Below, one piece after another: positions 1 to 64,000 of a stretch of 64,000 bases of DNA (the first letter of the stretch is position 1; each line of letters opens with the position of its first letter). The stretch comes from Gardnerella leopoldii (GTDB lineage Bacteria; Actinomycetota; Actinomycetes; Actinomycetales; Bifidobacteriaceae), in the NCBI RefSeq assembly GCF_003293675.1, contig NZ_CP029984.1, positions 868,043 through 932,042 on the forward strand, given 5' to 3'. The notes below the pieces were generated by a model, which was not told the DNA's origin, searched no databases, and was given only the letters and a program-made list of their open reading frames with translations. Position numbers and translations under genes: made by a program.

Positions 1-205
1 TGTTGTCTTTCAAGTACAAGTCTTTTTCGATTTCTTCTGCAACAGCTAATACTTGACGCTCATTTGAAGCAGAAACAACTAACATAGCATCTGTAATACC
101 AAGCAAATCGCTTACATCAAAAGCCTGCTCGTTCGTTGCTTTCAAACGGTCTGCAGCAGCGGCAGCAATACGAATTGCACTAATTGAGCTTTCTAAAGCT
201 GTCAT
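1..205 (-). CDS. rsfS: Ribosomal silencing factor RsfS (partial, N-terminal part)
   Basis: The first 68 residues of an RsfS/Iojap-family protein are visible; the rest lies beyond the window edge. RsfS binds ribosomal protein L14 and blocks subunit joining when nutrients are scarce. The visible part has the family pattern: an alpha-helical start (MTALESSISAIRIAAAAADR), then FDVSDLLGITDAMLVVSASNE, in which the usual 'DYFVI.sG.s' strand reads DAMLVVSAS, followed by RQVLAVAEEIE. The ATG at 203-205 is preceded on the minus strand by AAGGAG at a good distance. It lies directly downstream of glmU with a gap of about 36 bases, so the two are probably co-transcribed. Confidence 0.85.
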   Translation of the reverse strand, partial: MTALESSISAIRIAAAAADRLKATNEQAFDVSDLLGITDAMLVVSASNERQVLAVAEEIEKDLYLKDN

Positions 206-241
206 AATGTTACTACTCCTTAATTCTCCAACAAACGCTTT

Positions 242-1651
242 TTAGCGTTCCCAAGCTGGCTTCCAGCCCTCTACAACGTGCTGAGTATTTTCCGAGTACA
301 CCATAGAATCAGCCGGAACATCGTGACGTACCACCGATCCAGCGCCGGTAGTAACATCATCTCCCACAGTAACCGGTGCTACAAACAGGTTTCCTGCGCC
401 AACGTGAGCACCAGAACCAATCGTAGTATGATTCTTATGCACTCCGTCATAATTTGCAGTAATCGTACCGCCGCCAATATTCGTATGCTCACCCAAATCA
501 GCATCGCCAATATAGCTTAAATGAGGTACTTTAGTGCCATTTCCAATATGAGCTTTCTTCATTTCTACGAAAGCTCCTGCCTTACTTTCCTCACCAAGTA
601 CGTTTCCTGCACGCAAATACGTCCAAGGACCGATGTTTGCAGCTCTACAAATATGCGATTCCTGTACACGCGAACGTTCAACCACAGCATCCTCATCAAT
701 TTGCGCATCAATAAGAGTCGTGTAAGGGCCAACTACAGCACCACTTGCAACCGTAGTACGACCTTGAAGGAAGCACCCAGGAAGCACAGTAACATCTTGT
801 GCGAGCGTAACACTATCTTCAATCCAAGTAGTATCAGGGTCGAGAATAGTTACACCTTCAAGCATCCATTTTTCACACACGCGCTTATTATGTGCTTTTG
901 CGAGCGCAGCTAATTGCACACGATTATTTACGCCCTCTACAGTAAGCGGATCTGGAGCAGACATTGCACCAACATGACCAAACTTTCGAGCATGTTCCAA
1001 AGCATCAGTCAAATAGAACTCACCTTGAGCATTTTGAGAGTTAAGATCTGCAATCGCGTCACATAATACAGTCGCATCGAATACATATACAGAAGTGTTC
1101 ACTTCATGAATAGCAAGCTCTCCAGCATTTGCATCTTTATGCTCAACAATACGCAAAACGTCACCGTTTGCTTCGCGCACAATACGGCCGTAGCCAGTTG
1201 CATCGTCTAATACTGCTGTAAGAACTGTTGCCACATTGTTATTATTATTGTGAAAATCAACTAAAGACTGCAAAGTTTGCGTATCAAGTAGCGGCATATC
1301 GCTTGCGGCAATCAGCACAGCTCCTTTTAATGCTTCACCAGTTTCGTTTTTAGCAATTTCGTTAAGATCTTTAATAGCACATTGCACTGCTCTGCCGGTT
1401 CCAGGAGTTTCGTCCTGATTTACAATATGCACATTTTCGTTATAGCTAACAGCAGCAGCAGCTACGCGTTCAGCCTGAGCATGCACAACTACAGCTAGTT
1501 TTTTAGGATTTACGCCATTCATGGCATCCATAACACGATTGAGAAATGTTTTACCAGCAAATGGATGTAGTACTTTTGGAGTTTCTGAACGCATACGCGT
1601 CCCATCGCCTGCTGCCAAAATTATTGCCGCAGTTACATCATGCTTTTCCAC
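242..1651 (-). CDS. glmU: Bifunctional GlmU: GlcNAc-1-P uridyltransferase / GlcN-1-P acetyltransferase
   Basis: It makes UDP-GlcNAc for peptidoglycan by acetylating glucosamine-1-phosphate and then joining it to UTP. Residues about 8-260 form the nucleotidyltransferase domain with the signature LAAGDGTRMRSETPKVLHP. Residues about 275-460 form the left-handed beta-helix acetyltransferase domain with many hexapeptide repeats. The acetyltransfer region reads VPHLSYIGDADLG, with the expected catalytic His, and NIGGGTITANYDG. The length of 469 aa is normal. It shares a strand with rsfS just downstream. The partial gene at the other end of the window is glmS, which supplies the same pathway. Confidence 0.97.
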   Translation of the reverse strand: MEKHDVTAAIILAAGDGTRMRSETPKVLHPFAGKTFLNRVMDAMNGVNPKKLAVVVHAQAERVAAAAVSYNENVHIVNQDETPGTGRAVQCAIKDLNEIAKNETGEALKGAVLIAASDMPLLDTQTLQSLVDFHNNNNNVATVLTAVLDDATGYGRIVREANGDVLRIVEHKDANAGELAIHEVNTSVYVFDATVLCDAIADLNSQNAQGEFYLTDALEHARKFGHVGAMSAPDPLTVEGVNNRVQLAALAKAHNKRVCEKWMLEGVTILDPDTTWIEDSVTLAQDVTVLPGCFLQGRTTVASGAVVGPYTTLIDAQIDEDAVVERSRVQESHICRAANIGPWTYLRAGNVLGEESKAGAFVEMKKAHIGNGTKVPHLSYIGDADLGEHTNIGGGTITANYDGVHKNHTTIGSGAHVGAGNLFVAPVTVGDDVTTGAGSVVRHDVPADSMVYSENTQHVVEGWKPAWER

Positions 1652-1724
1652 GCATACGCTCCTTATACTATTTCAATAAATTTCGCTGTATGTAATTCTA
1701 TTACTTATTAGCAGCGTTCAAAAC

Positions 1725-1754
1725 AAAAAACGCCACCCGATTCAACGAGTAGCG
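1725..1754 (-). terminator. Rho-independent terminator after tRNA-Gln
   Basis: On the minus strand a 9-bp stem (CGCTACTCG / CGGGTGGCG, with two G-U pairs) has a six-base loop and is followed at once by six T. It ends 12 bases beyond the 3' end of tRNA-Gln and upstream of glmU. Confidence 0.8.
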
Positions 1755-1765
1755 CTTCAAGTAAG

Positions 1766-1836
1766 CTCCCTCACCTGGATTCGAACCAAGACAAAGGGTT
1801 CCAAAGACCCGTGTGCTGCCATTACACCATGAGGGA
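1766..1836 (-). tRNA. tRNA-Gln (anticodon TTG)
   Basis: A 71-nt cloverleaf can be folded on the minus strand. The acceptor pair is TCCCTCA / TGAGGGA with discriminator G, the T-loop is GGTTCGAATCC, and the anticodon loop CTTTGGA has TTG at 34-36. No CCA is encoded. It sits alone between prs and glmU and has its own terminator. Confidence 0.95.
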
Positions 1837-1927
1837 ACGGCGGAAAAACCGCCAAGTCACTATTATGCCATAATATCGAAAAACGTCAAATTGGCGTGCC
1901 GAAAAGCAAACCGCACTAAATCAATAC

Positions 1928-2950
1928 TTAAGCAAATAAGAATCCTTGTCCGTGATGCTCAGGATAAGTGTCGAAAAGCTTAGCAACCGAACCATCCTCA
2001 AACACTGCTTTAATAGCGCTTGCAAGAAGCGGAGCAATTGAAAGAACAGTCAAACCATCCCAACGCTTCTCTTCTGGAATAGGCACAGTATCAGTCAAAA
2101 CAACTTCCCTAGCACCACAAGACTTCAAACGTTCGACTGCAGGACCAGAAAGCACGCCGTGAGTTGCAACAACTGTAACAGACTTAGCTCCAGCTTCCTT
2201 CAACACATTGCAAGCTCCTGCAATAGTTCCTGCAGTATCGATCAAGTCGTCAACCATAACGCAATCGCGTCCAGCAACATCACCAACGACGCGATTTGCA
2301 ACCGTCTTATTAGGGCAAGTGATATCGCGAGTTTTGTGCACAAAAGCCAAAGGACCGCCGCCTAAGCGCTGAGCCCACTGTTCTGCTACGCGAATACGAC
2401 CAGCATCAGGAGACACAACAGTCACATTAGCAAGATCATCGCGGAAACGATCACGTACGTAATCAACCAAAACTGGCATAGCAATCAAGTGATCAACAGG
2501 ACCGTCGAAGAATCCTTGAGACTGAGCTGCATGCAAATCGACGCTCATAATGCGATCAGCACCAGCAGTCTTTAGCAAGTCAAACATCAAGCGGCAAGAA
2601 ATAGGTTCACGACCGCGATGCTTTTTATCTTGTCGAGAATAACCAAGCAACGGGCATACTGCAGTAATTGAACGAGCAGAAGCCCTCTTCAAAGCGTCAA
2701 TCATAATTAACTGTTCCATAATGGACTTGTTAACAGGATCACTGTGGCTTTGAATAACGAATACATCTGTACCACGCACAGATTGCGTATAGCGAACATA
2801 CATTTCACCATTAGCAAAATCGTATGCCGTAGTTTCAAGTACATCAATTCCAAGCTGATCAGCTACATCACGAGCAAGCTTCGGATGTGCGCGACCGGTA
2901 ACGAGAACAAGGTTTTTATCTGGCTTTCCTTCAAGGACGATGCTCACCAT
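1928..2950 (-). CDS. prs: Ribose-phosphate pyrophosphokinase (PRPP synthetase)
   Basis: It converts ribose-5-phosphate and ATP to PRPP, the precursor for purine, pyrimidine, histidine and NAD synthesis. Visible motifs include KPDKNLVLVTGRAHPKLA near the N-terminus, the catalytic flexible-loop region CPLLGYSRQDKKHRGREPIS, the metal-binding SVDLHAAQSQGFF, and the PRPP-binding loop CVMVDDLIDTAGTI. I place the start at MVSIVLEG (ATG at 2948-2950), as bifidobacterial relatives begin this way and GGAG lies just upstream. An in-frame ATG four codons earlier (2962) is the alternative. It fits the window's large purine gene set and lies just downstream of nadD. Confidence 0.95.
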   Translation of the reverse strand: MVSIVLEGKPDKNLVLVTGRAHPKLARDVADQLGIDVLETTAYDFANGEMYVRYTQSVRGTDVFVIQSHSDPVNKSIMEQLIMIDALKRASARSITAVCPLLGYSRQDKKHRGREPISCRLMFDLLKTAGADRIMSVDLHAAQSQGFFDGPVDHLIAMPVLVDYVRDRFRDDLANVTVVSPDAGRIRVAEQWAQRLGGGPLAFVHKTRDITCPNKTVANRVVGDVAGRDCVMVDDLIDTAGTIAGACNVLKEAGAKSVTVVATHGVLSGPAVERLKSCGAREVVLTDTVPIPEEKRWDGLTVLSIAPLLASAIKAVFEDGSVAKLFDTYPEHHGQGFLFA

Positions 2951-3046
2951 ATCTCCAAACATTAGTTCGCTTTAATTCGCGAAATGAACATAATCAATAC
3001 TAACTTTTTGCACAGACGATAAACGACAAGCCTACAAAATCAATAA

Positions 3047-3859
3047 TTACGCACGATACAAACCATGCTTAACTATGTACTGAACTACTCCATCTGGAAC
3101 TAAATACCACACCGGCTCACCATGCTCAGCTCGACGACGAACATCAGTAGAAGAAATAGACAACGCTGGAATCTCTAAAATATCAACCGGCAAATGCGTA
3201 GAATCACAATGAACCATATCGTCACGATTCGCTGCAATACCAGTATCATTCGTATGCATTTGGCGAGGCATTAACGGAGAATTAGAATCTGCTAACTTTT
3301 CTGGCCTCGAATAGCCAGGACGAGTAACAGCCACAAATCGAGCCAAATTCCACATTTCGCGCGCATTTTTCCATTGCATTATTTCAGCAATAGCGTCAGC
3401 TCCAGTAATAAAAAAAAGTTCCGCATCAGGATGTTGAGCACGTATATCTCGCAAAGTATCGATAGTATAAGTAACTCCAGGGCGATCAATATCAACCCTA
3501 GAAACAGTGAACTTTGGATTTGAGGCTGTTGCAATAACAGTCATTAAATAACGATCTTCTGCATTCGTAACTTTTTTATCAAGCTTAAAAACAGGCCTAC
3601 CGGTAGGAACGAAAATAACTTCGTCAAGATCATAAACCCAAGCAACTTCTGAAGCAGCAACCAAGTGACCATTGTGTATTGGATCGAATGTGCCGCCCAT
3701 AATTCCAATGCGCTGACGCTCGTGCACATTGCCACGAGTAGAAGTACGTTTATGAACTGAATTCACAACCGCAGGAGGAGCCGCTTCTTTACCAGTAAAC
3801 GCGCCATGAAATAGGTCAGACATGCGACGTTCTGCATCTTCGTGAATTTCAGGACTCAT
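3047..3859 (-). CDS. nadD: Nicotinate-nucleotide adenylyltransferase
   Basis: It adenylates nicotinate mononucleotide to deamido-NAD. The nucleotidyltransferase signature [15 protein letters not shown] is followed by [25 protein letters not shown] and the C-terminal ISSTDVRRR motif (the family's ISST.IR). The N-terminal 55 or so residues before the core are a charged extension, which is longer than usual for NadD. I choose the ATG at 3857-3859 because it overlaps the end of the upstream gene by 11 bases and has AAGGAA upstream. An open frame continues 12 codons further, to 3895. It is translationally coupled with the unknown gene before it. Confidence 0.93.
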
Positions 3860-4367
3860 TCGCTTCAGATTCCTTGTCTTCCACTTGAGTTTCATTCACT
3901 AACCCAGATGCAACATTTGCGCTATCCGGATTAATATTGCCCATTTCTTCATCCCACTCATCTTTTACGACACGCTGGATTTCGGCAAAAGTTGGAAGAG
4001 GGAAATCTGGTTGATATGCACCACGAATTTTCGCTACAGATTCCGAAATTTTAGCAAGCATGGATGTCATGCCATCAATATCATGATCACGTTCTAATTC
4101 GCTAAACTTAATAATATTCTTTTCCATATTGCGAACATTTTTAAGAACATTATTAAACGAAGTTTCATCAGGAATAGTCACATCATTCGAATCAGAATCT
4201 GGCCAACCCATTAACACTGCGTCAGCATACTCAAGCGATGAACGTTGCGATGCAGAAGCAATACCATCTTCAATTTGCACCAAAAAAACATATCGCACAA
4301 TGGACAAACGTTCAGCAGCAATATCAAGCGCTTCAGCTGTACTCAAATTCACGTCATTATTAGGCAT
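3849..4367 (-). CDS. Conserved hypothetical protein, coupled to nadD
   Basis: This is a 172-aa acidic, soluble-looking protein with no signal peptide or membrane segment. It is mostly predicted helix, with a charged centre (residues about 85-120) and a polar acidic tail that overlaps the nadD start. I do not recognise a named domain. The overlap and shared strand with nadD suggest co-expression; bifidobacterial genomes may hold a similar gene here, though I cannot check this. Its first 25 residues, rich in Ala/Glu/Leu, look like a helical interaction segment. Function unknown. Confidence 0.75.
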
Positions 4368-4434
4368 ACTCTTACCTTACCGCCACGTAACTATTAAAAC
4401 CAGGACATATACTTTAATTTGTTTGGTGTTGCGC

Positions 4435-4692
4435 GAGTTTTGGGGGATTTCTTTCCTCGCACGTCCCGTCCTTCGGGCGCTCTGGCTGCTAAAAGAGTTT
4501 AGCGTGTTCGCCTTTCTTAAAGAATGTAGCTTCTCAGTCCTCTTTTAGTGCTCGTAAAGAAATCCCCCAAACTCTGCATGCTAATTCGTTAATAACCTTG
4601 CTCATCGCAGAGATTTTTCGATTTTTCTTCTTCACTCGGCGAATCAGCAGCCTTCGGCTCTGACGTTCGCCTCGCTCAGTGCGAAAAATCTC
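4435..4692. repeat. Hairpin-dense intergenic element between proA and the nadD operon
   Basis: The 391-base gap from 4368 to 4758 has no convincing gene but strong nested symmetry. Outer arms 4435-4454 and 4556-4574 pair over 13 bp without a break (GGGGGATTTCTTT with AAAGAAATCCCCC), plus six more bp after one bulge. Inside them, CTAAAAGAG and CTCTTTTAG form a 9-bp pair and CCCG/CGGG a small hairpin. A second unit has arms 4610-4620 and 4682-4692 (GAGATTTTTCG / CGAAAAATCTC) enclosing a nested GGCGAA/TTCGCC, TCAG/CTGA, AGCC/GGCT hairpin. It could be a MITE-like element or a structured leader RNA. Confidence 0.6.
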
Positions 4693-4758
4693 AAATCTCA
4701 CCACACGAATATCCATACGACTGAATAGTAGTGTGCGCATTGAGATGTAAAAAATAAA

Positions 4759-6036
4759 CTATAAACGTATTTGCCCATCTCCGTAGCTGATCCATTTGGT
4801 TGTTGTCATTTCAAGCAAACCCATAGGGCCTCTTGCATGTAATTTTTGCGTAGAAATACCAAGTTCTGCGCCGAAACCAAATTCGCCGCCATCTGTAAAG
4901 CGCGTTGAAGCATTTACCATAACTACAGCGGAATCAACACTTGCAATAAAACTTTGAATAGTTGAGTAATCTTCAGCAATAATGGTTTCAGTATGGCCAG
5001 TAGAATATTTCGCAATATGAGAAGCTGCATCAGTATAATCATCTACAACTTTTACACCCATATTCAGCGACAAATATTCTCGCTTCCAATCTTCCTCAGT
5101 GGCACGCTCAAGCTGCAATCCTTGAATATTAGCGGATTGCAAAATATCGTAAGATTTATCGTCTGCATGCAAAATTACATTATGCTCAGCTAAAGCAGCA
5201 GCGATTTTTGGCAAAAATTCTTGCGCAACAGCTTTATGCACTAATAATTTTTCAGCAGCGTTGCACACGCCCACTCGTTGCGTTTTTGCATTAATAATGA
5301 TAGGTACAGCTTTTTTAATATCAGCGCTTTTATCTACATAAATATGTACGTTTCCAGCTCCAGTCTCAATAACAGGAACCGTAGATTCTTGAACAACTGC
5401 TGCAATAAGATTTGCACTACCTCTAGGCACAAGCACATCAATATGACCGTGAGCATGCATCATTGACGTAGCTCCGTCTCTTCCTAAATCGTCAACAGCC
5501 TGAATCAAATCAGCACTAAAGTTAGAATTTTTAAGAACCGATTGTATAACTTCAATACTCGCCTGATTCGTATGAAGAGCCGCGCTTCCTCCTCGCAAAA
5601 TCGCAGCATTTCCAGATTTAATGCACAAAGCAGCTACATCAATAGTTACGTTTGGACGAGCTTCGTAAATCATTCCCATAACGCCCATTGAAACTCGAAT
5701 TTGCGAAAGTTTAATTCCATTAGGAAGAGTGTATCCGCGAACTACTTGACCTACAGGATCTTGCAATTGCGCAATTTTTCGCACGCTTTTTGCAGAAGCT
5801 TGGATTCGCTCTTCATCAAATTTAAGCCGATCGAGCTTTCCAGCATCCATTCCCTTAGCTTCAGCTTCTTTAAGATCTTTTTTGTTAGCCTCAGCAATAT
5901 TTGAAGCTGCAAACTCTAAAGCATCTGCCATTTTTTCGAGAAGCGCATTTTTTGCGCGAGTATCTGCATGAGCAAAATTACGCCACGCTTTGCGCGCACA
6001 ATCAGCACGAGCATTCACTAAATCATCAACAGACAA
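4759..6036 (-). CDS. proA: Gamma-glutamyl phosphate reductase
   Basis: This is the second step of proline synthesis: NADPH-dependent reduction of glutamyl-5-phosphate to the semialdehyde. The 425-aa aldehyde-dehydrogenase fold has the catalytic Cys in [13 protein letters not shown] (around residue 255), [26 protein letters not shown] and the C-terminal [17 protein letters not shown]. The start is a TTG at 6034-6036, preceded by AGGGGGAACG; no better ATG is near. No proB is adjacent. It is divergent from thrC across a 199-base promoter region. Confidence 0.96.
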
Positions 6037-6163
6037 CGTTCCCCCTATAGATTATTTGCCTAATCGCCAATTAATTAATAGTAAAACAAAAGCATTTATA
6101 TATATGAGATTAGCACACGCCCATTCGCCCAGCGCTTCAGGTACCATAATTTGATATAAGTTG

Positions 6164-6178
6164 TGTAAATAATTTACA
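6164..6178. promoter_or_regulatory. Perfect 15-bp palindrome upstream of thrC (candidate operator)
   Basis: TGTAAAT-A-ATTTACA is an uninterrupted palindrome 58 bases before the thrC start, in the proA/thrC divergent region. TTGATA at 6151-6156 could be a -35 box, in which case the palindrome covers the spacer and -10 zone. The regulator is unknown; the half-site does not match one I can name with certainty. Confidence 0.4.
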
Positions 6179-6235
6179 TAAATAATCTACGTAAGTAAAA
6201 AATATTCTCTATAAACAGACGGTTACGGAGTTATT

Positions 6236-7762
6236 ATGGCATCAGATACAACTATTTTCCATAGCACTCGTTCGCTTAAGCCAACATGCACATCAAAAGA
6301 GGCAATACGTAAAGGAATTGCTGAAGATGGCGGATTATTTGTAGCTGATAGCCTTGGTAGCGAGCGTTACGATATTTCTAAATTGCAAGGCAAATCGTAT
6401 CAAGAAATTGCGCAGGATATTTTGCAACTGTTGCTGCCTGATTATACTTCAGAAGAGCTTTCTTCTTGCATTAAACTGGCATACGGCAATCAATGGTCTA
6501 ATAACGCTATTACTCCACTCCAGCAGCTTGGGAACACTAGCGATTTTGTGATGGAACTTTTCCATGGTCCTACTTGTGCGTTTAAAGACGTTGCTTTGCA
6601 AATGTTGCCACAATTAATGTCTCGCACTAAAACTCAACACGAGAACGAATCTGATATTGAAAAAAGCGTTATGATTCTAACTGCAACTTCTGGAGATACA
6701 GGTAAAGCTGCTTTGGCTGGTTTTGCTGATGTTCCAGGCACTTCTATGATTACTTTTTATCCAGAAGGAAAAGTTAGCCGCGTCCAAGAATTGCAAATGA
6801 CTACTCAGGTAGGCGAAAATGTGAAAGTTTGCGCAGTCCGCGGTAATTTTGACGATGCTCAAACAGGCGTTAAACAGATTTTCACAAATAATGAGCTCAA
6901 CAAAAATATTGAAGAAGATGCGAATACAGTATTGTCTTCAGCTAACTCAATTAACGTTGGTCGTCTTGTGCCACAAGTTGTTTACTATTTTGCAGCATAC
7001 AAGCAGCTTATTGAACGCGAAGTTATAAAACTTGGAGACGAAGTAGAATTTTGTGTTCCTACAGGCAATTTTGGCGATATTCTAGCAGGATATTATGCAA
7101 AAATGCTTGGTCTTCCAGTGAAGCATCTCATTGTTGCTAGCAATAGTAACAATGTGCTTTTTGATTTTTTGGTAAGCGGCACTTACAACCGTCAGCGCAC
7201 ATTCCATCACACTGTTGCTCCTTCTATGGATATTTTGGTTTCTTCTAATTTGGAGCGAATGCTTTATTACATGTGCGATAAAGACACGCGTTTAATACAA
7301 ATGCTTATGAATGACTTGACTCAATGGGGCGCTTTTGAGATTCCAGAAAATGTGCTTGCAAAGATTCGCTCACTGTTTGGCTGCGGTTGGGCGAATGAGG
7401 ATCAAATTCGCGAAGCTATTTATGACTGTTGGAACAAGTACAAGTATGTGATCGATCCACATACTGCTTGCGGATTCTTCGTTATGCAAAATATTCCACA
7501 TGACGAAAGCACACCTAGAGTATTGCTAAGCACTGCAAGCCCGTATAAATTCCCTCGTGTTGTTGCTGAATCTTTGAATATTGAGCATGTGCAAGATATG
7601 GATGATTTCAAATGCATGGACGCTCTTAGTAAAGCTACAGGAACTAAAGCTCCAAGCATGCTTAGAAATCTTGAAAATAAAACTCCACGCTTTAATGATG
7701 TTATTAATGTTGAAGATATGCCTGAGTATGTTTTAGCTCAAGCGCATAATTTCGCAAAATAA
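6236..7762 (+). CDS. thrC: Threonine synthase
   Basis: It converts O-phospho-homoserine to threonine with PLP. At 508 aa it belongs to the longer bacterial/fungal type. Key segments: the N-terminal FHSTRSLKPTC and IAEDGGLFV, the PLP-lysine motif FHGPTCAFKDVALQ, TATSGDTGKAALAGF, the phosphate-binding VPTGNFGDILAGYYAKMLG, and DPHTACGFF near the C-terminus. The start has CGGAG five bases upstream. No hom or thrB lies beside it, so it is probably a single-gene unit ending at the terminator that follows. Confidence 0.96.
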   Translation: MASDTTIFHSTRSLKPTCTSKEAIRKGIAEDGGLFVADSLGSERYDISKLQGKSYQEIAQDILQLLLPDYTSEELSSCIKLAYGNQWSNNAITPLQQLGNTSDFVMELFHGPTCAFKDVALQMLPQLMSRTKTQHENESDIEKSVMILTATSGDTGKAALAGFADVPGTSMITFYPEGKVSRVQELQMTTQVGENVKVCAVRGNFDDAQTGVKQIFTNNELNKNIEEDANTVLSSANSINVGRLVPQVVYYFAAYKQLIEREVIKLGDEVEFCVPTGNFGDILAGYYAKMLGLPVKHLIVASNSNNVLFDFLVSGTYNRQRTFHHTVAPSMDILVSSNLERMLYYMCDKDTRLIQMLMNDLTQWGAFEIPENVLAKIRSLFGCGWANEDQIREAIYDCWNKYKYVIDPHTACGFFVMQNIPHDESTPRVLLSTASPYKFPRVVAESLNIEHVQDMDDFKCMDALSKATGTKAPSMLRNLENKTPRFNDVINVEDMPEYVLAQAHNFAK

Positions 7763-7781
7763 TCATAAAGTTTTAAGCGAA

Positions 7782-7816
7782 AGAGGCTGGTTTACTTGTA
7801 TAATCCAGCCTCTTTT
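7782..7816. terminator. Bidirectional terminator between thrC and recX
   Basis: A perfect 9-bp stem (AGAGGCTGG / CCAGCCTCT) with a 14-base loop is followed by TTTT on the plus strand. It lies between the convergent ends of thrC and recX. The minus-strand T run is weaker. Confidence 0.85.
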
Positions 7817-7821
7817 ACTAT

Positions 7822-8490
7822 TCATTCGTTATTACTTTCGAATAAAGCTGCATACACTTCGTTAATAACGTTTAAATCATGACCTTTTCTTGCAGCTGCT
7901 GCGAAAAATCTTCGTCTTCTGACTAAAGGCTCAAGATTTCTCGTGCGCGAAGCCGTTTTGCGACCGAGTTCCCACGCTGCTTCAGTGAATACTCCAGAGT
8001 TTTGAGCAGAAGCTACGTTTTGTGAAATAGCAGCAGGATCAACATTTTTACGCTGCAATTCCATTCGAGTAGCTCTAGCACCAAGAAGCCTCACAGCGCA
8101 AGAGCGAATCACCATTTGAGCATATTGATTGTCATCAAGAAGATGCAATTCAAGCAAACGATGAATAACCGCGTCAATAGCAACTTCCGTGTAGCCTTTT
8201 TCTTTAAGCCTTTTGCGCATGTCCATCACAGAGCGAGGAGCATAATCTAAAAGCCTTAAAGCAGCTTCCCTGCAATCATCTTCACTACTATTGCAAAGTT
8301 CGTCGCTTAAATCACTTACTTTAGTGTTTTTTACATACGGCATGTTTTTTGTATTATTTTTTGCGCTTAAAAGTACTGATTTATGCGATATTTTTTTGCG
8401 AGTATGTGGCTTTACGCTATTACTTTCGTCATCTTCTTCAGTCCGCTCTACTGGATGATCGCGAAGAAAACTCTCTACACTAATAGGCAT
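7822..8490 (-). CDS. recX: Regulatory protein RecX
   Basis: RecX binds RecA filaments and limits recombinase activity. The first 75 or so residues are a polar, charged extension (EEDDESNSVKPHTRKK and so on) not needed by the family fold. The RecX helical repeats follow with typical sequence: AALRLLDYAPRSVMDMRKRL, then YTEVAIDAVIHRLLE, LLDDNQYAQMVIRS and ATRMELQRKNVDPAAI. Total length is 222 aa. It lies 31 bases downstream of recA on the same strand, the usual pairing, so it probably shares the LexA-controlled recA transcript. Confidence 0.92.
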   Translation of the reverse strand: MPISVESFLRDHPVERTEEDDESNSVKPHTRKKISHKSVLLSAKNNTKNMPYVKNTKVSDLSDELCNSSEDDCREAALRLLDYAPRSVMDMRKRLKEKGYTEVAIDAVIHRLLELHLLDDNQYAQMVIRSCAVRLLGARATRMELQRKNVDPAAISQNVASAQNSGVFTEAAWELGRKTASRTRNLEPLVRRRRFFAAAARKGHDLNVINEVYAALFESNNE

Positions 8491-8521
8491 ATTGCATTCG
8501 CTTTACACTGTAATCTTATTA

Positions 8522-9661
8522 TTACTTCGATTTGGATGACTTTTGTGCAGAATTTTTAGCTACAGAATCATCAGCAAATTGATCTAGTTCAGAATCTTCA
8601 GCGAATTGATCTTCAGGATGCATTAAACCTAACGAAGCTTTGACTTTTTCGCTAATTTCTTCAGTAATAGCTGGATTATCTTTCAAGAACTTACGGACGT
8701 TTTCACGACCTTGTCCAAGCTGCTCACCTTCATAAGTAAACCAAGAACCAGATTTCTTAATAACTTCAGCTTGCAGTCCCATATCGATAACGGAACCTTC
8801 AGTCGAGATACCTTCTCCGTAAAGAACATCAAACTCAGCAGTTTTGAAAGGCGGAGCCATTTTATTCTTGACAATCTTAACTTTCGTTCGGTTGCCAACA
8901 GCTTCTTCACCCTCTTTAATAGTAGAAACTCTGCGAATATCCATACGCACAGACGCATAGAACTTCAAAGCTTTACCACCAGTGGTAGTTTCAGGGTTAC
9001 CAAAGAATACGCCAATTTTTTCACGAAGCTGATTAATAAAAATAGCAGTAGTGCCAGCTTGTGAAAGAGCACCAGTCATCTTACGCAACGCCTGACTCAT
9101 TAAGCGAGCTTGTAAGCCCACATGACTATCTCCCATATCGCCATCGATTTCAGCTTTAGGAACTAATGCCGCTACAGAATCAACAACAATAACATCTAAC
9201 GCACCAGAACGAATAAGCATATCAGCAATTTCCAATGCCTGCTCACCGTTATCTGGCTGAGAAACAATAAGAGCATCCGTGTCTACTCCAAGCTTTCGCG
9301 CATAGACAGGATCCAACGCATGCTCAGCATCAATAAATGCCGCTACCCCACCATTTTTTTGAGCATTTGCAACGATATGCAAAGCAAGAGTTGTTTTACC
9401 AGAAGACTCAGGACCGTAGACTTCAACTATTCGCCCTCTAGGAACACCGCCAATCCCCAAAGCAGTGTCCAACGCTAATGAACCAGTAGGAATAACTTCT
9501 ACATCTTGCATAGGTCTATCACCTAAGCGCATTGCAGAACCTTTTCCATATTGTCGTTCAACATTGGCTAAAGCAGTTTCTAACGCTGCTTGGCGACGTG
9601 GATCTGTTTTATCCGCATCAATAAGGCGATTAATACTGCCTTTACTTTTCGTTTGCGCCAT
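8522..9661 (-). CDS. recA: Recombinase RecA
   Basis: RecA performs strand exchange and is the co-protease for LexA cleavage. Walker A is GPESSGKTT (residues about 84-92), with [30 protein letters not shown], the L2-type segment [20 protein letters not shown] and [11 protein letters not shown]. The 379-aa length includes a 40-residue acidic, Ser/Lys-rich C-terminal tail typical of actinobacteria. AAAGGAG precedes the ATG. Transcription probably starts near the SOS box at 9825-9838. Confidence 0.98.
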
Positions 9662-9824
9662 GTATGCTACTCCTTTCGCATGCCGTTATGTATCGAACGA
9701 CCTTAGTTCCATACTAGATTCAAGTACAAGCATTTTTGTGCAATGTGGATAAAACATTTAATCCAAGCACTTAAACGCTAACTCAGCTTAAATCATCTCG
9801 ACAAACACAAGTATACTATATATG

Positions 9825-9838
9825 CGAACATTTGTTCG
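9825..9838. promoter_or_regulatory. LexA (SOS) box upstream of recA
   Basis: CGAAC-ATTT-GTTCG is a perfect match to the Gram-positive/actinobacterial LexA operator core GAAC-N4-GTTC. It is about 165 bases upstream of the recA ATG. On the minus strand TATACT follows shortly after, so a promoter with its -35 region inside the box is plausible. It could also overlap the 3' flank of the cinA-like gene. Confidence 0.8.
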
Positions 9839-9865
9839 ATAGCGCGTGTCTTGATTACAACCCAA

Positions 9866-10555
9866 CTACTTACAATCTTCGACATAAGCAATCAACTCAT
9901 CAGTAATTCTCAACAACTGAAATACAGTAGATTCGCGAACTTCTTGACGACTGCCAGATAATCTCAATTCAAAAACAAAAGCAACACTTGATTGCGCAAT
10001 TTTAGTTACGCTTTGACTTTCGATTTGAGCAAAATCATAATCATAGACGTTACTCACGCATCCATCTTCAAGTTCTTTATGAGCCGCATCTTTAACAGAA
10101 TCCACAGCATCATTAACTTTAGGCAAAAATATTCCAACATAAACTAAACCTGCTGGTTTATTGCCATCGGGACCAGGACCTGCAACACCAGTTGTAGACA
10201 AGCCAATAATAGGAAAATTTGCACAACACTCATAATCTTCCCCATACACCCATCCACTGCCACGATATATTTGAGCAGCTCCAATCGCCATTTGAAAAGC
10301 AACATCCTGGTAAACCGCGCCTTCAGATTGTAAAAGATTAGAATTTACACCAAGAATTTTGGATTTAGCATGAATATCATAAGTGACAGCAGAACCACAA
10401 AAAACTCGTGACGCGCCAGGAACAGAAACAAAAGCATCAGCCAAAAGCCCGCCAGTTAACGACTCTGCTGAAGCAATATGCATTCCTTTAATAAAACTTT
10501 TTTCCAATAGATCCGCGGCTAAAGAAACTGTATTAAAATCTGAAGAATTATTCAT
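9866..10555 (-). CDS. CinA C-terminal domain protein (nicotinamide-nucleotide amidohydrolase type)
   Basis: This is a stand-alone CinA C-terminal domain, the PncC-like enzyme that deamidates nicotinamide mononucleotide. Diagnostic segments are IASAESLTGGLLADAFVSVPG, SRVFCGSAVTYDIHAKSKILGV and LSTTGVAGPGPDGNKPAGLVYVGI. The N-terminal molybdopterin-binding half of full CinA is absent. I prefer the ATG at 10553-10555 (MNNSSDFN). An in-frame ATG at 10595-10597 would put the start inside an inverted-repeat leader. It is between pgsA (upstream) and recA (downstream), the classical cinA-recA neighbourhood. Confidence 0.88.
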   Translation of the reverse strand: MNNSSDFNTVSLAADLLEKSFIKGMHIASAESLTGGLLADAFVSVPGASRVFCGSAVTYDIHAKSKILGVNSNLLQSEGAVYQDVAFQMAIGAAQIYRGSGWVYGEDYECCANFPIIGLSTTGVAGPGPDGNKPAGLVYVGIFLPKVNDAVDSVKDAAHKELEDGCVSNVYDYDFAQIESQSVTKIAQSSVAFVFELRLSGSRQEVRESTVFQLLRITDELIAYVEDCK

Positions 10556-10571
10556 AATACGCTCGATATGA

Positions 10572-10638
10572 TTGTAGCTTACGATTTTCCACAACATAAA
10601 CCCTTTAGGGATAATCTATGAAAAACCGTAAGCTACAA
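10572..10638. repeat. 12-bp perfect inverted repeat in the leader of the cinA-like gene
   Basis: TTGTAGCTTACG (10572-10583) and CGTAAGCTACAA (10627-10638) pair perfectly, and the adjoining ATTTTC / GAAAAA almost extend the stem. It lies between pgsA and the cinA-like start, so it would fold in that gene's leader. There is no T run directly after it on the minus strand, so it is more like a leader structure than a terminator. Confidence 0.5.
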
Positions 10639-10664
10639 ACAAGAAGTTTACTTATTGATTTTAT

Positions 10665-11360
10665 TTACTTCACAGGAGGCAAAGGAACTGCATTTTTTGC
10701 ATCATCAACTTGAGATTCGCTATCTGAAGAACCTTCAAAGAAAGCACTATAGACATACAAAACTGCAGAATAGAAAGCAAAGCCCAAAGAAATACCAAGC
10801 AAGCCAAAAGCCACTGCATAGTAAGAAACCATCCAAGAAGGCAATGGATTAGCATGAAGAGTTGCAACAAGCGGTGCAATAATCATTGCAATACCAATCG
10901 ATTGCGTAAGAGTCTTATACTTTCCTGCAGAAGATGCAGCAATTACTCTTCCACGAACATTAACAACATAAATTCGCACAAGAGTAATAGCAATTTCGCG
11001 AATCATGAACAAGATGGTTATCCACCAATAAATTTCGCCGAAAACAGAAGCAATAATAAGCGCAGCTAGAATAAGAATTTTATCCGCAATTGGATCAAGT
11101 AACTTACCTAATTCTGTAACCTTATGATATTTACGAGCCATCCACCCGTCGAGCTTATCCGTAGAAGCAGCTACGACAAACAGCACAAACGCAGCCCAAC
11201 GCAACGAAACTGAATCAAAACCCCACGTACCTGCTTTCAAATATAAAACAATAAAAACAAGCGAAAGCACGATACGGATATAAGTCACAATATTTGGAGC
11301 ATAATTCCAGCCAGCAAAAAATGATGACTTAGCTTTTTTCTTCATACGCATAACCTTCAT
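10665..11360 (-). CDS. pgsA: CDP-diacylglycerol--glycerol-3-phosphate 3-phosphatidyltransferase
   Basis: It makes phosphatidylglycerol phosphate, the first committed step to phosphatidylglycerol. The CDP-alcohol phosphotransferase signature is complete (DGWMARKYHKVTELGKLLDP followed by IAD), with four or five hydrophobic segments. The N-terminus is short and basic; NIVTYIRIVLSL is the typical start of the first membrane helix. An internal ATG at 11343-11345 has GAAGG eight bases upstream and may be the true start (MKKKAKSS). It lies immediately downstream of ftsK, an order common in actinobacteria. PG made here is the likely substrate of the LtaS-like and MprF-like enzymes at 32-38 kb. Confidence 0.93.
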   Translation of the reverse strand: MKVMRMKKKAKSSFFAGWNYAPNIVTYIRIVLSLVFIVLYLKAGTWGFDSVSLRWAAFVLFVVAASTDKLDGWMARKYHKVTELGKLLDPIADKILILAALIIASVFGEIYWWITILFMIREIAITLVRIYVVNVRGRVIAASSAGKYKTLTQSIGIAMIIAPLVATLHANPLPSWMVSYYAVAFGLLGISLGFAFYSAVLYVYSAFFEGSSDSESQVDDAKNAVPLPPVK

Positions 11361-11423
11361 TCTACTGCAAAGTAAAAACTTCTAGCACACACAACTTGGT
11401 GTTGTACACAACAATACAATATC

Positions 11424-14123
11424 TTATAACGAATCTGACTCGCCACGAATAAAAGCCAAAACTTTTGGCAAATCTTCCGGTTGAACCAAAACTTCGCGAG
11501 CTTTAGAACCTTCAGAAGGTCCCACGACGCCTCGAGATTCAAGCAAATCCATCAATCGACCTGCCTTTGCAAAACCAACGCGCAACTTACGCTGAAGCAT
11601 TGAAGTAGAGCCAAATTGCGAGCTGACAACAAGCTCAGCAGCCTGAAGCAACTCATCCATATCGTCGCCAATATCGCTAGTTTTAAGCTTGCTTTGAGCT
11701 TGAGCATCCGCTTTTTGAGCCATTTGCTCAATATCTTCACGATACTTTGGTTTACGCTGCGTGCGAACATACTCCACAGCCTTGCGGATTTCAGATTCAC
11801 TCACCCACGAACCCTGCACACGTTGAGGTTTTGCAGCACCCATTGGAAGGAACAAAGCGTCGCCTTGACCAATCAAAGTTTCTGCACCAACAGTATCGAG
11901 AATAACCCTTGAATCAGTAGCAGACGAAGTAGCAAAAGCCAAACGAGAAGGAATATTTGCTTTAATCAAGCCTGTTACAACGTCAACAGACGGGCGCTGA
12001 GTAGCTAGAACCAAATGCACTCCTGCAGCTCGAGCAAGCTGAGTAATACGCTGAATAGAACTTTCAACATCGTTCTTAGCAACCATCATTAAATCAGCCA
12101 TCTCGTCCACAACCACAAGCAAATACGGGTATGGAGCAACTTTTCGCTCAGATCCAGCCGGTGCGTGAACCTTTCCTTCACGAACAGCCTTGTTGAAATC
12201 TTTAACATGACGGAAACCAAAGAATTGCAAGTCATCGTAGCGAGCATCCATCTCTTTAACAACCCACTCAAGAGCCTGCGCAGCCTTCTTAGGATCCGTA
12301 ATAATCGGAGTAAGCAAATGCGGAATGCCAGCATAAGCAGAAAGCTCCACGCGCTTAGGATCGACCATAATCATGCGAACTTGTTCAGGAGTTGCTCTCA
12401 TAATAATCGAAGTAAGCATTGAATTAATAAAACTCGACTTACCAGAGCCGGTAGCGCCAGCAACAAGCAAATGCGGCATTTTATCGAGAGCTGCAGTTAC
12501 GAAATGACCTTCAACATCTTTTCCAACACCTGTAAGCATAGGATTAGGGTCATTCATAGCTTTTTGCGAGCGCAGAACATCTCCCAAATGCACAATTTCG
12601 CGGTCGACGTTTGGAATTTCAATACCAATAGCAGACTTTCCTGGAATTGGCGACAAAATACGCACATCCGTACTAGCTACAGCGTATGCAATATTTTTTT
12701 GCAAATTCGTAACTTTTTCAACTTTTACACCAGGACCAAGCTCAACCTCGTACTGCGTAACAGATGGTCCTCTAAGGAATCCAATAACGTGAGCGTCGAC
12801 GTCAAATTGCTCAAAAGTAGAAGTTAGCGCGCGAATAACGTTATCGTTTGCTGGAGTTCTCGCAGCATGAGGCTTGCCATGAGCTAAAAGATTCAAATCA
12901 GGGAGCTTGTAAGGTTCAGAGAAAGAATCAAAAGAAGGCTCATTATTATTGCCAGCACCATTTTCGCCGTCTGCAGCATTTTCATTATCTGAATCTTCCT
13001 GATCCCTGCGATATTGATCCATACGTTCAGCTGGAATACTTGACCATGGATCGCTTGCAGATAAAGAGGAATCACTCATAGGAGCTTTTGGCAATATTTC
13101 TTCAGGAACAGGCTTTGATGAAGATGAAACACTTCTAGGTGTAAGTTGACTCGAATTATTATCAGCATCTTCAAATTGGGAATTATTTGCAGCATTATTA
13201 TCGGAAGAGCTGCTCACAGTTCTTGCTTTACGAGGTTCAACTCTTTCAAGATTATCTACACTATTACCGTGAGAAGCAGCATGCGAAAATGCATCATCGC
13301 CGGCGTATTCGTCAAGCAATTCCCCATTATTATTACTGTTTTTACGCTTAAAGAATGATTTAAACAGTTTCAACACAGAAGACATTTGAGAAGATCCGCT
13401 ATTATTTTTCGACGACTCTTCATTGTGAGTTGGCACGCCATCTGCAAATTCCAAAGAATTGGTTTTGCTGTCAGAATTATCTTCTTCAGAGTTTCCTAAA
13501 TCTTCAGAAGATTTTTTACTGTTATATTTAGCAAAAATAGTAGCAACACCTTGAGCTATATCAGTTACATGAAGGCGAGTAATCATTAATATCGAAAAAA
13601 TAGCAGCTACTACAAAAATAATAATTGCAAAAATACGAGAAAGACCCCACGATAGCGGAGATCCGAGTACAAAACCTAATAACCCACCTGACTTCTGCAC
13701 AGTGTCTAAATTAAATGCTTTTCCGCGAGGCGCAGAAGAAATATCAAGAATTGAGCAAACAGATAACAATAGAATAATAAATCCGCTAATAACACGAGGA
13801 TTACCAGAGCCAGCTCCACTGTTACGCATCAACCTAAAAGCGACAACGCTTAACCATACAGGCAGAACAACGCTCATAATTCCAAGCAAACTAGAAGACA
13901 CAAAATGGAGACCTACTCCAATAAATCCACTAACTCTAAACCATTCTGATGCGCAGAATAAAATCGCAAGAACAAGCATAACGAAGCACAAACCGTCTCT
14001 GCGATATGCCTCATCGTATTCTCCAACACCAAAAAGCGAGCGCACTAACTTTCCTAAAGTTCTAGGCACAAACAGGAGAATTGTCTCCCATAATGGTTCA
14101 CTAGGTGAAGCCTTACCAGCCAT
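11424..14123 (-). CDS. ftsK: DNA translocase FtsK/SpoIIIE
   Basis: This septum-anchored ATPase pumps chromosomal DNA into daughter cells. Membrane helices occupy roughly residues 15-185. A long Ser/Asn/Asp-rich linker (about 200-420) follows, then the motor: Walker [16 protein letters not shown] (around 550), Walker [18 protein letters not shown], and [17 protein letters not shown]. The last 70 residues ([20 protein letters not shown]) are the winged-helix gamma domain that reads KOPS sites. AGAAGGAG lies five bases before the ATG. The 899-aa length and asparagine-rich linker are normal for this family in low-GC relatives. Confidence 0.96.
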
Positions 14124-14331
14124 AAATACTCCTTCTGCACCATGTGCTATTTAGTACGCCATGTCATCATCAACATACATATGCGTAACCATACCAGTCT
14201 ACTCCATAGACTGAGGTTATTTAAATGAACCAATTACCGCTTACTCTAATGCTAATATGATGCACATTCCTCAAGTATTTCATCAACTGATAAATCGCTG
14301 ATATATCACTTCTTTCTTTCACAATAAGCAA

Positions 14332-15369
14332 TCATGCATTTATTTTCCTACAAATATGCATTCCTTGCGGCGCAATATTATTATTACGACGTTTTCGAAC
14401 TATAGCAATAATCATTGTGGCAAGAACTACCGCGCAACTTATCAATGCTATAAGGAACATAGTCATCCAGAATGGCCACTGAAGATGATCTTCTGGAGCA
14501 TGCGCTGGGTCCGGCAGCACGCGATACCCCGTCACTAGCAATCTATGCGAGTTAACACCATACGGCGTACATGTAAGCAAAGTCGCTAAATCGCGACCCT
14601 TTTCTCGCTGCAACAAACTAATATCATGCGGGTCTACAACGCTAATGCGAAACACCCTATAGCGCATTGTATAGCCCTGTACATCAATGTAGAAGTAGTC
14701 TCCACGCTTCATATCGATTAAACCGTCAAACATGGTTGCTGTAGGCAAACCAGTATGAGCTGTGATAACAGTATGCCTGTTTTTGCCGCCCACTGGCAAA
14801 TCTGTGCCATACAAGTGCCCTGCTCCGCGAGCTAGAACATCGCGCGAAGCACCATGATAAATCGGTAGTTTTACGCCTATTTTTGGGATTTTTATGATTC
14901 CCATAATTCCCATTGGTTCGTCTAGTTGTTTGATATATGACTTATAGTCTGCTGTTTTTTTGTAATTGTCACTACCATCATACGGATCGGCTGTAAAAAT
15001 TTTTTTTCTGCGCGCATTGTATTTTCGCGCACTTTTTAGAATAGATTGTCGCACGCTAGCGGCTTGATTATAAGTTACTTTGTCGTAATCTATGGAAATT
15101 TGTTTAGACACGTGATTATTCCACAGTGTTGATGCCACTGGGTAGGTGAAGCATAGAATTGCAGCTAGTGCCAAAATAATTGGTTCAACAACGCATTTAA
15201 AAACAGATTTTTTGGGATTTGCAGAATCTGAGTCTGCAGAAGATTCGTTTGCAGACGATTCGTTTGCAGACGATTCATTGGGAGTGGATTTAAGAATATG
15301 TAAGCCTGCTAATCGCACTAATCTCTCTAAGCTGCTGCGGCAAGCTTTTGCAAATTTAGTAAAACTCAT
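14332..15369 (-). CDS. Class C (pilus-assembly) sortase
   Basis: This transpeptidase cross-links pilin subunits through their LPXTG motifs. Catalytic residues are visible: His in HTVITAHTGLP (around 201), Cys in ATLLTCTPYGVNSHR (around 266) and Arg shortly after. There is a membrane helix near residues 55-75 and a second at the C-terminus followed by RKRR, the class C arrangement. Residues about 30-46 are a short SSANE pentapeptide repeat encoded by 15-bp DNA repeats. It is last in the tip-pilin-sortase unit, behind a hairpin that may limit its expression. Length is 345 aa. Confidence 0.93.
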   Translation of the reverse strand: MSFTKFAKACRSSLERLVRLAGLHILKSTPNESSANESSANESSADSDSANPKKSVFKCVVEPIILALAAILCFTYPVASTLWNNHVSKQISIDYDKVTYNQAASVRQSILKSARKYNARRKKIFTADPYDGSDNYKKTADYKSYIKQLDEPMGIMGIIKIPKIGVKLPIYHGASRDVLARGAGHLYGTDLPVGGKNRHTVITAHTGLPTATMFDGLIDMKRGDYFYIDVQGYTMRYRVFRISVVDPHDISLLQREKGRDLATLLTCTPYGVNSHRLLVTGYRVLPDPAHAPEDHLQWPFWMTMFLIALISCAVVLATMIIAIVRKRRNNNIAPQGMHICRKINA

Positions 15370-15392
15370 ACATCCACTTCCAAAAAGTAAAA

Positions 15393-15425
15393 CAGGGGGC
15401 TAAGCAAATACCGCCCAACCCCCTG
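15393..15425 (-). terminator. Hairpin terminator/attenuator between the pilin gene and the sortase gene
   Basis: On the minus strand CAGGGGG pairs with CCCCCTG across a 19-base loop and is followed by TTTTACTTTTT. It is 34 bases after the pilin stop and 24 bases before the sortase start. Partial read-through would give much pilin and less sortase. Confidence 0.7.
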
Positions 15426-15458
15426 AGTTTTTTATAATATATTTACGTTAGAAGAATA

Positions 15459-17195
15459 CTAAGCGCGCTGCTTATCTTCTTCTTTGCGATTGTTACGAGT
15501 GTAAATAAACACGCTTGCAGCAATCAAAACAATGCCAGCAATAGCGAAAATAAACACGCCGTAAGCACCGGTCTTTGGAAGCTTGAACCAGTGGTCGATG
15601 CTATTGCTCGTTGGAACATCAGCAATCGGAACTTCAAGCGATTCAGTATCGCTTGCTTTAGCAGTATTCACTTCATGAACATCTTCTGAGCGAACATAAC
15701 CTTTTGGAGCATTAACCTCAACAAGATAAATCTTGCTATTCTGATCAGTAGTCTTGACAACATAATCAGAAGTCTTACCGTCAGTGCCAGTTGTAGTGAT
15801 GGTAGAAGTTCCTGCAGTAGTGGCAGCAGCAGCAAAGCCAGGCATAGCACTATTGCAATTATTTCCACTTGGATCCTTTGCACACTTTACAGCTTCAGTT
15901 TTATCAGCAAACGCCTTGAACTCTGCTCCAGAAAGAACTGTCTTCTTCGAGGTATCAGTGCCGTCATACTTCAAGATATGGAACTTGTGGAATACAGTAT
16001 TGGTATCGTTACCAGGTGTATCCTTGCCGCTGTCTCCGCCTGGGTTAAAACCATACTTGTTGGTAAGTGTAGTCTTTACACTTTTTGTACCAAAATCGCT
16101 CTTAATCTTAAGATTCAAAGTTACCTGAACTCGAATATCCTTACTAGCGTACACTTTAGAATCTGTTCCAAACGCGTTAGCAATTTTAGCTAAACCAGAA
16201 TCTTGGAATGTGAACAGAATGCGCTTACGAGTATTATCCTTAGGCGTATTAGTACTATCACTTACACTAAAATCATTAGCTGCTTTAGTTAACTCAACAG
16301 CACCCTGCTTCAAAGCTTTAGTGCTGGAATTGTACTCACCAACGTAAACCTTATAATTACTTACAGTATCACCAAACTTGTCAAGGTTGCTATATGCGGA
16401 TATTAACGCATCATCCCAAACCTTAAAGCCTTTGAAATTAGAGTTTGCTAACTTATTGTTATCCATTGCAGGTGTTAGTGGAAGCTTCACCTTAGCGGTA
16501 ATCACGTATGGAAGCGTGTCTCCATCGCCTACCATCTTGCTAGTTTGAGCATCCTTAGTAATACCACCATTAGCATTCCAGTTCTTTGGAGAAACGCTTA
16601 CATCATACGTATAAGTGTTGGCAGTTGCTTTATCTTCACGCGTAATTTGCGGAACAGTTATAAAGAATGGAGTAAACTCAGGGCTATATCCTGTTGGCAC
16701 TTTAGTTTCCTCAACGTAGTACAAGCCGATTGCAAGATTATCGAACTTTGCAACGCCTTTTTCATTACCAACTGTTTTCGTGTCTTGGTTCATCTTGCCA
16801 TTAGTGCCAAATTTGTCATCAAAGCCGACTTTGGTAGTATTACCAGCTTTTGCAGCTTCGTTAAGTTCCTTAACTTTAGAGGCAAGCTTAATCCAATCAT
16901 CTTGCTTAGTAAGATCAGGAACAGCAGCGCTATCAATCGTACTAACCTTCTGAATTGTAAAGGTTGCACCGTTAAGACCAACAGGTGTACCAGAAGTATC
17001 ATCCTTCTTATGAATGGTGATAGTACCAGTCAGCTTCTTACCAGCTTCAGACCAAGGTGCGGGCTTAGCAGCTTCAGCACTTGGACTATTAGCAAATGCT
17101 ACGTTGTTTGCCACCACAGCACCGGCAACGCACAGCGTGCCAGCCATTGCGAGCGAGGCGAATGCCGCCACGCATTGTTTAGTGAATTTGTTCAT
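15459..17195 (-). CDS. LPXTG major pilin (fimbrial shaft, isopeptide-domain type)
   Basis: This is the shaft subunit of a sortase-assembled pilus. A Sec signal ends after NNVAFA. A pilin motif is seen as YTYDVSVSPKN (family W/YxxxVxVYPK), whose Lys should form the intersubunit bond. Two E-box segments (GLYYVEETKVPTGY and YLVEVNAPKGYV) indicate Cna-B/SpaA-like domains with isopeptide bonds. LPKTG is near residue 540, then a hydrophobic helix and RKEEDKQRA. I place the start at the ATG at 17193-17195 because AAAGGA is six bases upstream; the open frame extends 11 codons more. It lies between the tip adhesin and the sortase. Confidence 0.92.
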   Translation of the reverse strand: MNKFTKQCVAAFASLAMAGTLCVAGAVVANNVAFANSPSAEAAKPAPWSEAGKKLTGTITIHKKDDTSGTPVGLNGATFTIQKVSTIDSAAVPDLTKQDDWIKLASKVKELNEAAKAGNTTKVGFDDKFGTNGKMNQDTKTVGNEKGVAKFDNLAIGLYYVEETKVPTGYSPEFTPFFITVPQITREDKATANTYTYDVSVSPKNWNANGGITKDAQTSKMVGDGDTLPYVITAKVKLPLTPAMDNNKLANSNFKGFKVWDDALISAYSNLDKFGDTVSNYKVYVGEYNSSTKALKQGAVELTKAANDFSVSDSTNTPKDNTRKRILFTFQDSGLAKIANAFGTDSKVYASKDIRVQVTLNLKIKSDFGTKSVKTTLTNKYGFNPGGDSGKDTPGNDTNTVFHKFHILKYDGTDTSKKTVLSGAEFKAFADKTEAVKCAKDPSGNNCNSAMPGFAAAATTAGTSTITTTGTDGKTSDYVVKTTDQNSKIYLVEVNAPKGYVRSEDVHEVNTAKASDTESLEVPIADVPTSNSIDHWFKLPKTGAYGVFIFAIAGIVLIAASVFIYTRNNRKEEDKQRA

Positions 17196-17428
17196 ATTCA
17201 TTCCTTTCATAAATGCTGTTTCCAGCAATTAAAAGTTTTGAAATTTTGATGTAAGTATGTAATTGTTTATCGGTTTTAACCGAATTTCGAATTATTCACG
17301 CAATTTGCTCATAAATGAGTAAATTTTTTAAGTTTAGGAATATTATGTTGCAATATCACGCTCCAAAATTCCATGAGATTTTGCATCAAAAACACGCACA
17401 TTAAAAACATGCACCCAGTAGAAAAGCT

Positions 17429-20400
17429 TCATACGAGTCGCCACCTTCCAAGCAACTCGTGACCGCGCTTAGTTTGATCCATTACAAACACAGCAGCAAT
17501 CAAACTAGACAACATCGCAGAAACAACGCACAAAGACGCATTCCAGCCGCATCCGCCGGTCTTTGGCAGCGCGAATGGTTTCACAACGTGAATCATGAAA
17601 GTCTTAAACTCGTAATCTTTACCCCTGATGTACTGATCACCGTAAACTTCATTCAACAAATCATATTTAGCACCATGATGATTACTCATACCATCAAAAG
17701 ATTTCTTAGCTTCTGGTTTCAAAGCCCAAGCAACGCACTGATAGTCACCAGTTTTTTCTGGAATACCATCGAGCGTAGCAGTAGTACGTTGAGCAGCATC
17801 GAACGGATTATTCAGATTATCCTTAGCGTTATAGCTATACAATTTATGCTGCGCGTTGCAATTAGAATTATTCTTACATTTCTCACGCTCGGAGTACGTA
17901 TCAATATGACTCCATGTAATTGGATTACTTGCTTTCATACCCGCAAGTTTTGAAACAAAATCACGGTCATCATTTTCGCATAAAACTTCCAAGCCTATTT
18001 TCTTCTCAGTTTTATTACCACTATTCCACACGTCTTTTGTAGACCAAGCATCAATAAACGGTCTATGCATAAGACTCATGCCACTCATAATGGTAAGACC
18101 GCTACCACTTCCAAACTGACCATCAGCATCACTAATATCAGGCGCGTCAGGAGAATCTGACCTTAGCACTCGAAGCTTTATATCATCGCCTTCCATAGGA
18201 TCCACTGTCACTTGCGCGTACACTGGATTTGGTTTACTTATGCCATCTCCATTACCAGCATCTTTATCCGTAGACTTTGAACCGTCCGGATAATGTACGA
18301 TCACAGGAATTTTATACACGCCAGGCTTCTGCCACTTAAGCGGCTTAAAAGACATCACTCCATAGTGAGAACCATCACCCGTACCATGGTTTTTACCAGT
18401 CTTCCCACCATCGCTAGGCTTATTGTCTTGACCATTATCATAGAAAGACATTCCATAAGGATGATCCTTATCCTTCTTATACCAACCAGGATTATCTTTC
18501 TTATACTGGTTTCCATCAAACTCGAACCAAGTGCCGTCTGGAAGTGCGCCTTCTTCTATATCATCCTGATGAGTAGCATTATTAGCGCCTTTCTTACTCG
18601 TAGGCACATCAGTAACATTCTTATAACCGTTAGTAAGGCTTGCATGATATTCACCAGCCTTCACTTTCAATGGCACGTAACTAGGATTATTCCTATGCGC
18701 GTAAGAAGCTTTAACACTAAACTTTAAAGTTTGATCATTCCAATCTTTACCCTTTGAATCCTTAGTCTCACCCTTAATACCATAATTGGCAAAGAGCATT
18801 TTCTTATAAACAACACTTCCGCCAGTGTCATTGACAATTATGTCATCGAAATTCTTAAGACTAACAGCATTGTTAAAAGCAAACACGCGACACTCGTACT
18901 TACCGCTTTTCCTAGGCGTTCCAGTAATAATCGCGCGAGAACGAGCCATAGTATTCGTGTTGTACTCATCTTTAGTTAAATACGAGTACTTAAAATCATT
19001 GAGATTACAGTTTTTATTATTCCTGCACTTGTTTTCTTCGTCTTCCGTAGCAATCTTCCATTGACGAAAAGCTGTAAACTTTAATCCGTTAACTTCACCA
19101 ACAGACTTGTTTTTCGCTTCATCCCATTTAAGAAGCGTATAATTATCCTTATTTTCTTCGTGGCAAATAGCGCGGAATGTAATCGGAGACTTATTATTCG
19201 AAGACCACGCGTCAGGTATAAGAAGCTTACTACCATCTATCTGCTTATCTTTATCAAGATTCGTGTAATGATCCGTATGATACGAACCATAAGTAATACG
19301 GTCGGAATAGTTACTACCGAAATCGTGCATACCTGCACCCTCAGCAATAGAAAGACCTAAATCGTTATTGCCTACAGTAAGTGGCGTTACTTTAACGTGA
19401 GCATAAACCTGCCCATTATCCGTACTACTTGAGCCATCAGGATAGTGAGCAATTACAGGAGTATCGTAATTATTAGGATCTTGAGGTTTGCTCGGAGTAA
19501 AAGTTACCTCACCAATATTAGCATTAGTCATTTTTGACCAAGAAAGCACTGGTTTAGAATATTTATTACTCTTACCAAGCTCAAACCTAGTACCTTTCGG
19601 AAAATCGCCTTTAGTAATCCCCTCGTTTTTTGGAACCGACATAATTGATTTTCCAGCTTGCACCTGTTTTTTATCATAATCTGGATACACAGGCTTATAA
19701 AAATGAGACATAGGCCAAACTTTGAATTTAGCGACAACCGTCTCTGAAAAAGGCTGAGGATGATTACAGTTGTAGTTACTTGGATTAGGATAAGTTACCT
19801 TAATCGGTATATAAACTGTATGATTCTTATGCGAGTCTGCCGGGTTAAAATACACTTTACCTGTAGACTTGTCAATCCACGCATGACCTTGTTGTAAAGG
19901 CTCTGGCTTCGGACTATTAGGATCATCAAAAGTAACTTGAGCATTGGATCCCTTATTGTTATCAAAATAAGCGTTACCATCAATAGAATAAGTAAGATTC
20001 TTAGGAATATGATTGTACAGCTTACCTCTTTTACCGTCACTGCCATAATCAGGAACAAAACTACCCTTATTATTGTGGTAATCATCATAACTCTCTTGCC
20101 AATGACCATCATCAGTATAAGCTCTCACAGAAGAAGATTCACGAGGCTGTGAATCCTCCGACTCTTCAAAATGCAATCCACCAGGCTTATTCGGATCGGT
20201 ACTATTATCCCACTCCACGTTATCTGGTATGCCATCACCATCGTGATCATAAGGACCATAAGTTGCATAATCACGCTCATGAGACTCAGCATTAGTAGCC
20301 TGATATCCAGCAATAATAGGCATGTAACGAATATCAGTACCATCTGGCACATCTGCAGTAATAATCCAACGGTAGCAAGTCGTAGAATTAGCACTCTCAA

Positions 20401-21265
20401 ACGAACGCAGCATTATACCAAAGTCGCCATTGTCATGCCACTTCTTTATCTCGCATAAACTATATTTCTTCGTAAAATCACGCGCTGTAGGATCAGTATC
20501 CTGATTATACCCACAGCCAAAATGACCATTACCAACAGTATCTTCCCACTGATCATTAAAATCGCTATTACCATACGTATAATGCCAACGAGAAATCGTC
20601 CGAGAAATTTTCCCCCAATACTTATCCCAAGTTTTCATTGTTTCTGGGATGCCTCTATCATTCTGAGTTGACCAGACATTCCACTTCTTCTCGTAAACAT
20701 TTCGCCTATCTCTTTGCACTCTAATAGTGTCCGCAATAAGCTGTTTCGGAAGATCTACATAAAAAGTAGGTCGCGCTGGAATACGCTGTCTAGGCTGAGG
20801 ATTTAACTTCTCCTTAAAAGCATAGTTAAAATATATTTCATACTTCACATGAGTACCATTAGAGTCTTTGGTAATACTTGGCTCAATATCCATATTTTCA
20901 ACAGCATTACCAATACCATTACCATTAGCAGTAAAATATCCATGGCCAGCATATGACCACATAACCTGCGCAGCGCTTGCAGGCTTAGCTGGCACAACGA
21001 GAACAGCAAGAATAGTCGCCACGGCAACAATCAACGCAAGAGCCGCGCGACGAATGTAATACAATTTAGAAGCGCTAGCAATAGAGCACCCTTTAGTGCA
21101 CCTTTTAGATTTTTGTAAAGTTACAGAACCGTTAACATCATCAAGCGCATGATGACAATTCATAAAACTACAAGTTATACGTATAAGGTTAGAGAAACAG
21201 CCGTGAAGCCGTGACATTCTAACGCCTCGATTTCTTAAAAATCTAAAAGCTGCTCGAATACTCAT
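17429..21265 (-). CDS. Large LPXTG surface adhesin, probable pilus tip protein
   Basis: This is a 1278-aa wall-anchored protein. A secretion helix is at residues about 70-97 (ALIVAVATILAVLVV...PASA), after an unusually long 65-residue N-terminal stretch. Around residue 340, DHDGDGIPDNVEWDNSTDP matches a thrombospondin type-3-like calcium site. Rib-type repeats are marked by HYPDGSSSTD and HYPDGSKSTD with AHVKVTP / AQVTVDP. Two paralogous Cys-containing domains share CKNNSNCN / CRNNKNCN and ...KTGDYQCVAWA / ...KSGKYECRVFA. LPKTG is around 1232, then a membrane helix and basic tail. It is first in the operon, as expected of a tip subunit; its ligand is unknown. Confidence 0.88.
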   Translation of the reverse strand: MSIRAAFRFLRNRGVRMSRLHGCFSNLIRITCSFMNCHHALDDVNGSVTLQKSKRCTKGCSIASASKLYYIRRAALALIVAVATILAVLVVPAKPASAAQVMWSYAGHGYFTANGNGIGNAVENMDIEPSITKDSNGTHVKYEIYFNYAFKEKLNPQPRQRIPARPTFYVDLPKQLIADTIRVQRDRRNVYEKKWNVWSTQNDRGIPETMKTWDKYWGKISRTISRWHYTYGNSDFNDQWEDTVGNGHFGCGYNQDTDPTARDFTKKYSLCEIKKWHDNGDFGIMLRSFESANSTTCYRWIITADVPDGTDIRYMPIIAGYQATNAESHERDYATYGPYDHDGDGIPDNVEWDNSTDPNKPGGLHFEESEDSQPRESSSVRAYTDDGHWQESYDDYHNNKGSFVPDYGSDGKRGKLYNHIPKNLTYSIDGNAYFDNNKGSNAQVTFDDPNSPKPEPLQQGHAWIDKSTGKVYFNPADSHKNHTVYIPIKVTYPNPSNYNCNHPQPFSETVVAKFKVWPMSHFYKPVYPDYDKKQVQAGKSIMSVPKNEGITKGDFPKGTRFELGKSNKYSKPVLSWSKMTNANIGEVTFTPSKPQDPNNYDTPVIAHYPDGSSSTDNGQVYAHVKVTPLTVGNNDLGLSIAEGAGMHDFGSNYSDRITYGSYHTDHYTNLDKDKQIDGSKLLIPDAWSSNNKSPITFRAICHEENKDNYTLLKWDEAKNKSVGEVNGLKFTAFRQWKIATEDEENKCRNNKNCNLNDFKYSYLTKDEYNTNTMARSRAIITGTPRKSGKYECRVFAFNNAVSLKNFDDIIVNDTGGSVVYKKMLFANYGIKGETKDSKGKDWNDQTLKFSVKASYAHRNNPSYVPLKVKAGEYHASLTNGYKNVTDVPTSKKGANNATHQDDIEEGALPDGTWFEFDGNQYKKDNPGWYKKDKDHPYGMSFYDNGQDNKPSDGGKTGKNHGTGDGSHYGVMSFKPLKWQKPGVYKIPVIVHYPDGSKSTDKDAGNGDGISKPNPVYAQVTVDPMEGDDIKLRVLRSDSPDAPDISDADGQFGSGSGLTIMSGMSLMHRPFIDAWSTKDVWNSGNKTEKKIGLEVLCENDDRDFVSKLAGMKASNPITWSHIDTYSEREKCKNNSNCNAQHKLYSYNAKDNLNNPFDAAQRTTATLDGIPEKTGDYQCVAWALKPEAKKSFDGMSNHHGAKYDLLNEVYGDQYIRGKDYEFKTFMIHVVKPFALPKTGGCGWNASLCVVSAMLSSLIAAVFVMDQTKRGHELLGRWRLV

Positions 21266-21268
21266 GCC

Positions 21269-21289
21269 TGTTGATTTTATGAATCAACA
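21269..21289 (-). promoter_or_regulatory. 8-bp hairpin over the ribosome-binding region of the tip adhesin
   Basis: TGTTGATT (21269-21276) and AATCAACA (21282-21289) pair perfectly with a five-base loop. On the mRNA the stem's 3' arm runs into AACAGG, three bases before the ATG. It could partly hide the ribosome-binding site, adding control to the roughly 200-base leader. Confidence 0.45.
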
Positions 21290-21473
21290 AGCATTGCCCG
21301 GGGTGCAGAACACTGCATTATCAGCAGCAAATGACGCGAAATATCACAAACCACCAAAGCAAACGTCGATACGAACGCAAGCAAGCACAATCATGCCCAA
21401 AATCAGCAGGCTAATTCACGCCAAAAACTTAAACGCAAGATAATGTAGTGCACTACTGCTAAGCACATATGTT

Positions 21474-21503
21474 GTTATACCCCCCCCCCATGAAAAATTT
21501 CAA
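21474..21503 (-). promoter_or_regulatory. Pilus operon promoter with poly-G tract in the spacer
   Basis: On the minus strand TTGAAA (21498-21503) matches five of six -35 bases and TATAAC (21474-21479) matches five of six -10 bases. Between them are 18 bases, ten of which are an unbroken G run (21480-21489). Loss of one G gives the ideal 17-base spacer. Slippage at such tracts switches promoters in other bacteria. The transcript would have a leader of about 200 bases before the adhesin. The rest of 21290-21628 holds no gene. Confidence 0.75.
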
Positions 21504-21589
21504 GTAAAATTTGCAAATTTCCTAATATTCGTAAAAATTCCTAAATTCGGGGTTATATGCGGGTTATAGGCAAAAAATATTGCAATCCA

Positions 21590-21620
21590 AAAACAAAAAA
21601 CGGCAGATATTTACCTGCCG
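21590..21620 (-). terminator. Terminator of tRNA-His
   Basis: CGGCAG / CTGCCG with an eight-base loop is followed on the minus strand by TTTTTTGTTTTT. It begins nine bases beyond the 3' end of tRNA-His and upstream of the pilus promoter. Confidence 0.85.
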
Positions 21621-21628
21621 TTCAAGTG

Positions 21629-21703
21629 GGGTGGCTAACGCGGCTTGAACGCGCGACCTTCTGAACCACAATCAGATGCTCTACCGACTGAGCTATAGCC
21701 ACC
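21629..21703 (-). tRNA. tRNA-His (anticodon GTG)
   Basis: The minus-strand cloverleaf has acceptor GGTGGCT / AGCCACC, discriminator C as expected for His, an anticodon loop TTGTGGT between TCTGA and TCAGA, and a T-loop GTTCAAGCC. The base before the 5' end is T, so the extra G(-1) of tRNA-His is probably added after transcription. No CCA is encoded. Confidence 0.94.
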
Positions 21704-21841
21704 ATGTGCGCGAAACGAATTGAATCACACAACAAAGGGATACTATACACGATTTCCTCGATTTATGCTAGCGCAACACACTTCGGCGCGTCGTAGTAAC
21801 AACATCAATTATTCGACAATGGCAAATGCAACAATGGATGT

Positions 21842-23125
21842 ATGAGTTTTTCTGAGCAAAATCAGCGCATATTTGGCGTAACTGAAAACAGTAACAACAC
21901 AACCGCGCTTCTTCTTGGATCTGGCGAGCTTGGTAAGGAAATTGCGATTGAGCTTATGCGATTAGGCGTGCGAGTATGCGCTGCCGATAGCTACAAAAAC
22001 GCTCCTGCAATGCAAATAGCTCACGAATACCACGTGCTAGATATGTCGAATCCGCAAGAATTGCAAGAACTTATTTCAAATGTGAATCCTGACATTATTA
22101 TTCCAGAAGTTGAAGCTATTGCTACTGAAGTTTTGAAAGATGCTGCTAAAAAGAATATTCAAGTCGTTCCTAGCTCAGATATTGCCGCGATTGCAATGGA
22201 TCGCGAACGCTTGCGTAGAATTGCGCACGAAGATTTAGGACTGCCTACTACACCGTATTGTTTCGCTTCATCTTATGAAGAGTTAGAGGATGGAGCTAAA
22301 AAAGTTGGATATCCTTGTGTAGTTAAGCCTGTTATGAGCTCTTCTGGTCACGGTCAGTCAATAGTTCGTAGTTCTGAAAATTTGCTTGCGGCTTGGAATG
22401 AAGCTCAGCATGGCAGGCGTGCAGCAGCTGGTCATGAGAATGAGTGTTCACGCGTTATTGTTGAAGCTTTAGCTCCGCTTGATTATGAGCTTACAGTACT
22501 TACAATAAGCTCTTGCGCAGGAATTACTACTTGTGAGCCGATCGCTCAGCGTCAGCAAGATGGAGATTATAGAGAATCTTGGCAGCCTGCAAATATTCCT
22601 GAATCGATCCGCACTAATGCGAAAGATATTGCAAAGCGCGCTGTAGAAGGTTTGACTGATATTGCGCAAGAAGCTGGCGAAACAGGTTGGGGCATTTATG
22701 GAGTCGAATTATTCGTGCTTACTGATGGCTCTTTGCTTTTTAATGAATTGTCACCTCGCCCACACGATACTGGCATGGTAACTATGATTTCGCAGCATTA
22801 TAGTGAATTTGCATTGCATGCATTGGCTATTTTGGGAGTTCCAGTTACAGCTAACTATACTGAGCTTTCTTTGAAAAATAATGAAGTTGCAGCAAGTCAC
22901 GCCATTGTTATTAAGGCGGAAGGATCTGTTGGTTTTACGAATATTGCTCAAGCTTTGCAATCTGGCGAAAATTATCGATGCAACTTGCGTATTTTTGCTA
23001 AGCCTTCTGTACATGGTCACAGACGCATGGCAGTTTCTTTAGCTACTGGATTAACGCAAGAAGAAGCTAGAGAAAATGCGACACGCGTCGCCATTTCGCT
23101 AAAAACTACACAAACAAATGCTTAG
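21842..23125 (+). CDS. purT: Formate-dependent phosphoribosylglycinamide formyltransferase
   Basis: It formylates GAR with formate and ATP, the folate-independent alternative to PurN. The ATP-grasp protein has the N-terminal LLLGSGELGKEIAIELMRLG, a central VVKPVMSSSGHGQS, and NELSPRPHDTGMVTMISQ near residue 310, then the C-terminal domain. At 427 aa it is slightly longer than usual. It is first in the purine cluster but separated from purC by 175 bases. The ribosome-binding site is weak (GGATG). Confidence 0.94.
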   Translation: MSFSEQNQRIFGVTENSNNTTALLLGSGELGKEIAIELMRLGVRVCAADSYKNAPAMQIAHEYHVLDMSNPQELQELISNVNPDIIIPEVEAIATEVLKDAAKKNIQVVPSSDIAAIAMDRERLRRIAHEDLGLPTTPYCFASSYEELEDGAKKVGYPCVVKPVMSSSGHGQSIVRSSENLLAAWNEAQHGRRAAAGHENECSRVIVEALAPLDYELTVLTISSCAGITTCEPIAQRQQDGDYRESWQPANIPESIRTNAKDIAKRAVEGLTDIAQEAGETGWGIYGVELFVLTDGSLLFNELSPRPHDTGMVTMISQHYSEFALHALAILGVPVTANYTELSLKNNEVAASHAIVIKAEGSVGFTNIAQALQSGENYRCNLRIFAKPSVHGHRRMAVSLATGLTQEEARENATRVAISLKTTQTNA

Positions 23126-23191
23126 ATACATTGAAAATTAAGGCATAGGAGTTAAAAAAGATAATAATTTACAGTATGCACGAAGGGAAAT

Positions 23192-23249
23192 TTTGTAGGT
23201 AACAATTGTTACGCTAATCGTGCTGGCAAAGGTCAGGTAAACCTACAAA
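23192..23249 (+). promoter_or_regulatory. Structured leader upstream of purC
   Basis: TTTGTAGGT (23192-23200) and ACCTACAAA (23241-23249) form a 9-bp perfect stem enclosing 40 bases. It ends about 50 bases before the purC start, in the 175-base gap after purT. I could not match it to a known purine or ZTP riboswitch consensus by eye. A leader RNA or an operator pair is possible. Confidence 0.4.
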
Positions 23250-23300
23250 TATTGTTGGTTTGCGCCTACAACTGTGAATGCACATAAGAGAGGGCATATC

Positions 23301-24083
23301 ATGGAAAAACTTGAGAAGTTGTACGAAGGCAAAGCCAAAAAACTGTATGCTACCGATGACACCAATGTGCTATGGGTTGAATACATGAACCAGGCAACAG
23401 CTGGTAACGGTCTGAAGAAAGCTCAGATTGCAGGTAAAGGCAGTTTAAATAACCGGATTACTTCGTTACTATTCCATTTACTTGAGGCGCGCGGCGTAAA
23501 AAGCCACTTCCTCGGACGAATTTCCGATACTGAACAACTTGTAAAGCGTATGCGCATGTTCCCACTGGAAATTATTATGCGAAATACTGCTGCAGGTTCT
23601 TTTGCAAAACGTTATAACATTAAAGAAGGAACACCTTTAAAGAAGCCATTGTTGGAGTTCTGCGTAAAGTCCGACGAGCTTGGTGATCCATTTATTAATC
23701 CTGAAGGCGTTGTGGCTCTTGGATTAGCAACAGATGAAGAAATAGCAGAAGTCACTCGTCAAGCTCATGCTGTTAACAATGCTTTGTTGGATATTTTCTC
23801 AAAGATTGATGTTCAGCTTGTCGACTTCAAGATTGAAGAGGGCGTGGACGCCGAAGGAAATATTCTTCTCGCTGATGAAATAACTCCTGATACTTGCAGA
23901 CTTTGGGATAAGCGCAATGCTGGTACGAACGGAGTAAGTCATTTGGACAAGGACTTGTTCAGGCGCGATTTAGGCGACATCATTCCTGCTTATGAAGAAA
24001 TTCACGATAGGCTTGCATCTTTAGCTCAAAGCGAAGGTTTGGATGTTTCTGTGCGCAAACCTGACGATTGCGTAGAACGATAA
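23301..24083 (+). CDS. purC: Phosphoribosylaminoimidazole-succinocarboxamide synthase (SAICAR synthetase)
   Basis: It joins aspartate to CAIR using ATP. The family start [16 protein letters not shown], the central [19 protein letters not shown] and [15 protein letters not shown] are all present in 260 aa. The ATG at 23301 is chosen because GAGAGGG is seven bases upstream and the family begins here; the reading frame is open for nine more codons. A strong hairpin separates it from purL, so expression of the two may differ. Confidence 0.96.
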
Positions 24084-24091
24084 TGATTGTT

Positions 24092-24121
24092 GTGGCTCGT
24101 ACCTTTAAGGGTGCGAGCCAC
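24092..24121 (+). terminator. 12-bp hairpin between purC and purL (possible attenuator)
   Basis: GTGGCTCGTACC pairs with GGTGCGAGCCAC (one G-U pair) around a short loop, eight bases after the purC stop. Only scattered T follow, so termination may be partial. It could also protect the upstream mRNA end. Confidence 0.55.
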
Positions 24122-24225
24122 ATGCATTCTTAATGTGATTTTGAATAATTTAATATTTATAATTTAAAACCAATACAACAATAAACACTGCATTCATACC
24201 GCACATTCAACAAGGTAGGTTTCTC

Positions 24226-27200
24226 GTGGTATTTCGCGTATATGTGGAAAAACGCACTGGTTTTGACGTTCAAGCGCAACAGCTTTTACATGAGCTTAGG
24301 GAGATTCTTGGCATAAGCGCGATTACTTCCGCAAGAATTATTAACCGTTATGACGTTGAAGGTATCAGCAAAGATTTATTCGACAATGCTGTGCAAACAG
24401 TATTGAGCGAACCTCCAGTTGATAATACTTACGATTACTTGCCTATTGAAACCGACGAGCACGTATTTGCTGTAGAATTTTTGCCTGGTCAATTCGATCA
24501 GCGTGCGCAATCTGCTAGCGAATGCATTCAACTTATTAGTCAAGGTGAACGCCCAACAGTGCGCACTGCTAGAGTAATCGCTTTAAAAGGTAATCTTGAC
24601 GAAAAAGCACTAAACGATATTAAACACTACGTTATTAATCCTGTTGAAGCGCGAGAAGCTTCACTTGATGAGGTAAAAAGTTTACAGCGAGAAGCAGTTG
24701 TACCATCTGATGTAGAAGTAATTAGCTCATTTAACGATTTAGACGAAGCTGGATTACAAGACTTTATTAATACTCGCGGTTTGGCAATGGATTTGGCTGA
24801 CGCAAAGTTCTGCCAGAAGTATTTCTGTGAAGAACATAGAAATCCTACTATTACAGAAATTCGCGTTATTGATACGTACTGGTCCGACCACTGCCGTCAC
24901 ACGACTTTTGGCACCGAGCTTACAGATATTTCTATTGACGATAACACTGTTCAAGAAGCATTTAGCCGTTATCTTGATTTGCGAAAAGAACTAAATCGCG
25001 AAAATAAGCCTGTTTGCCTTATGGATATGGCAACTATTGGCGCAAAATACTTAAAGCATACTGGCGAGCTTAAAAATTTGGACGAGTCAGAAGAAATCAA
25101 CGCTTGCACAGTAAAAGTTAAAGTGGACGTAAACGGTCACGACGAAGATTGGCTGTTCCTGTTTAAAAACGAAACACATAATCATCCTACAGAGATTGAG
25201 CCTTTCGGTGGAGCTGCAACTTGCATTGGTGGCTGCATCCGTGATCCTCTTTCTGGACGCTCCTATGTGTATCAAGCAATGCGAGTAACTGGTGCTGCAG
25301 ATCCACGCACGCCTATTAGCGAGACTTTAAACGGTAAGCTTCCGCAGCGAAAAATCGTAACTTCTGCCGCCGCAGGATACTCTTCTTACGGAAATCAAAT
25401 TGGTTTAGCTACTGGCGAAGTGCATGAACTTTATCATCCGGGTTATGTTGCAAAACGTATGGAGGTTGGTGCGGTTGTTGCCGCTACCCCAGCCGACCAT
25501 GTGCGCAGAGAAACTCCAGCTCCTGGCGATGTGATTATTCTTCTTGGCGGACGCACTGGCAGAGATGGCATTGGTGGTGCTACCGGCGCTTCTAAAGCTC
25601 AAGATGTTGAAAGTATTGAAGAGTGCGGAGCTGAAGTTCAAAAAGGTAATGCTCCTATTGAGCGAAAACTCCAACGACTTTTCCGACGCAAGGATGCTTG
25701 CCAACTTATTAAGCGTTGCAACGATTTTGGCGCTGGCGGCGTTTCTGTCGCAACTGGCGAAATTGCCGACGGCTTAACTATTAATCTCGACAAAGTTTCT
25801 AAAAAGTATGAAGGTCTCGATGGCACTGAGCTTGCTATTTCTGAATCTCAAGAGCGCATGGCTGTCGACGTTGCGTCAAGTGATGCTGAAGAATTTTTGA
25901 AGTATGCTCGTGAAGAAAATCTTGAAGCAGAAATAATAGCGACTGTTACTGAAGAAGCGCGAATGCGAATGACTTGGCGTGGAAAAACCATTGTTGACTT
26001 AAGCAGAGCATTCTTAGCTTCTAATGGCGCTCCAAAACAGCAGATACTGCATATTGAAAGTGGAGAATCTTACGAAACTCCATGGCAGAATCAGTCAAAT
26101 TTGCCGTTAGAAAAGCGCATGCATAACTTAGTTTCGGATATTAATATTGCTTCAAATAAAGGCTTATCTGAACGATTTGATTCTACTATTGGCGCTGCTA
26201 CTGTGCTTATGCCTTTTGGCGGTCGCCGTCAGCTTACTCCTGCTCAAGCTATGGTTGCTAAATTCCCAGTATTTGGCGAAACAAACACAGCTTCCGCAAT
26301 GGCTTGGGGCTTTAATCCGTATTTAATGGAAAAAAACCAATTCACTGGTGCCTATGTTGCTGTTGTTGAATCATTGGCAAAGCTAGCAGCTAGCGGTTTC
26401 ACGCGCGAACGTGCTTACTTGAGTTTGCAAGAATATTTTGGCAAGCCTCACGATATTCCAGAGCGTTGGGGAAAGCCAGCTGCAGCAGTTCTTGGTGCTT
26501 TAAGTGCACAGCTTGATTTTGGAGTTGGTGCTATTGGCGGCAAAGATTCTATGAGCGGCAGTTTTGAGAATCTGGATGTGCCACCAACTTTGATTTCGTT
26601 TGCTGTTTCTACCGGAGACGCACGTTTAACTGTTTCACCTGAATTTAAGGGTGTAAATCATAAAGTTATACGTATTGCTCTAAAGTATAAATCCGACGGA
26701 ATCACTCCAGAAAAAGAAAGCTTCCTGAAAGCACTAGAAATTGTAGAAAATATTACGAAAAACAAGCAAGCTCTTGCTATATCTACTCCTGGCTACGGTG
26801 CTAGCGCAGAAAGCTTATTCAAAATGACGCTTGGAAATCATATTGGTCTTAAATTATTCAACAATTTAAGCGACGATGATTTATTTAAGCCAGCATATGG
26901 AAGCTTCTACGTTGAACTCAAGGAAGACGCTGAAGTTCCATCTTTAGCTAATACAAGCTTGGTTGACGTTGAGATTGTTGGCGAAACAACTGAAAATTAC
27001 GCAATTACTTCATCAAATAGCGAAGAAATTGATTTAAGTGATTTGCAAAAGGTTTGGGAAAGCGAACTTTCCTCAATCTTCCCGTACAAAAAGCCTGGCG
27101 AGATTGTAGAAACTATTAATAACAAAACTAATGTTTCTACTACAAATCACATGCACATAGGAAAACTAAAGCCGCTTTCGCATCCTCGCGTTATTATCCC

Positions 27201-27981
27201 AGTTTTCCCTGGAAATAATTGCGAATACGATACTCAAGCTGCTTTTGAAAAAACTGGAGCAGACGCTCATACGCTTATTATTAATAATTTAAGCGCAAAA
27301 GATATTGCACAATCAGCTGAGAAATTGGTTGAAGAGATTAAAAAGAGTCAAATTGTAATGATTCCGGGAGGCTTCTCCGGAGGCGATGAGCCGGACGGTT
27401 CTGCGAAATTCATTACAGCATTCTTTAGGAATCCAGCAGTAACAGACGCAGTTCGTGACTTGCTTAATAATCGTGACGGTTTAATGCTTGGAATTTGCAA
27501 TGGCTTCCAAGCGCTTATTAAGCTGGGCTTGGTTCCTTTTGGAGATATTGTTCCTATGGATTCTAACTGCCCAACTCTTACCTACAACACTATTGGCAGA
27601 CACCAAAGTAGGATTGTTCGCACTAGAGTTGCTTCAAATCTTTCACCATGGTTAGCAAATACGCAAGTTGGAGACATGCATACTGTTGCAATTTCTCATG
27701 GAGAAGGTCGCTTTATTGCTACTAACGAAGTTATGGAAAAGCTTATTAAAAACGGTCAAATAGCTACACAATATGTTGACAGCAATGGCGTACCAAGTAT
27801 GAGCTTAAACGTAAATCCTAATGGCTCAATGATGTCAGTAGAAGGTATTACAAGCCCAGACGGTAGAGTTTTTGGAAAAATGGGACATTGCGAGCGCGCA
27901 GGTCGTGACTTGTATGTCAATATTCCTGATTTCCATGAGCAACCATTGTTTGAAGCTGGCGTTGAATATTTCACTGCATGA
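24226..27981 (+). CDS. purL: Phosphoribosylformylglycinamidine synthase (single-chain FGAM synthase)
   Basis: It converts FGAR to FGAM with glutamine and ATP. The 1251-aa protein is the long form in which PurS-, PurL- and PurQ-like parts are fused. The ATP-binding half contains DTYWSDHCRHTTF, FKNETHNHPTEIEPFGGAAT and NDFGAGGVSVATGEI. The glutamine amidotransferase domain (about 980-1251) has the catalytic Cys in GLMLGICNGFQAL and a His in HGEGRF, preceded by IPGGFSGGDEPDGS. The start is GTG at 24226 with AAGGTAGG upstream. Separate purS and purQ are therefore not needed. Confidence 0.97.
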   Translation: MVFRVYVEKRTGFDVQAQQLLHELREILGISAITSARIINRYDVEGISKDLFDNAVQTVLSEPPVDNTYDYLPIETDEHVFAVEFLPGQFDQRAQSASECIQLISQGERPTVRTARVIALKGNLDEKALNDIKHYVINPVEAREASLDEVKSLQREAVVPSDVEVISSFNDLDEAGLQDFINTRGLAMDLADAKFCQKYFCEEHRNPTITEIRVIDTYWSDHCRHTTFGTELTDISIDDNTVQEAFSRYLDLRKELNRENKPVCLMDMATIGAKYLKHTGELKNLDESEEINACTVKVKVDVNGHDEDWLFLFKNETHNHPTEIEPFGGAATCIGGCIRDPLSGRSYVYQAMRVTGAADPRTPISETLNGKLPQRKIVTSAAAGYSSYGNQIGLATGEVHELYHPGYVAKRMEVGAVVAATPADHVRRETPAPGDVIILLGGRTGRDGIGGATGASKAQDVESIEECGAEVQKGNAPIERKLQRLFRRKDACQLIKRCNDFGAGGVSVATGEIADGLTINLDKVSKKYEGLDGTELAISESQERMAVDVASSDAEEFLKYAREENLEAEIIATVTEEARMRMTWRGKTIVDLSRAFLASNGAPKQQILHIESGESYETPWQNQSNLPLEKRMHNLVSDINIASNKGLSERFDSTIGAATVLMPFGGRRQLTPAQAMVAKFPVFGETNTASAMAWGFNPYLMEKNQFTGAYVAVVESLAKLAASGFTRERAYLSLQEYFGKPHDIPERWGKPAAAVLGALSAQLDFGVGAIGGKDSMSGSFENLDVPPTLISFAVSTGDARLTVSPEFKGVNHKVIRIALKYKSDGITPEKESFLKALEIVENITKNKQALAISTPGYGASAESLFKMTLGNHIGLKLFNNLSDDDLFKPAYGSFYVELKEDAEVPSLANTSLVDVEIVGETTENYAITSSNSEEIDLSDLQKVWESELSSIFPYKKPGEIVETINNKTNVSTTNHMHIGKLKPLSHPRVIIPVFPGNNCEYDTQAAFEKTGADAHTLIINNLSAKDIAQSAEKLVEEIKKSQIVMIPGGFSGGDEPDGSAKFITAFFRNPAVTDAVRDLLNNRDGLMLGICNGFQALIKLGLVPFGDIVPMDSNCPTLTYNTIGRHQSRIVRTRVASNLSPWLANTQVGDMHTVAISHGEGRFIATNEVMEKLIKNGQIATQYVDSNGVPSMSLNVNPNGSMMSVEGITSPDGRVFGKMGHCERAGRDLYVNIPDFHEQPLFEAGVEYFTA

Positions 27982-28062
27982 GCTTTAGTTTACAGTTGCA
28001 AAACTTGTATCAAAATAACTACAAATTCGACGATTACAATCATCGATTATTAGGGGGTATGA

Positions 28063-29550
28063 ATGTCTGCAGAACTTGAAGATATTCACGAAGAATGCGG
28101 CGTATTTGGTGTGTGGGGTCATCAAGATGCAGCTAGGCTGACATATTTTGGACTTCATGCGCTACAGCATCGAGGACAAGAAGGTGCCGGCATTGTATCT
28201 AACGACAATGGCAAACTGCATGGGTATCGCGGATTGGGATTGCTAACTCAAGTATTTAGCAATGAACAAGTTATGGATCGTCTTACTGGAAACAGGGCTA
28301 TCGGTCACGTGCGATATGCTACTGCAGGTTCTGGAAGCGTTGATAACATTCAGCCTTTCCTATTCCGTTTCCACGATGGAGACGTAGCTCTTGCGCATAA
28401 CGGAAATTTGACAAATTGCACTAGCCTACGTAATTCCTTGGAAGATAAAGGCTCAATATTCCACTCAAATTCTGATACTGAAATATTGATGCATTTGATT
28501 CGCCACTCCAGTAAAGCAACTTTTATGGATCGCCTAAAAGAAGCTTTACAAACTGTTCATGGCGGTTTTGCTTACTTATTGCTTACTCAAGATGCACTAA
28601 TCGGAGCGACTGATCCAAATGGTTTCCGCCCTCTTTCGCTTGGTCGTATGAAGAACGGCGCATACGTGCTCGCTTCTGAAACTTGTGCGCTTGATATTGT
28701 GCGAGCAGAGTTTATTCGCGATATTGAGCCTGGCGAAATCATTGTTATTAATGACGATGGCTACACTATTGAGCAATATACGAAGCATGTACAGCATGCA
28801 GTATGCTCAATGGAATTTATTTATTTCGCTCGCCCAGATTCTAATATTTACGGTATTAATGTTCATTCTGTGCGAAAGCGTATGGGTGCGCGTTTGGCTA
28901 AAGAATCTCCTGTTGAAGCAGATATGGTTATTGGAGTACCTAATTCTTCACTTTCTGCTGCTGCAGGATACGCTGAAACAAGCGGAATTCCAAACGAAAT
29001 GGGATTGATTAAAAACCAGTATGTTGCACGCACTTTTATTCAACCGACGCAAGAATTACGCGAGCAAGGCGTTCGTATGAAACTTTCTGCTGTTCGTGGT
29101 GTGGTTGCAGGAAAACGCGTTATTGTTATTGACGATTCGATTGTTCGCGGAACTACTTCTAAGCGCATTGTGCAATTGCTTCGAGAAGCTGGCGCTAAAG
29201 AAGTGCATATGCGTATTTCTTCCCCTCCGCTTAAATATCCTTGCTTCTACGGTATCGATATTCAAACTACGAAGGAACTTATTGCAGCAAAGCATTCAGT
29301 TGAAGAAATTCGCGAATATATCGATGCTGATTCCTTAGCATTTTTGTCTTTAGATGGATTAGTCGAGTCGATTGGATTAAAAAAGCCTGCTCCTTATGGC
29401 GGTTTGTGCGTTGCTTACTTTAATGGCGACTACCCTACTGCACTAGACGATTACGGCGAAGAATTCTTGGCTTCACTTACTCCTGAAGAACGCGAACATT
29501 TGCAAGAAGTAAGGAAACATAGTAAATATTCGCACGAAAATCTTATATAA
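28063..29550 (+). CDS. purF: Amidophosphoribosyltransferase
   Basis: This is the first committed step of purine synthesis: transfer of glutamine nitrogen to PRPP. The nucleophile Cys is at residue 12 in [11 protein letters not shown], so a short propeptide must be removed. [12 protein letters not shown] and DTEILMHLI complete the N-terminal nucleophile domain. The PRPP-binding loop is [18 protein letters not shown]. At 495 aa the length is normal. AGGGGG lies five bases before the ATG. As the entry enzyme it is the likely feedback point, but no regulatory sequence stands out. Confidence 0.97.
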
Positions 29551-29630
29551 CTTAATAATTTAATTGTTTATTGCAATTTATAAATAAAACTTAAGAAAAT
29601 ACTTATAACAGTGTTACGAAAGGAACCGAT

Positions 29631-30665
29631 ATGCCACATGCATATGAAGAAGCTGGCGTAAGCGTAGAAGCAGGATACGAAGTAGTACGTCGTATTAAAT
29701 CTCATGTAAATCGCACAAAGCGCCCAGGCGTTGTAGGTGGCATTGGCGGATTTGGCGGCTTATTTGATTTGGCGTCTCTTGGTTACAAAGAGCCAGTGCT
29801 GATTTCTGGCACAGATGGCGTTGGAACCAAGCTTGTGATTGCAAAAATGATGAATAAGCATAACACTATTGGCATTGATTGCGTTGCTATGTGCGTAAAC
29901 GACATTGCAGCTCAAGGTGCCGAGCCGCTTTTCTTCCTCGATTACATTGCGTGCGGAAAAAACAATCCTGAAATACTTGAGCAAGTAGTTTCAGGCGTTG
30001 CAGACGGTTGCGTGCAATCAGAAGCAGGTTTAATTGGCGGCGAAACTGCTGAAATGCCTGGGATGTATGACGAAGACGAGTACGATCTTGCAGGTTTTGC
30101 AGTAGGCGTTGCAGAACGTTCAAATATTGTTGACGGCTCCACTATTACTGCCGGCGACGTGCTTATAGGACTTCCTTCTTCAGGAGTTCATTCAAACGGA
30201 TTCTCTCTTGTTCGCAAAGCTTTGTTTGAAGAAGCAGGTTTTAGCGTTGACACCAAACTAGATGAGCTTAATGGCAAAACACTTGGCGAAGTTCTTCTTG
30301 AACCTACTCGAATCTATGTAAAAGCTTTAAAGCCACTTTTTGCAGAACATCTTATTAAGGGAGTTGCTCATATTACAGGCGGCGGATTTATTGAAAATGT
30401 TCCGCGCATGTACGCAGATGATTTAGCTGCAAAAATTGACACTACTAGCTGGAGCGTTCCACCTATTTTTGGCGTTCTTGAAAAAGCTGGAAAAGTTGCT
30501 CACACTGAAATGTTCAACGTTTTTAATATGGGTATTGGCATGATTTTGGCAGTTGACGAAAACAAAGCAAACGAGGCAATGCGAATACTAAAAGAGCATA
30601 ACGAAACCGCTTATATTATTGGCAAAATGGCTAAGCGCGAAAACGCTGCAGTTGAGTTGTTGTAA
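29631..30665 (+). CDS. purM: Phosphoribosylformylglycinamidine cyclo-ligase (AIR synthetase)
   Basis: It closes the imidazole ring of FGAM to give AIR. The 344-aa protein shows [15 protein letters not shown] at the start, the ATP-binding [39 protein letters not shown] and the Gly-rich [20 protein letters not shown] lies six bases before the ATG. It lies between purF and purD with gaps of about 80 bases each side, in one likely transcript. Confidence 0.97.
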
Positions 30666-30744
30666 ACCACAAAAACGCAAAACCGCAAAATATAAAGCTG
30701 CAAAACAGTAGACAGCGAAATCTTAAAGCAATAAAGGATTAAAA

Positions 30745-32016
30745 ATGAAAGTTTTAGTAGTTGGTTCTGGCGCTCGCGAACACGCTATTGCACACGCGCT
30801 ACTTAAAGGAGAAAGCGTTGAAGAAGTAACTGTTGCTCCTGGAAATCCTGGTATTGCAGCAGATGGCATTCAAACTGCAAACATAAGTCAATCAGATCAT
30901 GACGCTCTTATTAAGTTCGTTAAAGACAATAACTACGATTTTGCGTTCATTGGTCCTGAAGTTCCGCTTATGAATGGCATTGTTGACGATTTTGAAGCGC
31001 ATGGAATTGCCGCTTTTGGTCCAAACAAAGCCGCAGCTCAAATTGAAGGCTCTAAAGATTTCGCAAAAAAGCTTATGGCTCGTCACAACGTTCCAACCGC
31101 CTCCTACAAAACATTTGACGCTTTGGAGACAGCACGCGCATACGTTCTTGAGCATGGTGCTCCAATTGTTATTAAAGCGGACGGTTTGGCTGCTGGAAAA
31201 GGCGTTACTGTTGCTATGGATGAGCAAACAGCAGTTGATGCTTTGGAGGATATTTTCGTCGATCATCGTTTTGGTCAAGCTGGAGCAAAAGTCGTTATTG
31301 AAGAATTTTTGCAAGGCCAAGAGTTTTCACTTATGAGTTTTGTAAGCGGAACTGATTTTTGGGTTATGCCTATTTCTCAAGATCACAAGCGCGCTTACGA
31401 CGGAGACAAAGGACCAAATACTGGCGGCATGGGAGCTTATAGCCCTGTTCCACAAATTAGCGACGAAACAGTTCAGCGTGCTATCGACGAGATTGTGCGC
31501 CCAACTGTTGAAGGACTAGCTAAAGAGGGTACGCCTTTTACCGGCGTGCTTTATGCTGGCTTAATTGATACAGCAACAGGTCCTAAAGTTATTGAGTTTA
31601 ATGCTCGTTTTGGAGACCCAGAAACAGAAGTTGTACTTCCTCGCCTTACTTCAGATTTTGGTGCAGCTATATGGAATATTTTGCAGCATAAAAATCCGAC
31701 TTTTACTTGGAAAAATAGCGGTGTTACGCTCGGCGTGATCATTGCTAGCGAAGGCTACCCTGGCACTTTAGTTACTGGAACTCAACTTCCTCAAATTCCT
31801 GTTGACGAAAACCAAGGTCAGCACGTGTATTATGCAGGAGTAAAAAGCGATGAAGAAAGCGGAAAACTTCTTACTTCTTCAGGCAGAGTAGCTCTTATAC
31901 AAGTGCATGGAGACGACGTAAAAGACGCTCAAAACAACGTCTACAGCATATTAGATAAGCTTAATCTTCCGCACATGTTCTTTAGGCATGATATCGCAGA
32001 AAAAGCTTTAAAATAG
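30745..32016 (+). CDS. purD: Phosphoribosylamine--glycine ligase (GAR synthetase)
   Basis: It couples glycine to phosphoribosylamine. The ATP-grasp fold is clear: VLVVGSGAREHAIAHAL at the N-terminus, FIGPEVPLMNGIVDDFE, IVIKADGLAAGKGVTVA, DHKRAYDGDKGPNTGGMGAY and IEFNARFGDPETEVVLP. At 423 aa the length is normal. It ends the first purine block, with a strong terminator 46 bases later. purE and purK resume after a 6.5-kb interruption by envelope genes. Confidence 0.97.
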   Translation: MKVLVVGSGAREHAIAHALLKGESVEEVTVAPGNPGIAADGIQTANISQSDHDALIKFVKDNNYDFAFIGPEVPLMNGIVDDFEAHGIAAFGPNKAAAQIEGSKDFAKKLMARHNVPTASYKTFDALETARAYVLEHGAPIVIKADGLAAGKGVTVAMDEQTAVDALEDIFVDHRFGQAGAKVVIEEFLQGQEFSLMSFVSGTDFWVMPISQDHKRAYDGDKGPNTGGMGAYSPVPQISDETVQRAIDEIVRPTVEGLAKEGTPFTGVLYAGLIDTATGPKVIEFNARFGDPETEVVLPRLTSDFGAAIWNILQHKNPTFTWKNSGVTLGVIIASEGYPGTLVTGTQLPQIPVDENQGQHVYYAGVKSDEESGKLLTSSGRVALIQVHGDDVKDAQNNVYSILDKLNLPHMFFRHDIAEKALK

Positions 32017-32062
32017 TTTGTTAATTAAATATAGTTTTCATTAACAAACTGCAAATCAATAA

Positions 32063-32114
32063 GCCCCTCGCTATTTGAAAAATAATATTTATCAAATACA
32101 AACGAGGGGCATTT
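32063..32114. terminator. Bidirectional terminator between purD and the LtaS-like gene
   Basis: An 8-bp GC-rich stem (GCCCCTCG / CGAGGGGC) has an inner ATTTGA / TCAAAT extension and is followed by ATTTTAATT. It separates convergent genes. Confidence 0.8.
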
Positions 32115-32132
32115 TAATTATCAAACTAACTT

Positions 32133-34202
32133 TTAGCGCGGTAATTTCATAAAATCAGTATTACGCAAATAATGCTTTCCAGCAGTAATATCGTATTGTA
32201 TTAAGCGATAGTCGTGAAGAAGTTGACGTGACTTCTTATCCATCTTAGACAAAATCATCGGATTACCATCGTTATCCAAATAAATTGATTGTCCTTCAGG
32301 AATTCTATCCCAGCCTTGAATAGTATTTACAACAGGAGGCTCCATAGCACTCACATGCTCATGTAAACGAGTTAAGAAAGCAAGATACGGAGAAACTTTA
32401 GCGTTCATATGTAAAGCAGCCTGAGAAATAAAGAAGTTAGGTGAAGAATACTTATTAGTACGATCTACATCTTTACTTGTATTAGAATGCTCTACATTTT
32501 TGTTTGAAGATTTTTTCTCACTACGCTCTTTACGCTCCAAAGCAACTTTATTTGACCAAATAAAATAATCAGTCAAATGCAAAGACAATGAATTCTTTTC
32601 ATCCGAACTTGCAGTACCGTAAATTCCTGGCAAATGGTCACCATAAAACATAACAGTAATAGGCTTATTCAGTTTATCTAAACTCTTCAAAAACGCTTGC
32701 GTTGCTTCATCAGTGTGCTGCACACCCTTAGCATACGTTTCAATAGAAGTTTTTTCATCATCACCAAGATCAGCGGCACCATCTTTAGAAGACGCTTCGA
32801 ATTCATTATTCGCATACCAATCCCTATAAGGCATGTGGTTTTGCATAGTAACAATTTGTACGAACCTAGGTTGCTTATGTTCTTTAATCTTTTCTAACGC
32901 ACTCTTATATGCTGATGCGTCAGAAACATACGGCGATTTATCTAGCACATCACGGTGAGCAATAACATCAGGTCCTTGCAATGCGTAGAACTTACTAAAT
33001 CCAAACTTTTTGTAATTAGTAGCGCGCAAATACATGCTCGGCTCATACGGGTGGAAAGCTATAGATTTAATAGAATTACGAGAATCATCCCAATATTGAT
33101 TAATAGTTGGAGACCATTGAGCATTAGGAACCAACTGCTGATACGGACTAGTCATTGAAGGATCAAAATTAGCCATGCTCAAACCAGTTAAAGACATGTA
33201 CTCTAGGTTTGCAGTACCGCCACCGTAACCAGAAGAAAGCATCAAACCACTATCCGTATGCTTCTTCAAATTGCTAATAAATGGTATTGGATTCTTGTTC
33301 AACTTCAAACCAGGAACACGAGTAGGATCAGAGAACGATTCAGACAAAATAAGAATAAAAGTATTATCGTTCATATTTGTTGTACGAGAACGATTTATAC
33401 GTTTAGATTCATCGTTATAACGCTTGTATACAGCCTTCATAGTTTCTTCACTGTAATCAGCCGGCCTATCCATAATTTTAGGATTTACATTACGCAAAAA
33501 TGCCACAATAGCACCATTGCGTTGAGCATCATAAACAGAATCCCACATAGCAGGACTGTCACCAAGCATTTTAGAAAAAACGTTAGCTGAAGAGTCGACT
33601 GTGCCAACGCCGCCAATATACCAGCTTAAATTCCCTATTAAAATCAACGCAATTGCAACACGAATGCCAGCAGAATAGCGCCAATCTTTAAATCGCACAA
33701 TCTTTCCATGATTTGTATCAAATATGTGTAAGCAAACAGTTGTAACTAAAAGCAAAATAAAAACGCCTAAAGCAACACCAATGACCATAGGAGCATTATC
33801 TGGCAAAAATGAAGCGACATTACCAGTGTTACTTTTTAAAAAGTTTAAGTCCGCAGGAAGAATAGTTTCATAACGAACATTTACTTTCATATATTCAATA
33901 ACAGCAATAAGCAATGAAACACTTAGAATTATTGCACTTGATATCCAAAATCGGTTACTAATCAAAAGAATTAAACCGTATATCATCGCAACGACGAGCG
34001 CACTAAGAACAATAACAAAATTAAGTTCTCTCCAAGTTTTAGTTATTAATCCCCAACGTCCACCAGACATTGCAGAAGTCATCTCAACTCTTCCAGCGCG
34101 CTGCACACCCATTTGCACAATAATTACCGACATGCCGTCAATAACAAAGAAAAGAAATGCATACAGCCAATACGGAACTTTCAAGCGCAAAAATGACTTC
34201 AT
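32133..34202 (-). CDS. LtaS-like membrane phosphoglycerol transferase
   Basis: Five N-terminal membrane helices (about residues 10-200) are followed by a large extracellular sulfatase-fold domain, as in lipoteichoic acid synthases. The metal/nucleophile region has ILILSESFSDP (around 286) and GGGTANLEYMSLTG (around 329), whose Thr is the expected nucleophile. FYGDHLPGIYG (around 520) supplies metal ligands. Length is 689 aa. It probably transfers glycerol phosphate from phosphatidylglycerol to a surface glycan or glycolipid; the exact polymer cannot be read from sequence. It is divergent from the esterase/MprF pair. Confidence 0.85.
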   Translation of the reverse strand: MKSFLRLKVPYWLYAFLFFVIDGMSVIIVQMGVQRAGRVEMTSAMSGGRWGLITKTWRELNFVIVLSALVVAMIYGLILLISNRFWISSAIILSVSLLIAVIEYMKVNVRYETILPADLNFLKSNTGNVASFLPDNAPMVIGVALGVFILLLVTTVCLHIFDTNHGKIVRFKDWRYSAGIRVAIALILIGNLSWYIGGVGTVDSSANVFSKMLGDSPAMWDSVYDAQRNGAIVAFLRNVNPKIMDRPADYSEETMKAVYKRYNDESKRINRSRTTNMNDNTFILILSESFSDPTRVPGLKLNKNPIPFISNLKKHTDSGLMLSSGYGGGTANLEYMSLTGLSMANFDPSMTSPYQQLVPNAQWSPTINQYWDDSRNSIKSIAFHPYEPSMYLRATNYKKFGFSKFYALQGPDVIAHRDVLDKSPYVSDASAYKSALEKIKEHKQPRFVQIVTMQNHMPYRDWYANNEFEASSKDGAADLGDDEKTSIETYAKGVQHTDEATQAFLKSLDKLNKPITVMFYGDHLPGIYGTASSDEKNSLSLHLTDYFIWSNKVALERKERSEKKSSNKNVEHSNTSKDVDRTNKYSSPNFFISQAALHMNAKVSPYLAFLTRLHEHVSAMEPPVVNTIQGWDRIPEGQSIYLDNDGNPMILSKMDKKSRQLLHDYRLIQYDITAGKHYLRNTDFMKLPR

Positions 34203-34231
34203 ATTATCCTCAATAAATCACACACATACTG

Positions 34232-34246
34232 ATTATTACTAATAAT
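34232..34246. promoter_or_regulatory. 15-bp palindrome in the divergent region before the LtaS-like and esterase genes
   Basis: ATTATTA-C-TAATAAT is a perfect palindrome 30 bases upstream of the LtaS-like start, where an operator could block its promoter. The 308-base gap (34203-34510) is otherwise very A+T-rich and holds no gene. For the plus-strand esterase, TTGGTA and TAGACT about 17 bases apart near 34465-34493 are a possible promoter. Confidence 0.35.
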
Positions 34247-34510
34247 GTGCAAGTTTACTTATTGCTATCGTCATAACTTTTTAACAATGCATTGAAACAA
34301 GAAAAATAGCGATTTTAATACTTAGGACTGATTACAATATATGTTTCGATATTTATTATTTAAATAGAATAAATAATAAAAATAAAACAAATATTGAGGA
34401 AAATTTCAGATACTAGCATTACATTACTAGGTTGGGCAATTACTGTGCGTATATGTCACTTAGATTGGTAACTGGTACGCAAATTAGACTAGAAAGTATA
34501 GGAGTCAAAC

Positions 34511-35890
34511 ATGCTGCAATTGGCAAAAGTGAGTCTTTTGCAAGGATGGCTACCAATAAGCCTTTTTAGCGTAAATGGTATTTCTTTAGTCTTGTTGCTT
34601 TTTATGAAAACAAAACGCGGCAAGAAAATGTTCCACTTACTAATACAGCTTGCAATAGGTGTCATAACATTTTTTGTCGGTGGAATAATTGCTTGGCTTA
34701 TTTCTGACGTGTTTCTTGTATTCGGAGTAAGTCTTGGATGGCTCGTTATTTTTTCTATTGCATGCGGCTTCGGGCTTATAGGTTTTGCAGCAACAGCACT
34801 TGTTTTCTTACACAAATGGAGGAAACTAGTTGCAGTAATAGCTATTATCTTGACGTTAGCAAGCACAGCTCTTCATGTAGACATGATTTATGGGGAATAT
34901 ACGACAATAGGTTCAATATTTGGAATGGGCGGTTTTCCAAAACTAGAAGTTAATAAGCAAAAATCCGCATCCTCTAGTATTAAGCAGTGGAGAGAGTTAG
35001 CAGCCCAACAAAAACTGCCAAAACTTCCTAAAAAAGGTATTGTTCGTTCAGTTTATATCCCTAACACTGCTTCACATTTCAATGCTAGAATAGCGAACGT
35101 ATACTTGCCACCTGCTGCACTTGTTAAAAAACCACCAAAACTGCCAGTTATGGTCATGTTCGCAGGACAACCTGGTAGCCCTAATCACTTTTTTGCAGCA
35201 AGCGATATTGCAAATACTTTAGACAATTACGCGAAAGATCACTACGGTCTTGCACCTATTGTTGTAGCTCCTGACCAAAATGGTGAATCTTCGCATAATT
35301 CTCTTTGTGCGGATACACATGTGTTCGGCAAAGCAGAAACATATTTAATTAATGATGTTCCTAAATGGATACGCAAACATTTGCCAGTAAGCAAAGATCC
35401 TAAAATGTGGCTTATGGGCGGCTTCTCACAAGGAGGCACTTGCTCAACGCAACTAGTTCCATCTCACCCTGATATATTCGGAAACATTTTTTCTGCCGGA
35501 GGGGAACTAGAACCAACGTATAAGAATCGCCAAGAAACAATTAATCATTATTTCAATGGAAACACATCAGAATATGAGCGACACGTACCTAGTGTGATAA
35601 TGCGTAAAAATGCTCCTTTGAAACAAAATTATTACGCTATTGCAGGCTCATGGGATACTAAATCTCAAGCGAATCAGGCAACCATTGCATTAAGCGCACA
35701 TCGCGCTGGAATGAATGTTATAACCATGCTTTCTCAAGGCAATGGTCATGATTGGCACACAGTAAAAGCTGGATTAAAAATAGCAATTGATCAATTCTGC
35801 AAAAAAACAGGTATTTCAAGCACTGCACCAAAACTTAATACCTACCAAAATGTACAAATTCTTATCAACCAGCAGGTGAATCGAGACTAA
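34511..35890 (+). CDS. Membrane-anchored alpha/beta-hydrolase (esterase family), MprF partner
   Basis: Four membrane helices (residues about 15-125) precede a secreted esterase-D-like domain. The nucleophile elbow is LMGGFSQGGTCST (Ser around 305), and GNGHDWHT near 412 carries the likely catalytic His. It ends one base before the start of the MprF-like gene. Similar hydrolases in enterococci and Pseudomonas remove amino acids from aminoacyl-phosphatidylglycerol, so this could reset the lipid made by its neighbour. This role is inferred from pairing; a wall-polymer esterase is the alternative. ATAGGAG precedes the ATG. Confidence 0.8.
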   Translation: MLQLAKVSLLQGWLPISLFSVNGISLVLLLFMKTKRGKKMFHLLIQLAIGVITFFVGGIIAWLISDVFLVFGVSLGWLVIFSIACGFGLIGFAATALVFLHKWRKLVAVIAIILTLASTALHVDMIYGEYTTIGSIFGMGGFPKLEVNKQKSASSSIKQWRELAAQQKLPKLPKKGIVRSVYIPNTASHFNARIANVYLPPAALVKKPPKLPVMVMFAGQPGSPNHFFAASDIANTLDNYAKDHYGLAPIVVAPDQNGESSHNSLCADTHVFGKAETYLINDVPKWIRKHLPVSKDPKMWLMGGFSQGGTCSTQLVPSHPDIFGNIFSAGGELEPTYKNRQETINHYFNGNTSEYERHVPSVIMRKNAPLKQNYYAIAGSWDTKSQANQATIALSAHRAGMNVITMLSQGNGHDWHTVKAGLKIAIDQFCKKTGISSTAPKLNTYQNVQILINQQVNRD

Positions 35891-35891
35891 T

Positions 35892-38555
35892 ATGATGCTG
35901 TCTTTCTTTCATAAACGTTGTAAGAAAAATGATTCTGATTCTAAACATTCAGCAATTCGGCATACAAAAATATTGATGCACGATTTCATAGCTTGGATGC
36001 AACATAAAGTTTTTGCATTAACACTTACGTGCATTTTTATTGTTATAAATTGCATACATTGGGTTGTATTAACGCTTATGCATTTTTATACTTATGGCAC
36101 AAGCGCTACTCTTGCACAATTGTTTATGCGGCATCATCGCTCAAAAGGTCCAAGCCTATTCTTCGGGCACGGAAACGTCACAGAGCTGCTGATAAAAGTA
36201 TGTCATTCGCTTATTTTCGTAAATAATATGCCATCTCTTATGGTTAATTGTTTACTTGTTGCCGTACTTATTGGCGTTGCAGAAACTCGTATAAGTAGAC
36301 TCAATATTATTTATATTGCAATATTTAGCACACTTATTGGCATAATTGTAGGATTAACAATCATAGGTAATCTTTCAATCATTATTCGAAACATGCATTG
36401 GATTACCAAGATTCCTATTCGACTATCTCCATTCACACTGTTTATTGGCGCTTTTATGGCTTCTGCATCTTACGAATCTATTTTGTGGCGCAGAAGAACT
36501 TTAGTAATTGGATACGCTACTACTTCAGCAATGCTTCTTTATAGTGGAAATCCTGGCGATTATTGCACTATTATTGCAGCTCTTACAGGGCACATCATCG
36601 GCAATATTATGAGCAAAACAAAAGGCGTTAAACGAAGTGTAAACTGGTGGGAAGGTACAGATTACGAAATTCGTAGGCTTTTTGCAGTAGCTCAGAGCAT
36701 TATTGCATTAGGTCCAGTGTTGGCATTATCTTCGCGCTCTCACGCAGGAATTCTTACTACTCTTGGTTTGTTTATGTCACCGCAACTAGGCTCTAAAACA
36801 TGGCTTACGCGATGCATGACAAATTACAGCACAAATAATTGTTTTCTTCATTCAGGTCTACATCACGCTGCAATTGGCGGATTATGGATTCGCATTCTAT
36901 TACCAAGCATCACACTGATGATTATTGCGTGGGGAATGTTACGAGGGCGTAGACTAGCTGCATTAACTTCTATATTTATAAACGCACTAACTGTGCTATA
37001 TGCAGGAATGTATTTCACTGTTTTGCCTTTAATTGCCACAAAACAAAATATTTTGGAACATCAACATAATGCTGTTGCTGTTGCTTTTATGCTTACAGCT
37101 CTCCCACCATTATTGCTTACTATTTTGTTGATAATTAATTTAAAGCATTTTTCTGTTCATACGAGCAAACTACAGGCACGTTTGGGACTAATAGCGATTT
37201 TTATAGCATTGTACATAACTGGCGCTGGATATGTTGCTTTTGGTCTTATGATACCTGAAGAATTTACTCCATCTGCTGATGTTTACCACTTATTGCGAGA
37301 TTTACCAGGGCGCTGGATGCCTATGGGATTTGGAAACAGATCTAACGCAATGCTTCGCACTGAAACACCTCTATCTTCTTTACTAGCACAAAGCGTGGGC
37401 GTGATATTCTGGGCAATATTGTTTATTGTCTGCTTTACGTGGTTCCGCAGCAGCATCTCTACAAGCGAAAACGATAGAAAAAAAGCAAGCTCATTAGTAG
37501 AACTTGGCGGAAACACAATGAGCTTTATGACGACTTGGGCAAATAACCATTATTGGTTCTCTCAAAGCGGGCAATCTGCAATCGCCTATAGACTAAATTA
37601 CGGTATTGCACTCACTCTTACAGAGCCTTTTGGAGATGAAAAAGAATATTCGCAAGATATTCGAGGATTTATTAAATTATGCGAACAAAATTCGTGGTCT
37701 CCAGCATTCTATGCTGTGCACGATAAAACGCGTCAAGAACTAGAAAAACTTGGATTTACTTCTATTAAAGTCGGAACAGACATGCTAGTAGACCCTAATG
37801 CTTGGCAGACGCGAGGGAAAAAATGGCAAGATATTCGTACAGCTATAAACAAAGCAAAACGAGATGGAATTGCCGACGTACTTACAACTTATAACGAAGC
37901 CTCTTGGGACATACAGCAACAAATTGTAGAAATTTCAGAAGAATGGGCAGAGTTAAAAGCTCTTCCAGAAATGAAATTTACTCTCGGTGGACTTGACGAA
38001 CTTCAGGATAACCGCGTCAAAATTTTATACGCTATTAATGAAGACGGCAGGGTACTTGGAGTAACTAGCTGGATGCCAACGTATAGGAATAATAGAATCA
38101 TTGGTTGGACACTTGATTTTATGCGTCACCGCACAGATAGTCCTAATGGGATTATGGAATTATTAATTGCTAGAATGGCAGAACGTTTAAGAGATGAAGG
38201 ATTAGAAAACCCAGACTGTTCTGTAGAATTTATGAGCCTTTCTGCAGCACCTCTAGCTGGTATAAACGAAGACACATTGAACGAAAATGGTCAAAAATCT
38301 TCTAACGTTATTAATCATGCACTAGAAATGATGTCTGACATTTTGGAACCAGCTTATGGGTTCAAATCGCTATATTTCTTCAAGAAAAAATTCCAACCAT
38401 CCGCAAGTTCCGTATATGTCTGCTACATGGATTCTGCAAAATTAGCTCAGATTTCACTAGCTGTGACTCACGCCTATTTACCGGAAGCTAATCCTAAACA
38501 AATACTAGAAATGGTAAAATCGTTGCGTCCAAAAAGTAGCGAAGCGAACAAATAA
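35892..38555 (+). CDS. MprF-like aminoacyl-phosphatidylglycerol synthase (DUF2156 domain)
   Basis: About 530 N-terminal residues carry some twelve hydrophobic segments. The C-terminal 330 residues form the cytosolic DUF2156/GNAT-like domain that transfers an amino acid from tRNA to phosphatidylglycerol: TEPFGDEKEYSQDIRGFIKL, DMLVDPNAW, RTAINKAKRDGIADV, VTSWMPTYRNN and FMSLSAAPLA. The domain order matches MprF of Gram-positives, which lowers surface charge and gives resistance to cationic peptides. It follows the esterase with a one-base gap, so they are co-translated. The N-terminal half does not obviously resemble the standard MprF flippase. Length is 887 aa. Confidence 0.85.
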   Translation: MMLSFFHKRCKKNDSDSKHSAIRHTKILMHDFIAWMQHKVFALTLTCIFIVINCIHWVVLTLMHFYTYGTSATLAQLFMRHHRSKGPSLFFGHGNVTELLIKVCHSLIFVNNMPSLMVNCLLVAVLIGVAETRISRLNIIYIAIFSTLIGIIVGLTIIGNLSIIIRNMHWITKIPIRLSPFTLFIGAFMASASYESILWRRRTLVIGYATTSAMLLYSGNPGDYCTIIAALTGHIIGNIMSKTKGVKRSVNWWEGTDYEIRRLFAVAQSIIALGPVLALSSRSHAGILTTLGLFMSPQLGSKTWLTRCMTNYSTNNCFLHSGLHHAAIGGLWIRILLPSITLMIIAWGMLRGRRLAALTSIFINALTVLYAGMYFTVLPLIATKQNILEHQHNAVAVAFMLTALPPLLLTILLIINLKHFSVHTSKLQARLGLIAIFIALYITGAGYVAFGLMIPEEFTPSADVYHLLRDLPGRWMPMGFGNRSNAMLRTETPLSSLLAQSVGVIFWAILFIVCFTWFRSSISTSENDRKKASSLVELGGNTMSFMTTWANNHYWFSQSGQSAIAYRLNYGIALTLTEPFGDEKEYSQDIRGFIKLCEQNSWSPAFYAVHDKTRQELEKLGFTSIKVGTDMLVDPNAWQTRGKKWQDIRTAINKAKRDGIADVLTTYNEASWDIQQQIVEISEEWAELKALPEMKFTLGGLDELQDNRVKILYAINEDGRVLGVTSWMPTYRNNRIIGWTLDFMRHRTDSPNGIMELLIARMAERLRDEGLENPDCSVEFMSLSAAPLAGINEDTLNENGQKSSNVINHALEMMSDILEPAYGFKSLYFFKKKFQPSASSVYVCYMDSAKLAQISLAVTHAYLPEANPKQILEMVKSLRPKSSEANK

Positions 38556-38635
38556 TTTGTTAAGTTTTAGATAAACTTCGGCGAGTTCTCCCTAGTGTTG
38601 CGTAAAGTAACAAGTGCACGTCAGGGAGGTTCATC

Positions 38636-39133
38636 GTGTCAGAAGTAAAGCCAACCGTCGCTGTCGTAATGGGATCCTCAAGTGATTGGGAAACCATGCG
38701 TCATGCTTGTGAAATTCTAGATAAATTCCAAGTTCCGTATATGAAACGAGTTATTTCCGCACATCGTACACCAGAATTAATGGCAGATTTTGCGCATAAT
38801 GCTCGCTCAAACGGTTTCAAAATTATTATTGCTGGAGCCGGCGGAGCTGCCCACTTGCCTGGCATGATTGCGGCACAAACCACGCTTCCTGTTATTGGAG
38901 TGCCAGTACGCTCGCATGCGCTATCAGGCTGGGATTCATTGCTTTCAATAGTACAAATGCCAGGAGGTATTCCTGTTGCAACTACTGCAGTTGGAAACTC
39001 TGGAGCAACAAATGCTGGATTGCTTGCTGTAAGCATTCTAAGCACAACTGATAATCGTCTTGCTAAAGAACTAGCAGAATATCGCAATGAACTAAAAGAA
39101 AAAGTCGAGGAATCAAATGCCAACCTTATCTGA
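38636..39133 (+). CDS. purE: N5-carboxyaminoimidazole ribonucleotide mutase
   Basis: It isomerises N5-CAIR to CAIR. Class I PurE features are complete in 165 aa: VVMGSSSDWETMRHA, VISAHRTPELMADFA, IIAGAGGAAHLPGMIA and SIVQMPGGIPVATTAVG. The start is GTG at 38636 with AGGGAGG upstream. It overlaps purK by 17 bases, so the two are coupled. The preceding 80 bases hold the likely promoter. Confidence 0.97.
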   Translation: MSEVKPTVAVVMGSSSDWETMRHACEILDKFQVPYMKRVISAHRTPELMADFAHNARSNGFKIIIAGAGGAAHLPGMIAAQTTLPVIGVPVRSHALSGWDSLLSIVQMPGGIPVATTAVGNSGATNAGLLAVSILSTTDNRLAKELAEYRNELKEKVEESNANLI

Positions 39134-40289
39134 AGTAACTAATGGCGCTGTTGAACGTTTAATGCCAGGATCCACTATTGGAATTATTGGTGGCGGCCAG
39201 TTAGGGCGCATGATGGCTATTGCAGCTCGCCATATGGGTTTTCGTATTGGTGTTCTTGATCCTACGCTTGACTGCCCTGTGTTCCAAGTAGCAGATTTGC
39301 AGGTTGAAGCTAATTACGACGATCCTGAAGGCTTGCGTGAGCTTGCTGAACGTTGCGATGTATTAACTTACGAATTTGAAAATGTTAACGCAGACGCACT
39401 TGATAAAGTTCGTCATTTAACCGCAATCCCACAAGGAACTGACCTGTTACGCGTAACTCAAGATCGCGTCAGTGAAAAAACGTTCATTAATAGTCATAAA
39501 ATCGAAACAGCTCCGTGGCGTGAAGTAAATAATTTAGACGACTTAGATACTGCTATTGACGAAATAGGCTTGCCAGCAATTCTTAAAACTCGTCGCGGCG
39601 GCTACGACGGTCATGGCCAAGATGTTTTGCGTACAGAAGAAGACGTTGCTAACATTCACCATCGCTCGGATCGCGGAGGAAAATTCCCTCCTTCAATTCT
39701 CGAGGGTTTCGTTGATTTTGCTTTTGAAGCATCGATCCTGGTTTCTGGAAATGGTAAGGATTTCGTAACTTATCCTCTAGTAAAAAACGTGCATCACAAT
39801 AGTATTTTGCACATGACTTTAGCTCCTGCAGTAGTTGATCCTGAAGTTGAAAAAACAGCTCACGAATTAGCTTTGCGCTTAGCTAAAGGATTCGAACTAG
39901 CAGGAACATTAGGAATTGAGCTTTTCATCACTAAAGATAATCGCGTAGTAGTAAACGAACTCGCTCCTCGCCCTCACAATTCCGGGCATTATACGATTGA
40001 AGCTTGCGATATGGATCAATTTGAAGCACATATTCGCGGTATTGTTGGTTGGCCTTTAAAGAAGCCTAAGCTACTTTCCCCTGCTGTTATGGTAAATGTT
40101 CTTGGACAACATGTGGCTCCTACGCGTTCGCTGATTTTGGAACATCCAGAATGGCATATACACGATTATGGAAAAGCTGAAGTTCGTAAGAATCGCAAAA
40201 TGGGTCATATTACTGTGCTATGCGATAATCCTGTTGACGCCGCTGCCGCATTAGATGCAACAGGCTGCTGGGACGACGAACTAGACTAA
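39117..40289 (+). CDS. purK: N5-carboxyaminoimidazole ribonucleotide synthase
   Basis: This ATP-grasp enzyme carboxylates AIR with bicarbonate. GIIGGGQLGRMMAIAARHMG, a central ILKTRRGGYDGHGQDV and NELAPRPHNSGHYTIEA are present. The first 20 residues before the core are a short extension. Total length is 390 aa. It starts inside purE with GAGGAA upstream. The fur-type gene follows 20 bases later on the same strand. Confidence 0.97.
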   Translation: MPTLSEVTNGAVERLMPGSTIGIIGGGQLGRMMAIAARHMGFRIGVLDPTLDCPVFQVADLQVEANYDDPEGLRELAERCDVLTYEFENVNADALDKVRHLTAIPQGTDLLRVTQDRVSEKTFINSHKIETAPWREVNNLDDLDTAIDEIGLPAILKTRRGGYDGHGQDVLRTEEDVANIHHRSDRGGKFPPSILEGFVDFAFEASILVSGNGKDFVTYPLVKNVHHNSILHMTLAPAVVDPEVEKTAHELALRLAKGFELAGTLGIELFITKDNRVVVNELAPRPHNSGHYTIEACDMDQFEAHIRGIVGWPLKKPKLLSPAVMVNVLGQHVAPTRSLILEHPEWHIHDYGKAEVRKNRKMGHITVLCDNPVDAAAALDATGCWDDELD

Positions 40290-40309
40290 AAACGACGAAA
40301 GGATGCGAA

Positions 40310-40714
40310 ATGTCTAGCGAGCCTATGCGTAGACATACAAAACAAAAAGAAATAGTACTCTCCTACTTACGCGAGTCTCGTAATTTTGTTTCTGCACAAG
40401 ATTTGCACAGAATACTCGCCAAAGACGGGGAGATTATTGGCTTAGCAACAGTGTATCGTCAACTTAATTCTTTAACTCAAAGCGGCGAAGTAGACACAGT
40501 GCGTTTTAACGGTCAGCAATTATTCCGCATTTGCGACGAGAATACGCACCACCATCATTTAGTTTGCGAACGTTGCGGAAAAACTGTTGATATTGAGCCG
40601 CCTGACGACGAAGGCTGGATTCATAAAGTAGCTGAATCTCACGGGTATACTGTGGTGGATCATACGCTAGAAGTATTCGGCTTATGCGAAAGCTGCCGCG
40701 AAGAAGATAAGTAA
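40310..40714 (+). CDS. Fur-family metal-dependent transcriptional regulator
   Basis: This 134-aa protein has a winged-helix start (RRHTKQKEIVLSYLRESRNF, SAQDLHRIL, LATVYRQLNSL) and a metal-binding dimerisation half with HHHHLVCERCGK and the second CxxC in LCESC. The paired CxxC motifs hold structural zinc. The sequence fits Zur or Fur; I cannot tell which metal it senses. AAAGGA precedes the ATG. Being behind purEK suggests shared transcription. Its stop codon abuts the structured repeat at 40715. Confidence 0.9.
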   Translation: MSSEPMRRHTKQKEIVLSYLRESRNFVSAQDLHRILAKDGEIIGLATVYRQLNSLTQSGEVDTVRFNGQQLFRICDENTHHHHLVCERCGKTVDIEPPDDEGWIHKVAESHGYTVVDHTLEVFGLCESCREEDK

Positions 40715-40794
40715 CCTGCGCGCGTCTTATTGACGCGTGCAGACCTCGCTTGCGTTGAAAGCACACCGTGCTTTCGACCTTGAGCAAGCTCGGC
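40715..40794. repeat. Dispersed structured repeat, copy A
   Basis: This 80-base element begins one base after the fur-type stop codon. Its leading hairpin pairs 40716-40726 with 40732-40742 over 11 bp (one G-U). GAAAGCAC / GTGCTTTC (40757-40764 with 40768-40775) forms a second hairpin, and GAGC-AA-GCTC a third. From 40740 on it matches 57357-57410 with about four differences, although the two leading stems differ in sequence. Confidence 0.75.
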
Positions 40795-40802
40795 ACCATG
40801 AA

Positions 40803-40836
40803 AAATCTTGAAATGCGCTATGCTATTTCAAGATTT
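40803..40836 (-). terminator. Terminator of tRNA-Arg
   Basis: AAATCTTGAAAT and ATTTCAAGATTT form a perfect 12-bp stem with a ten-base loop; on the minus strand the following bases are TTC, giving TTTTT with the end of the stem. It lies six bases beyond tRNA-Arg. Confidence 0.65.
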
Positions 40837-40841
40837 CATAG

Positions 40842-40914
40842 TGCCCCCGACGCGACTCGAACGCGCAACCAACGGATTAGAAGGCCGTTGCTCTATCCTT
40901 TGAGCTACAGAGGC
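40842..40914 (-). tRNA. tRNA-Arg (anticodon TCT)
   Basis: The minus-strand cloverleaf of 73 nt has acceptor GCCTCTG / CGGGGGC (with G-U pairs), discriminator A and T-loop GTTCGAGTC. The anticodon loop CTTCTAA gives TCT. The last anticodon stem pair is mismatched, which is tolerated in such tRNAs. No CCA is encoded. Confidence 0.92.
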
Positions 40915-40993
40915 AAACAAATGGTTATTATACCAAAAAACTACTATCAACGCGCCATAAAATTATAAATATCAAACGTTTATATAAAAATTG

Positions 40994-42187
40994 TTATTCA
41001 ATAATCCACGCAAGTGACATCAACACTGCAAGGAAGAACACATTGACAATAGTATACGTGAGCAAATAACGCCCACGGTAATGCGAATACTGGTGTGTAA
41101 TTCCCTTATAAGAAATAAGCGAAGCCATAGAAGCAATCAAAGTACCCATTCCACCAAGATTCGTGCCAATAATAAGAAGCTTCCACTGATCACAGAATCC
41201 AGAAAGCAGAATCGTCGTCGGCACGTTGCTAATAAATTGGCTTGAAGCAATAGAAACTTCCATCGGATGCGTACCAACCCACATTTGCGCAAGATCGCTA
41301 AATCCAGCAACTCGACGCATATTGCCAATAAAAACAAAGAACATAATAAACGTGAGCGGCAAAGCCCAATCTAAAACACGGAATACGTGGCGGTCGCAAA
41401 CAAGGAAAGCTGCAACCATAATGAGCACCATAATCCAGTCAGGAATCCATCCACTAACACCACACAAGCAAACAACAAACAGCAAACTATAAACAGTAAC
41501 ACGCCAGCGAGTAAAACTCATGCCATAGCCCATAACACGAATTTCATCAGGCTGCGGATGACCATGCGAAGGAGCCAACACACTTTGCTCAATATCGTCA
41601 CCATGCAAACCTGCAAACTGGTCAACTGTGCGCGACTTAAAGAATACGAATGCAAATACGATCATCAACAGTGCTGCTGTAATCGTATAAGGCGCCATAA
41701 TCTTCAAAAAATCTTGCGTAGACATATGAGTCAACGCCTTTAAATACAGATTGTGAGCATTGCCAATAGGAGTGAGCATACTTCCAACATTGGCACCAAT
41801 AGTCATAAGCGTAATTACAAGAATTGACTGCTTTTCAGCATTCGCCATTACGAGCACAGATAGTGCAAAAGGCACAAAAGTTACGAGAGCAACGTCGTTC
41901 GTAATCCACATTGCCGAAAAGAATGTTAACGACATAAGCACGAGCACCAAGCCGCGCTCAGTGCGCACATGCCTTAGCAAACGCGCACCAATAGATCGAA
42001 ACACACCAATGCGCTGGAATCCGCACACAACCATCATAAGGCACACTAATTGCGAAATAGTGTTGAGATGAATATAACTCAAATATTGCGGATCTGGAGG
42101 TACCAAAAAACAGGAAATAACTGCCAAAATTGCAGCAACAATAAGAATGGTTTCACACTTGACCACATTCAACAGCCAGCGCTTCAT
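40994..42187 (-). CDS. ArsB/CitM-superfamily ion transporter (SLC13-like)
   Basis: This protein of about 397 aa has roughly ten membrane helices. The ion-transporter signatures are the two loop regions MWITNDVALVTFVPFAL and SSQFISNVPTTILLSGF, plus GANVGSMLTPIGNAHNLYL, typical of the CitM/ArsB/NhaD group. The substrate is undecided: sodium-coupled anion or arsenite-like are both possible. I start at the tandem ATG pair 42185-42190 because GGAGGA lies directly upstream; the frame is open for about 19 more codons. It is alone, with no regulator beside it. Confidence 0.82.
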   Translation of the reverse strand: MKRWLLNVVKCETILIVAAILAVISCFLVPPDPQYLSYIHLNTISQLVCLMMVVCGFQRIGVFRSIGARLLRHVRTERGLVLVLMSLTFFSAMWITNDVALVTFVPFALSVLVMANAEKQSILVITLMTIGANVGSMLTPIGNAHNLYLKALTHMSTQDFLKIMAPYTITAALLMIVFAFVFFKSRTVDQFAGLHGDDIEQSVLAPSHGHPQPDEIRVMGYGMSFTRWRVTVYSLLFVVCLCGVSGWIPDWIMVLIMVAAFLVCDRHVFRVLDWALPLTFIMFFVFIGNMRRVAGFSDLAQMWVGTHPMEVSIASSQFISNVPTTILLSGFCDQWKLLIIGTNLGGMGTLIASMASLISYKGITHQYSHYRGRYLLTYTIVNVFFLAVLMSLAWIIE

Positions 42188-42442
42188 CATTCCTCCGTAA
42201 CGCAATAGACATAATGACTCTATTATACTAGAAACCCAGTCCCACAATCGGGTTAAATTCCCGACAAAATCGTTGCAATAACAATAAATTAGCGACTATT
42301 AATAGCGTGATTTAGCCTAAAGTAGCTAACATAAAATTCCGCCCTTTTTTATGACACGCGCATTGAAAAAATTGCGTTTAAAGACAAGATTGCGTATATC
42401 ATATTAAAACAAAGAATTTGTTGTCTACACAAGAAGCGAATT

Positions 42443-44194
42443 ATGGCAGAAATAAACAAAACAGAAGATCAGAAGCTTGAACAAAAACTTGCTCGTCAAA
42501 AGCATCTTCGTGAAAACCACAAGCGCAATACTGCAGATTTAGTTGTTGAATGCTTGGTAAACGAAGGCGTTGAAGTAGTATTCGGTATTCCAGGTGAGGA
42601 AAATATTCCGCTTCTTGAAGCAATTGAGCGCGATGGACGCATTCGTTTTGTGCTTACTCGCCACGAGCAGGGCGCTGGTTTTATGGCAGCGACATACGCT
42701 CATATTACTGGAAAACCGGGCGTATGCTTGGCAACTCTAGGTCCTGGTGCATTGAATTTAACACTTCCTGTAGCTCAAGCAAACGCAAGCACCACACCGC
42801 TTGTAGCAATTTGCGCACAAGGTAACGTTTCTAGGCTTTATAAGGAATCTCACCAAATTATTGATTTGGTTGCACTCTTCCAGCCAATTACGCAATGGTC
42901 TTCTATGATGCTTGCTCCAGAATCTGCGCCAGAAATGGTTCGAAAAGCTTTCTCAATTGCCGGTCGCAACCGTCCGGGAGCCACATGTCTTGTTATTCCG
43001 GAAGATATCAGCGAAATGCCAGCACCTGACAACGCAAAGCCTCTTCCACTTCCACATCCGCTGCATATTATGCCAGCGCCAGACACTATTGAAGAAGCTG
43101 CGAAAATTATTAGTCAAGCAAAACAACCTATTATTTTGGCTGGAAACGGCGTTGCGCGCTCTCACGCTGAGGACCAGCTTCTTGCGTTTGCTGAGCAGCT
43201 TAATGTGCCGGTTGCAACTACTTTCGAAGGTAAGGGCGTTTTCCCAGACAATCATCCTAATGCACTTGGCGTAGTCGGCTTCATGCATCGCGATTACGAG
43301 AACTTCGCGTTTGACACTGCTGATTTGATTATTGCTGTCGGCTTCTCAATTCAGCAGTTCGACCCGAAGAAAATCAACCCAAATATTGATAAAACTATTA
43401 TTCACATCAATACTTTTGTGGAAGATACCGACGCACACTACCCTACTGCGCTGAATATTATGGCGAATATTGGCCAAACGCTTAAAACTCTTACAGAAGT
43501 ATTAAAGACACGAAACATTACTTTTGACGTAAGTCACCCACGTATTCGACAACTACTTACGGAAGAATTACATTCTTGCGAAAACGACGAAAGCATGCCA
43601 ATGAAACCACAGCGCGTAGTTTACGATATTCGCCGCGCTGTTCCTGAAGGCACGAAGGTTCTTGTAGATACAGGCGCTCTTAAAATGTGGATGGCACGAT
43701 TGTACCCAACTATGCACCCGAATACTTGCATAATCGACAACAGTCTTTCAACTATGGCTTGGACGCTTCCAGGTGCTGTTGGAGCTTCGTTTATTCGCGA
43801 TAATTCCGGCAAAATTAACACGAAACCGGTTTTGGCTGTGATGGGCGACGGAAGCTTTATGATGAACGTGCAGGAAATTGAAACTGCAGTGCGCGTTGGC
43901 AGCCGAATGGTAGTTCTTGTTTGGGAAGATAACGCGTACGGCTTAATCAAGTGGAAGATGGAGCTTCATGCAGGCGAGCACGAGTACGTTGATTTCCATA
44001 ATCCGGACGTGCCAAAACTGGCTAAAAGCTTTGGCGCGCGCGGTCATGCTGTTAAAAAGCCGGAGGATTTGTACAACATGCTTCGTGAAGCGCTGGATCA
44101 GGAAAGCGGCGTCGACGTGATTTCTTGCCCAGTTGACTACAGTGAGAATATGAAGCTTATTGAAAAGCTCGGCGATATTGACTTTAGTAACTGA
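42443..44194 (+). CDS. Acetolactate-synthase-type thiamine-diphosphate enzyme (large subunit)
   Basis: It has 583 residues with the three ThDP-enzyme domains. FGIPGEENIPLLEAI and the catalytic Glu in LTRHEQGAGFMAATY are N-terminal. The ThDP/Mg motif is MGDGSFMMNVQEIE, followed by EDNAYGLIKWKMELH. The family's usual GPGVTN reads GPGALN here. No regulatory subunit (ilvN) is adjacent and no other branched-chain genes are near, so it may be the catabolic AlsS type or a related decarboxylase/oxidase. The gene ends in a long terminator. Confidence 0.85.
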   Translation: MAEINKTEDQKLEQKLARQKHLRENHKRNTADLVVECLVNEGVEVVFGIPGEENIPLLEAIERDGRIRFVLTRHEQGAGFMAATYAHITGKPGVCLATLGPGALNLTLPVAQANASTTPLVAICAQGNVSRLYKESHQIIDLVALFQPITQWSSMMLAPESAPEMVRKAFSIAGRNRPGATCLVIPEDISEMPAPDNAKPLPLPHPLHIMPAPDTIEEAAKIISQAKQPIILAGNGVARSHAEDQLLAFAEQLNVPVATTFEGKGVFPDNHPNALGVVGFMHRDYENFAFDTADLIIAVGFSIQQFDPKKINPNIDKTIIHINTFVEDTDAHYPTALNIMANIGQTLKTLTEVLKTRNITFDVSHPRIRQLLTEELHSCENDESMPMKPQRVVYDIRRAVPEGTKVLVDTGALKMWMARLYPTMHPNTCIIDNSLSTMAWTLPGAVGASFIRDNSGKINTKPVLAVMGDGSFMMNVQEIETAVRVGSRMVVLVWEDNAYGLIKWKMELHAGEHEYVDFHNPDVPKLAKSFGARGHAVKKPEDLYNMLREALDQESGVDVISCPVDYSENMKLIEKLGDIDFSN

Positions 44195-44214
44195 GTTTCA
44201 ATAAATTTTTGCAG

Positions 44215-44262
44215 ACAAAAGGCTACGTAATCACGCTAGATTACGTGGTCTTTTGTTTGTTA
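44215..44262. terminator. Long terminator between the acetolactate synthase and dnaG genes
   Basis: An 18-bp stem (44215-44232 with 44239-44256, two G-U pairs) has a six-base loop and a T-rich tail (TTTTGTTTGTT). It lies between convergent genes and could work both ways. Confidence 0.85.
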
Positions 44263-44294
44263 GTACAGTTTTGTACAAAAGATTGCATGAAAGG

Positions 44295-46370
44295 CTACAT
44301 GATTTGCGATTGTAAGTTTTTGCGAGCCGCTTCCATTGAAGTAATTTTTCCTAGAAGCTCAAGCTTTTCCTGACCATCCTTGAGTTTCGCCATACGCACT
44401 CTAGCAGCACCGATTCTACGCATATAGCCAATATCAAGAAGGCGAATAAGCAGCTCGTTTGCATACTTACTTTCTGCACTCGTAGCTTTCCGCAAAAGAT
44501 CTGAAGGAGATCCGTTTGAAACTTGCTGATTCTGTCGATTGCCGGTATCTTCCAATGTATCTGCAGGAGAAGGAAGCGGCAACGGCATTACAGAAAGTTC
44601 TGTAATAACGGATTCAAGCAAAGGACCTGCAGCTTTTGTCATCATATGCAGCCACAATCCTTGCGAAACATTGCCAACCGGCAATCCACCTGCAGCTACA
44701 AATGCTTGAAACAGCGTACGAAATACTGGTGTAATAAAATTATTCAAAGTCAATTGCGCAAACAATTTCTCATCAAAAGCAAGCGGAACTTGCAAAAGTA
44801 ACGCCATAAATTGTTGTTCGCACATAAATACAGCATCATCCACACGATAATAATGCTGATTTTTAGCAGAACTTTTAATAATTTCCATGCGCGAAGCTTT
44901 AAAACCTGCATTACGGTCGTCATTAATTTGCTGACCAAAAGTTGGAATAACGTTATGCTTTTGCGCATAAGCATCGTCGTCACGCACTTTCAAACGTCTA
45001 CGTGCAGACTCAACTTCATTGCGCATAACAGCTAAATCAACGCCAATTGAACGCACGGCTTTGCGCATATACAAGTCAAGCAGCGAACGGTCTCGAATTT
45101 GCGCAATAAGAGGAGCGACAGCCTTTATAGCGCCCATTTGACCAGTAGTGTACGAAGTCTCAAAACGATTAATTACTGTGTCAATAACGAAATCGTATAG
45201 CGGACTTGCATGTGCAACAAGCGAACGCACAGCCTCATCACCGCGCTGAATACGCAAATCGCAAGGATCGAGATTATTGTCTGCTACAGCAACAAAAGTT
45301 TGCGTCAAAAACGCAGAATCCAAACCAAAAGCGTGTAGCGCAGCCTTTTGACCTGCAGCATCACCGTCGAAAGTAAAAACGATGCGCGAACTTACAGACT
45401 GTCCATCCACCTTCAGTGGGCCAACAAGCTGAATTGCCCCCAAAGAATCGTCTGCAATAAGGCGGCGCACAATTTTTGCATGCTCAACGCCAAACGCAGT
45501 TCCGCAAGTTGCAACAGCAGTATCAATACCAGCCAAATGACATGCCATTACATCTGTGTAGCCCTCTACAATTACAACTTGACGCTTTTTTACAATATTT
45601 GCCTTAGCTAAGTCAATTCCGTACAGAACTTGCGTTTTTCGATACAGTGCAGTATCGGGAGTGTTAATATATTTCGCGCTAATAGAATCGTCATCATAAA
45701 GCTTTCTTGCACCAAAGCCAAGAGTTCGACCAGTCGAGTCGCGAATAGGCCAAGTTAAGCGGCCACGGAAATAATCATATATTCCGCGCTGACCGAGTCT
45801 AGCGAGACCAGCGTCGAGAAGCTCTTGACGCGTAAAACCTTTATTCGCTAAGTATCTAACTAAATTATCCCAGCCTTTAGGCGCGTAACCGCAAGAAAAA
45901 CGCGCACTTTGTTGCGGAGTAAAGTTTCGCCCTGCAAGTAATTCGCGCGCAGGAGCTGCCTCTTGAGTGCCGAGATTTGAAACGAAAAACTTTTGCGCTT
46001 CTTCATTTGCTTCTAAAAGCCTGGCTCGCTTAGAACCGCGCGATTGAGAATCACTATTTTGCTCCTGCTTATAATGCATCTCAATGTGGTAACGATCTGC
46101 TAAAAACTCGACCGCTTCACGAAAATCAATATTCTCTTTTTGCTCAACGTACTTAAATACGTCGCCGCCAGCGCCGCAACCAAAACAATGCCACACTCCC
46201 AAGCTTGGTCGCACACTAAAACTTGGCGTTTTTTCATCGTGGAATGGGCAAAGACCTACAAAAGTGCCAGTTCCGGAAGGCTTAAGCGTCACTGTTGCAG
46301 ACACAATGTCATACAAATCTGCCGCAGCGCGCACGCGCTCAATGTCTTCTTTCACAATCATTCCAACCAT
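44295..46370 (-). CDS. dnaG: DNA primase
   Basis: It makes RNA primers at the replication fork. The N-terminal zinc finger is CPFHDEKTPSF...WHCFGCGAGGD (around residues 35-65). The Toprim core has VVIVEGYTDVMACHLAG and FTFDGDAAGQKAA. The C-terminal helicase-binding part is less conserved. I choose the start MVGMIVKEDIERV (46368-46370), where the family normally begins. The frame is open 22 codons further, to a GTG at 46436. It lies near dgt and alr, as in relatives. Confidence 0.94.
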   Translation of the reverse strand: MVGMIVKEDIERVRAAADLYDIVSATVTLKPSGTGTFVGLCPFHDEKTPSFSVRPSLGVWHCFGCGAGGDVFKYVEQKENIDFREAVEFLADRYHIEMHYKQEQNSDSQSRGSKRARLLEANEEAQKFFVSNLGTQEAAPARELLAGRNFTPQQSARFSCGYAPKGWDNLVRYLANKGFTRQELLDAGLARLGQRGIYDYFRGRLTWPIRDSTGRTLGFGARKLYDDDSISAKYINTPDTALYRKTQVLYGIDLAKANIVKKRQVVIVEGYTDVMACHLAGIDTAVATCGTAFGVEHAKIVRRLIADDSLGAIQLVGPLKVDGQSVSSRIVFTFDGDAAGQKAALHAFGLDSAFLTQTFVAVADNNLDPCDLRIQRGDEAVRSLVAHASPLYDFVIDTVINRFETSYTTGQMGAIKAVAPLIAQIRDRSLLDLYMRKAVRSIGVDLAVMRNEVESARRRLKVRDDDAYAQKHNVIPTFGQQINDDRNAGFKASRMEIIKSSAKNQHYYRVDDAVFMCEQQFMALLLQVPLAFDEKLFAQLTLNNFITPVFRTLFQAFVAAGGLPVGNVSQGLWLHMMTKAAGPLLESVITELSVMPLPLPSPADTLEDTGNRQNQQVSNGSPSDLLRKATSAESKYANELLIRLLDIGYMRRIGAARVRMAKLKDGQEKLELLGKITSMEAARKNLQSQIM

Positions 46371-46617
46371 GCTATCTAGCTTATCGCAAATCTGCGGCGA
46401 GTGGTATTGCGCATATAATTTTAGTGTTTCAGCCACTTTTCACCGTTTTTCCAAAGCATAATACAAAAATAGGCGATGCGAACACAGGATATACTGCGTT
46501 ACGCACCGCCTTAAAATCAATTACTTGATTACAACAGATACAAATGCAATTTATAAATGCAATTTATAAGCATTAATACCTAAAAATAACTAGAGAAAAG
46601 ATTAGCGAATAAACTAT

Positions 46618-47271
46618 TTAGTGACGACTCTTGCAAAGAACAGCACCAATACCGGCAAGCATGGAAGCAGTGACAGCAGCCAAAACTACAGAAGAACCAG
46701 TATTAGGAAGTTTAGCAGTCTTATTGCTATCAATCTTATTGCTATCAATCTTATCGCTATCAGTCTTATTGTTATCAGCTTTACTATTATCGACACGATG
46801 CGGAATAGAAGTATCTACAGATTGAGTGTCAGCCGATTCAGAATTTTTTTGAGAATGTCCGAAGTAATCAATAGCAGCTACAAACCTATTGAGCGCGCCA
46901 TCAAACTTTGGATGGTGCAAACTAAGATAATAAGATTCAGCTTCATCTGCCTTATTCTGAGCTGCGGCTTTTTCTTCTTCTGTAGAAGCGTTATCAACTT
47001 CATCTAAAGCTGCAACCCACTTAGCCTTAGCTTCGCAAATCTCATGATTTACTTCCAACAATGCTTTAGCTTCGGCGTACCCCTTAGCATTCGTATCGCC
47101 TGCGGAAACGATTTCATTTGCGCGAGACAATACTTCCAAAATCAAATTATCAACATCTTCTTCTTGACTATCATTGGAATAATCATCAGCCATCGCTGGA
47201 GTAGAAAAAGCTAATCCGGATAGCAAAGTTGCAGCAGCAGCGAATACTGCGATAGCTTTCTTGTTTAACAT
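46618..47271 (-). CDS. Small LPXTG wall-anchored helical protein
   Basis: This 217-aa secreted protein has a signal peptide (MLNKKAIAVFAAAATLLSG...MADD), a helical Ala/Glu-rich body (about 30-140), a Ser/Asp/Asn/Lys linker with repeated DSNKI/DSDKI pentapeptides, and LPNTG followed by a membrane helix and KSRH. The linker repeats are encoded by 15-bp tandem DNA repeats. AAAGGAAAATT lies just before the ATG at 47269-47271. The ligand is unknown. A poly-G tract and a CRP-like palindrome lie upstream. Confidence 0.85.
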   Translation of the reverse strand: MLNKKAIAVFAAAATLLSGLAFSTPAMADDYSNDSQEEDVDNLILEVLSRANEIVSAGDTNAKGYAEAKALLEVNHEICEAKAKWVAALDEVDNASTEEEKAAAQNKADEAESYYLSLHHPKFDGALNRFVAAIDYFGHSQKNSESADTQSVDTSIPHRVDNSKADNNKTDSDKIDSNKIDSNKTAKLPNTGSSVVLAAVTASMLAGIGAVLCKSRH

Positions 47272-47323
47272 AATTTTCCTTTCTTCTTCCTTCTCACGTA
47301 CAGCGTGCGAAGAATTTTGCACT

Positions 47324-47384
47324 AAAATATGTTAGTGTAACTTTGGGTCAAACATGTGACCTATATCACAAAATACCCCCCCCC
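47324..47384 (-). promoter_or_regulatory. Promoter region of the small LPXTG gene with CRP-like palindrome and poly-G tract
   Basis: On the minus strand TTGACC (47346-47351) and TATTTT (47324-47329) are 16 bases apart. Just upstream, TGTGA-CCTATA-TCACA (47355-47370) is a perfect CRP/GlxR-type site, roughly 45 bases before the expected start. Directly upstream again is a run of nine G (47376-47384). A weaker alternative promoter could use TATTTT right after the G run. Confidence 0.6.
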
Positions 47385-47664
47385 TAGAAAATGAATGAAG
47401 TAGAAGGAAAAATAGAACAAAGCTATATAATTTTCAGGCTAAATTAATGACAGCAAATTTGCGAGAATTCACCATATAACTGATGCAAAACCGTCGAAAA
47501 CACATAATCACTTGGTGAAATAAACAAAACGAGACGAAACTGTCGAAAACACCAAATCAACGATAATATCGACAAAATACGCTACGAAATCAGCGGAAGA
47601 CGCACAAATCGCAAATAGTTGCGCAAGCCGCATCTTCCGCAATCTTTCGTAATCTTTTGCTACT
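47385..47664. other. Intergenic region with direct repeats and an 8-bp inverted repeat
   Basis: No convincing gene is present. GTCGAAAACAC occurs twice about 50 bases apart, near 47493 and 47543, with similar flanks. GCGGAAGA (47593-47600) and TCTTCCGC (47633-47640) can pair just past the end of the PASTA-like gene; no T run follows on the minus strand. Confidence 0.45.
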
Positions 47665-49425
47665 TTACAATTCCCGATCTTTAATGAAACCAGTAAAATC
47701 AAACGGCTTCTCAACTAGGTAGTAAACGTTTGAATCATCCGGAGCTGGAGCAAAAGGTATTGCTTTATGTTTAGAAGTTGGAACAAAAGGATTGTCTCTC
47801 ATATCACCATCTTTTGAAGCAACTGTTATCTCTGATTTACTGTAATATTTAGGATCTCTGCGCAAAATAAACGGACGATCCATATCCGGTTTAGTCTTGC
47901 CTTTGCCTTTAAAGAATCCGCTTGCTTCTAGTTCGTCGAGCTTTGCACTAACCGGAACAAGCACAAAATACGCGCGCATCTTATACGTTATACCCTTATT
48001 TACTCCCGGCACATCAATAAAGTTATTGCTAGAATAATCTGGATAATTGCTATCTAAATCTTGGTAATCTTGGAATTGTCCGTTAACACACAACCCCGAA
48101 TGCACATTGTATACCTTATTGCCACAATAAGGATCTCCACCATCGCGAAATATTTCAGTCATGCCAGAATCACCAAAAATCAATGTATTGTGCAAAGGAA
48201 GAGAATTCTTATCTTCATCACTATCATCAGTATCAATTGCATCACCCAATAATTGCTGTGTATACTGCCACATTCCGAAACTGTGTGCATAATCTTTATT
48301 ATTTTCATCATCTACTAAATCATCCATAGCATGAGTGCCACGAAGAAGCACTCTAGTATTCTCGCCTATTTCTGTATCATAATTTGTAGGTTCAAACTCT
48401 AAGCAATCTCCAGATTTAGTGCACCATTTTCCAACAAATGGAACTAATGTAGAAACTACAGTTGCTTGATTACTTTCACCATATCCACGCTTGCTAGTAA
48501 ACATTTTCTTAGTTTCAGAAGCATCAGCGCCATAGTAAAGCGTTATGTCGGTATCTCCCCTATGTGATTGCCCTAATCCAAGATTAGACCCAACAATTTT
48601 GCCTAAGTGTTTTCGGGATGAATATTTTGGTACAAGTCTAACTTTGAATCCTTCATCAGACATCATTTTGTACGCTTCGTCTTTATCTTTATCGAATAAT
48701 TCAACAGGAACAGACCTGCCGCTATCAGGATATTTATCTTCTTCTCCAACGCCTATGAAGATTTCTTTATTTTCATCTAAAGGCTCGCCTGGCATTGGGT
48801 TAGTTGCAGCAATTTTTCCAGGATGAAGTGAGGCTACTTTGTAAACTTTTACTGGAACTCCCATTGATTTTAATAGAGGCGCTGCTTCTTCAACAGTTTT
48901 TCCAATCACTCCCTTTTCCGGAATTCCAGGACCTTTGGATTCAACGACCGTTACAACGTGATTTCCGTGAATAACTTGCCCAGGTTTTACGTTTTGATAC
49001 CGAGCAAAATTACCTGGTTTACTTCCTCCGAAATCTTTTACTAAGTGAGTTTCAACACCTTTTTCTTGCAGTTCGCGTACAACATCTTGCGCAGATTGTG
49101 AAGTTTTTGCTTTAGGTACGACTATGCGTTCAGATGGCGCTGCTTTACGAAAATGCGGAAAAGTAAAGAAGAAGACTGCCGCCGCAATAATTGCAACCGC
49201 TGCTATAACACATGCGCTTATAACAATTAGTTTGCGATTTTTTATAAGTGGAGTTGCATATTCAGGCTGAGCTATTTGAATTCCAGGCTGCTCTACTCCC
49301 GTAGGCTGCATCACTTCCGTAGGCTGAGATTGTTCAACGTTATTCCCGTATGAAACAGAAGCACCACAGTTACCACAGAATTTTTCTCCAGGAATAATAT
49401 TATTCCCGCAATTTGCACAAAACAT
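47665..49425 (-). CDS. Zinc-ribbon, single-pass membrane protein with PASTA-like domains
   Basis: The N-terminus is a zinc ribbon (FCANCGNNIIPGEKFCGNCG), with two CxxC pairs. A Pro/Gln linker and one membrane helix (IVISACVIAAVAIIAAAVFFF) follow. Outside are PASTA-like repeats: VVPKAKTSQSAQDVVRELQEK, VIGKTVEEAAPLLKSMGVPV and VELFDKDKDEAYKMMSDEGF. The last 250 residues are a unique extracellular domain with several Cys. PASTA domains normally sit on Ser/Thr kinases, but no kinase is fused here. The start is placed at 49423-49425, as AAGAAGG is six bases upstream. Function unknown; a wall sensor is an inference. Confidence 0.78.
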   Translation of the reverse strand: MFCANCGNNIIPGEKFCGNCGASVSYGNNVEQSQPTEVMQPTGVEQPGIQIAQPEYATPLIKNRKLIVISACVIAAVAIIAAAVFFFTFPHFRKAAPSERIVVPKAKTSQSAQDVVRELQEKGVETHLVKDFGGSKPGNFARYQNVKPGQVIHGNHVVTVVESKGPGIPEKGVIGKTVEEAAPLLKSMGVPVKVYKVASLHPGKIAATNPMPGEPLDENKEIFIGVGEEDKYPDSGRSVPVELFDKDKDEAYKMMSDEGFKVRLVPKYSSRKHLGKIVGSNLGLGQSHRGDTDITLYYGADASETKKMFTSKRGYGESNQATVVSTLVPFVGKWCTKSGDCLEFEPTNYDTEIGENTRVLLRGTHAMDDLVDDENNKDYAHSFGMWQYTQQLLGDAIDTDDSDEDKNSLPLHNTLIFGDSGMTEIFRDGGDPYCGNKVYNVHSGLCVNGQFQDYQDLDSNYPDYSSNNFIDVPGVNKGITYKMRAYFVLVPVSAKLDELEASGFFKGKGKTKPDMDRPFILRRDPKYYSKSEITVASKDGDMRDNPFVPTSKHKAIPFAPAPDDSNVYYLVEKPFDFTGFIKDREL

Positions 49426-49508
49426 TCTCAACCTTCTTCGCACACTTTAGTCTTTACAACAAATCTACACTCACAGCTCACCCAGAACAAAGCACTTAGC
49501 AAAAGCAC

Positions 49509-50792
49509 CTAGCACAAAGCCGCGTGAAGAGTTGTAGCAGAACCGTCTGTAAGACTTGCCACCTGGTCGATTGCAACACGAAGACGCTCATCATCGTTAG
49601 TGCACTCGTTCCAATCTCCCACGAATACTTCCTCCATTGCATCGTGCGAGCGCGGCGACTTGCTCATAAATACTTCTACTAAATCTGTCAAAATTTTCTG
49701 TTCGCGCTTATAAACTTCACGCTCGCGAGGAGCGATTATAAAGTGCACAGCTAAGCTTTTCAGCATCACAATTTCGTAGGAAGTATTTTCCGGAATCACA
49801 AGGTTTGCGCGGTAGCGAACAAGCGGACCGTTGCCATAACGCTCACGCGTAGCGTGCTCAACAGAGCTTGCAAAACGACCAATAAGAGCACTAGTAATAT
49901 TTTTCAACTGCGCTAGCGCTCGACGAGAACCGTCGAAAGAATTAGGAAACATGTGAAGCGAGCGCAAACGTTTCAAAGCATCCAAAAGTTTATCTACATC
50001 CCAACGTTCACCATACCATGCATGGGTTTCTTCAATAACTTCATCTACAACTTTTGAATCCGCAACTAAAGCAGGGTTAAAAGCGCCAGTTACAATCGCA
50101 TCCTCAATATCGTGCACACTGTAAGCAATGTCGTCTGAAAGATCCATTATTTGACATTCCATTGGTTTTGCTTCGCGTGGAGCACCAATTTTCAGCCATT
50201 CAAACACATCTCGATCATCCGGATACACACAGAATTTCAAATCACGCTCGCCTTTATCGTGCGCTTTTGCTTCTTCTAATCCCCACGGATACTTCACTGC
50301 AGCATCTAATGCTGCGCGCGTAAGATTTACTCCTGCACTTCTACCGTTTTCGCGAAAAACTTTCGGTTCTAAGCGCGTAAGTAAGCGAAGAGTTTGTGCG
50401 TTTCCTTCAAATCCACCAATATTTTTCGCTAATTCTGCGAGCGCGCGTTCTCCGTTATGGCCAAATGGTGGGTGCCCTAAGTCGTGCGATAAGCAAGCGC
50501 AATCAACAACATCCGGATCGCATCCAAGCATTGCTGCAATTTGCCTACCAATTTGCGCAACTTCCAAAGTATGTGTCAAGCGAGTTCGAGCAAAATCATC
50601 CGAACCCGCAACTAAAACCTGGCTTTTTGCACCCAATCGACGTAGCGCAGATGAGTGTATGATTCGCGCACGATCTCGTTCAAAAGGCGTTCTCACACGA
50701 GTGTGATGAGGCTCACTCGCCCAGCGCTCAGTATCATGCAAATCGTATTCGCCAACGATCTCATTATCCGATGCAATTACTTCGTTGCACAT
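49509..50792 (-). CDS. dgt: Deoxyguanosinetriphosphate triphosphohydrolase-like protein
   Basis: This HD-domain enzyme hydrolyses dNTPs to the nucleoside and triphosphate. Metal ligands appear in RLTHTLEVAQIGR and CACLSHDLGHPPFGHNGE, then MDLSDDIAYSVHDIEDA. The N-terminal RTPFERDRARIIHSSALRRL is typical. At 427 aa it is the short dGTPase-like type 2 form, whose substrate range in actinobacteria is broad. AGAGGTG lies before the ATG. It is 64 bases downstream of alr on the same strand. Confidence 0.94.
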   Translation of the reverse strand: MCNEVIASDNEIVGEYDLHDTERWASEPHHTRVRTPFERDRARIIHSSALRRLGAKSQVLVAGSDDFARTRLTHTLEVAQIGRQIAAMLGCDPDVVDCACLSHDLGHPPFGHNGERALAELAKNIGGFEGNAQTLRLLTRLEPKVFRENGRSAGVNLTRAALDAAVKYPWGLEEAKAHDKGERDLKFCVYPDDRDVFEWLKIGAPREAKPMECQIMDLSDDIAYSVHDIEDAIVTGAFNPALVADSKVVDEVIEETHAWYGERWDVDKLLDALKRLRSLHMFPNSFDGSRRALAQLKNITSALIGRFASSVEHATRERYGNGPLVRYRANLVIPENTSYEIVMLKSLAVHFIIAPREREVYKREQKILTDLVEVFMSKSPRSHDAMEEVFVGDWNECTNDDERLRVAIDQVASLTDGSATTLHAALC

Positions 50793-50856
50793 ACAGCACC
50801 TCTTTTATTTGCAATTAAGGCTAATTTAACCTTCTAAAAAACCAAGCAGCAACAAG

Positions 50857-52236
50857 CTATATAAGACTTTTTGCGTCCAATTTTGCAATATCGCTAGAAG
50901 ATAGCACTTCGTAAGCATTGCGGTAAAGCCGCGGCACGCGAGGTCCGATTCCAGTCATGATTTCGTAGCTGATTGTTCCTGCAGCTTCTGCCCAATCGTC
51001 GGCAGTAGGCTCAGCAAATTCCACACCTCTTCCAGGACCAAAAAGCGTTACAGTATCGCCTTCTCGGACGCCTAACTCTGCAGCATCGCCTTTTAAATCA
51101 ACTATGAACTGATCCATGCAAACTCGCCCTGAAACATTCAAAATTCGCGCACCTTTATTGGTTTCTACTCTAACCGGTCCGCCCTGCTTATCAACATGAC
51201 GCGCACCTTGCATATCAAATCCGGAAGCAGATCGCAAAATTCCGTCAGCGTAACCAAGCGGCACAATAGCAGTACTCGTATTATTTGGAGTTAAATACGT
51301 GCGCCCGTAGGAAATTCCATGCCCTTCTTCTACAGCTTTTACAGTGCCAAGTTGCGCTTGAAGCGTCATAGCTGGTTGCAATCCATAAGTTTGAGAATCC
51401 CCCATTGCAGGATCCGGCTCGTATCCATACAAACCAATTCCTGGTCTAACAAGCTCAAAACGAATTTCTGGACGATTAAGCGTTGCAGCAGTATTCGCTA
51501 AATGGCGGATTTTAGGTGCCACAGATGCTTCTTTCATGCGATTTGTAAACTCGTGGAATTGTTGGATTTGCCGGTCGGTTGCATCTACAAATTCTGGAAC
51601 ATCAGGAGAATCTGCCACAGCTAAGTGACTCCATTGGCCAATAACCTCAATTACGCCTTCACTAGAGTATTGTTGCAATTTTTCTAGAGCGGCACTAAAA
51701 CCTTCTGGCGTAAAACCGTTTCGTCCAAAACCAGTATCGACTTTTACGTGCACGCGAGCAGGTTTACCTAACTTTCGTGCAGCAAAAGCTACAGCATCAA
51801 GAGAGTCAACAGAGCCTACTGAAATATCGATATCTGCTGTAATCAGATCTGCAAATCTCGTAGTTGGAGCGCTAGTAAGCCAAGTGAGAATATGGCAACG
51901 GCTAGAATCAATACCAGCTGCACGCAAACGCAACGCTTCGTACGGTTGAGCTGTGCCAAGCCAAGTAGCACCTCCAGCCAAAGCCGCGAGCGCACTAGGA
52001 ACAAGCCCGTGACCGTATCCGTCTGCTTTTACGACTCCCATAACTTCCGGCGCATTCTGACTAGGCTGCAAATCTTGCGAAACGCGCTCAACCAAAGTAC
52101 GCATATTGTCTCGAAGCGCCTTCAAATCGACAATTACTTGCCCAGGGTATACGCTTAACGCGCGAGCATAGTTTGCTTCTAACATTGCCGCATTACGTGC
52201 ACTATTACTTGCCGCATTACTTAAATCTGTACTCAT
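50857..52236 (-). CDS. alr: Alanine racemase
   Basis: It supplies D-alanine for peptidoglycan. The PLP lysine is in GVVKADGYGHGLVP, HVKVDTGFGRNGF is typical, and the C-terminal domain has the catalytic Tyr context GISYGRTYLTP and GRVCMDQFIVDL. The first 30 residues are an Asn/Ala-rich extension, giving 459 aa. AGGTGAG is two bases before the ATG. It is followed by dgt. Confidence 0.96.
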   Translation of the reverse strand: MSTDLSNAASNSARNAAMLEANYARALSVYPGQVIVDLKALRDNMRTLVERVSQDLQPSQNAPEVMGVVKADGYGHGLVPSALAALAGGATWLGTAQPYEALRLRAAGIDSSRCHILTWLTSAPTTRFADLITADIDISVGSVDSLDAVAFAARKLGKPARVHVKVDTGFGRNGFTPEGFSAALEKLQQYSSEGVIEVIGQWSHLAVADSPDVPEFVDATDRQIQQFHEFTNRMKEASVAPKIRHLANTAATLNRPEIRFELVRPGIGLYGYEPDPAMGDSQTYGLQPAMTLQAQLGTVKAVEEGHGISYGRTYLTPNNTSTAIVPLGYADGILRSASGFDMQGARHVDKQGGPVRVETNKGARILNVSGRVCMDQFIVDLKGDAAELGVREGDTVTLFGPGRGVEFAEPTADDWAEAAGTISYEIMTGIGPRVPRLYRNAYEVLSSSDIAKLDAKSLI

Positions 52237-52322
52237 AACTCACCTAACTGATTTAGTATGCTTTTAATGCTACATGCTCTTTTGCATACTCTCCATAAGC
52301 TTTTTAAGAACACATGCGCATT

Positions 52323-52862
52323 TCATATGACATGATTAAGTGTTTGCACCCATTGGTATGCAATACGTACTGCACTGTGCGCACGATCTGGAATAACGAC
52401 CAATCCACAACGACTAAACCCTGCACGCGTAATTACTTTTTGCATAATCACGTTATCTGGATGCGTATCAATGCGTACATTATTATAGTTTTGCTGCACC
52501 CAATGCAAGCACGCTGTTGCCATTTTTGGTTTTATTCCCGAAGATGCTAAGCGGTGAATTGTTACATAAGGGGAAATATCATCAAGCCATGCACCGTCAA
52601 TACTGGCATACACTTCATCAACACCTTCGCATAATGCGAATTGCGCTAAAATACGCTCGTTATGCGATTCTGGATCCTCGTCAACAATCAAATAGAAACG
52701 TTTTAAACGAATATCCTCAATAACACTTGAAACAAGTGGAAAACTATTCCCCCACTGATGAGGATTGCCTGTAACACGCATAAATTTGCGAGCATTTTCA
52801 TAAATATGCTCAATATTTCGCAAGTCACCAAGAGTTGCTTTTCTCAATGTTATATCTTCCAT
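52323..52862 (-). CDS. GNAT-family N-acetyltransferase
   Basis: This 179-aa protein is a single GNAT domain. Its start (MEDITLRKATLGDLRNIEHI) is typical. The acetyl-CoA region reads VTIHRLASSGIKPKMATACL, and IDTHPDNVIMQKVITRAGF is the conserved motif before the last strand. The usual acceptor site is unknown. I start at the ATG at 52860-52862, with AGAGG upstream; 12 more codons are open. It is between luxS and alr on the same strand. Confidence 0.85.
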   Translation of the reverse strand: MEDITLRKATLGDLRNIEHIYENARKFMRVTGNPHQWGNSFPLVSSVIEDIRLKRFYLIVDEDPESHNERILAQFALCEGVDEVYASIDGAWLDDISPYVTIHRLASSGIKPKMATACLHWVQQNYNNVRIDTHPDNVIMQKVITRAGFSRCGLVVIPDRAHSAVRIAYQWVQTLNHVI

Positions 52863-52915
52863 GCCAACCTCTAAAAGAAACCAAATAAAATCACGCAAAA
52901 TTAGCTAATTATTAC

Positions 52916-53410
52916 TTACACAAGTTTGCGCTCAAAAGGATCCGAACTAATTCCCTTCGCTAGAATATCTTTACACCATTGACTAGCACCAAATAAACTG
53001 TGGTCTCTATAGTTGCCGCAAGATTCAATAGTTGTTGCAGGAACATCATCCCAGGTGGCATTAAACGCAATAAACTCAAGAGATTCCTTTAAAGCGCGCG
53101 CCACATCTTCTGTGCTGTGTTCGCCCCAAGTTAGCAGATGAAAACCAGTTCTGCAGCCAAAAGGCGAGCAATCAATATAGCCATCAATACGCTCACGAAG
53201 TAACACTGCAATCATATGCTCAATTGTGTGCAAAGCTGCAGTAGGAATCGCTTCCTCATTAGGCTGCGTTAAACGAATATCATAGTTGGAAATAACATCC
53301 CCATTAGGACCTTTTTGCGTATTGATATAGCGCACATAAGGTGCTTTTACTTTAGTATGATCTAGTTCAAAACTTTCTGGTCTAGGTCTAGACGCATCCT
53401 GCTTATTCAT
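52916..53410 (-). CDS. luxS: S-ribosylhomocysteine lyase
   Basis: LuxS cleaves S-ribosylhomocysteine in the activated methyl cycle and gives the AI-2 precursor DPD. Metal ligands are in [12 protein letters not shown] and in SCGNYRDHS; the catalytic Cys lies in [17 protein letters not shown]. At 164 aa the length is normal. The ATG at 53408-53410 has GAAGGGA upstream. No pfs/mtn gene is adjacent. It lies downstream of the peptide transporter but has its own spacer of about 115 bases. Confidence 0.96.
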
Positions 53411-53527
53411 AAGTATTCCCTTCACTTAACTACACAATAAACAACGTACTCTTTAACGTAGTGAGTACTTCTATAGTAGACGGTAATTGCCTAATTAGTT
53501 GAAAGATTTATTAGTAGAAAGATTTAT

Positions 53528-55225
53528 TTACATGATTGCTGCGTTTACAAGAGCACGAGTGTAGTCATTTTGTGGATTATTGAGCACATCATTTACACTG
53601 CCACATTCCACAACTTTTCCTTCATTAAGAACAATAACTCGCGTTGCTAAATGCCGGATCATACCCAAATCATGACTTACGAATATGCATGACATGCTTT
53701 TACGCTCGGAGCGAATGGATGCAAAAGCGTCTAAAATGCGAGTTCTTTCCGCAACATCAATTGCACTCATAGGCTCGTCAGCAAGCAAAACTCGAGGATT
53801 ATTGATTAATGCGCGAGCAATACAAACACATTGCGCTTGACCGCCAGAAAGCTCGTGAGGATGACGTTCCAAAAAATCTTCAGGTTTTAAGCCTACTAAT
53901 TTCAGCATTTCACAAACACGCTGCTCAATAGTTGCATCGTCTAATTTAAGCGATTTTTGCCATATTCTAAGAGGCTCAGCAACACTTTTTTGAACTGTCC
54001 AGCGTGGATCCAATGCGGCAAACGGATGCTGAAATACAAGCGACGATTCGCGTCTCATAAGCGTACAAGCATTTTTATTTACTTCTAATAAATTGGCATT
54101 ATTTACAATTTCACCGCAATAAGTAACGTTTCCTTCAGAAAGAGTTTCAAGCCCCAACATAGCGCGTATAAGAGTTGTTTTGCCGGAACCAGATCCGCCA
54201 ATAATCGCCAAAGATTCGCCAATATTAAGATTTAAATCTACACCGCTTAACACTTCAGCACGAGTTTTTGCGCGACCTAAAGTAACGTGAATATTTTTTG
54301 CATTTATAAGCGAATTTTCTTCACTATTGCCAATACGGGAATTAAATTTCTTAGAATCAACGTTTGCAGAACCAGTATTTACAGAACCAGTATTTGCAAA
54401 ATCAACATTTGCAGAACCCACTTTTGCAGAATCTAAATTTTTAGAACCTAAATTTTGCGCTCTAAAAGTCAACTTTTTAGCAGCGCTCACTAATTGTTTA
54501 GTAGAAGAAATACGCGGATTATCAAGCAAATTCTTAATATTTTCACTATCGACCACACGCCCAGAATCGAGCACATAGCAACGATTAGCAGCATGCGAAA
54601 GCACAGAAAAATCGTGCGTTACAAAAAGCATTGAAGCGCCCATATCATCTACAAGTGAAGCAAGCATTCGCACAACTTCACTTTGTGTAACCGAGTCAAG
54701 CGCGGTAGTAGGCTCATCAGCCAAAATCAAACGCGGAGAAGTAATCAAAGCTGTAGCAATACCAACTCGCTGCTGTTGACCTCCAGAAAGCTCAAACGTG
54801 CGTTTAGATGCGAGATTTTTCGACAACCCTACTTTTTCAAGCATCATGCGTACTCGATTGTGAATATCGTCATCATCTAGATTGTAATGTATTCGCAAAG
54901 GCAAAGAAATTTGTTTTTCAACGCTTAACATTGGATTAAGCGCTCTATTAGCCTGCTGAAATACTACACCAACGTATTTTCCGCGAATAGAAGCTAAATT
55001 TTCATCTTTTGCTTTCACTGTTTGAAAATTGCCAAGCATACAAGAGCCTGAAATTTCAGCATTTGACGGCAATAATCCAGTTATAGCTCGAATTAGCATA
55101 GATTTGCCAGAGCCAGAAGAACCAACTAAGCCAACACGCTCACCGTCAGAAATCTCAATTGATACGTTGTCAAGAATTAGTTTTCCGCCAAGTTTTAGCG
55201 TAAGATTTTGAATATTTAAGCTCAT
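53528..55225 (-). CDS. Oligopeptide-type ABC transporter, fused double ATPase
   Basis: It has two ATPase domains in one chain (565 aa), equivalent to DppD/OppD plus DppF/OppF. Domain 1 (about 1-255): Walker A GLVGSSGSGKSM, signature LSGGQQQRV. Domain 2 (about 310-565): Walker A GGSGSGKTTLI, signature LSGGQAQCV, with LLADEPMSAID. The linker (about 260-305) is a degenerate NxxSANVD-like pentapeptide run encoded by 15-bp repeats such as TTTGCAGAACC. ATG overlaps the permease stop (ATGA), so they are coupled. It probably serves peptide or related uptake with the two permeases and binding protein upstream. Confidence 0.93.
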   Translation of the reverse strand: MSLNIQNLTLKLGGKLILDNVSIEISDGERVGLVGSSGSGKSMLIRAITGLLPSNAEISGSCMLGNFQTVKAKDENLASIRGKYVGVVFQQANRALNPMLSVEKQISLPLRIHYNLDDDDIHNRVRMMLEKVGLSKNLASKRTFELSGGQQQRVGIATALITSPRLILADEPTTALDSVTQSEVVRMLASLVDDMGASMLFVTHDFSVLSHAANRCYVLDSGRVVDSENIKNLLDNPRISSTKQLVSAAKKLTFRAQNLGSKNLDSAKVGSANVDFANTGSVNTGSANVDSKKFNSRIGNSEENSLINAKNIHVTLGRAKTRAEVLSGVDLNLNIGESLAIIGGSGSGKTTLIRAMLGLETLSEGNVTYCGEIVNNANLLEVNKNACTLMRRESSLVFQHPFAALDPRWTVQKSVAEPLRIWQKSLKLDDATIEQRVCEMLKLVGLKPEDFLERHPHELSGGQAQCVCIARALINNPRVLLADEPMSAIDVAERTRILDAFASIRSERKSMSCIFVSHDLGMIRHLATRVIVLNEGKVVECGSVNDVLNNPQNDYTRALVNAAIM

Positions 55226-56106
55226 TTTTCCCCTACTTTATTCGTACTTTTTGATGAAGGATCTAAAACTTTGCGCAATACGTCACCAAAAAGATTAAGA
55301 GCAACAACAACCACAGTCACAATCAAACCTGGCCAGACAACCGATAAAGGATTTACGTGAATTAACGAAACAGAAGTAGCCAACACGCGCCCCCAGCTAG
55401 GAACTCCAGAAGGAACACCAATACCCAAGTATGTTAAGCCACTTTCAGCCAAAATAACAGTTCCTGCAGAAAGAGAAAGCTCAACAAAAGCAACAGGAAT
55501 AATATTTGGTAAAACATGATGAATAAGAACATATTTACGCGAGGAACCTTGCAAAACAGCTGAAGTCACATAATCAGATTGCAACGCAAGCTGCGCACTA
55601 GGTCGTACAATACGTGCTAAATTCAAGCCATAGCCAGTTCCACAAGCAATAACAATCACAACAACACTAGCTCCAAACGGAACTGCAAGCATAAGCGCAA
55701 TTAAAACAGTTGGAATAGAAATCAATGCGTCAACAGACATAATGCTTATTGTGCGAACAATTTGTGAACTAGAAATCATAAAGCTCAAAACAATAAACCC
55801 AACACAAGTAGCAACTAGAACAGTAGAAAAAACGAGAATCAGCTCAATTCTTGAACCTGCCATAAGCCAACTAAGCATATCTGAACCAGTGCCGTCCGTG
55901 CCAAGCCAATGCGAAAAAGACGGCTTCTGCCATACTTTAAAACCATTAGTTTCTAAAAGTGAGTACGGAGTCCATAAAAGCGAAAGCAAAGCAACAAAAA
56001 ACCATATTGCAAACGTTAAACACACAAATTTACCGAAAGTAGCATTCCATATGCGCTTAAACAAAGTAGATTTTACTTTGATACTTTTTTTAGACATATT
56101 GCACAT
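55222..56106 (-). CDS. Dipeptide/oligopeptide ABC permease (DppC-like)
   Basis: This inner permease of 294 aa has about six membrane helices. The N-terminal domain of the DppC type is seen in TPYSLLETNGFKVWQKPSFSHWLGTDGTGSDMLSWL (shown here as a short feature: 'HWLGTDGTGSDML'). The BPD transport motif lies near SVDALISIPTVLIALML and GSSRKYVLIHHVLPN. It starts with AAGGTGAG five bases before the ATG and overlaps the ATPase gene by four bases. Confidence 0.92.
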   Translation of the reverse strand: MCNMSKKSIKVKSTLFKRIWNATFGKFVCLTFAIWFFVALLSLLWTPYSLLETNGFKVWQKPSFSHWLGTDGTGSDMLSWLMAGSRIELILVFSTVLVATCVGFIVLSFMISSSQIVRTISIMSVDALISIPTVLIALMLAVPFGASVVVIVIACGTGYGLNLARIVRPSAQLALQSDYVTSAVLQGSSRKYVLIHHVLPNIIPVAFVELSLSAGTVILAESGLTYLGIGVPSGVPSWGRVLATSVSLIHVNPLSVVWPGLIVTVVVVALNLFGDVLRKVLDPSSKSTNKVGEK

Positions 56107-56148
56107 AAAAACTCACCTTATTCGCATGTTAGATTCAACAATAGGAAA

Positions 56149-57114
56149 TTAATTCAAACTATCTTTAGATAACCTAGGGTCAAGTAGTCGATGGGTAATG
56201 TCAACTACAAAGCCGATTAGTAAGAACAGCGCAGCAAGCATAAAAAGCTCACCTTGCACTGCAATTAGATCGCGCAAACCAACATCTCGAACCATTCCCG
56301 TACCAATACCAGGTAAGGAAAACAGGTTTTCAATAACCATCACGCCCATAACCATATGAGCGAAAGTTAAACCAATAACAGATACAAGTTGAGGAAGAGC
56401 AAGTCGCAAACCAACACGCCACACAACTTGTTTGCGAGTCATTCCGCAAGCCATAGCTTGAGAAGCTACTTCACTTTTAACAATATTTTCAACAGTTGCA
56501 GCAGTGTAACGCATAAAACTAGATCCAACAATAAGTCCTACTGTAAGAGCCGGAATAAGAAGAGACGCAAAAGCTTCAGGAAATTCGCTCCAGCCATCTG
56601 TAGGGAAACCTTGAGTTGGCAACAAACTGAACACACCAATACCGCGTCCTAATAGCAAAATAAGTAGCATGCAACCCCATAATGCTGGAACAGAGCCTGC
56701 TGTAATAGCCAAAAAGCGCATAATTGCCTGTGAAAATTTGCCTTCATGAGTAATTTGCAAACATCCAAGTGAAATACCAACTACTAAAGCAATAAACAGA
56801 CCCAAAAGAATCAGTGGAAAAGTAATAGAAGCACGCATCGCAATAGTTGAACTTACGGAACGACCAGTTAACATGGACACGCCAAAGTCACCGCGGAAAA
56901 CACCACAAATCCAGTCAACATACTGCGTAAAAAGTGGTTTATTAATACCAAGTTCTGCTCTAAGCTCCTCTGCTTTTCCGCTAGGAGCGTTTAAGCCGGC
57001 CATAACTTGCGCAACATCGCCCGGAAGTACACGTAACGATATGAAAATAACTACAGAAATACCAAGTAAAGCAAGAGTAAACAGCAATACTCTGTAGCAA
57101 ATCATGCGAAACAT
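56149..57114 (-). CDS. Dipeptide/oligopeptide ABC permease (DppB-like)
   Basis: This first permease is 321 aa with six helices. Features: FISLRVLPGDVAQVMAG, ELGINKPLFTQYVDW and GDFGVSMLTGRSV at the N-terminus. The BPD loop is MACGMTRKQVVWRVGLR (an EAA-like loop), and VIENLFSLPGIGTGMV near the C-terminus is typical. AAAGGAGG lies before the ATG. It is separated from the binding-protein gene upstream by 365 bases of repeat-rich DNA. Confidence 0.93.
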   Translation of the reverse strand: MFRMICYRVLLFTLALLGISVVIFISLRVLPGDVAQVMAGLNAPSGKAEELRAELGINKPLFTQYVDWICGVFRGDFGVSMLTGRSVSSTIAMRASITFPLILLGLFIALVVGISLGCLQITHEGKFSQAIMRFLAITAGSVPALWGCMLLILLLGRGIGVFSLLPTQGFPTDGWSEFPEAFASLLIPALTVGLIVGSSFMRYTAATVENIVKSEVASQAMACGMTRKQVVWRVGLRLALPQLVSVIGLTFAHMVMGVMVIENLFSLPGIGTGMVRDVGLRDLIAVQGELFMLAALFLLIGFVVDITHRLLDPRLSKDSLN

Positions 57115-57192
57115 AAAATGCCTCCTTTCTATGTTCTTCTAGTCGAAACGCACCACAAATACACAAATTCGGGCACTAGTGCAGTTTGCGCG

Positions 57193-57467
57193 CTGCGCGA
57201 GTGTCTCATTTTGCATGTTTTGGGACACTCGCGCAGATTACGCTCGCACACTACGCTCTATGCGCGAAGGCAGGCCGTCAGCGCACACAAACCACAACCA
57301 AATTCCCAATGTGCCCACATGTGAGTCTTCCCTGCCTTCGTCAATCGAGACGAAGGCAGACCTCGCTTGCGCTGAAAGCACACTGTGCTTTCAACTTGAG
57401 CAAGCTCGGCGCTCCGAGTTGCCTTCGCGCGCTACGCTCTATGCGCGAAGGCAGGTCGTCGCGCACA
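57193..57467. repeat. Repeat cluster between the transporter binding-protein and permease genes (includes repeat copy B)
   Basis: This fills most of the 365-base gap. Three parts are clear. A 13-bp perfect hairpin (57193-57205 with 57224-57236, CTGCGCGAGTGTC). An 80-base copy of the element at 40715 (57331-57410), whose leading stem 57332-57342 / 57349-57359 is 11 bp perfect and whose GAAAGCAC / GTGCTTTC hairpin is conserved. A direct repeat of about 35 bases (57251-57286 and 57432-57467, starting CTACGCTCTATGCGCGAAGG). Short frames here are not credible genes. Confidence 0.75.
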
Positions 57468-57479
57468 GCTAACACAAAA

Positions 57480-59171
57480 TCAGTTAAGCCGCAGGTTGTA
57501 TAGCGGCAAAATCTCTTGATTCATGTCAAAAGGCATTCCTTCAAGATTCTTCATTTTCGCAGTTACAACGCGATAGTTAAACAGCCAATCAGCAGGAGCA
57601 TCCTCGCTAATAATTCGCGCAGCTTTAGCAAGCAATTTATTTGACTCTTTAGGATCCGCACAAAGCATAGCTTTAGCATACAAATCCTGGACTTGCTTAT
57701 TGTCGTAACCGTAGTAATACGTAGGATCCGCCCACTGCCCAAAATCGTGACTCTCATTGTGATCAACCATCGACAAATCATACTGCTTATTCTTATAAAC
57801 ATCTTGAAGCCAAGTAGTAAACTCAACAATATTAACTTTCAAATTGATTCCAATAGGCTTCAATTGCGAGCGCAGCTGATCGCCAATTTGCGTGCCGTAA
57901 ATATTCGGATAAGTAAGCGTCAAATCCATAGGATGAGATTCGTCAAATCCGACTTCCTTCATTAACTCCTTAGCGCGCTGCAAATCATGAGGATACAGCT
58001 TAGTTAAATCCTCATAACCAGGGTCAAGAGAAGGAATTGGACCACCAAGAGCTAAATCCGTGCCGCCACGAGATGCAATAATTTGCTTGTGATCAATCGC
58101 GTAACGAATAGCTTTGCGCACGCGCTTATCCTTAGTACGTTCGCCTTTCATATTCATAGCTAGAACAAATTTATCTGTGCCATTACCTGCACTGACATCG
58201 TAACGCTTGGAATCATCTTTAAAAGGCTTAGCAAGTTGACCAGAAATAGGAGCTAATGCTTGCACAGAACCGGAAGAAAGTGCGTCAACCGCTGCGTTAT
58301 CGTCAACAAAATAGCGAACTACTATCTTATTAGTTTGCGCACGATGAATACCTTTATAACGCGGATTTGCTTTTAAAACAACACGATCATTTGGCACAAA
58401 TTTGTCAATTAGATACGGTCCAGAACCGACTGCTTGAGTTTTTGCATCATACTTTGCGCTTTTATCAAAAACTAAACCTGAACGACTGCAAAGTGCCCAC
58501 AAAAGCTTAGCATTTGGCTCTTTAAGAGTGATTTCAAACGTGTAATCATCTTTTGCTTTAGCAGACTCAACTTTTCCAACCATGTTAGAGCCGCGATATT
58601 TTTTAGCAATAAGCTCGCTAAACGACCATTCTGCATCATGCGCAGTAAGCTTATTGCCGTTAGAAAATACAGCACCCTTACGCATGTGGAATGTGTAACG
58701 CAAACCATCTTTACTTACTTCCCAGCTTTGAGCTAACGAAGGAACTACCTGATTAGTAGCATTGCGAGCAACTAAGCCTTCATACACGTTACCAATAAGC
58801 AACTGGTCGAGTGAGGAACCTGATTGATTACGGATATCAAGATTCGTAGGAGCTAACTTTAGACCTATAGATATAGTTTTGTTCGAAATTTCCGATACTG
58901 AATTTGATTTATTTGGTTTATTAGATGTAGTAAGAGTTGCAAAAATTGCACTAAACACTACTACCAAAACAATAGCTAAGCTAAATAGCCAGATCTTGCC
59001 CATTTTGCGTTTTGAGCCTGAATAAGCATATTTTTCAGCTTCATTCAGCGAAGAGTCAGTGCTCGCAACGAAAGAAGTGCTTTTATTAGTCTCATTGTTA
59101 GTTTTACCGGAGAATTTTTCAGTCGCGCCGTTTTCTTCGTGCACGCTTTCCTCAGGTTTGCTGTTAGCCAT
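57480..59171 (-). CDS. Family 5 extracellular solute-binding protein (peptide type), membrane-anchored
   Basis: It is 563 aa long. A cytosolic polar stretch of about 55 residues precedes a membrane helix (IWLFSLAIVLVVVFSAIFA). The rest is the periplasmic-type binding fold: LDQLLIGNVYEGLV, LAQSWEVSKDGLRYTFHMRK and LTAHDAEWSFSELI. No lipobox Cys is visible, so it is probably held by the helix rather than by lipid. The ATG at 59169-59171 has AAGAAAGG eight bases upstream. It is first in the operon with two permeases and the fused ATPase. Confidence 0.88.
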   Translation of the reverse strand: MANSKPEESVHEENGATEKFSGKTNNETNKSTSFVASTDSSLNEAEKYAYSGSKRKMGKIWLFSLAIVLVVVFSAIFATLTTSNKPNKSNSVSEISNKTISIGLKLAPTNLDIRNQSGSSLDQLLIGNVYEGLVARNATNQVVPSLAQSWEVSKDGLRYTFHMRKGAVFSNGNKLTAHDAEWSFSELIAKKYRGSNMVGKVESAKAKDDYTFEITLKEPNAKLLWALCSRSGLVFDKSAKYDAKTQAVGSGPYLIDKFVPNDRVVLKANPRYKGIHRAQTNKIVVRYFVDDNAAVDALSSGSVQALAPISGQLAKPFKDDSKRYDVSAGNGTDKFVLAMNMKGERTKDKRVRKAIRYAIDHKQIIASRGGTDLALGGPIPSLDPGYEDLTKLYPHDLQRAKELMKEVGFDESHPMDLTLTYPNIYGTQIGDQLRSQLKPIGINLKVNIVEFTTWLQDVYKNKQYDLSMVDHNESHDFGQWADPTYYYGYDNKQVQDLYAKAMLCADPKESNKLLAKAARIISEDAPADWLFNYRVVTAKMKNLEGMPFDMNQEILPLYNLRLN

Positions 59172-59612
59172 ACCATAAACCTTTCTTAATGGCATATAAA
59201 CATTATTTATTTATTATTATTTATTTTTTTATTTATTCTTTATTTATTTTTGTCTTATAGCTCGCCGCTTTATTGGAAATGCACATTTGCAAACATAACT
59301 ATTTGCATACCACATAAACCCAAATACAAGTCGACTGCATTACTAATCGTAGTCGATTGACAAGCCAGTCTCACCTATGGCGCGTCCAAAAAATCAAATC
59401 ATATTTTGTATATTTTTGTAATATTTTTATACCAATACATATGAGATATATCCTACGAATGTGGTTAAATTCCAACAGAACGTAAACTTGCAAACGTACG
59501 CAATAATCGACATAAGATTAAAGCGTAGAAGCGCGCAAATTCACGAAATATTAAGATGCATACACGTATCTCATATGTTAAAGCTCATATGTTAAAGCTA
59601 AAGCGAGGAATG
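59172..59612. other. Divergent regulatory region before the peptide transporter and pdxS
   Basis: No gene is present. 59205-59250 is a low-complexity T/A run made of TTATT and TTTATT units, which would be an A-rich leader for the binding protein. On the pdxS side, TCATATGTTAAAGC is perfectly repeated in tandem (59571-59584 and 59585-59598), ending 11 bases before the first pdxS ATG. GTCGACTG and GTCGATTG lie about 24 bases apart near 59331-59357. Confidence 0.5.
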
Positions 59613-60548
59613 ATGGCTGAGAACTTGAATACTACGGTAACTGTGAACGAATCCTCGGATCCGCAAAACAAAAGCGGCGAAGACCGTACAGCATTGAACC
59701 GTCAACTGGCACAAATGCTTAAAGGCGGCGTGATTATGGATGTCACCACCCCAGAGCAGGCGCGAATTGCTGAGGATTCTGGCGCGTGCGCAGTTATGGC
59801 TTTGGAACGTATTCCTGCTGATATTCGCGCAGCCGGCGGCGTTTCTCGTATGAGCGACCCAGCAATGATTCACGGCATTCAAGAGGCTGTGTCTATTCCT
59901 GTTATGGCAAAATGCCGCATCGGTCACTTTGTTGAAGCACAAGTGCTTGAAGCTATCGAGATCGACTACATCGACGAAAGCGAAGTGCTTTCTCCAGCCG
60001 ACGACGTGTATCACATCAATAAGCGCGATTTTGCTGTGCCTTTCGTTTGCGGCGCTAAGGATTTGGGCGAAGCTTTGCGCCGAATTAACGAAGGTGCTTC
60101 CATGATTCGCACTAAGGGCGAGCCTGGAACTGGAGACGTGATTCAGGCTGTGCGTCACATGCGCATGATGAATTCCGCAATTCGTAAGCTTACAAGCATG
60201 CGCGAGGATGAGCTTTTTGAAGAAGCCAAAAATTTGCGCGTGCCTTTCGAACTCGTAAAATACGTTGCACAAAACGGCAAGCTTCCTGTTGTTAACTTCG
60301 CAGCCGGCGGCGTTGCTACCCCAGCCGACGCTGCTTTAATGATGCAGCTTGGTGCCGAAGGCGTATTCGTTGGCTCCGGCATCTTTAAGTCTGGAGACCC
60401 AGCAAAGCGCGCTGCCGCAATCGTTAAGGCTGTAACTAATTACAAGGATGCCAAGATGATTGCTCAACTTTCCGAAAACTTGGGCGAAGCTATGGTTGGC
60501 ATTAACGAGCAGGAAATCAAGCTTTTAATGGCTGAGCGAGGCGAGTGA
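59613..60548 (+). CDS. pdxS: Pyridoxal 5'-phosphate synthase, PdxS subunit
   Basis: It makes PLP from ribose-5-phosphate, glyceraldehyde-3-phosphate and ammonia. The TIM-barrel protein is highly conserved: [56 protein letters not shown] (catalytic Lys), and [18 protein letters not shown]. The N-terminal 30 residues are polar. GCGAGGA precedes two adjacent ATG (59610 and 59613); either may be used. It ends in GTGA overlapping the pdxT start. The pdxS-pdxT pair implies PLP prototrophy. Confidence 0.96.
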
Positions 60549-61144
60549 TTTTGTCAAACTCACCTACCAATACTGATAACTCCGCTCATACTGTAGCAGT
60601 TTTAGCTGTTCAAGGTGCTTTTCTTGAACATCGCTTAATGCTTGAAAAATTAGGCGCGCACGTTATTGAACTTCGTCAAGCGCGCGACTTGGAGCAGTCT
60701 TTTGACCGCTTAGTACTTCCGGGCGGCGAAAGCACTGTGCAAGCTAAGCTTCTTCGTGAGCAAAATATGCTCGAACCTTTGCGCGAGCGCATTGCAGGAG
60801 GGATGCCTGTTCTTGGCACTTGCGCAGGTTTGATTTTGCTTGCGAAAAACGTGGAAGGTGACGAAGTAAACGGTTTTGGCACTTTAGACGTAACAGTTAA
60901 ACGCAATGCTTACGGACGCCAGCTCGGAAGCTTCCATTGCGAGGCTGAATTTGGTGAGCTAGGCAATGTGCCGATGACGTTTATTCGCGCGCCTCACATT
61001 GCAGAAGTAGGCTCTAATGCCAAAGCTCTTGCAACTGTAGATGGTCATGTTGTCGCCGCGTGCCAAGGAAAGCAAATCGGCACATCCTTCCACCCGGAGC
61101 TTGACGACGATATGCGAATCCATCAGCTTTTCCTGGATTTGTAA
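60545..61144 (+). CDS. pdxT: Pyridoxal 5'-phosphate synthase, glutaminase subunit PdxT
   Basis: It supplies ammonia to PdxS from glutamine. The class I glutaminase triad is visible: Cys in [10 protein letters not shown] (around 95) and His/Glu in [11 protein letters not shown] near the end. [13 protein letters not shown] is the family's substrate loop. It begins with GTG at 60545, overlapping the pdxS stop by four bases (GTGA), which makes translational coupling likely. Length is 199 aa. Confidence 0.96.
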
Positions 61145-61211
61145 TCGAATTTGCAAATAAAAACGTAAGTAAAGCGCCAGTTAAAGCGTAAATCTTAAAT
61201 AAGTTACATAC

Positions 61212-61248
61212 AAACCTTCGCAAGTAGCAATATTTGCGGAGGTTTTTT
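61212..61248 (+). terminator. Terminator of the pdxS-pdxT operon
   Basis: AACCTTCGCAA pairs with TTTGCGGAGGTT (one mismatch) around a short loop and is followed by TTTTTT. It is 67 bases after the pdxT stop. Confidence 0.8.
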
Positions 61249-61279
61249 ATTCTGAACATTGACACAGAACGAAAACTAT

Positions 61280-61313
61280 CCTGCCTTCATATTTATCGAC
61301 GAAGGCAGACCTC
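61280..61313. repeat. Head fragment of the dispersed structured repeat, copy C
   Basis: CCTGCCTTC - 12 bases - GAAGGCAGACCTC matches 57331-57363 in both arms and spacing, while most of the inner 12 bases differ. An 8-bp stem remains. The rest of the element is absent; 61314-61410 holds no other feature. Confidence 0.6.
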
Positions 61314-61410
61314 CCTCACATTTGGAGCACAACACAACCCAAAGCCCTCCAAGCACGAGCAAAATTACCCACGTTTGGAGCAAAAAACAACAAATAAACG
61401 ATATTTACTA

Positions 61411-62178
61411 TTAGCGCAAGTTTCGCTGATAAATCGAAGCCATACCTTTGAAAATAAGATCCGGATCGTAATAATCAATCGATTGCACGTCATTTTCAAA
61501 AAGCCTACCCAAGCCACCAGTAGCAACTACCTTAAATGGCTCGTCTATTTCAGTTTTAAATTGTGCAATTGTACGCTCAATTCCACCCAAGAAGCTGTAA
61601 TATAATCCAGCTTGCATTGCGAGTTTAGTAGATTTTGCAAGAACAGACTGCGGTCTAGCTATTTCCACTTCTGGAAGCTGAGCCGTGTTATCCCAAAGTG
61701 CCGCAGCTGCAGTACGAATACCTGTGCAAATAAGTCCGCAAGTAATAGCACCACTTTTATCTATATAGTTGTAAGTTGTTGCCGTACCAAAATCAATAAC
61801 TAGTACAGATCCTCCATACTCACTAAACGCACCAACGCAATCAGCTAAACAATCCGCGCCAAGAGTTCTTGGCTCATCAATACGAATATTCATACCGGTT
61901 TTAACACCAGGACCTACAATCATAGGATCAATATGAAGAAATTTGATAATACTAGCGCGGAATGAATGCATAACTTTCGGCACAACAGAAGCAACGATAA
62001 CATCTTCAACATCGTTTATTGTAAATCCGCTTAAATGCAAAAATTGCGCAATCATAATGCCATACTCGTCTGATGTATGATTAGACTTTGTTGTCATACG
62101 ATAAGTGCCAACAATTTGGTTATTTTCCAAAAAACCCAGCACAATATTCGTATTACCAATGTCTACTGCTAATAACAT
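61411..62178 (-). CDS. coaX: Type III pantothenate kinase
   Basis: It phosphorylates pantothenate, the first step of CoA synthesis; the type III enzyme is potassium-dependent and insensitive to CoA. The actin-like fold shows MLLAVDIGNTNIVLGFLE, IVGPGVKTGMNIR, VIDFGTATTYNYID and VATGGLGRLFE. Length is 255 aa. AGGAAGTAGG lies before the ATG. It is a single gene between pdxT and the sugar-type lipoprotein. Confidence 0.96.
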   Translation of the reverse strand: MLLAVDIGNTNIVLGFLENNQIVGTYRMTTKSNHTSDEYGIMIAQFLHLSGFTINDVEDVIVASVVPKVMHSFRASIIKFLHIDPMIVGPGVKTGMNIRIDEPRTLGADCLADCVGAFSEYGGSVLVIDFGTATTYNYIDKSGAITCGLICTGIRTAAAALWDNTAQLPEVEIARPQSVLAKSTKLAMQAGLYYSFLGGIERTIAQFKTEIDEPFKVVATGGLGRLFENDVQSIDYYDPDLIFKGMASIYQRNLR

Positions 62179-62360
62179 GTGTGCCTACTTCCTATATTGA
62201 CATTTACGGATTAATTAAGTTAATCTGCAATCACGCGCGCACGTATTGTATGTGTATTTATACTATCCTATTGTATTTATACTACTTTTGCTAATGATCT
62301 TACTTTTACGCAAAATTAAGCTGCTTTTACGAAATCACTTAATTTTAATACGTTACGAAA

Positions 62361-63791
62361 TTATCTAACTACAAATCCTTGATTGTAACCATATTCTTGA
62401 AGATCTTTTTCCCACAATAAAAGACCATCTTTTAAAGAAATACGTTTACCAGGATCATCTGGAAGCCACAATTTACTTCCATCATCTTGAGTAACACCAG
62501 CATCAATCATGGCTTGCACGTTTAATCTAGCTAAAGATTTAACACTCCAGTCATATGCTTGACCCATAGTTGCTCTAAAATCACTTCGCGAATACACTTC
62601 AAAAGGCAAATACCTGTATCCCGTATCCACGCGATTAGCGGCATCTGCAAATACACGATTAAACTTCTGGCCGCCAAAATAAGGTATATCAATGCCTCGT
62701 GAATCACGAATAGTAGCTCTATCTAAAAATGACTTATCTCTAAGCGTAACAACATCTGCAGGAAACGCTCCACCATTGACACGAGTACGAATTCCATGCA
62801 TATCATGGCATACAAAATTCACAAATCGCATTGCTGCTTCAGGCTTACGACTCGATTTAAGCACAGATAACGAAGAACCGCCCATTTCTGCATTACGCTT
62901 TTCTCCGTGCATAGTTGGCACATTCGTCACCTTCCACAATCCTGCAGTTCCAGGCACATTTTCCAGAAGCAAAGACGGCATCCAGGCTCCTGAGAAAACA
63001 GAAGCAATCTTGCCAGCTCCAACACCGTTCTTCCAGCGTTGACTCCAAGTTGTAGTTCTAATGTCAATCAATCCTTCATCAATCATTGATTGCCAGAACT
63101 TTGTAAACTCTTCAGTACCCTTATCTTTGCTCAATCTAACAGTAACTGTTTTCCCATCATGAGAAGTCATAAACGGGTGTCCACCTGCAAGCCAAATCAT
63201 AGCGTTATAAAAACTTGCGTCACCTGAGTCTGCTGCAATATACACACCGATATCTTTAAGCTTACGAGCAGCGTGACGGTAATCTTCCCAAGTGTGTATT
63301 TTTGTGGCATCTACACCAGCCTGCTTAAACACGTCATCATTATAAAACCAAGCCATTGGGCCAGAATCCATCGGCAAACCGTAAACACGTCCACCAAGTT
63401 GCACAGAAGACCATGTTCCAGGAGTATAGAATGTGCGAGTATTTTTCACACGATCAGTAATATCTAAAAGCTGTCCACTTACAGCATATTGCGGAAGAGC
63501 AAAATATTCTAATTGAACAATATCTGGCATACCATAGCCATCTTGAATAGCACTATTAAGATTGCTATATCCGCTAGTATCTTTTACAGTTACATGAACA
63601 TCTGGATTATGTAATTCAAATTCTTCAGCAAGTCGTTTCATGCTTGGTTCCCAAGACCAAACACTAATTTGAGTTCTAGAATCTTTAGTTCCGCATCCGC
63701 AAGAAAACAGCAAAGAAAAAACACAAAGTATCGACAGAAGCAAGCGTCCAAAATGATTGCGTTGTTGCAAAATTCTTGCAAATGCAGACAT
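62361..63791 (-). CDS. Family 1 extracellular solute-binding lipoprotein (sugar type)
   Basis: It has about 476 residues with a lipoprotein signal peptide ending near LLFSCGCGT, so lipid attachment at one of the two Cys is likely. The binding fold is family 1: VWSWEPSMKRLAEEFELHNP, DIVQLEYFALPQY, GLPMDSGPMAWFYNDDVFK and a late VFSGAWMPSLLL. The substrate is probably a carbohydrate; no permease or ATPase lies beside it in the window, so partners may be elsewhere or upstream. The start at 63791 has GGATGG upstream; an ATG at 63803 is the alternative. Confidence 0.88.
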   Translation of the reverse strand: MSAFARILQQRNHFGRLLLSILCVFSLLFSCGCGTKDSRTQISVWSWEPSMKRLAEEFELHNPDVHVTVKDTSGYSNLNSAIQDGYGMPDIVQLEYFALPQYAVSGQLLDITDRVKNTRTFYTPGTWSSVQLGGRVYGLPMDSGPMAWFYNDDVFKQAGVDATKIHTWEDYRHAARKLKDIGVYIAADSGDASFYNAMIWLAGGHPFMTSHDGKTVTVRLSKDKGTEEFTKFWQSMIDEGLIDIRTTTWSQRWKNGVGAGKIASVFSGAWMPSLLLENVPGTAGLWKVTNVPTMHGEKRNAEMGGSSLSVLKSSRKPEAAMRFVNFVCHDMHGIRTRVNGGAFPADVVTLRDKSFLDRATIRDSRGIDIPYFGGQKFNRVFADAANRVDTGYRYLPFEVYSRSDFRATMGQAYDWSVKSLARLNVQAMIDAGVTQDDGSKLWLPDDPGKRISLKDGLLLWEKDLQEYGYNQGFVVR

Positions 63792-63837
63792 AAGATTTGC
63801 CATCCGTTACTTTATGTTACTCAACGTTGTTATGCGC

Positions 63838-64000
63838 TTACTCAACAGTTACAGACTTTGCAAGATTACGAGGCTTATCAACATCATAACCTTTTAACTT
63901 TGCCATATCCATTGCAAATAATTGCAATGCAACTACATCTACAAGAGGACTTAGCAAAGTCGCACATTTAGGACGCCAGAACACAATATCTGCATAGCGA
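63838..64000 (-). CDS. glmS: Glutamine--fructose-6-phosphate aminotransferase (C-terminal end)
   Basis: Only the last 53 codons are in the window. They end ...[16 protein letters not shown], then [15 protein letters not shown] and a stop. [11 protein letters not shown] is the near-invariant C-terminus of GlmS, which makes glucosamine-6-phosphate for UDP-GlcNAc. It is upstream of the lipoprotein gene on the same strand, with a gap of about 40 bases. Confidence 0.93.

What the first reader, a model, noticed from the sequence alone, without database searches (positions are those of the whole stretch)
21474..21503. Poly-G tract inside the pilus operon promoter: likely on/off phase switch
Seen: TTGAAA and TATAAC on the minus strand, 18 bases apart, with ten consecutive G in the spacer, about 200 bases upstream of a tip adhesin-pilin-sortase unit. 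Known: in Neisseria, porA and opc promoters vary by slippage of a G or C run in this position, changing spacer length and strength. Inferred: nine G (17-base spacer) would be strongest, ten intermediate, others weak, so the whole pilus could switch.
Basis: partly seen in the sequence, partly recalled or inferred. Interest (0 to 1): 0.88.

Follow-up and report, generated by a model that had tools for sequence, protein, structure and literature searches.

The report
Poly-G switch promoter of Gardnerella pili
A run of ten Gs sits in the middle of the likely promoter of a hair-like adhesion fibre (pilus) in a Gardnerella-type vaginal bacterium, and related bacteria carry the same arrangement, with runs of differing length, in front of most of their pilus genes, so these fibres are probably switched on and off by chance DNA slippage.

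Summary
In detail: minus strand 21503-21474 reads TTGAAA, 8 nt, 10 G, TATAAC, 214 nt upstream of a tip-like protein / SpaH-type pilin / class C sortase cluster. The pilin is 99% identical to a Gardnerella entry. The reading as a promoter-spacer slippage switch is well supported by comparison; variation within a clone and expression were not measured. In 12 related genomes, 36 of 40 sortase loci have a same-strand run of 8 or more G upstream; of the 35 with a pilin beside them, 32 do, and the other 3 are cut by gaps or contig ends. In 22 of 23 clean sites of the similar sortase type, TTG lies 7-8 nt before the run; in 23 of 23 TA follows directly; the run varies from 8 to 13. The run was outside the first open frame in 31 of 31 sites, unlike the intragenic pilus G-tract of Bifidobacterium breve. 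Operon and promoter form a 7.3-kb insert absent there in 7 of 7 relatives examined. That nine G is strongest is not supported. The mechanism is of the porA kind, and variable Gardnerella tracts are already published; the pilus promoter anatomy was not found in my searches.

The parts
21498..21503 (-). -35 element TTGAAA
   Evidence: Sequence; TTG at 7-8 nt before the run in 22 of 23 clean sites of the similar sortase type in relatives
21480..21489 (-). G10 tract, the proposed slippage site, in the promoter spacer
   Evidence: tract 8-13 G at related sites
21474..21479 (-). -10 element TATAAC, abutting the tract
   Evidence: Sequence; TA directly after the run in 112 of 181 clean runs, 8.8% expected; no T at position 6
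21533..21542 (-). AT-rich block AGGAATTTTT upstream of the -35; possible UP element or regulator site
   Evidence: AGNAATTTTT in 8 of 11 aligned tip promoters, looser in the other 3; function inferred
17429..21265 (-). Tip-like LPKTG surface protein, 1278 aa, RibLong/YPDG repeats
   Evidence: role as tip adhesin inferred from order and size
15459..17228 (-). Major pilin, SpaH/EbpB family, LPKTG; listed start is TTG, real start probably one of the ATGs just downstream
   Evidence: NF033902 over cut-off, PF17802, PF16555, 99% match named Gardnerella pilin, sequence
15393..15425 (-). Terminator-like hairpin with T-rich tail between pilin and sortase
   Evidence: 4 such sites found in the region, 2.0 expected by shuffles
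14332..15369 (-). Class C sortase, TLLTC active-site motif
   Evidence: NF033745 over cut-off, PF04203, motif
14245..21587 (.). About 7.3 kb insert between ftsK and the tRNA-His terminator, holding operon and promoter; ends approximate
   Evidence: Absent at this place in 7 of 7 relatives examined, of 12
21598..21623 (-). Terminator-like hairpin after tRNA-His (tRNA 21702-21627), upstream of the pilus promoter

Best explanation
21503-21474 (minus) is the core promoter of a Gardnerella sortase-pilus operon, and most of its spacer is a poly-G tract. Replication slippage adds or removes a G, changes the -35/-10 distance (18 here), and so raises, lowers or shuts off transcription of the tip-like gene and probably of pilin and sortase, giving a clone with mixed states. 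Shown: the anatomy, the operon's identity, the recurrence in relatives, fixed flanks with varying run length, and a position outside the first gene. Inferred: that the site is an active promoter, that the length varies within a clone, that expression follows length, and that the whole operon follows.
For: Motif absent from 100 of 100 shuffles. Run lengths in relatives peak at 10, not at the minimum. Of 181 clean runs 112 are directly followed by TA (8.8% expected). TTG lies 7-9 nt before the run in 64 of those 112 against 4 of 69 others; one per context cluster 18 of 49 against 4 of 48, p = 0.0013. 36 of 40 sortase loci have a same-strand run upstream; about 7% expected per 12 kb. In the similar sortase type TTG at 7-8 nt in 22 of 23 clean sites, TA in 23 of 23, run 8-13. 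Run outside the first open frame in 31 of 31 sites scanned. MutS1 in 0 of 12 relatives (11 of 14 controls ring), NucS in 12 of 12. A Gardnerella tract of 9 bp was 10 bp in 1 of 10 and 2 of 9 colonies (PMC11287997, section 11).
Against: No reads, strains of this species, transcript start or expression data were available. The -10 lacks T at position 6 and the generic scan misses the site. In the less similar sortase type, 1 of 6 clean sites has TTG at 7-9 nt and 5 of 6 have TA, so a run upstream of a pilus does not always come with this promoter form. 69 of 181 clean runs are not followed by TA. One of 40 sortase loci (no pilin found beside it) has no same-strand run in the stretch fetched. Assembled lengths of such tracts can be wrong (PMC9187656, passage).
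Confidence: 0.75

Rival explanations
1. It is the promoter, but the tract sets a level that differs between lineages and does not usefully switch within a clone.
For: Length differs between species at related promoters; no within-clone data here.
Against: Another Gardnerella tract varies between colonies of one streak (PMC11287997); MutS1 was not found in 12 of 12 relatives; several draft genomes break or carry N at such runs, which fits mixed lengths but also plain sequencing trouble.
Confidence: 0.14
2. The tract is a binding site or structural element of another kind (regulator site, DNA structure) and the -35/-10 likeness is incidental.
For: A shared AT-rich block upstream suggests some further factor; the less similar sortase type has the run without the -35.
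Against: The -35-like and -10-like flanks are kept at fixed distance to the run in 22 of 23 sites and across unrelated contexts (18 of 49 clusters against 4 of 48).
Confidence: 0.07
3. The tract switches a reading frame, as in the Bifidobacterium breve pilus loci.
For: B. breve pilus loci work this way (PMC9187656, section 15); an ATG overlaps the first G of the run in the window.
Against: In the window the tip frame opens after a stop 196 nt beyond the run, and the run was outside the main downstream frame in 31 of 31 sites; the overlapping ATG is not kept in all 11 aligned promoters.
Confidence: 0.02
4. The run length, or the run itself, is an assembly artefact.
For: Homopolymer lengths in assemblies can be wrong by a base or so (PMC9187656, passage); the window's own reads and assembly are not held.
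Against: Runs of 8-13 G recur at the same place in independent genomes; only the exact number ten is open.
Confidence: 0.02

Closest known systems
Neisseria meningitidis porA poly-G promoter
   Same: Poly-G between -35 and -10; surface protein; graded expression by tract length in porA (11G > 10G > 9G; PMC3639595, passages)
   Different: Unrelated phylum and gene; expression effect not measured here; the tract here precedes a multi-gene sortase-pilus cluster and recurs at most pilus loci of the relatives
Bifidobacterium breve intragenic G-tract pilus switch (bbr_0113, bbr_1889)
   Same: Same family of bacteria, sortase-dependent pilus clusters, G tract at the head of the operon (PMC9187656, abstract, passages, section 15)
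   Different: There the tract is inside the first gene and shifts the frame; here it lies before the first gene, in a promoter spacer. The B. breve authors mention promoter-spacer tracts elsewhere in that genome without detail
Variable homopolymer tracts of Gardnerella (Garcia et al. 2024)
   Same: G/C tracts of 8 or more, about 70% within 300 bp upstream of ORFs, often of Rib or LPXTG proteins; one shown to vary by Sanger sequencing (PMC11287997, sections 11 and 12)
   Different: A term search of the main text shows 0 uses of 'spacer' and 'pilin' and 1 of 'promoter' by word start; the -35/-10 placement and the pilus-wide pattern are not described in what I saw. Supplements were not open to me
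SpaH/EbpB-type pilus operons with class C sortase
   Same: Pilin NF033902 and sortase NF033745 over their cut-offs, tip-like LPXTG protein first
   Different: Ordinary in composition; the G-tract promoter is the distinguishing feature

Membership tests
Promoter-spacer homopolymer phase switch (porA kind) | Homopolymer between -35 and -10 elements | tested here: met
Promoter-spacer homopolymer phase switch (porA kind) | The site is an active promoter with a mapped start | not testable with these tools
   No RNA data
Promoter-spacer homopolymer phase switch (porA kind) | Tract length varies reversibly within a clone | not testable with these tools
   No reads or sibling strains; between species lengths run 8-13
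Promoter-spacer homopolymer phase switch (porA kind) | Expression depends on tract length | not testable with these tools
   No expression data
Bifidobacterium breve-type intragenic pilus G-tract | G tract inside the coding frame of the first pilus gene | tested here: not met
   Outside the main downstream frame in 31 of 31 sites, window included
Bifidobacterium breve-type intragenic pilus G-tract | Linked to a sortase-dependent pilus cluster | tested here: met
Gardnerella long homopolymer tracts | Run of 8 or more, within 300 bp upstream of an ORF | tested here: met
   Run of 10, 214 nt before the ATG
SpaH/EbpB pilus operon with class C sortase | Pilin and sortase over curated cut-offs, cell-wall sorting signals | tested here: met
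   NF033902, NF033745; LPKTG in tip-like protein and pilin
SpaH/EbpB pilus operon with class C sortase | Pilin-motif lysine used for polymerisation | tested here: inconclusive
   The few simple patterns tried (recalled) gave no match in the pilin

The most novel reading that the evidence does not exclude
Gardnerella puts nearly all its sortase pili, and a second family of paralogous secreted surface proteins, under separate slippage-prone promoters of one common design (-35, 7-9 nt, G run, abutting -10). A clonal population would then be a combinatorial mix of surface coats, and the switch travels with the pilus operon when the operon enters a new genomic site.
Probability: 0.55. Interest if true: 0.72.

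Novelty: new member of a known kind. Interest (0 to 1): 0.52.

Why it matters
Gardnerella adhesion and biofilm are thought to start bacterial vaginosis, and its colony variation has no agreed genetic cause (PMC11287997, sections 11-12). A promoter-type switch at most pilus loci would add hidden, readable heterogeneity: tract lengths could be read from deep sequencing of colonies or samples. It would also show two bifidobacterial relatives reaching slippage-controlled pili by different placements of the G tract, inside the gene in B. breve and in the promoter in Gardnerella.

Tried and rejected
Intragenic frame switch: rejected. Leader peptide from the ATG that overlaps the run: not kept in all 11 aligned promoters. 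RNA element: Rfam at gathering threshold finds only the tRNA in 11000-24000; the tip-pilin gap folds no better than shuffles (z 0.53). A scan of named genomes with the PurK-like neighbour returned 80 loci, 16 of them Bifidobacterium and none Gardnerella, and did not help. The 355-nt upstream region as DNA matched 2 of 59 genomes only; protein-led searches were needed. Strain-level comparison was not possible: no collection open to me holds several strains of this species and the metagenome cap is 0. A spacer-length paper search gave nothing; the Gardnerella-pilus-poly-G search gave 3 papers that looked unrelated by title and abstract start and were not opened. Pfam of 10 proteins behind other runs of genome G131 gave families for 4 (Metallophos, aRib, ACPS, DUF3800), none for 6.

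Rows dropped or corrected: of 41 sortase rows I used 40 (the 41st lies in the same open frame as a used one). Of 213 runs 32 near N or contig ends were left out of the statistics. The search pattern misses runs preceded by N or a contig end: of 7 sortase loci first counted as misses, 3 have a run at such an edge, 3 are cut (G113:C2 N gap, G133:C1 contig start, G015:C17 contig start), 1 has none (G133:C11). One of the 35 sites and of the 31 (G132:C14:76883) is not the nearest run to any sortase and is left out of the recount. Five of the 40 sortase loci have no pilin match beside them. The empty-site test used 7 of 12 genomes.

Full report
OBSERVATION. Minus strand 21503-21474 reads TTGAAA, TTTTTCAT, ten G, TATAAC; the spacer is 18. 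A run of ten appears in 1 of 100 shuffles of the window and the wider motif in 0 of 100. G/C runs in the window stop at 5 and restart at 9 and 10, so the run does not look like the tail of a random distribution.

SURROUNDINGS. Downstream on the same strand lie a 1278-aa LPKTG protein with RibLong/YPDG repeats, a SpaH/EbpB major pilin, a class C sortase, then ftsK. 'Tip adhesin' is inferred from order, size and repeats. The pilin's best match is 99% identical over 98% and named a Gardnerella pilin. The window's own assembly is not held. Upstream are a terminator-like hairpin and tRNA-His on the minus strand, then a purT/purK-like gene, a purC-like and a purL-like gene on the plus strand.

INSERT. 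In 7 of 7 relatives examined (of 12), ftsK and tRNA-His lie about 0.15-1.2 kb apart, too close to hold the operon; in two of them (G001, G113) the tRNA/pur flank is about 97% identical to the window. The window thus carries about 7.3 kb here, roughly 14245-21587, with the operon and its promoter. Some 40-50 nt of the empty site differ at the junction, so it was not a clean cut; how it happened is unknown. The two promoters nearest in sequence (G010, G131) are 67% and 69% identical over about 300 nt and have 11 G where the window has 10.

GENUS-WIDE PATTERN. Relatives of the tip-like protein occur in 12 of 112 genomes of the GTDB genus, each of 1.5-1.8 Mb. In these 12 genomes 212 places with 8 or more G were listed and fetched. 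Of 181 clean runs (two of them the window's; 32 of 213 dropped near N or ends), 112 are directly followed by TA against 8.8% expected. A TTG lies 7-9 nt before the run in 64 of those 112 and in 4 of the 69 others; counting one per cluster of similar contexts, 18 of 49 against 4 of 48, p = 0.0013. Over the 12 genomes lengths peak at 10 (12 of 8, 60 of 9, 83 of 10, 37 of 11).

PILUS LOCI. Of 40 sortase loci in the 12 genomes, 33 have a same-strand run 2.3-10.2 kb upstream of the sortase and 3 more have one at an assembly gap or contig edge. Of the 35 with a pilin match beside the sortase, 32 have a run and 3 are cut by gaps or contig ends; of the 5 without pilin, 4 have a run and 1 has none. In the type whose sortase is 57-76% identical to the window's, 22 of 23 clean sites have TTG ending 7-8 nt before the run (18 at 8, 4 at 7), 23 of 23 have TA directly after it, run lengths go from 8 to 13, and spacers are 16 (1), 17 (7), 18 (6), 19 (6), 20 (1), 21 (1); the window (8 nt, 10 G, 18) fits. 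The odd one is G080:C9. In the type at 34-37% identity, 5 of 6 clean sites have TA but only 1 of 6 has TTG, so these may work otherwise. In 31 of 31 sites scanned (window included) the run lies outside the main downstream open frame. Eleven aligned tip promoters share an AT-rich block upstream of the -35: AGNAATTTTT in 8, looser in 3.

MECHANISM. MutS1 was found in 0 of 12 relatives while 11 of 14 control genomes ring; NucS was found in 12 of 12; the window's own genome could not be tested. That NucS does not mend homopolymer slips is recalled, not tested. Published: a Gardnerella tract of 9 bp was 10 bp in 1 of 10 colonies of one strain and 2 of 9 of another (PMC11287997, sections 11-12); B. 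breve pili depend on an intragenic G-tract, and its authors mention promoter-spacer tracts without detail (PMC9187656, abstract, passages, section 15); B. dentium pilus clusters also have poly-G stretches, described there as upstream of the first gene (PMC12104195, passages); porA surface expression falls from 11G to 10G to 9G (PMC3639595, passages). Slippage in the spacer that grades or switches transcription is therefore the best reading.

REACH OF THE SWITCH. The tip-pilin gap is 200 nt by the listed starts and shows no terminator-like and no minus-strand promoter-like site in the simple scan, which would also miss the promoter under study; the pilin-sortase gap is 89 nt with a 15-pair hairpin and a T-rich tail. 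Tip and pilin probably switch together; the sortase may be partly uncoupled. This is inference.

NOVELTY. Known kind, new place. In seven searches of the held papers and the passages read I found no description of promoter-spacer G-tracts at Gardnerella pilus operons. Most subscription papers and all supplements were out of reach; a Gardnerella sialidase slippage paper was not held and is known to me only through a citing review (PMC11868660, passages). Two more Gardnerella papers were seen as passages and do not treat this promoter there (PMC12519793; PMC12095359).

Noticed in passing
window 47376-47384 (minus), ORF 47271-46618: The window's second long G run (9) lies just upstream of a small LPNTG protein whose signal peptide closely resembles that of a paralogous surface family; in the 12 relatives 29 clean runs of the form TTGACTTTT...[9-11 G]TAT precede genes with this signal peptide (NKKAIAA in 29 of 29). 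A second slippage-prone surface family.
   Followed up: partly
L130, L145, L300 and similar loci: A recurring run of 8-11 G with conserved flanks (8 clean cases); in the one case checked (L300) the main open frame begins inside the run, so it may be an intragenic switch. Gene not identified.
   Followed up: no
L116, L125, L180, L298 and similar loci: Another recurring context, CCCTTGAAATAAAAGGCTT[11-15 G]TATGTAT or TACTATAG, upstream of proteins without a Pfam match in the two checked.
   Followed up: partly
L129, L132, L256, L258, L260-L262, L265, L367, L376: Draft assemblies often carry N stretches or contig ends exactly at the G runs, so surveys of tract length from draft genomes will under-count them.
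   Followed up: partly
window 15393-15425 (minus): Strong hairpin with T-rich tail between pilin and sortase, perhaps lowering sortase relative to pilin.
   Followed up: no
12 relatives: MutS1 not found in 12 of 12 and NucS found in 12 of 12, a setting that may leave homopolymer slips unrepaired (inference).
   Followed up: partly
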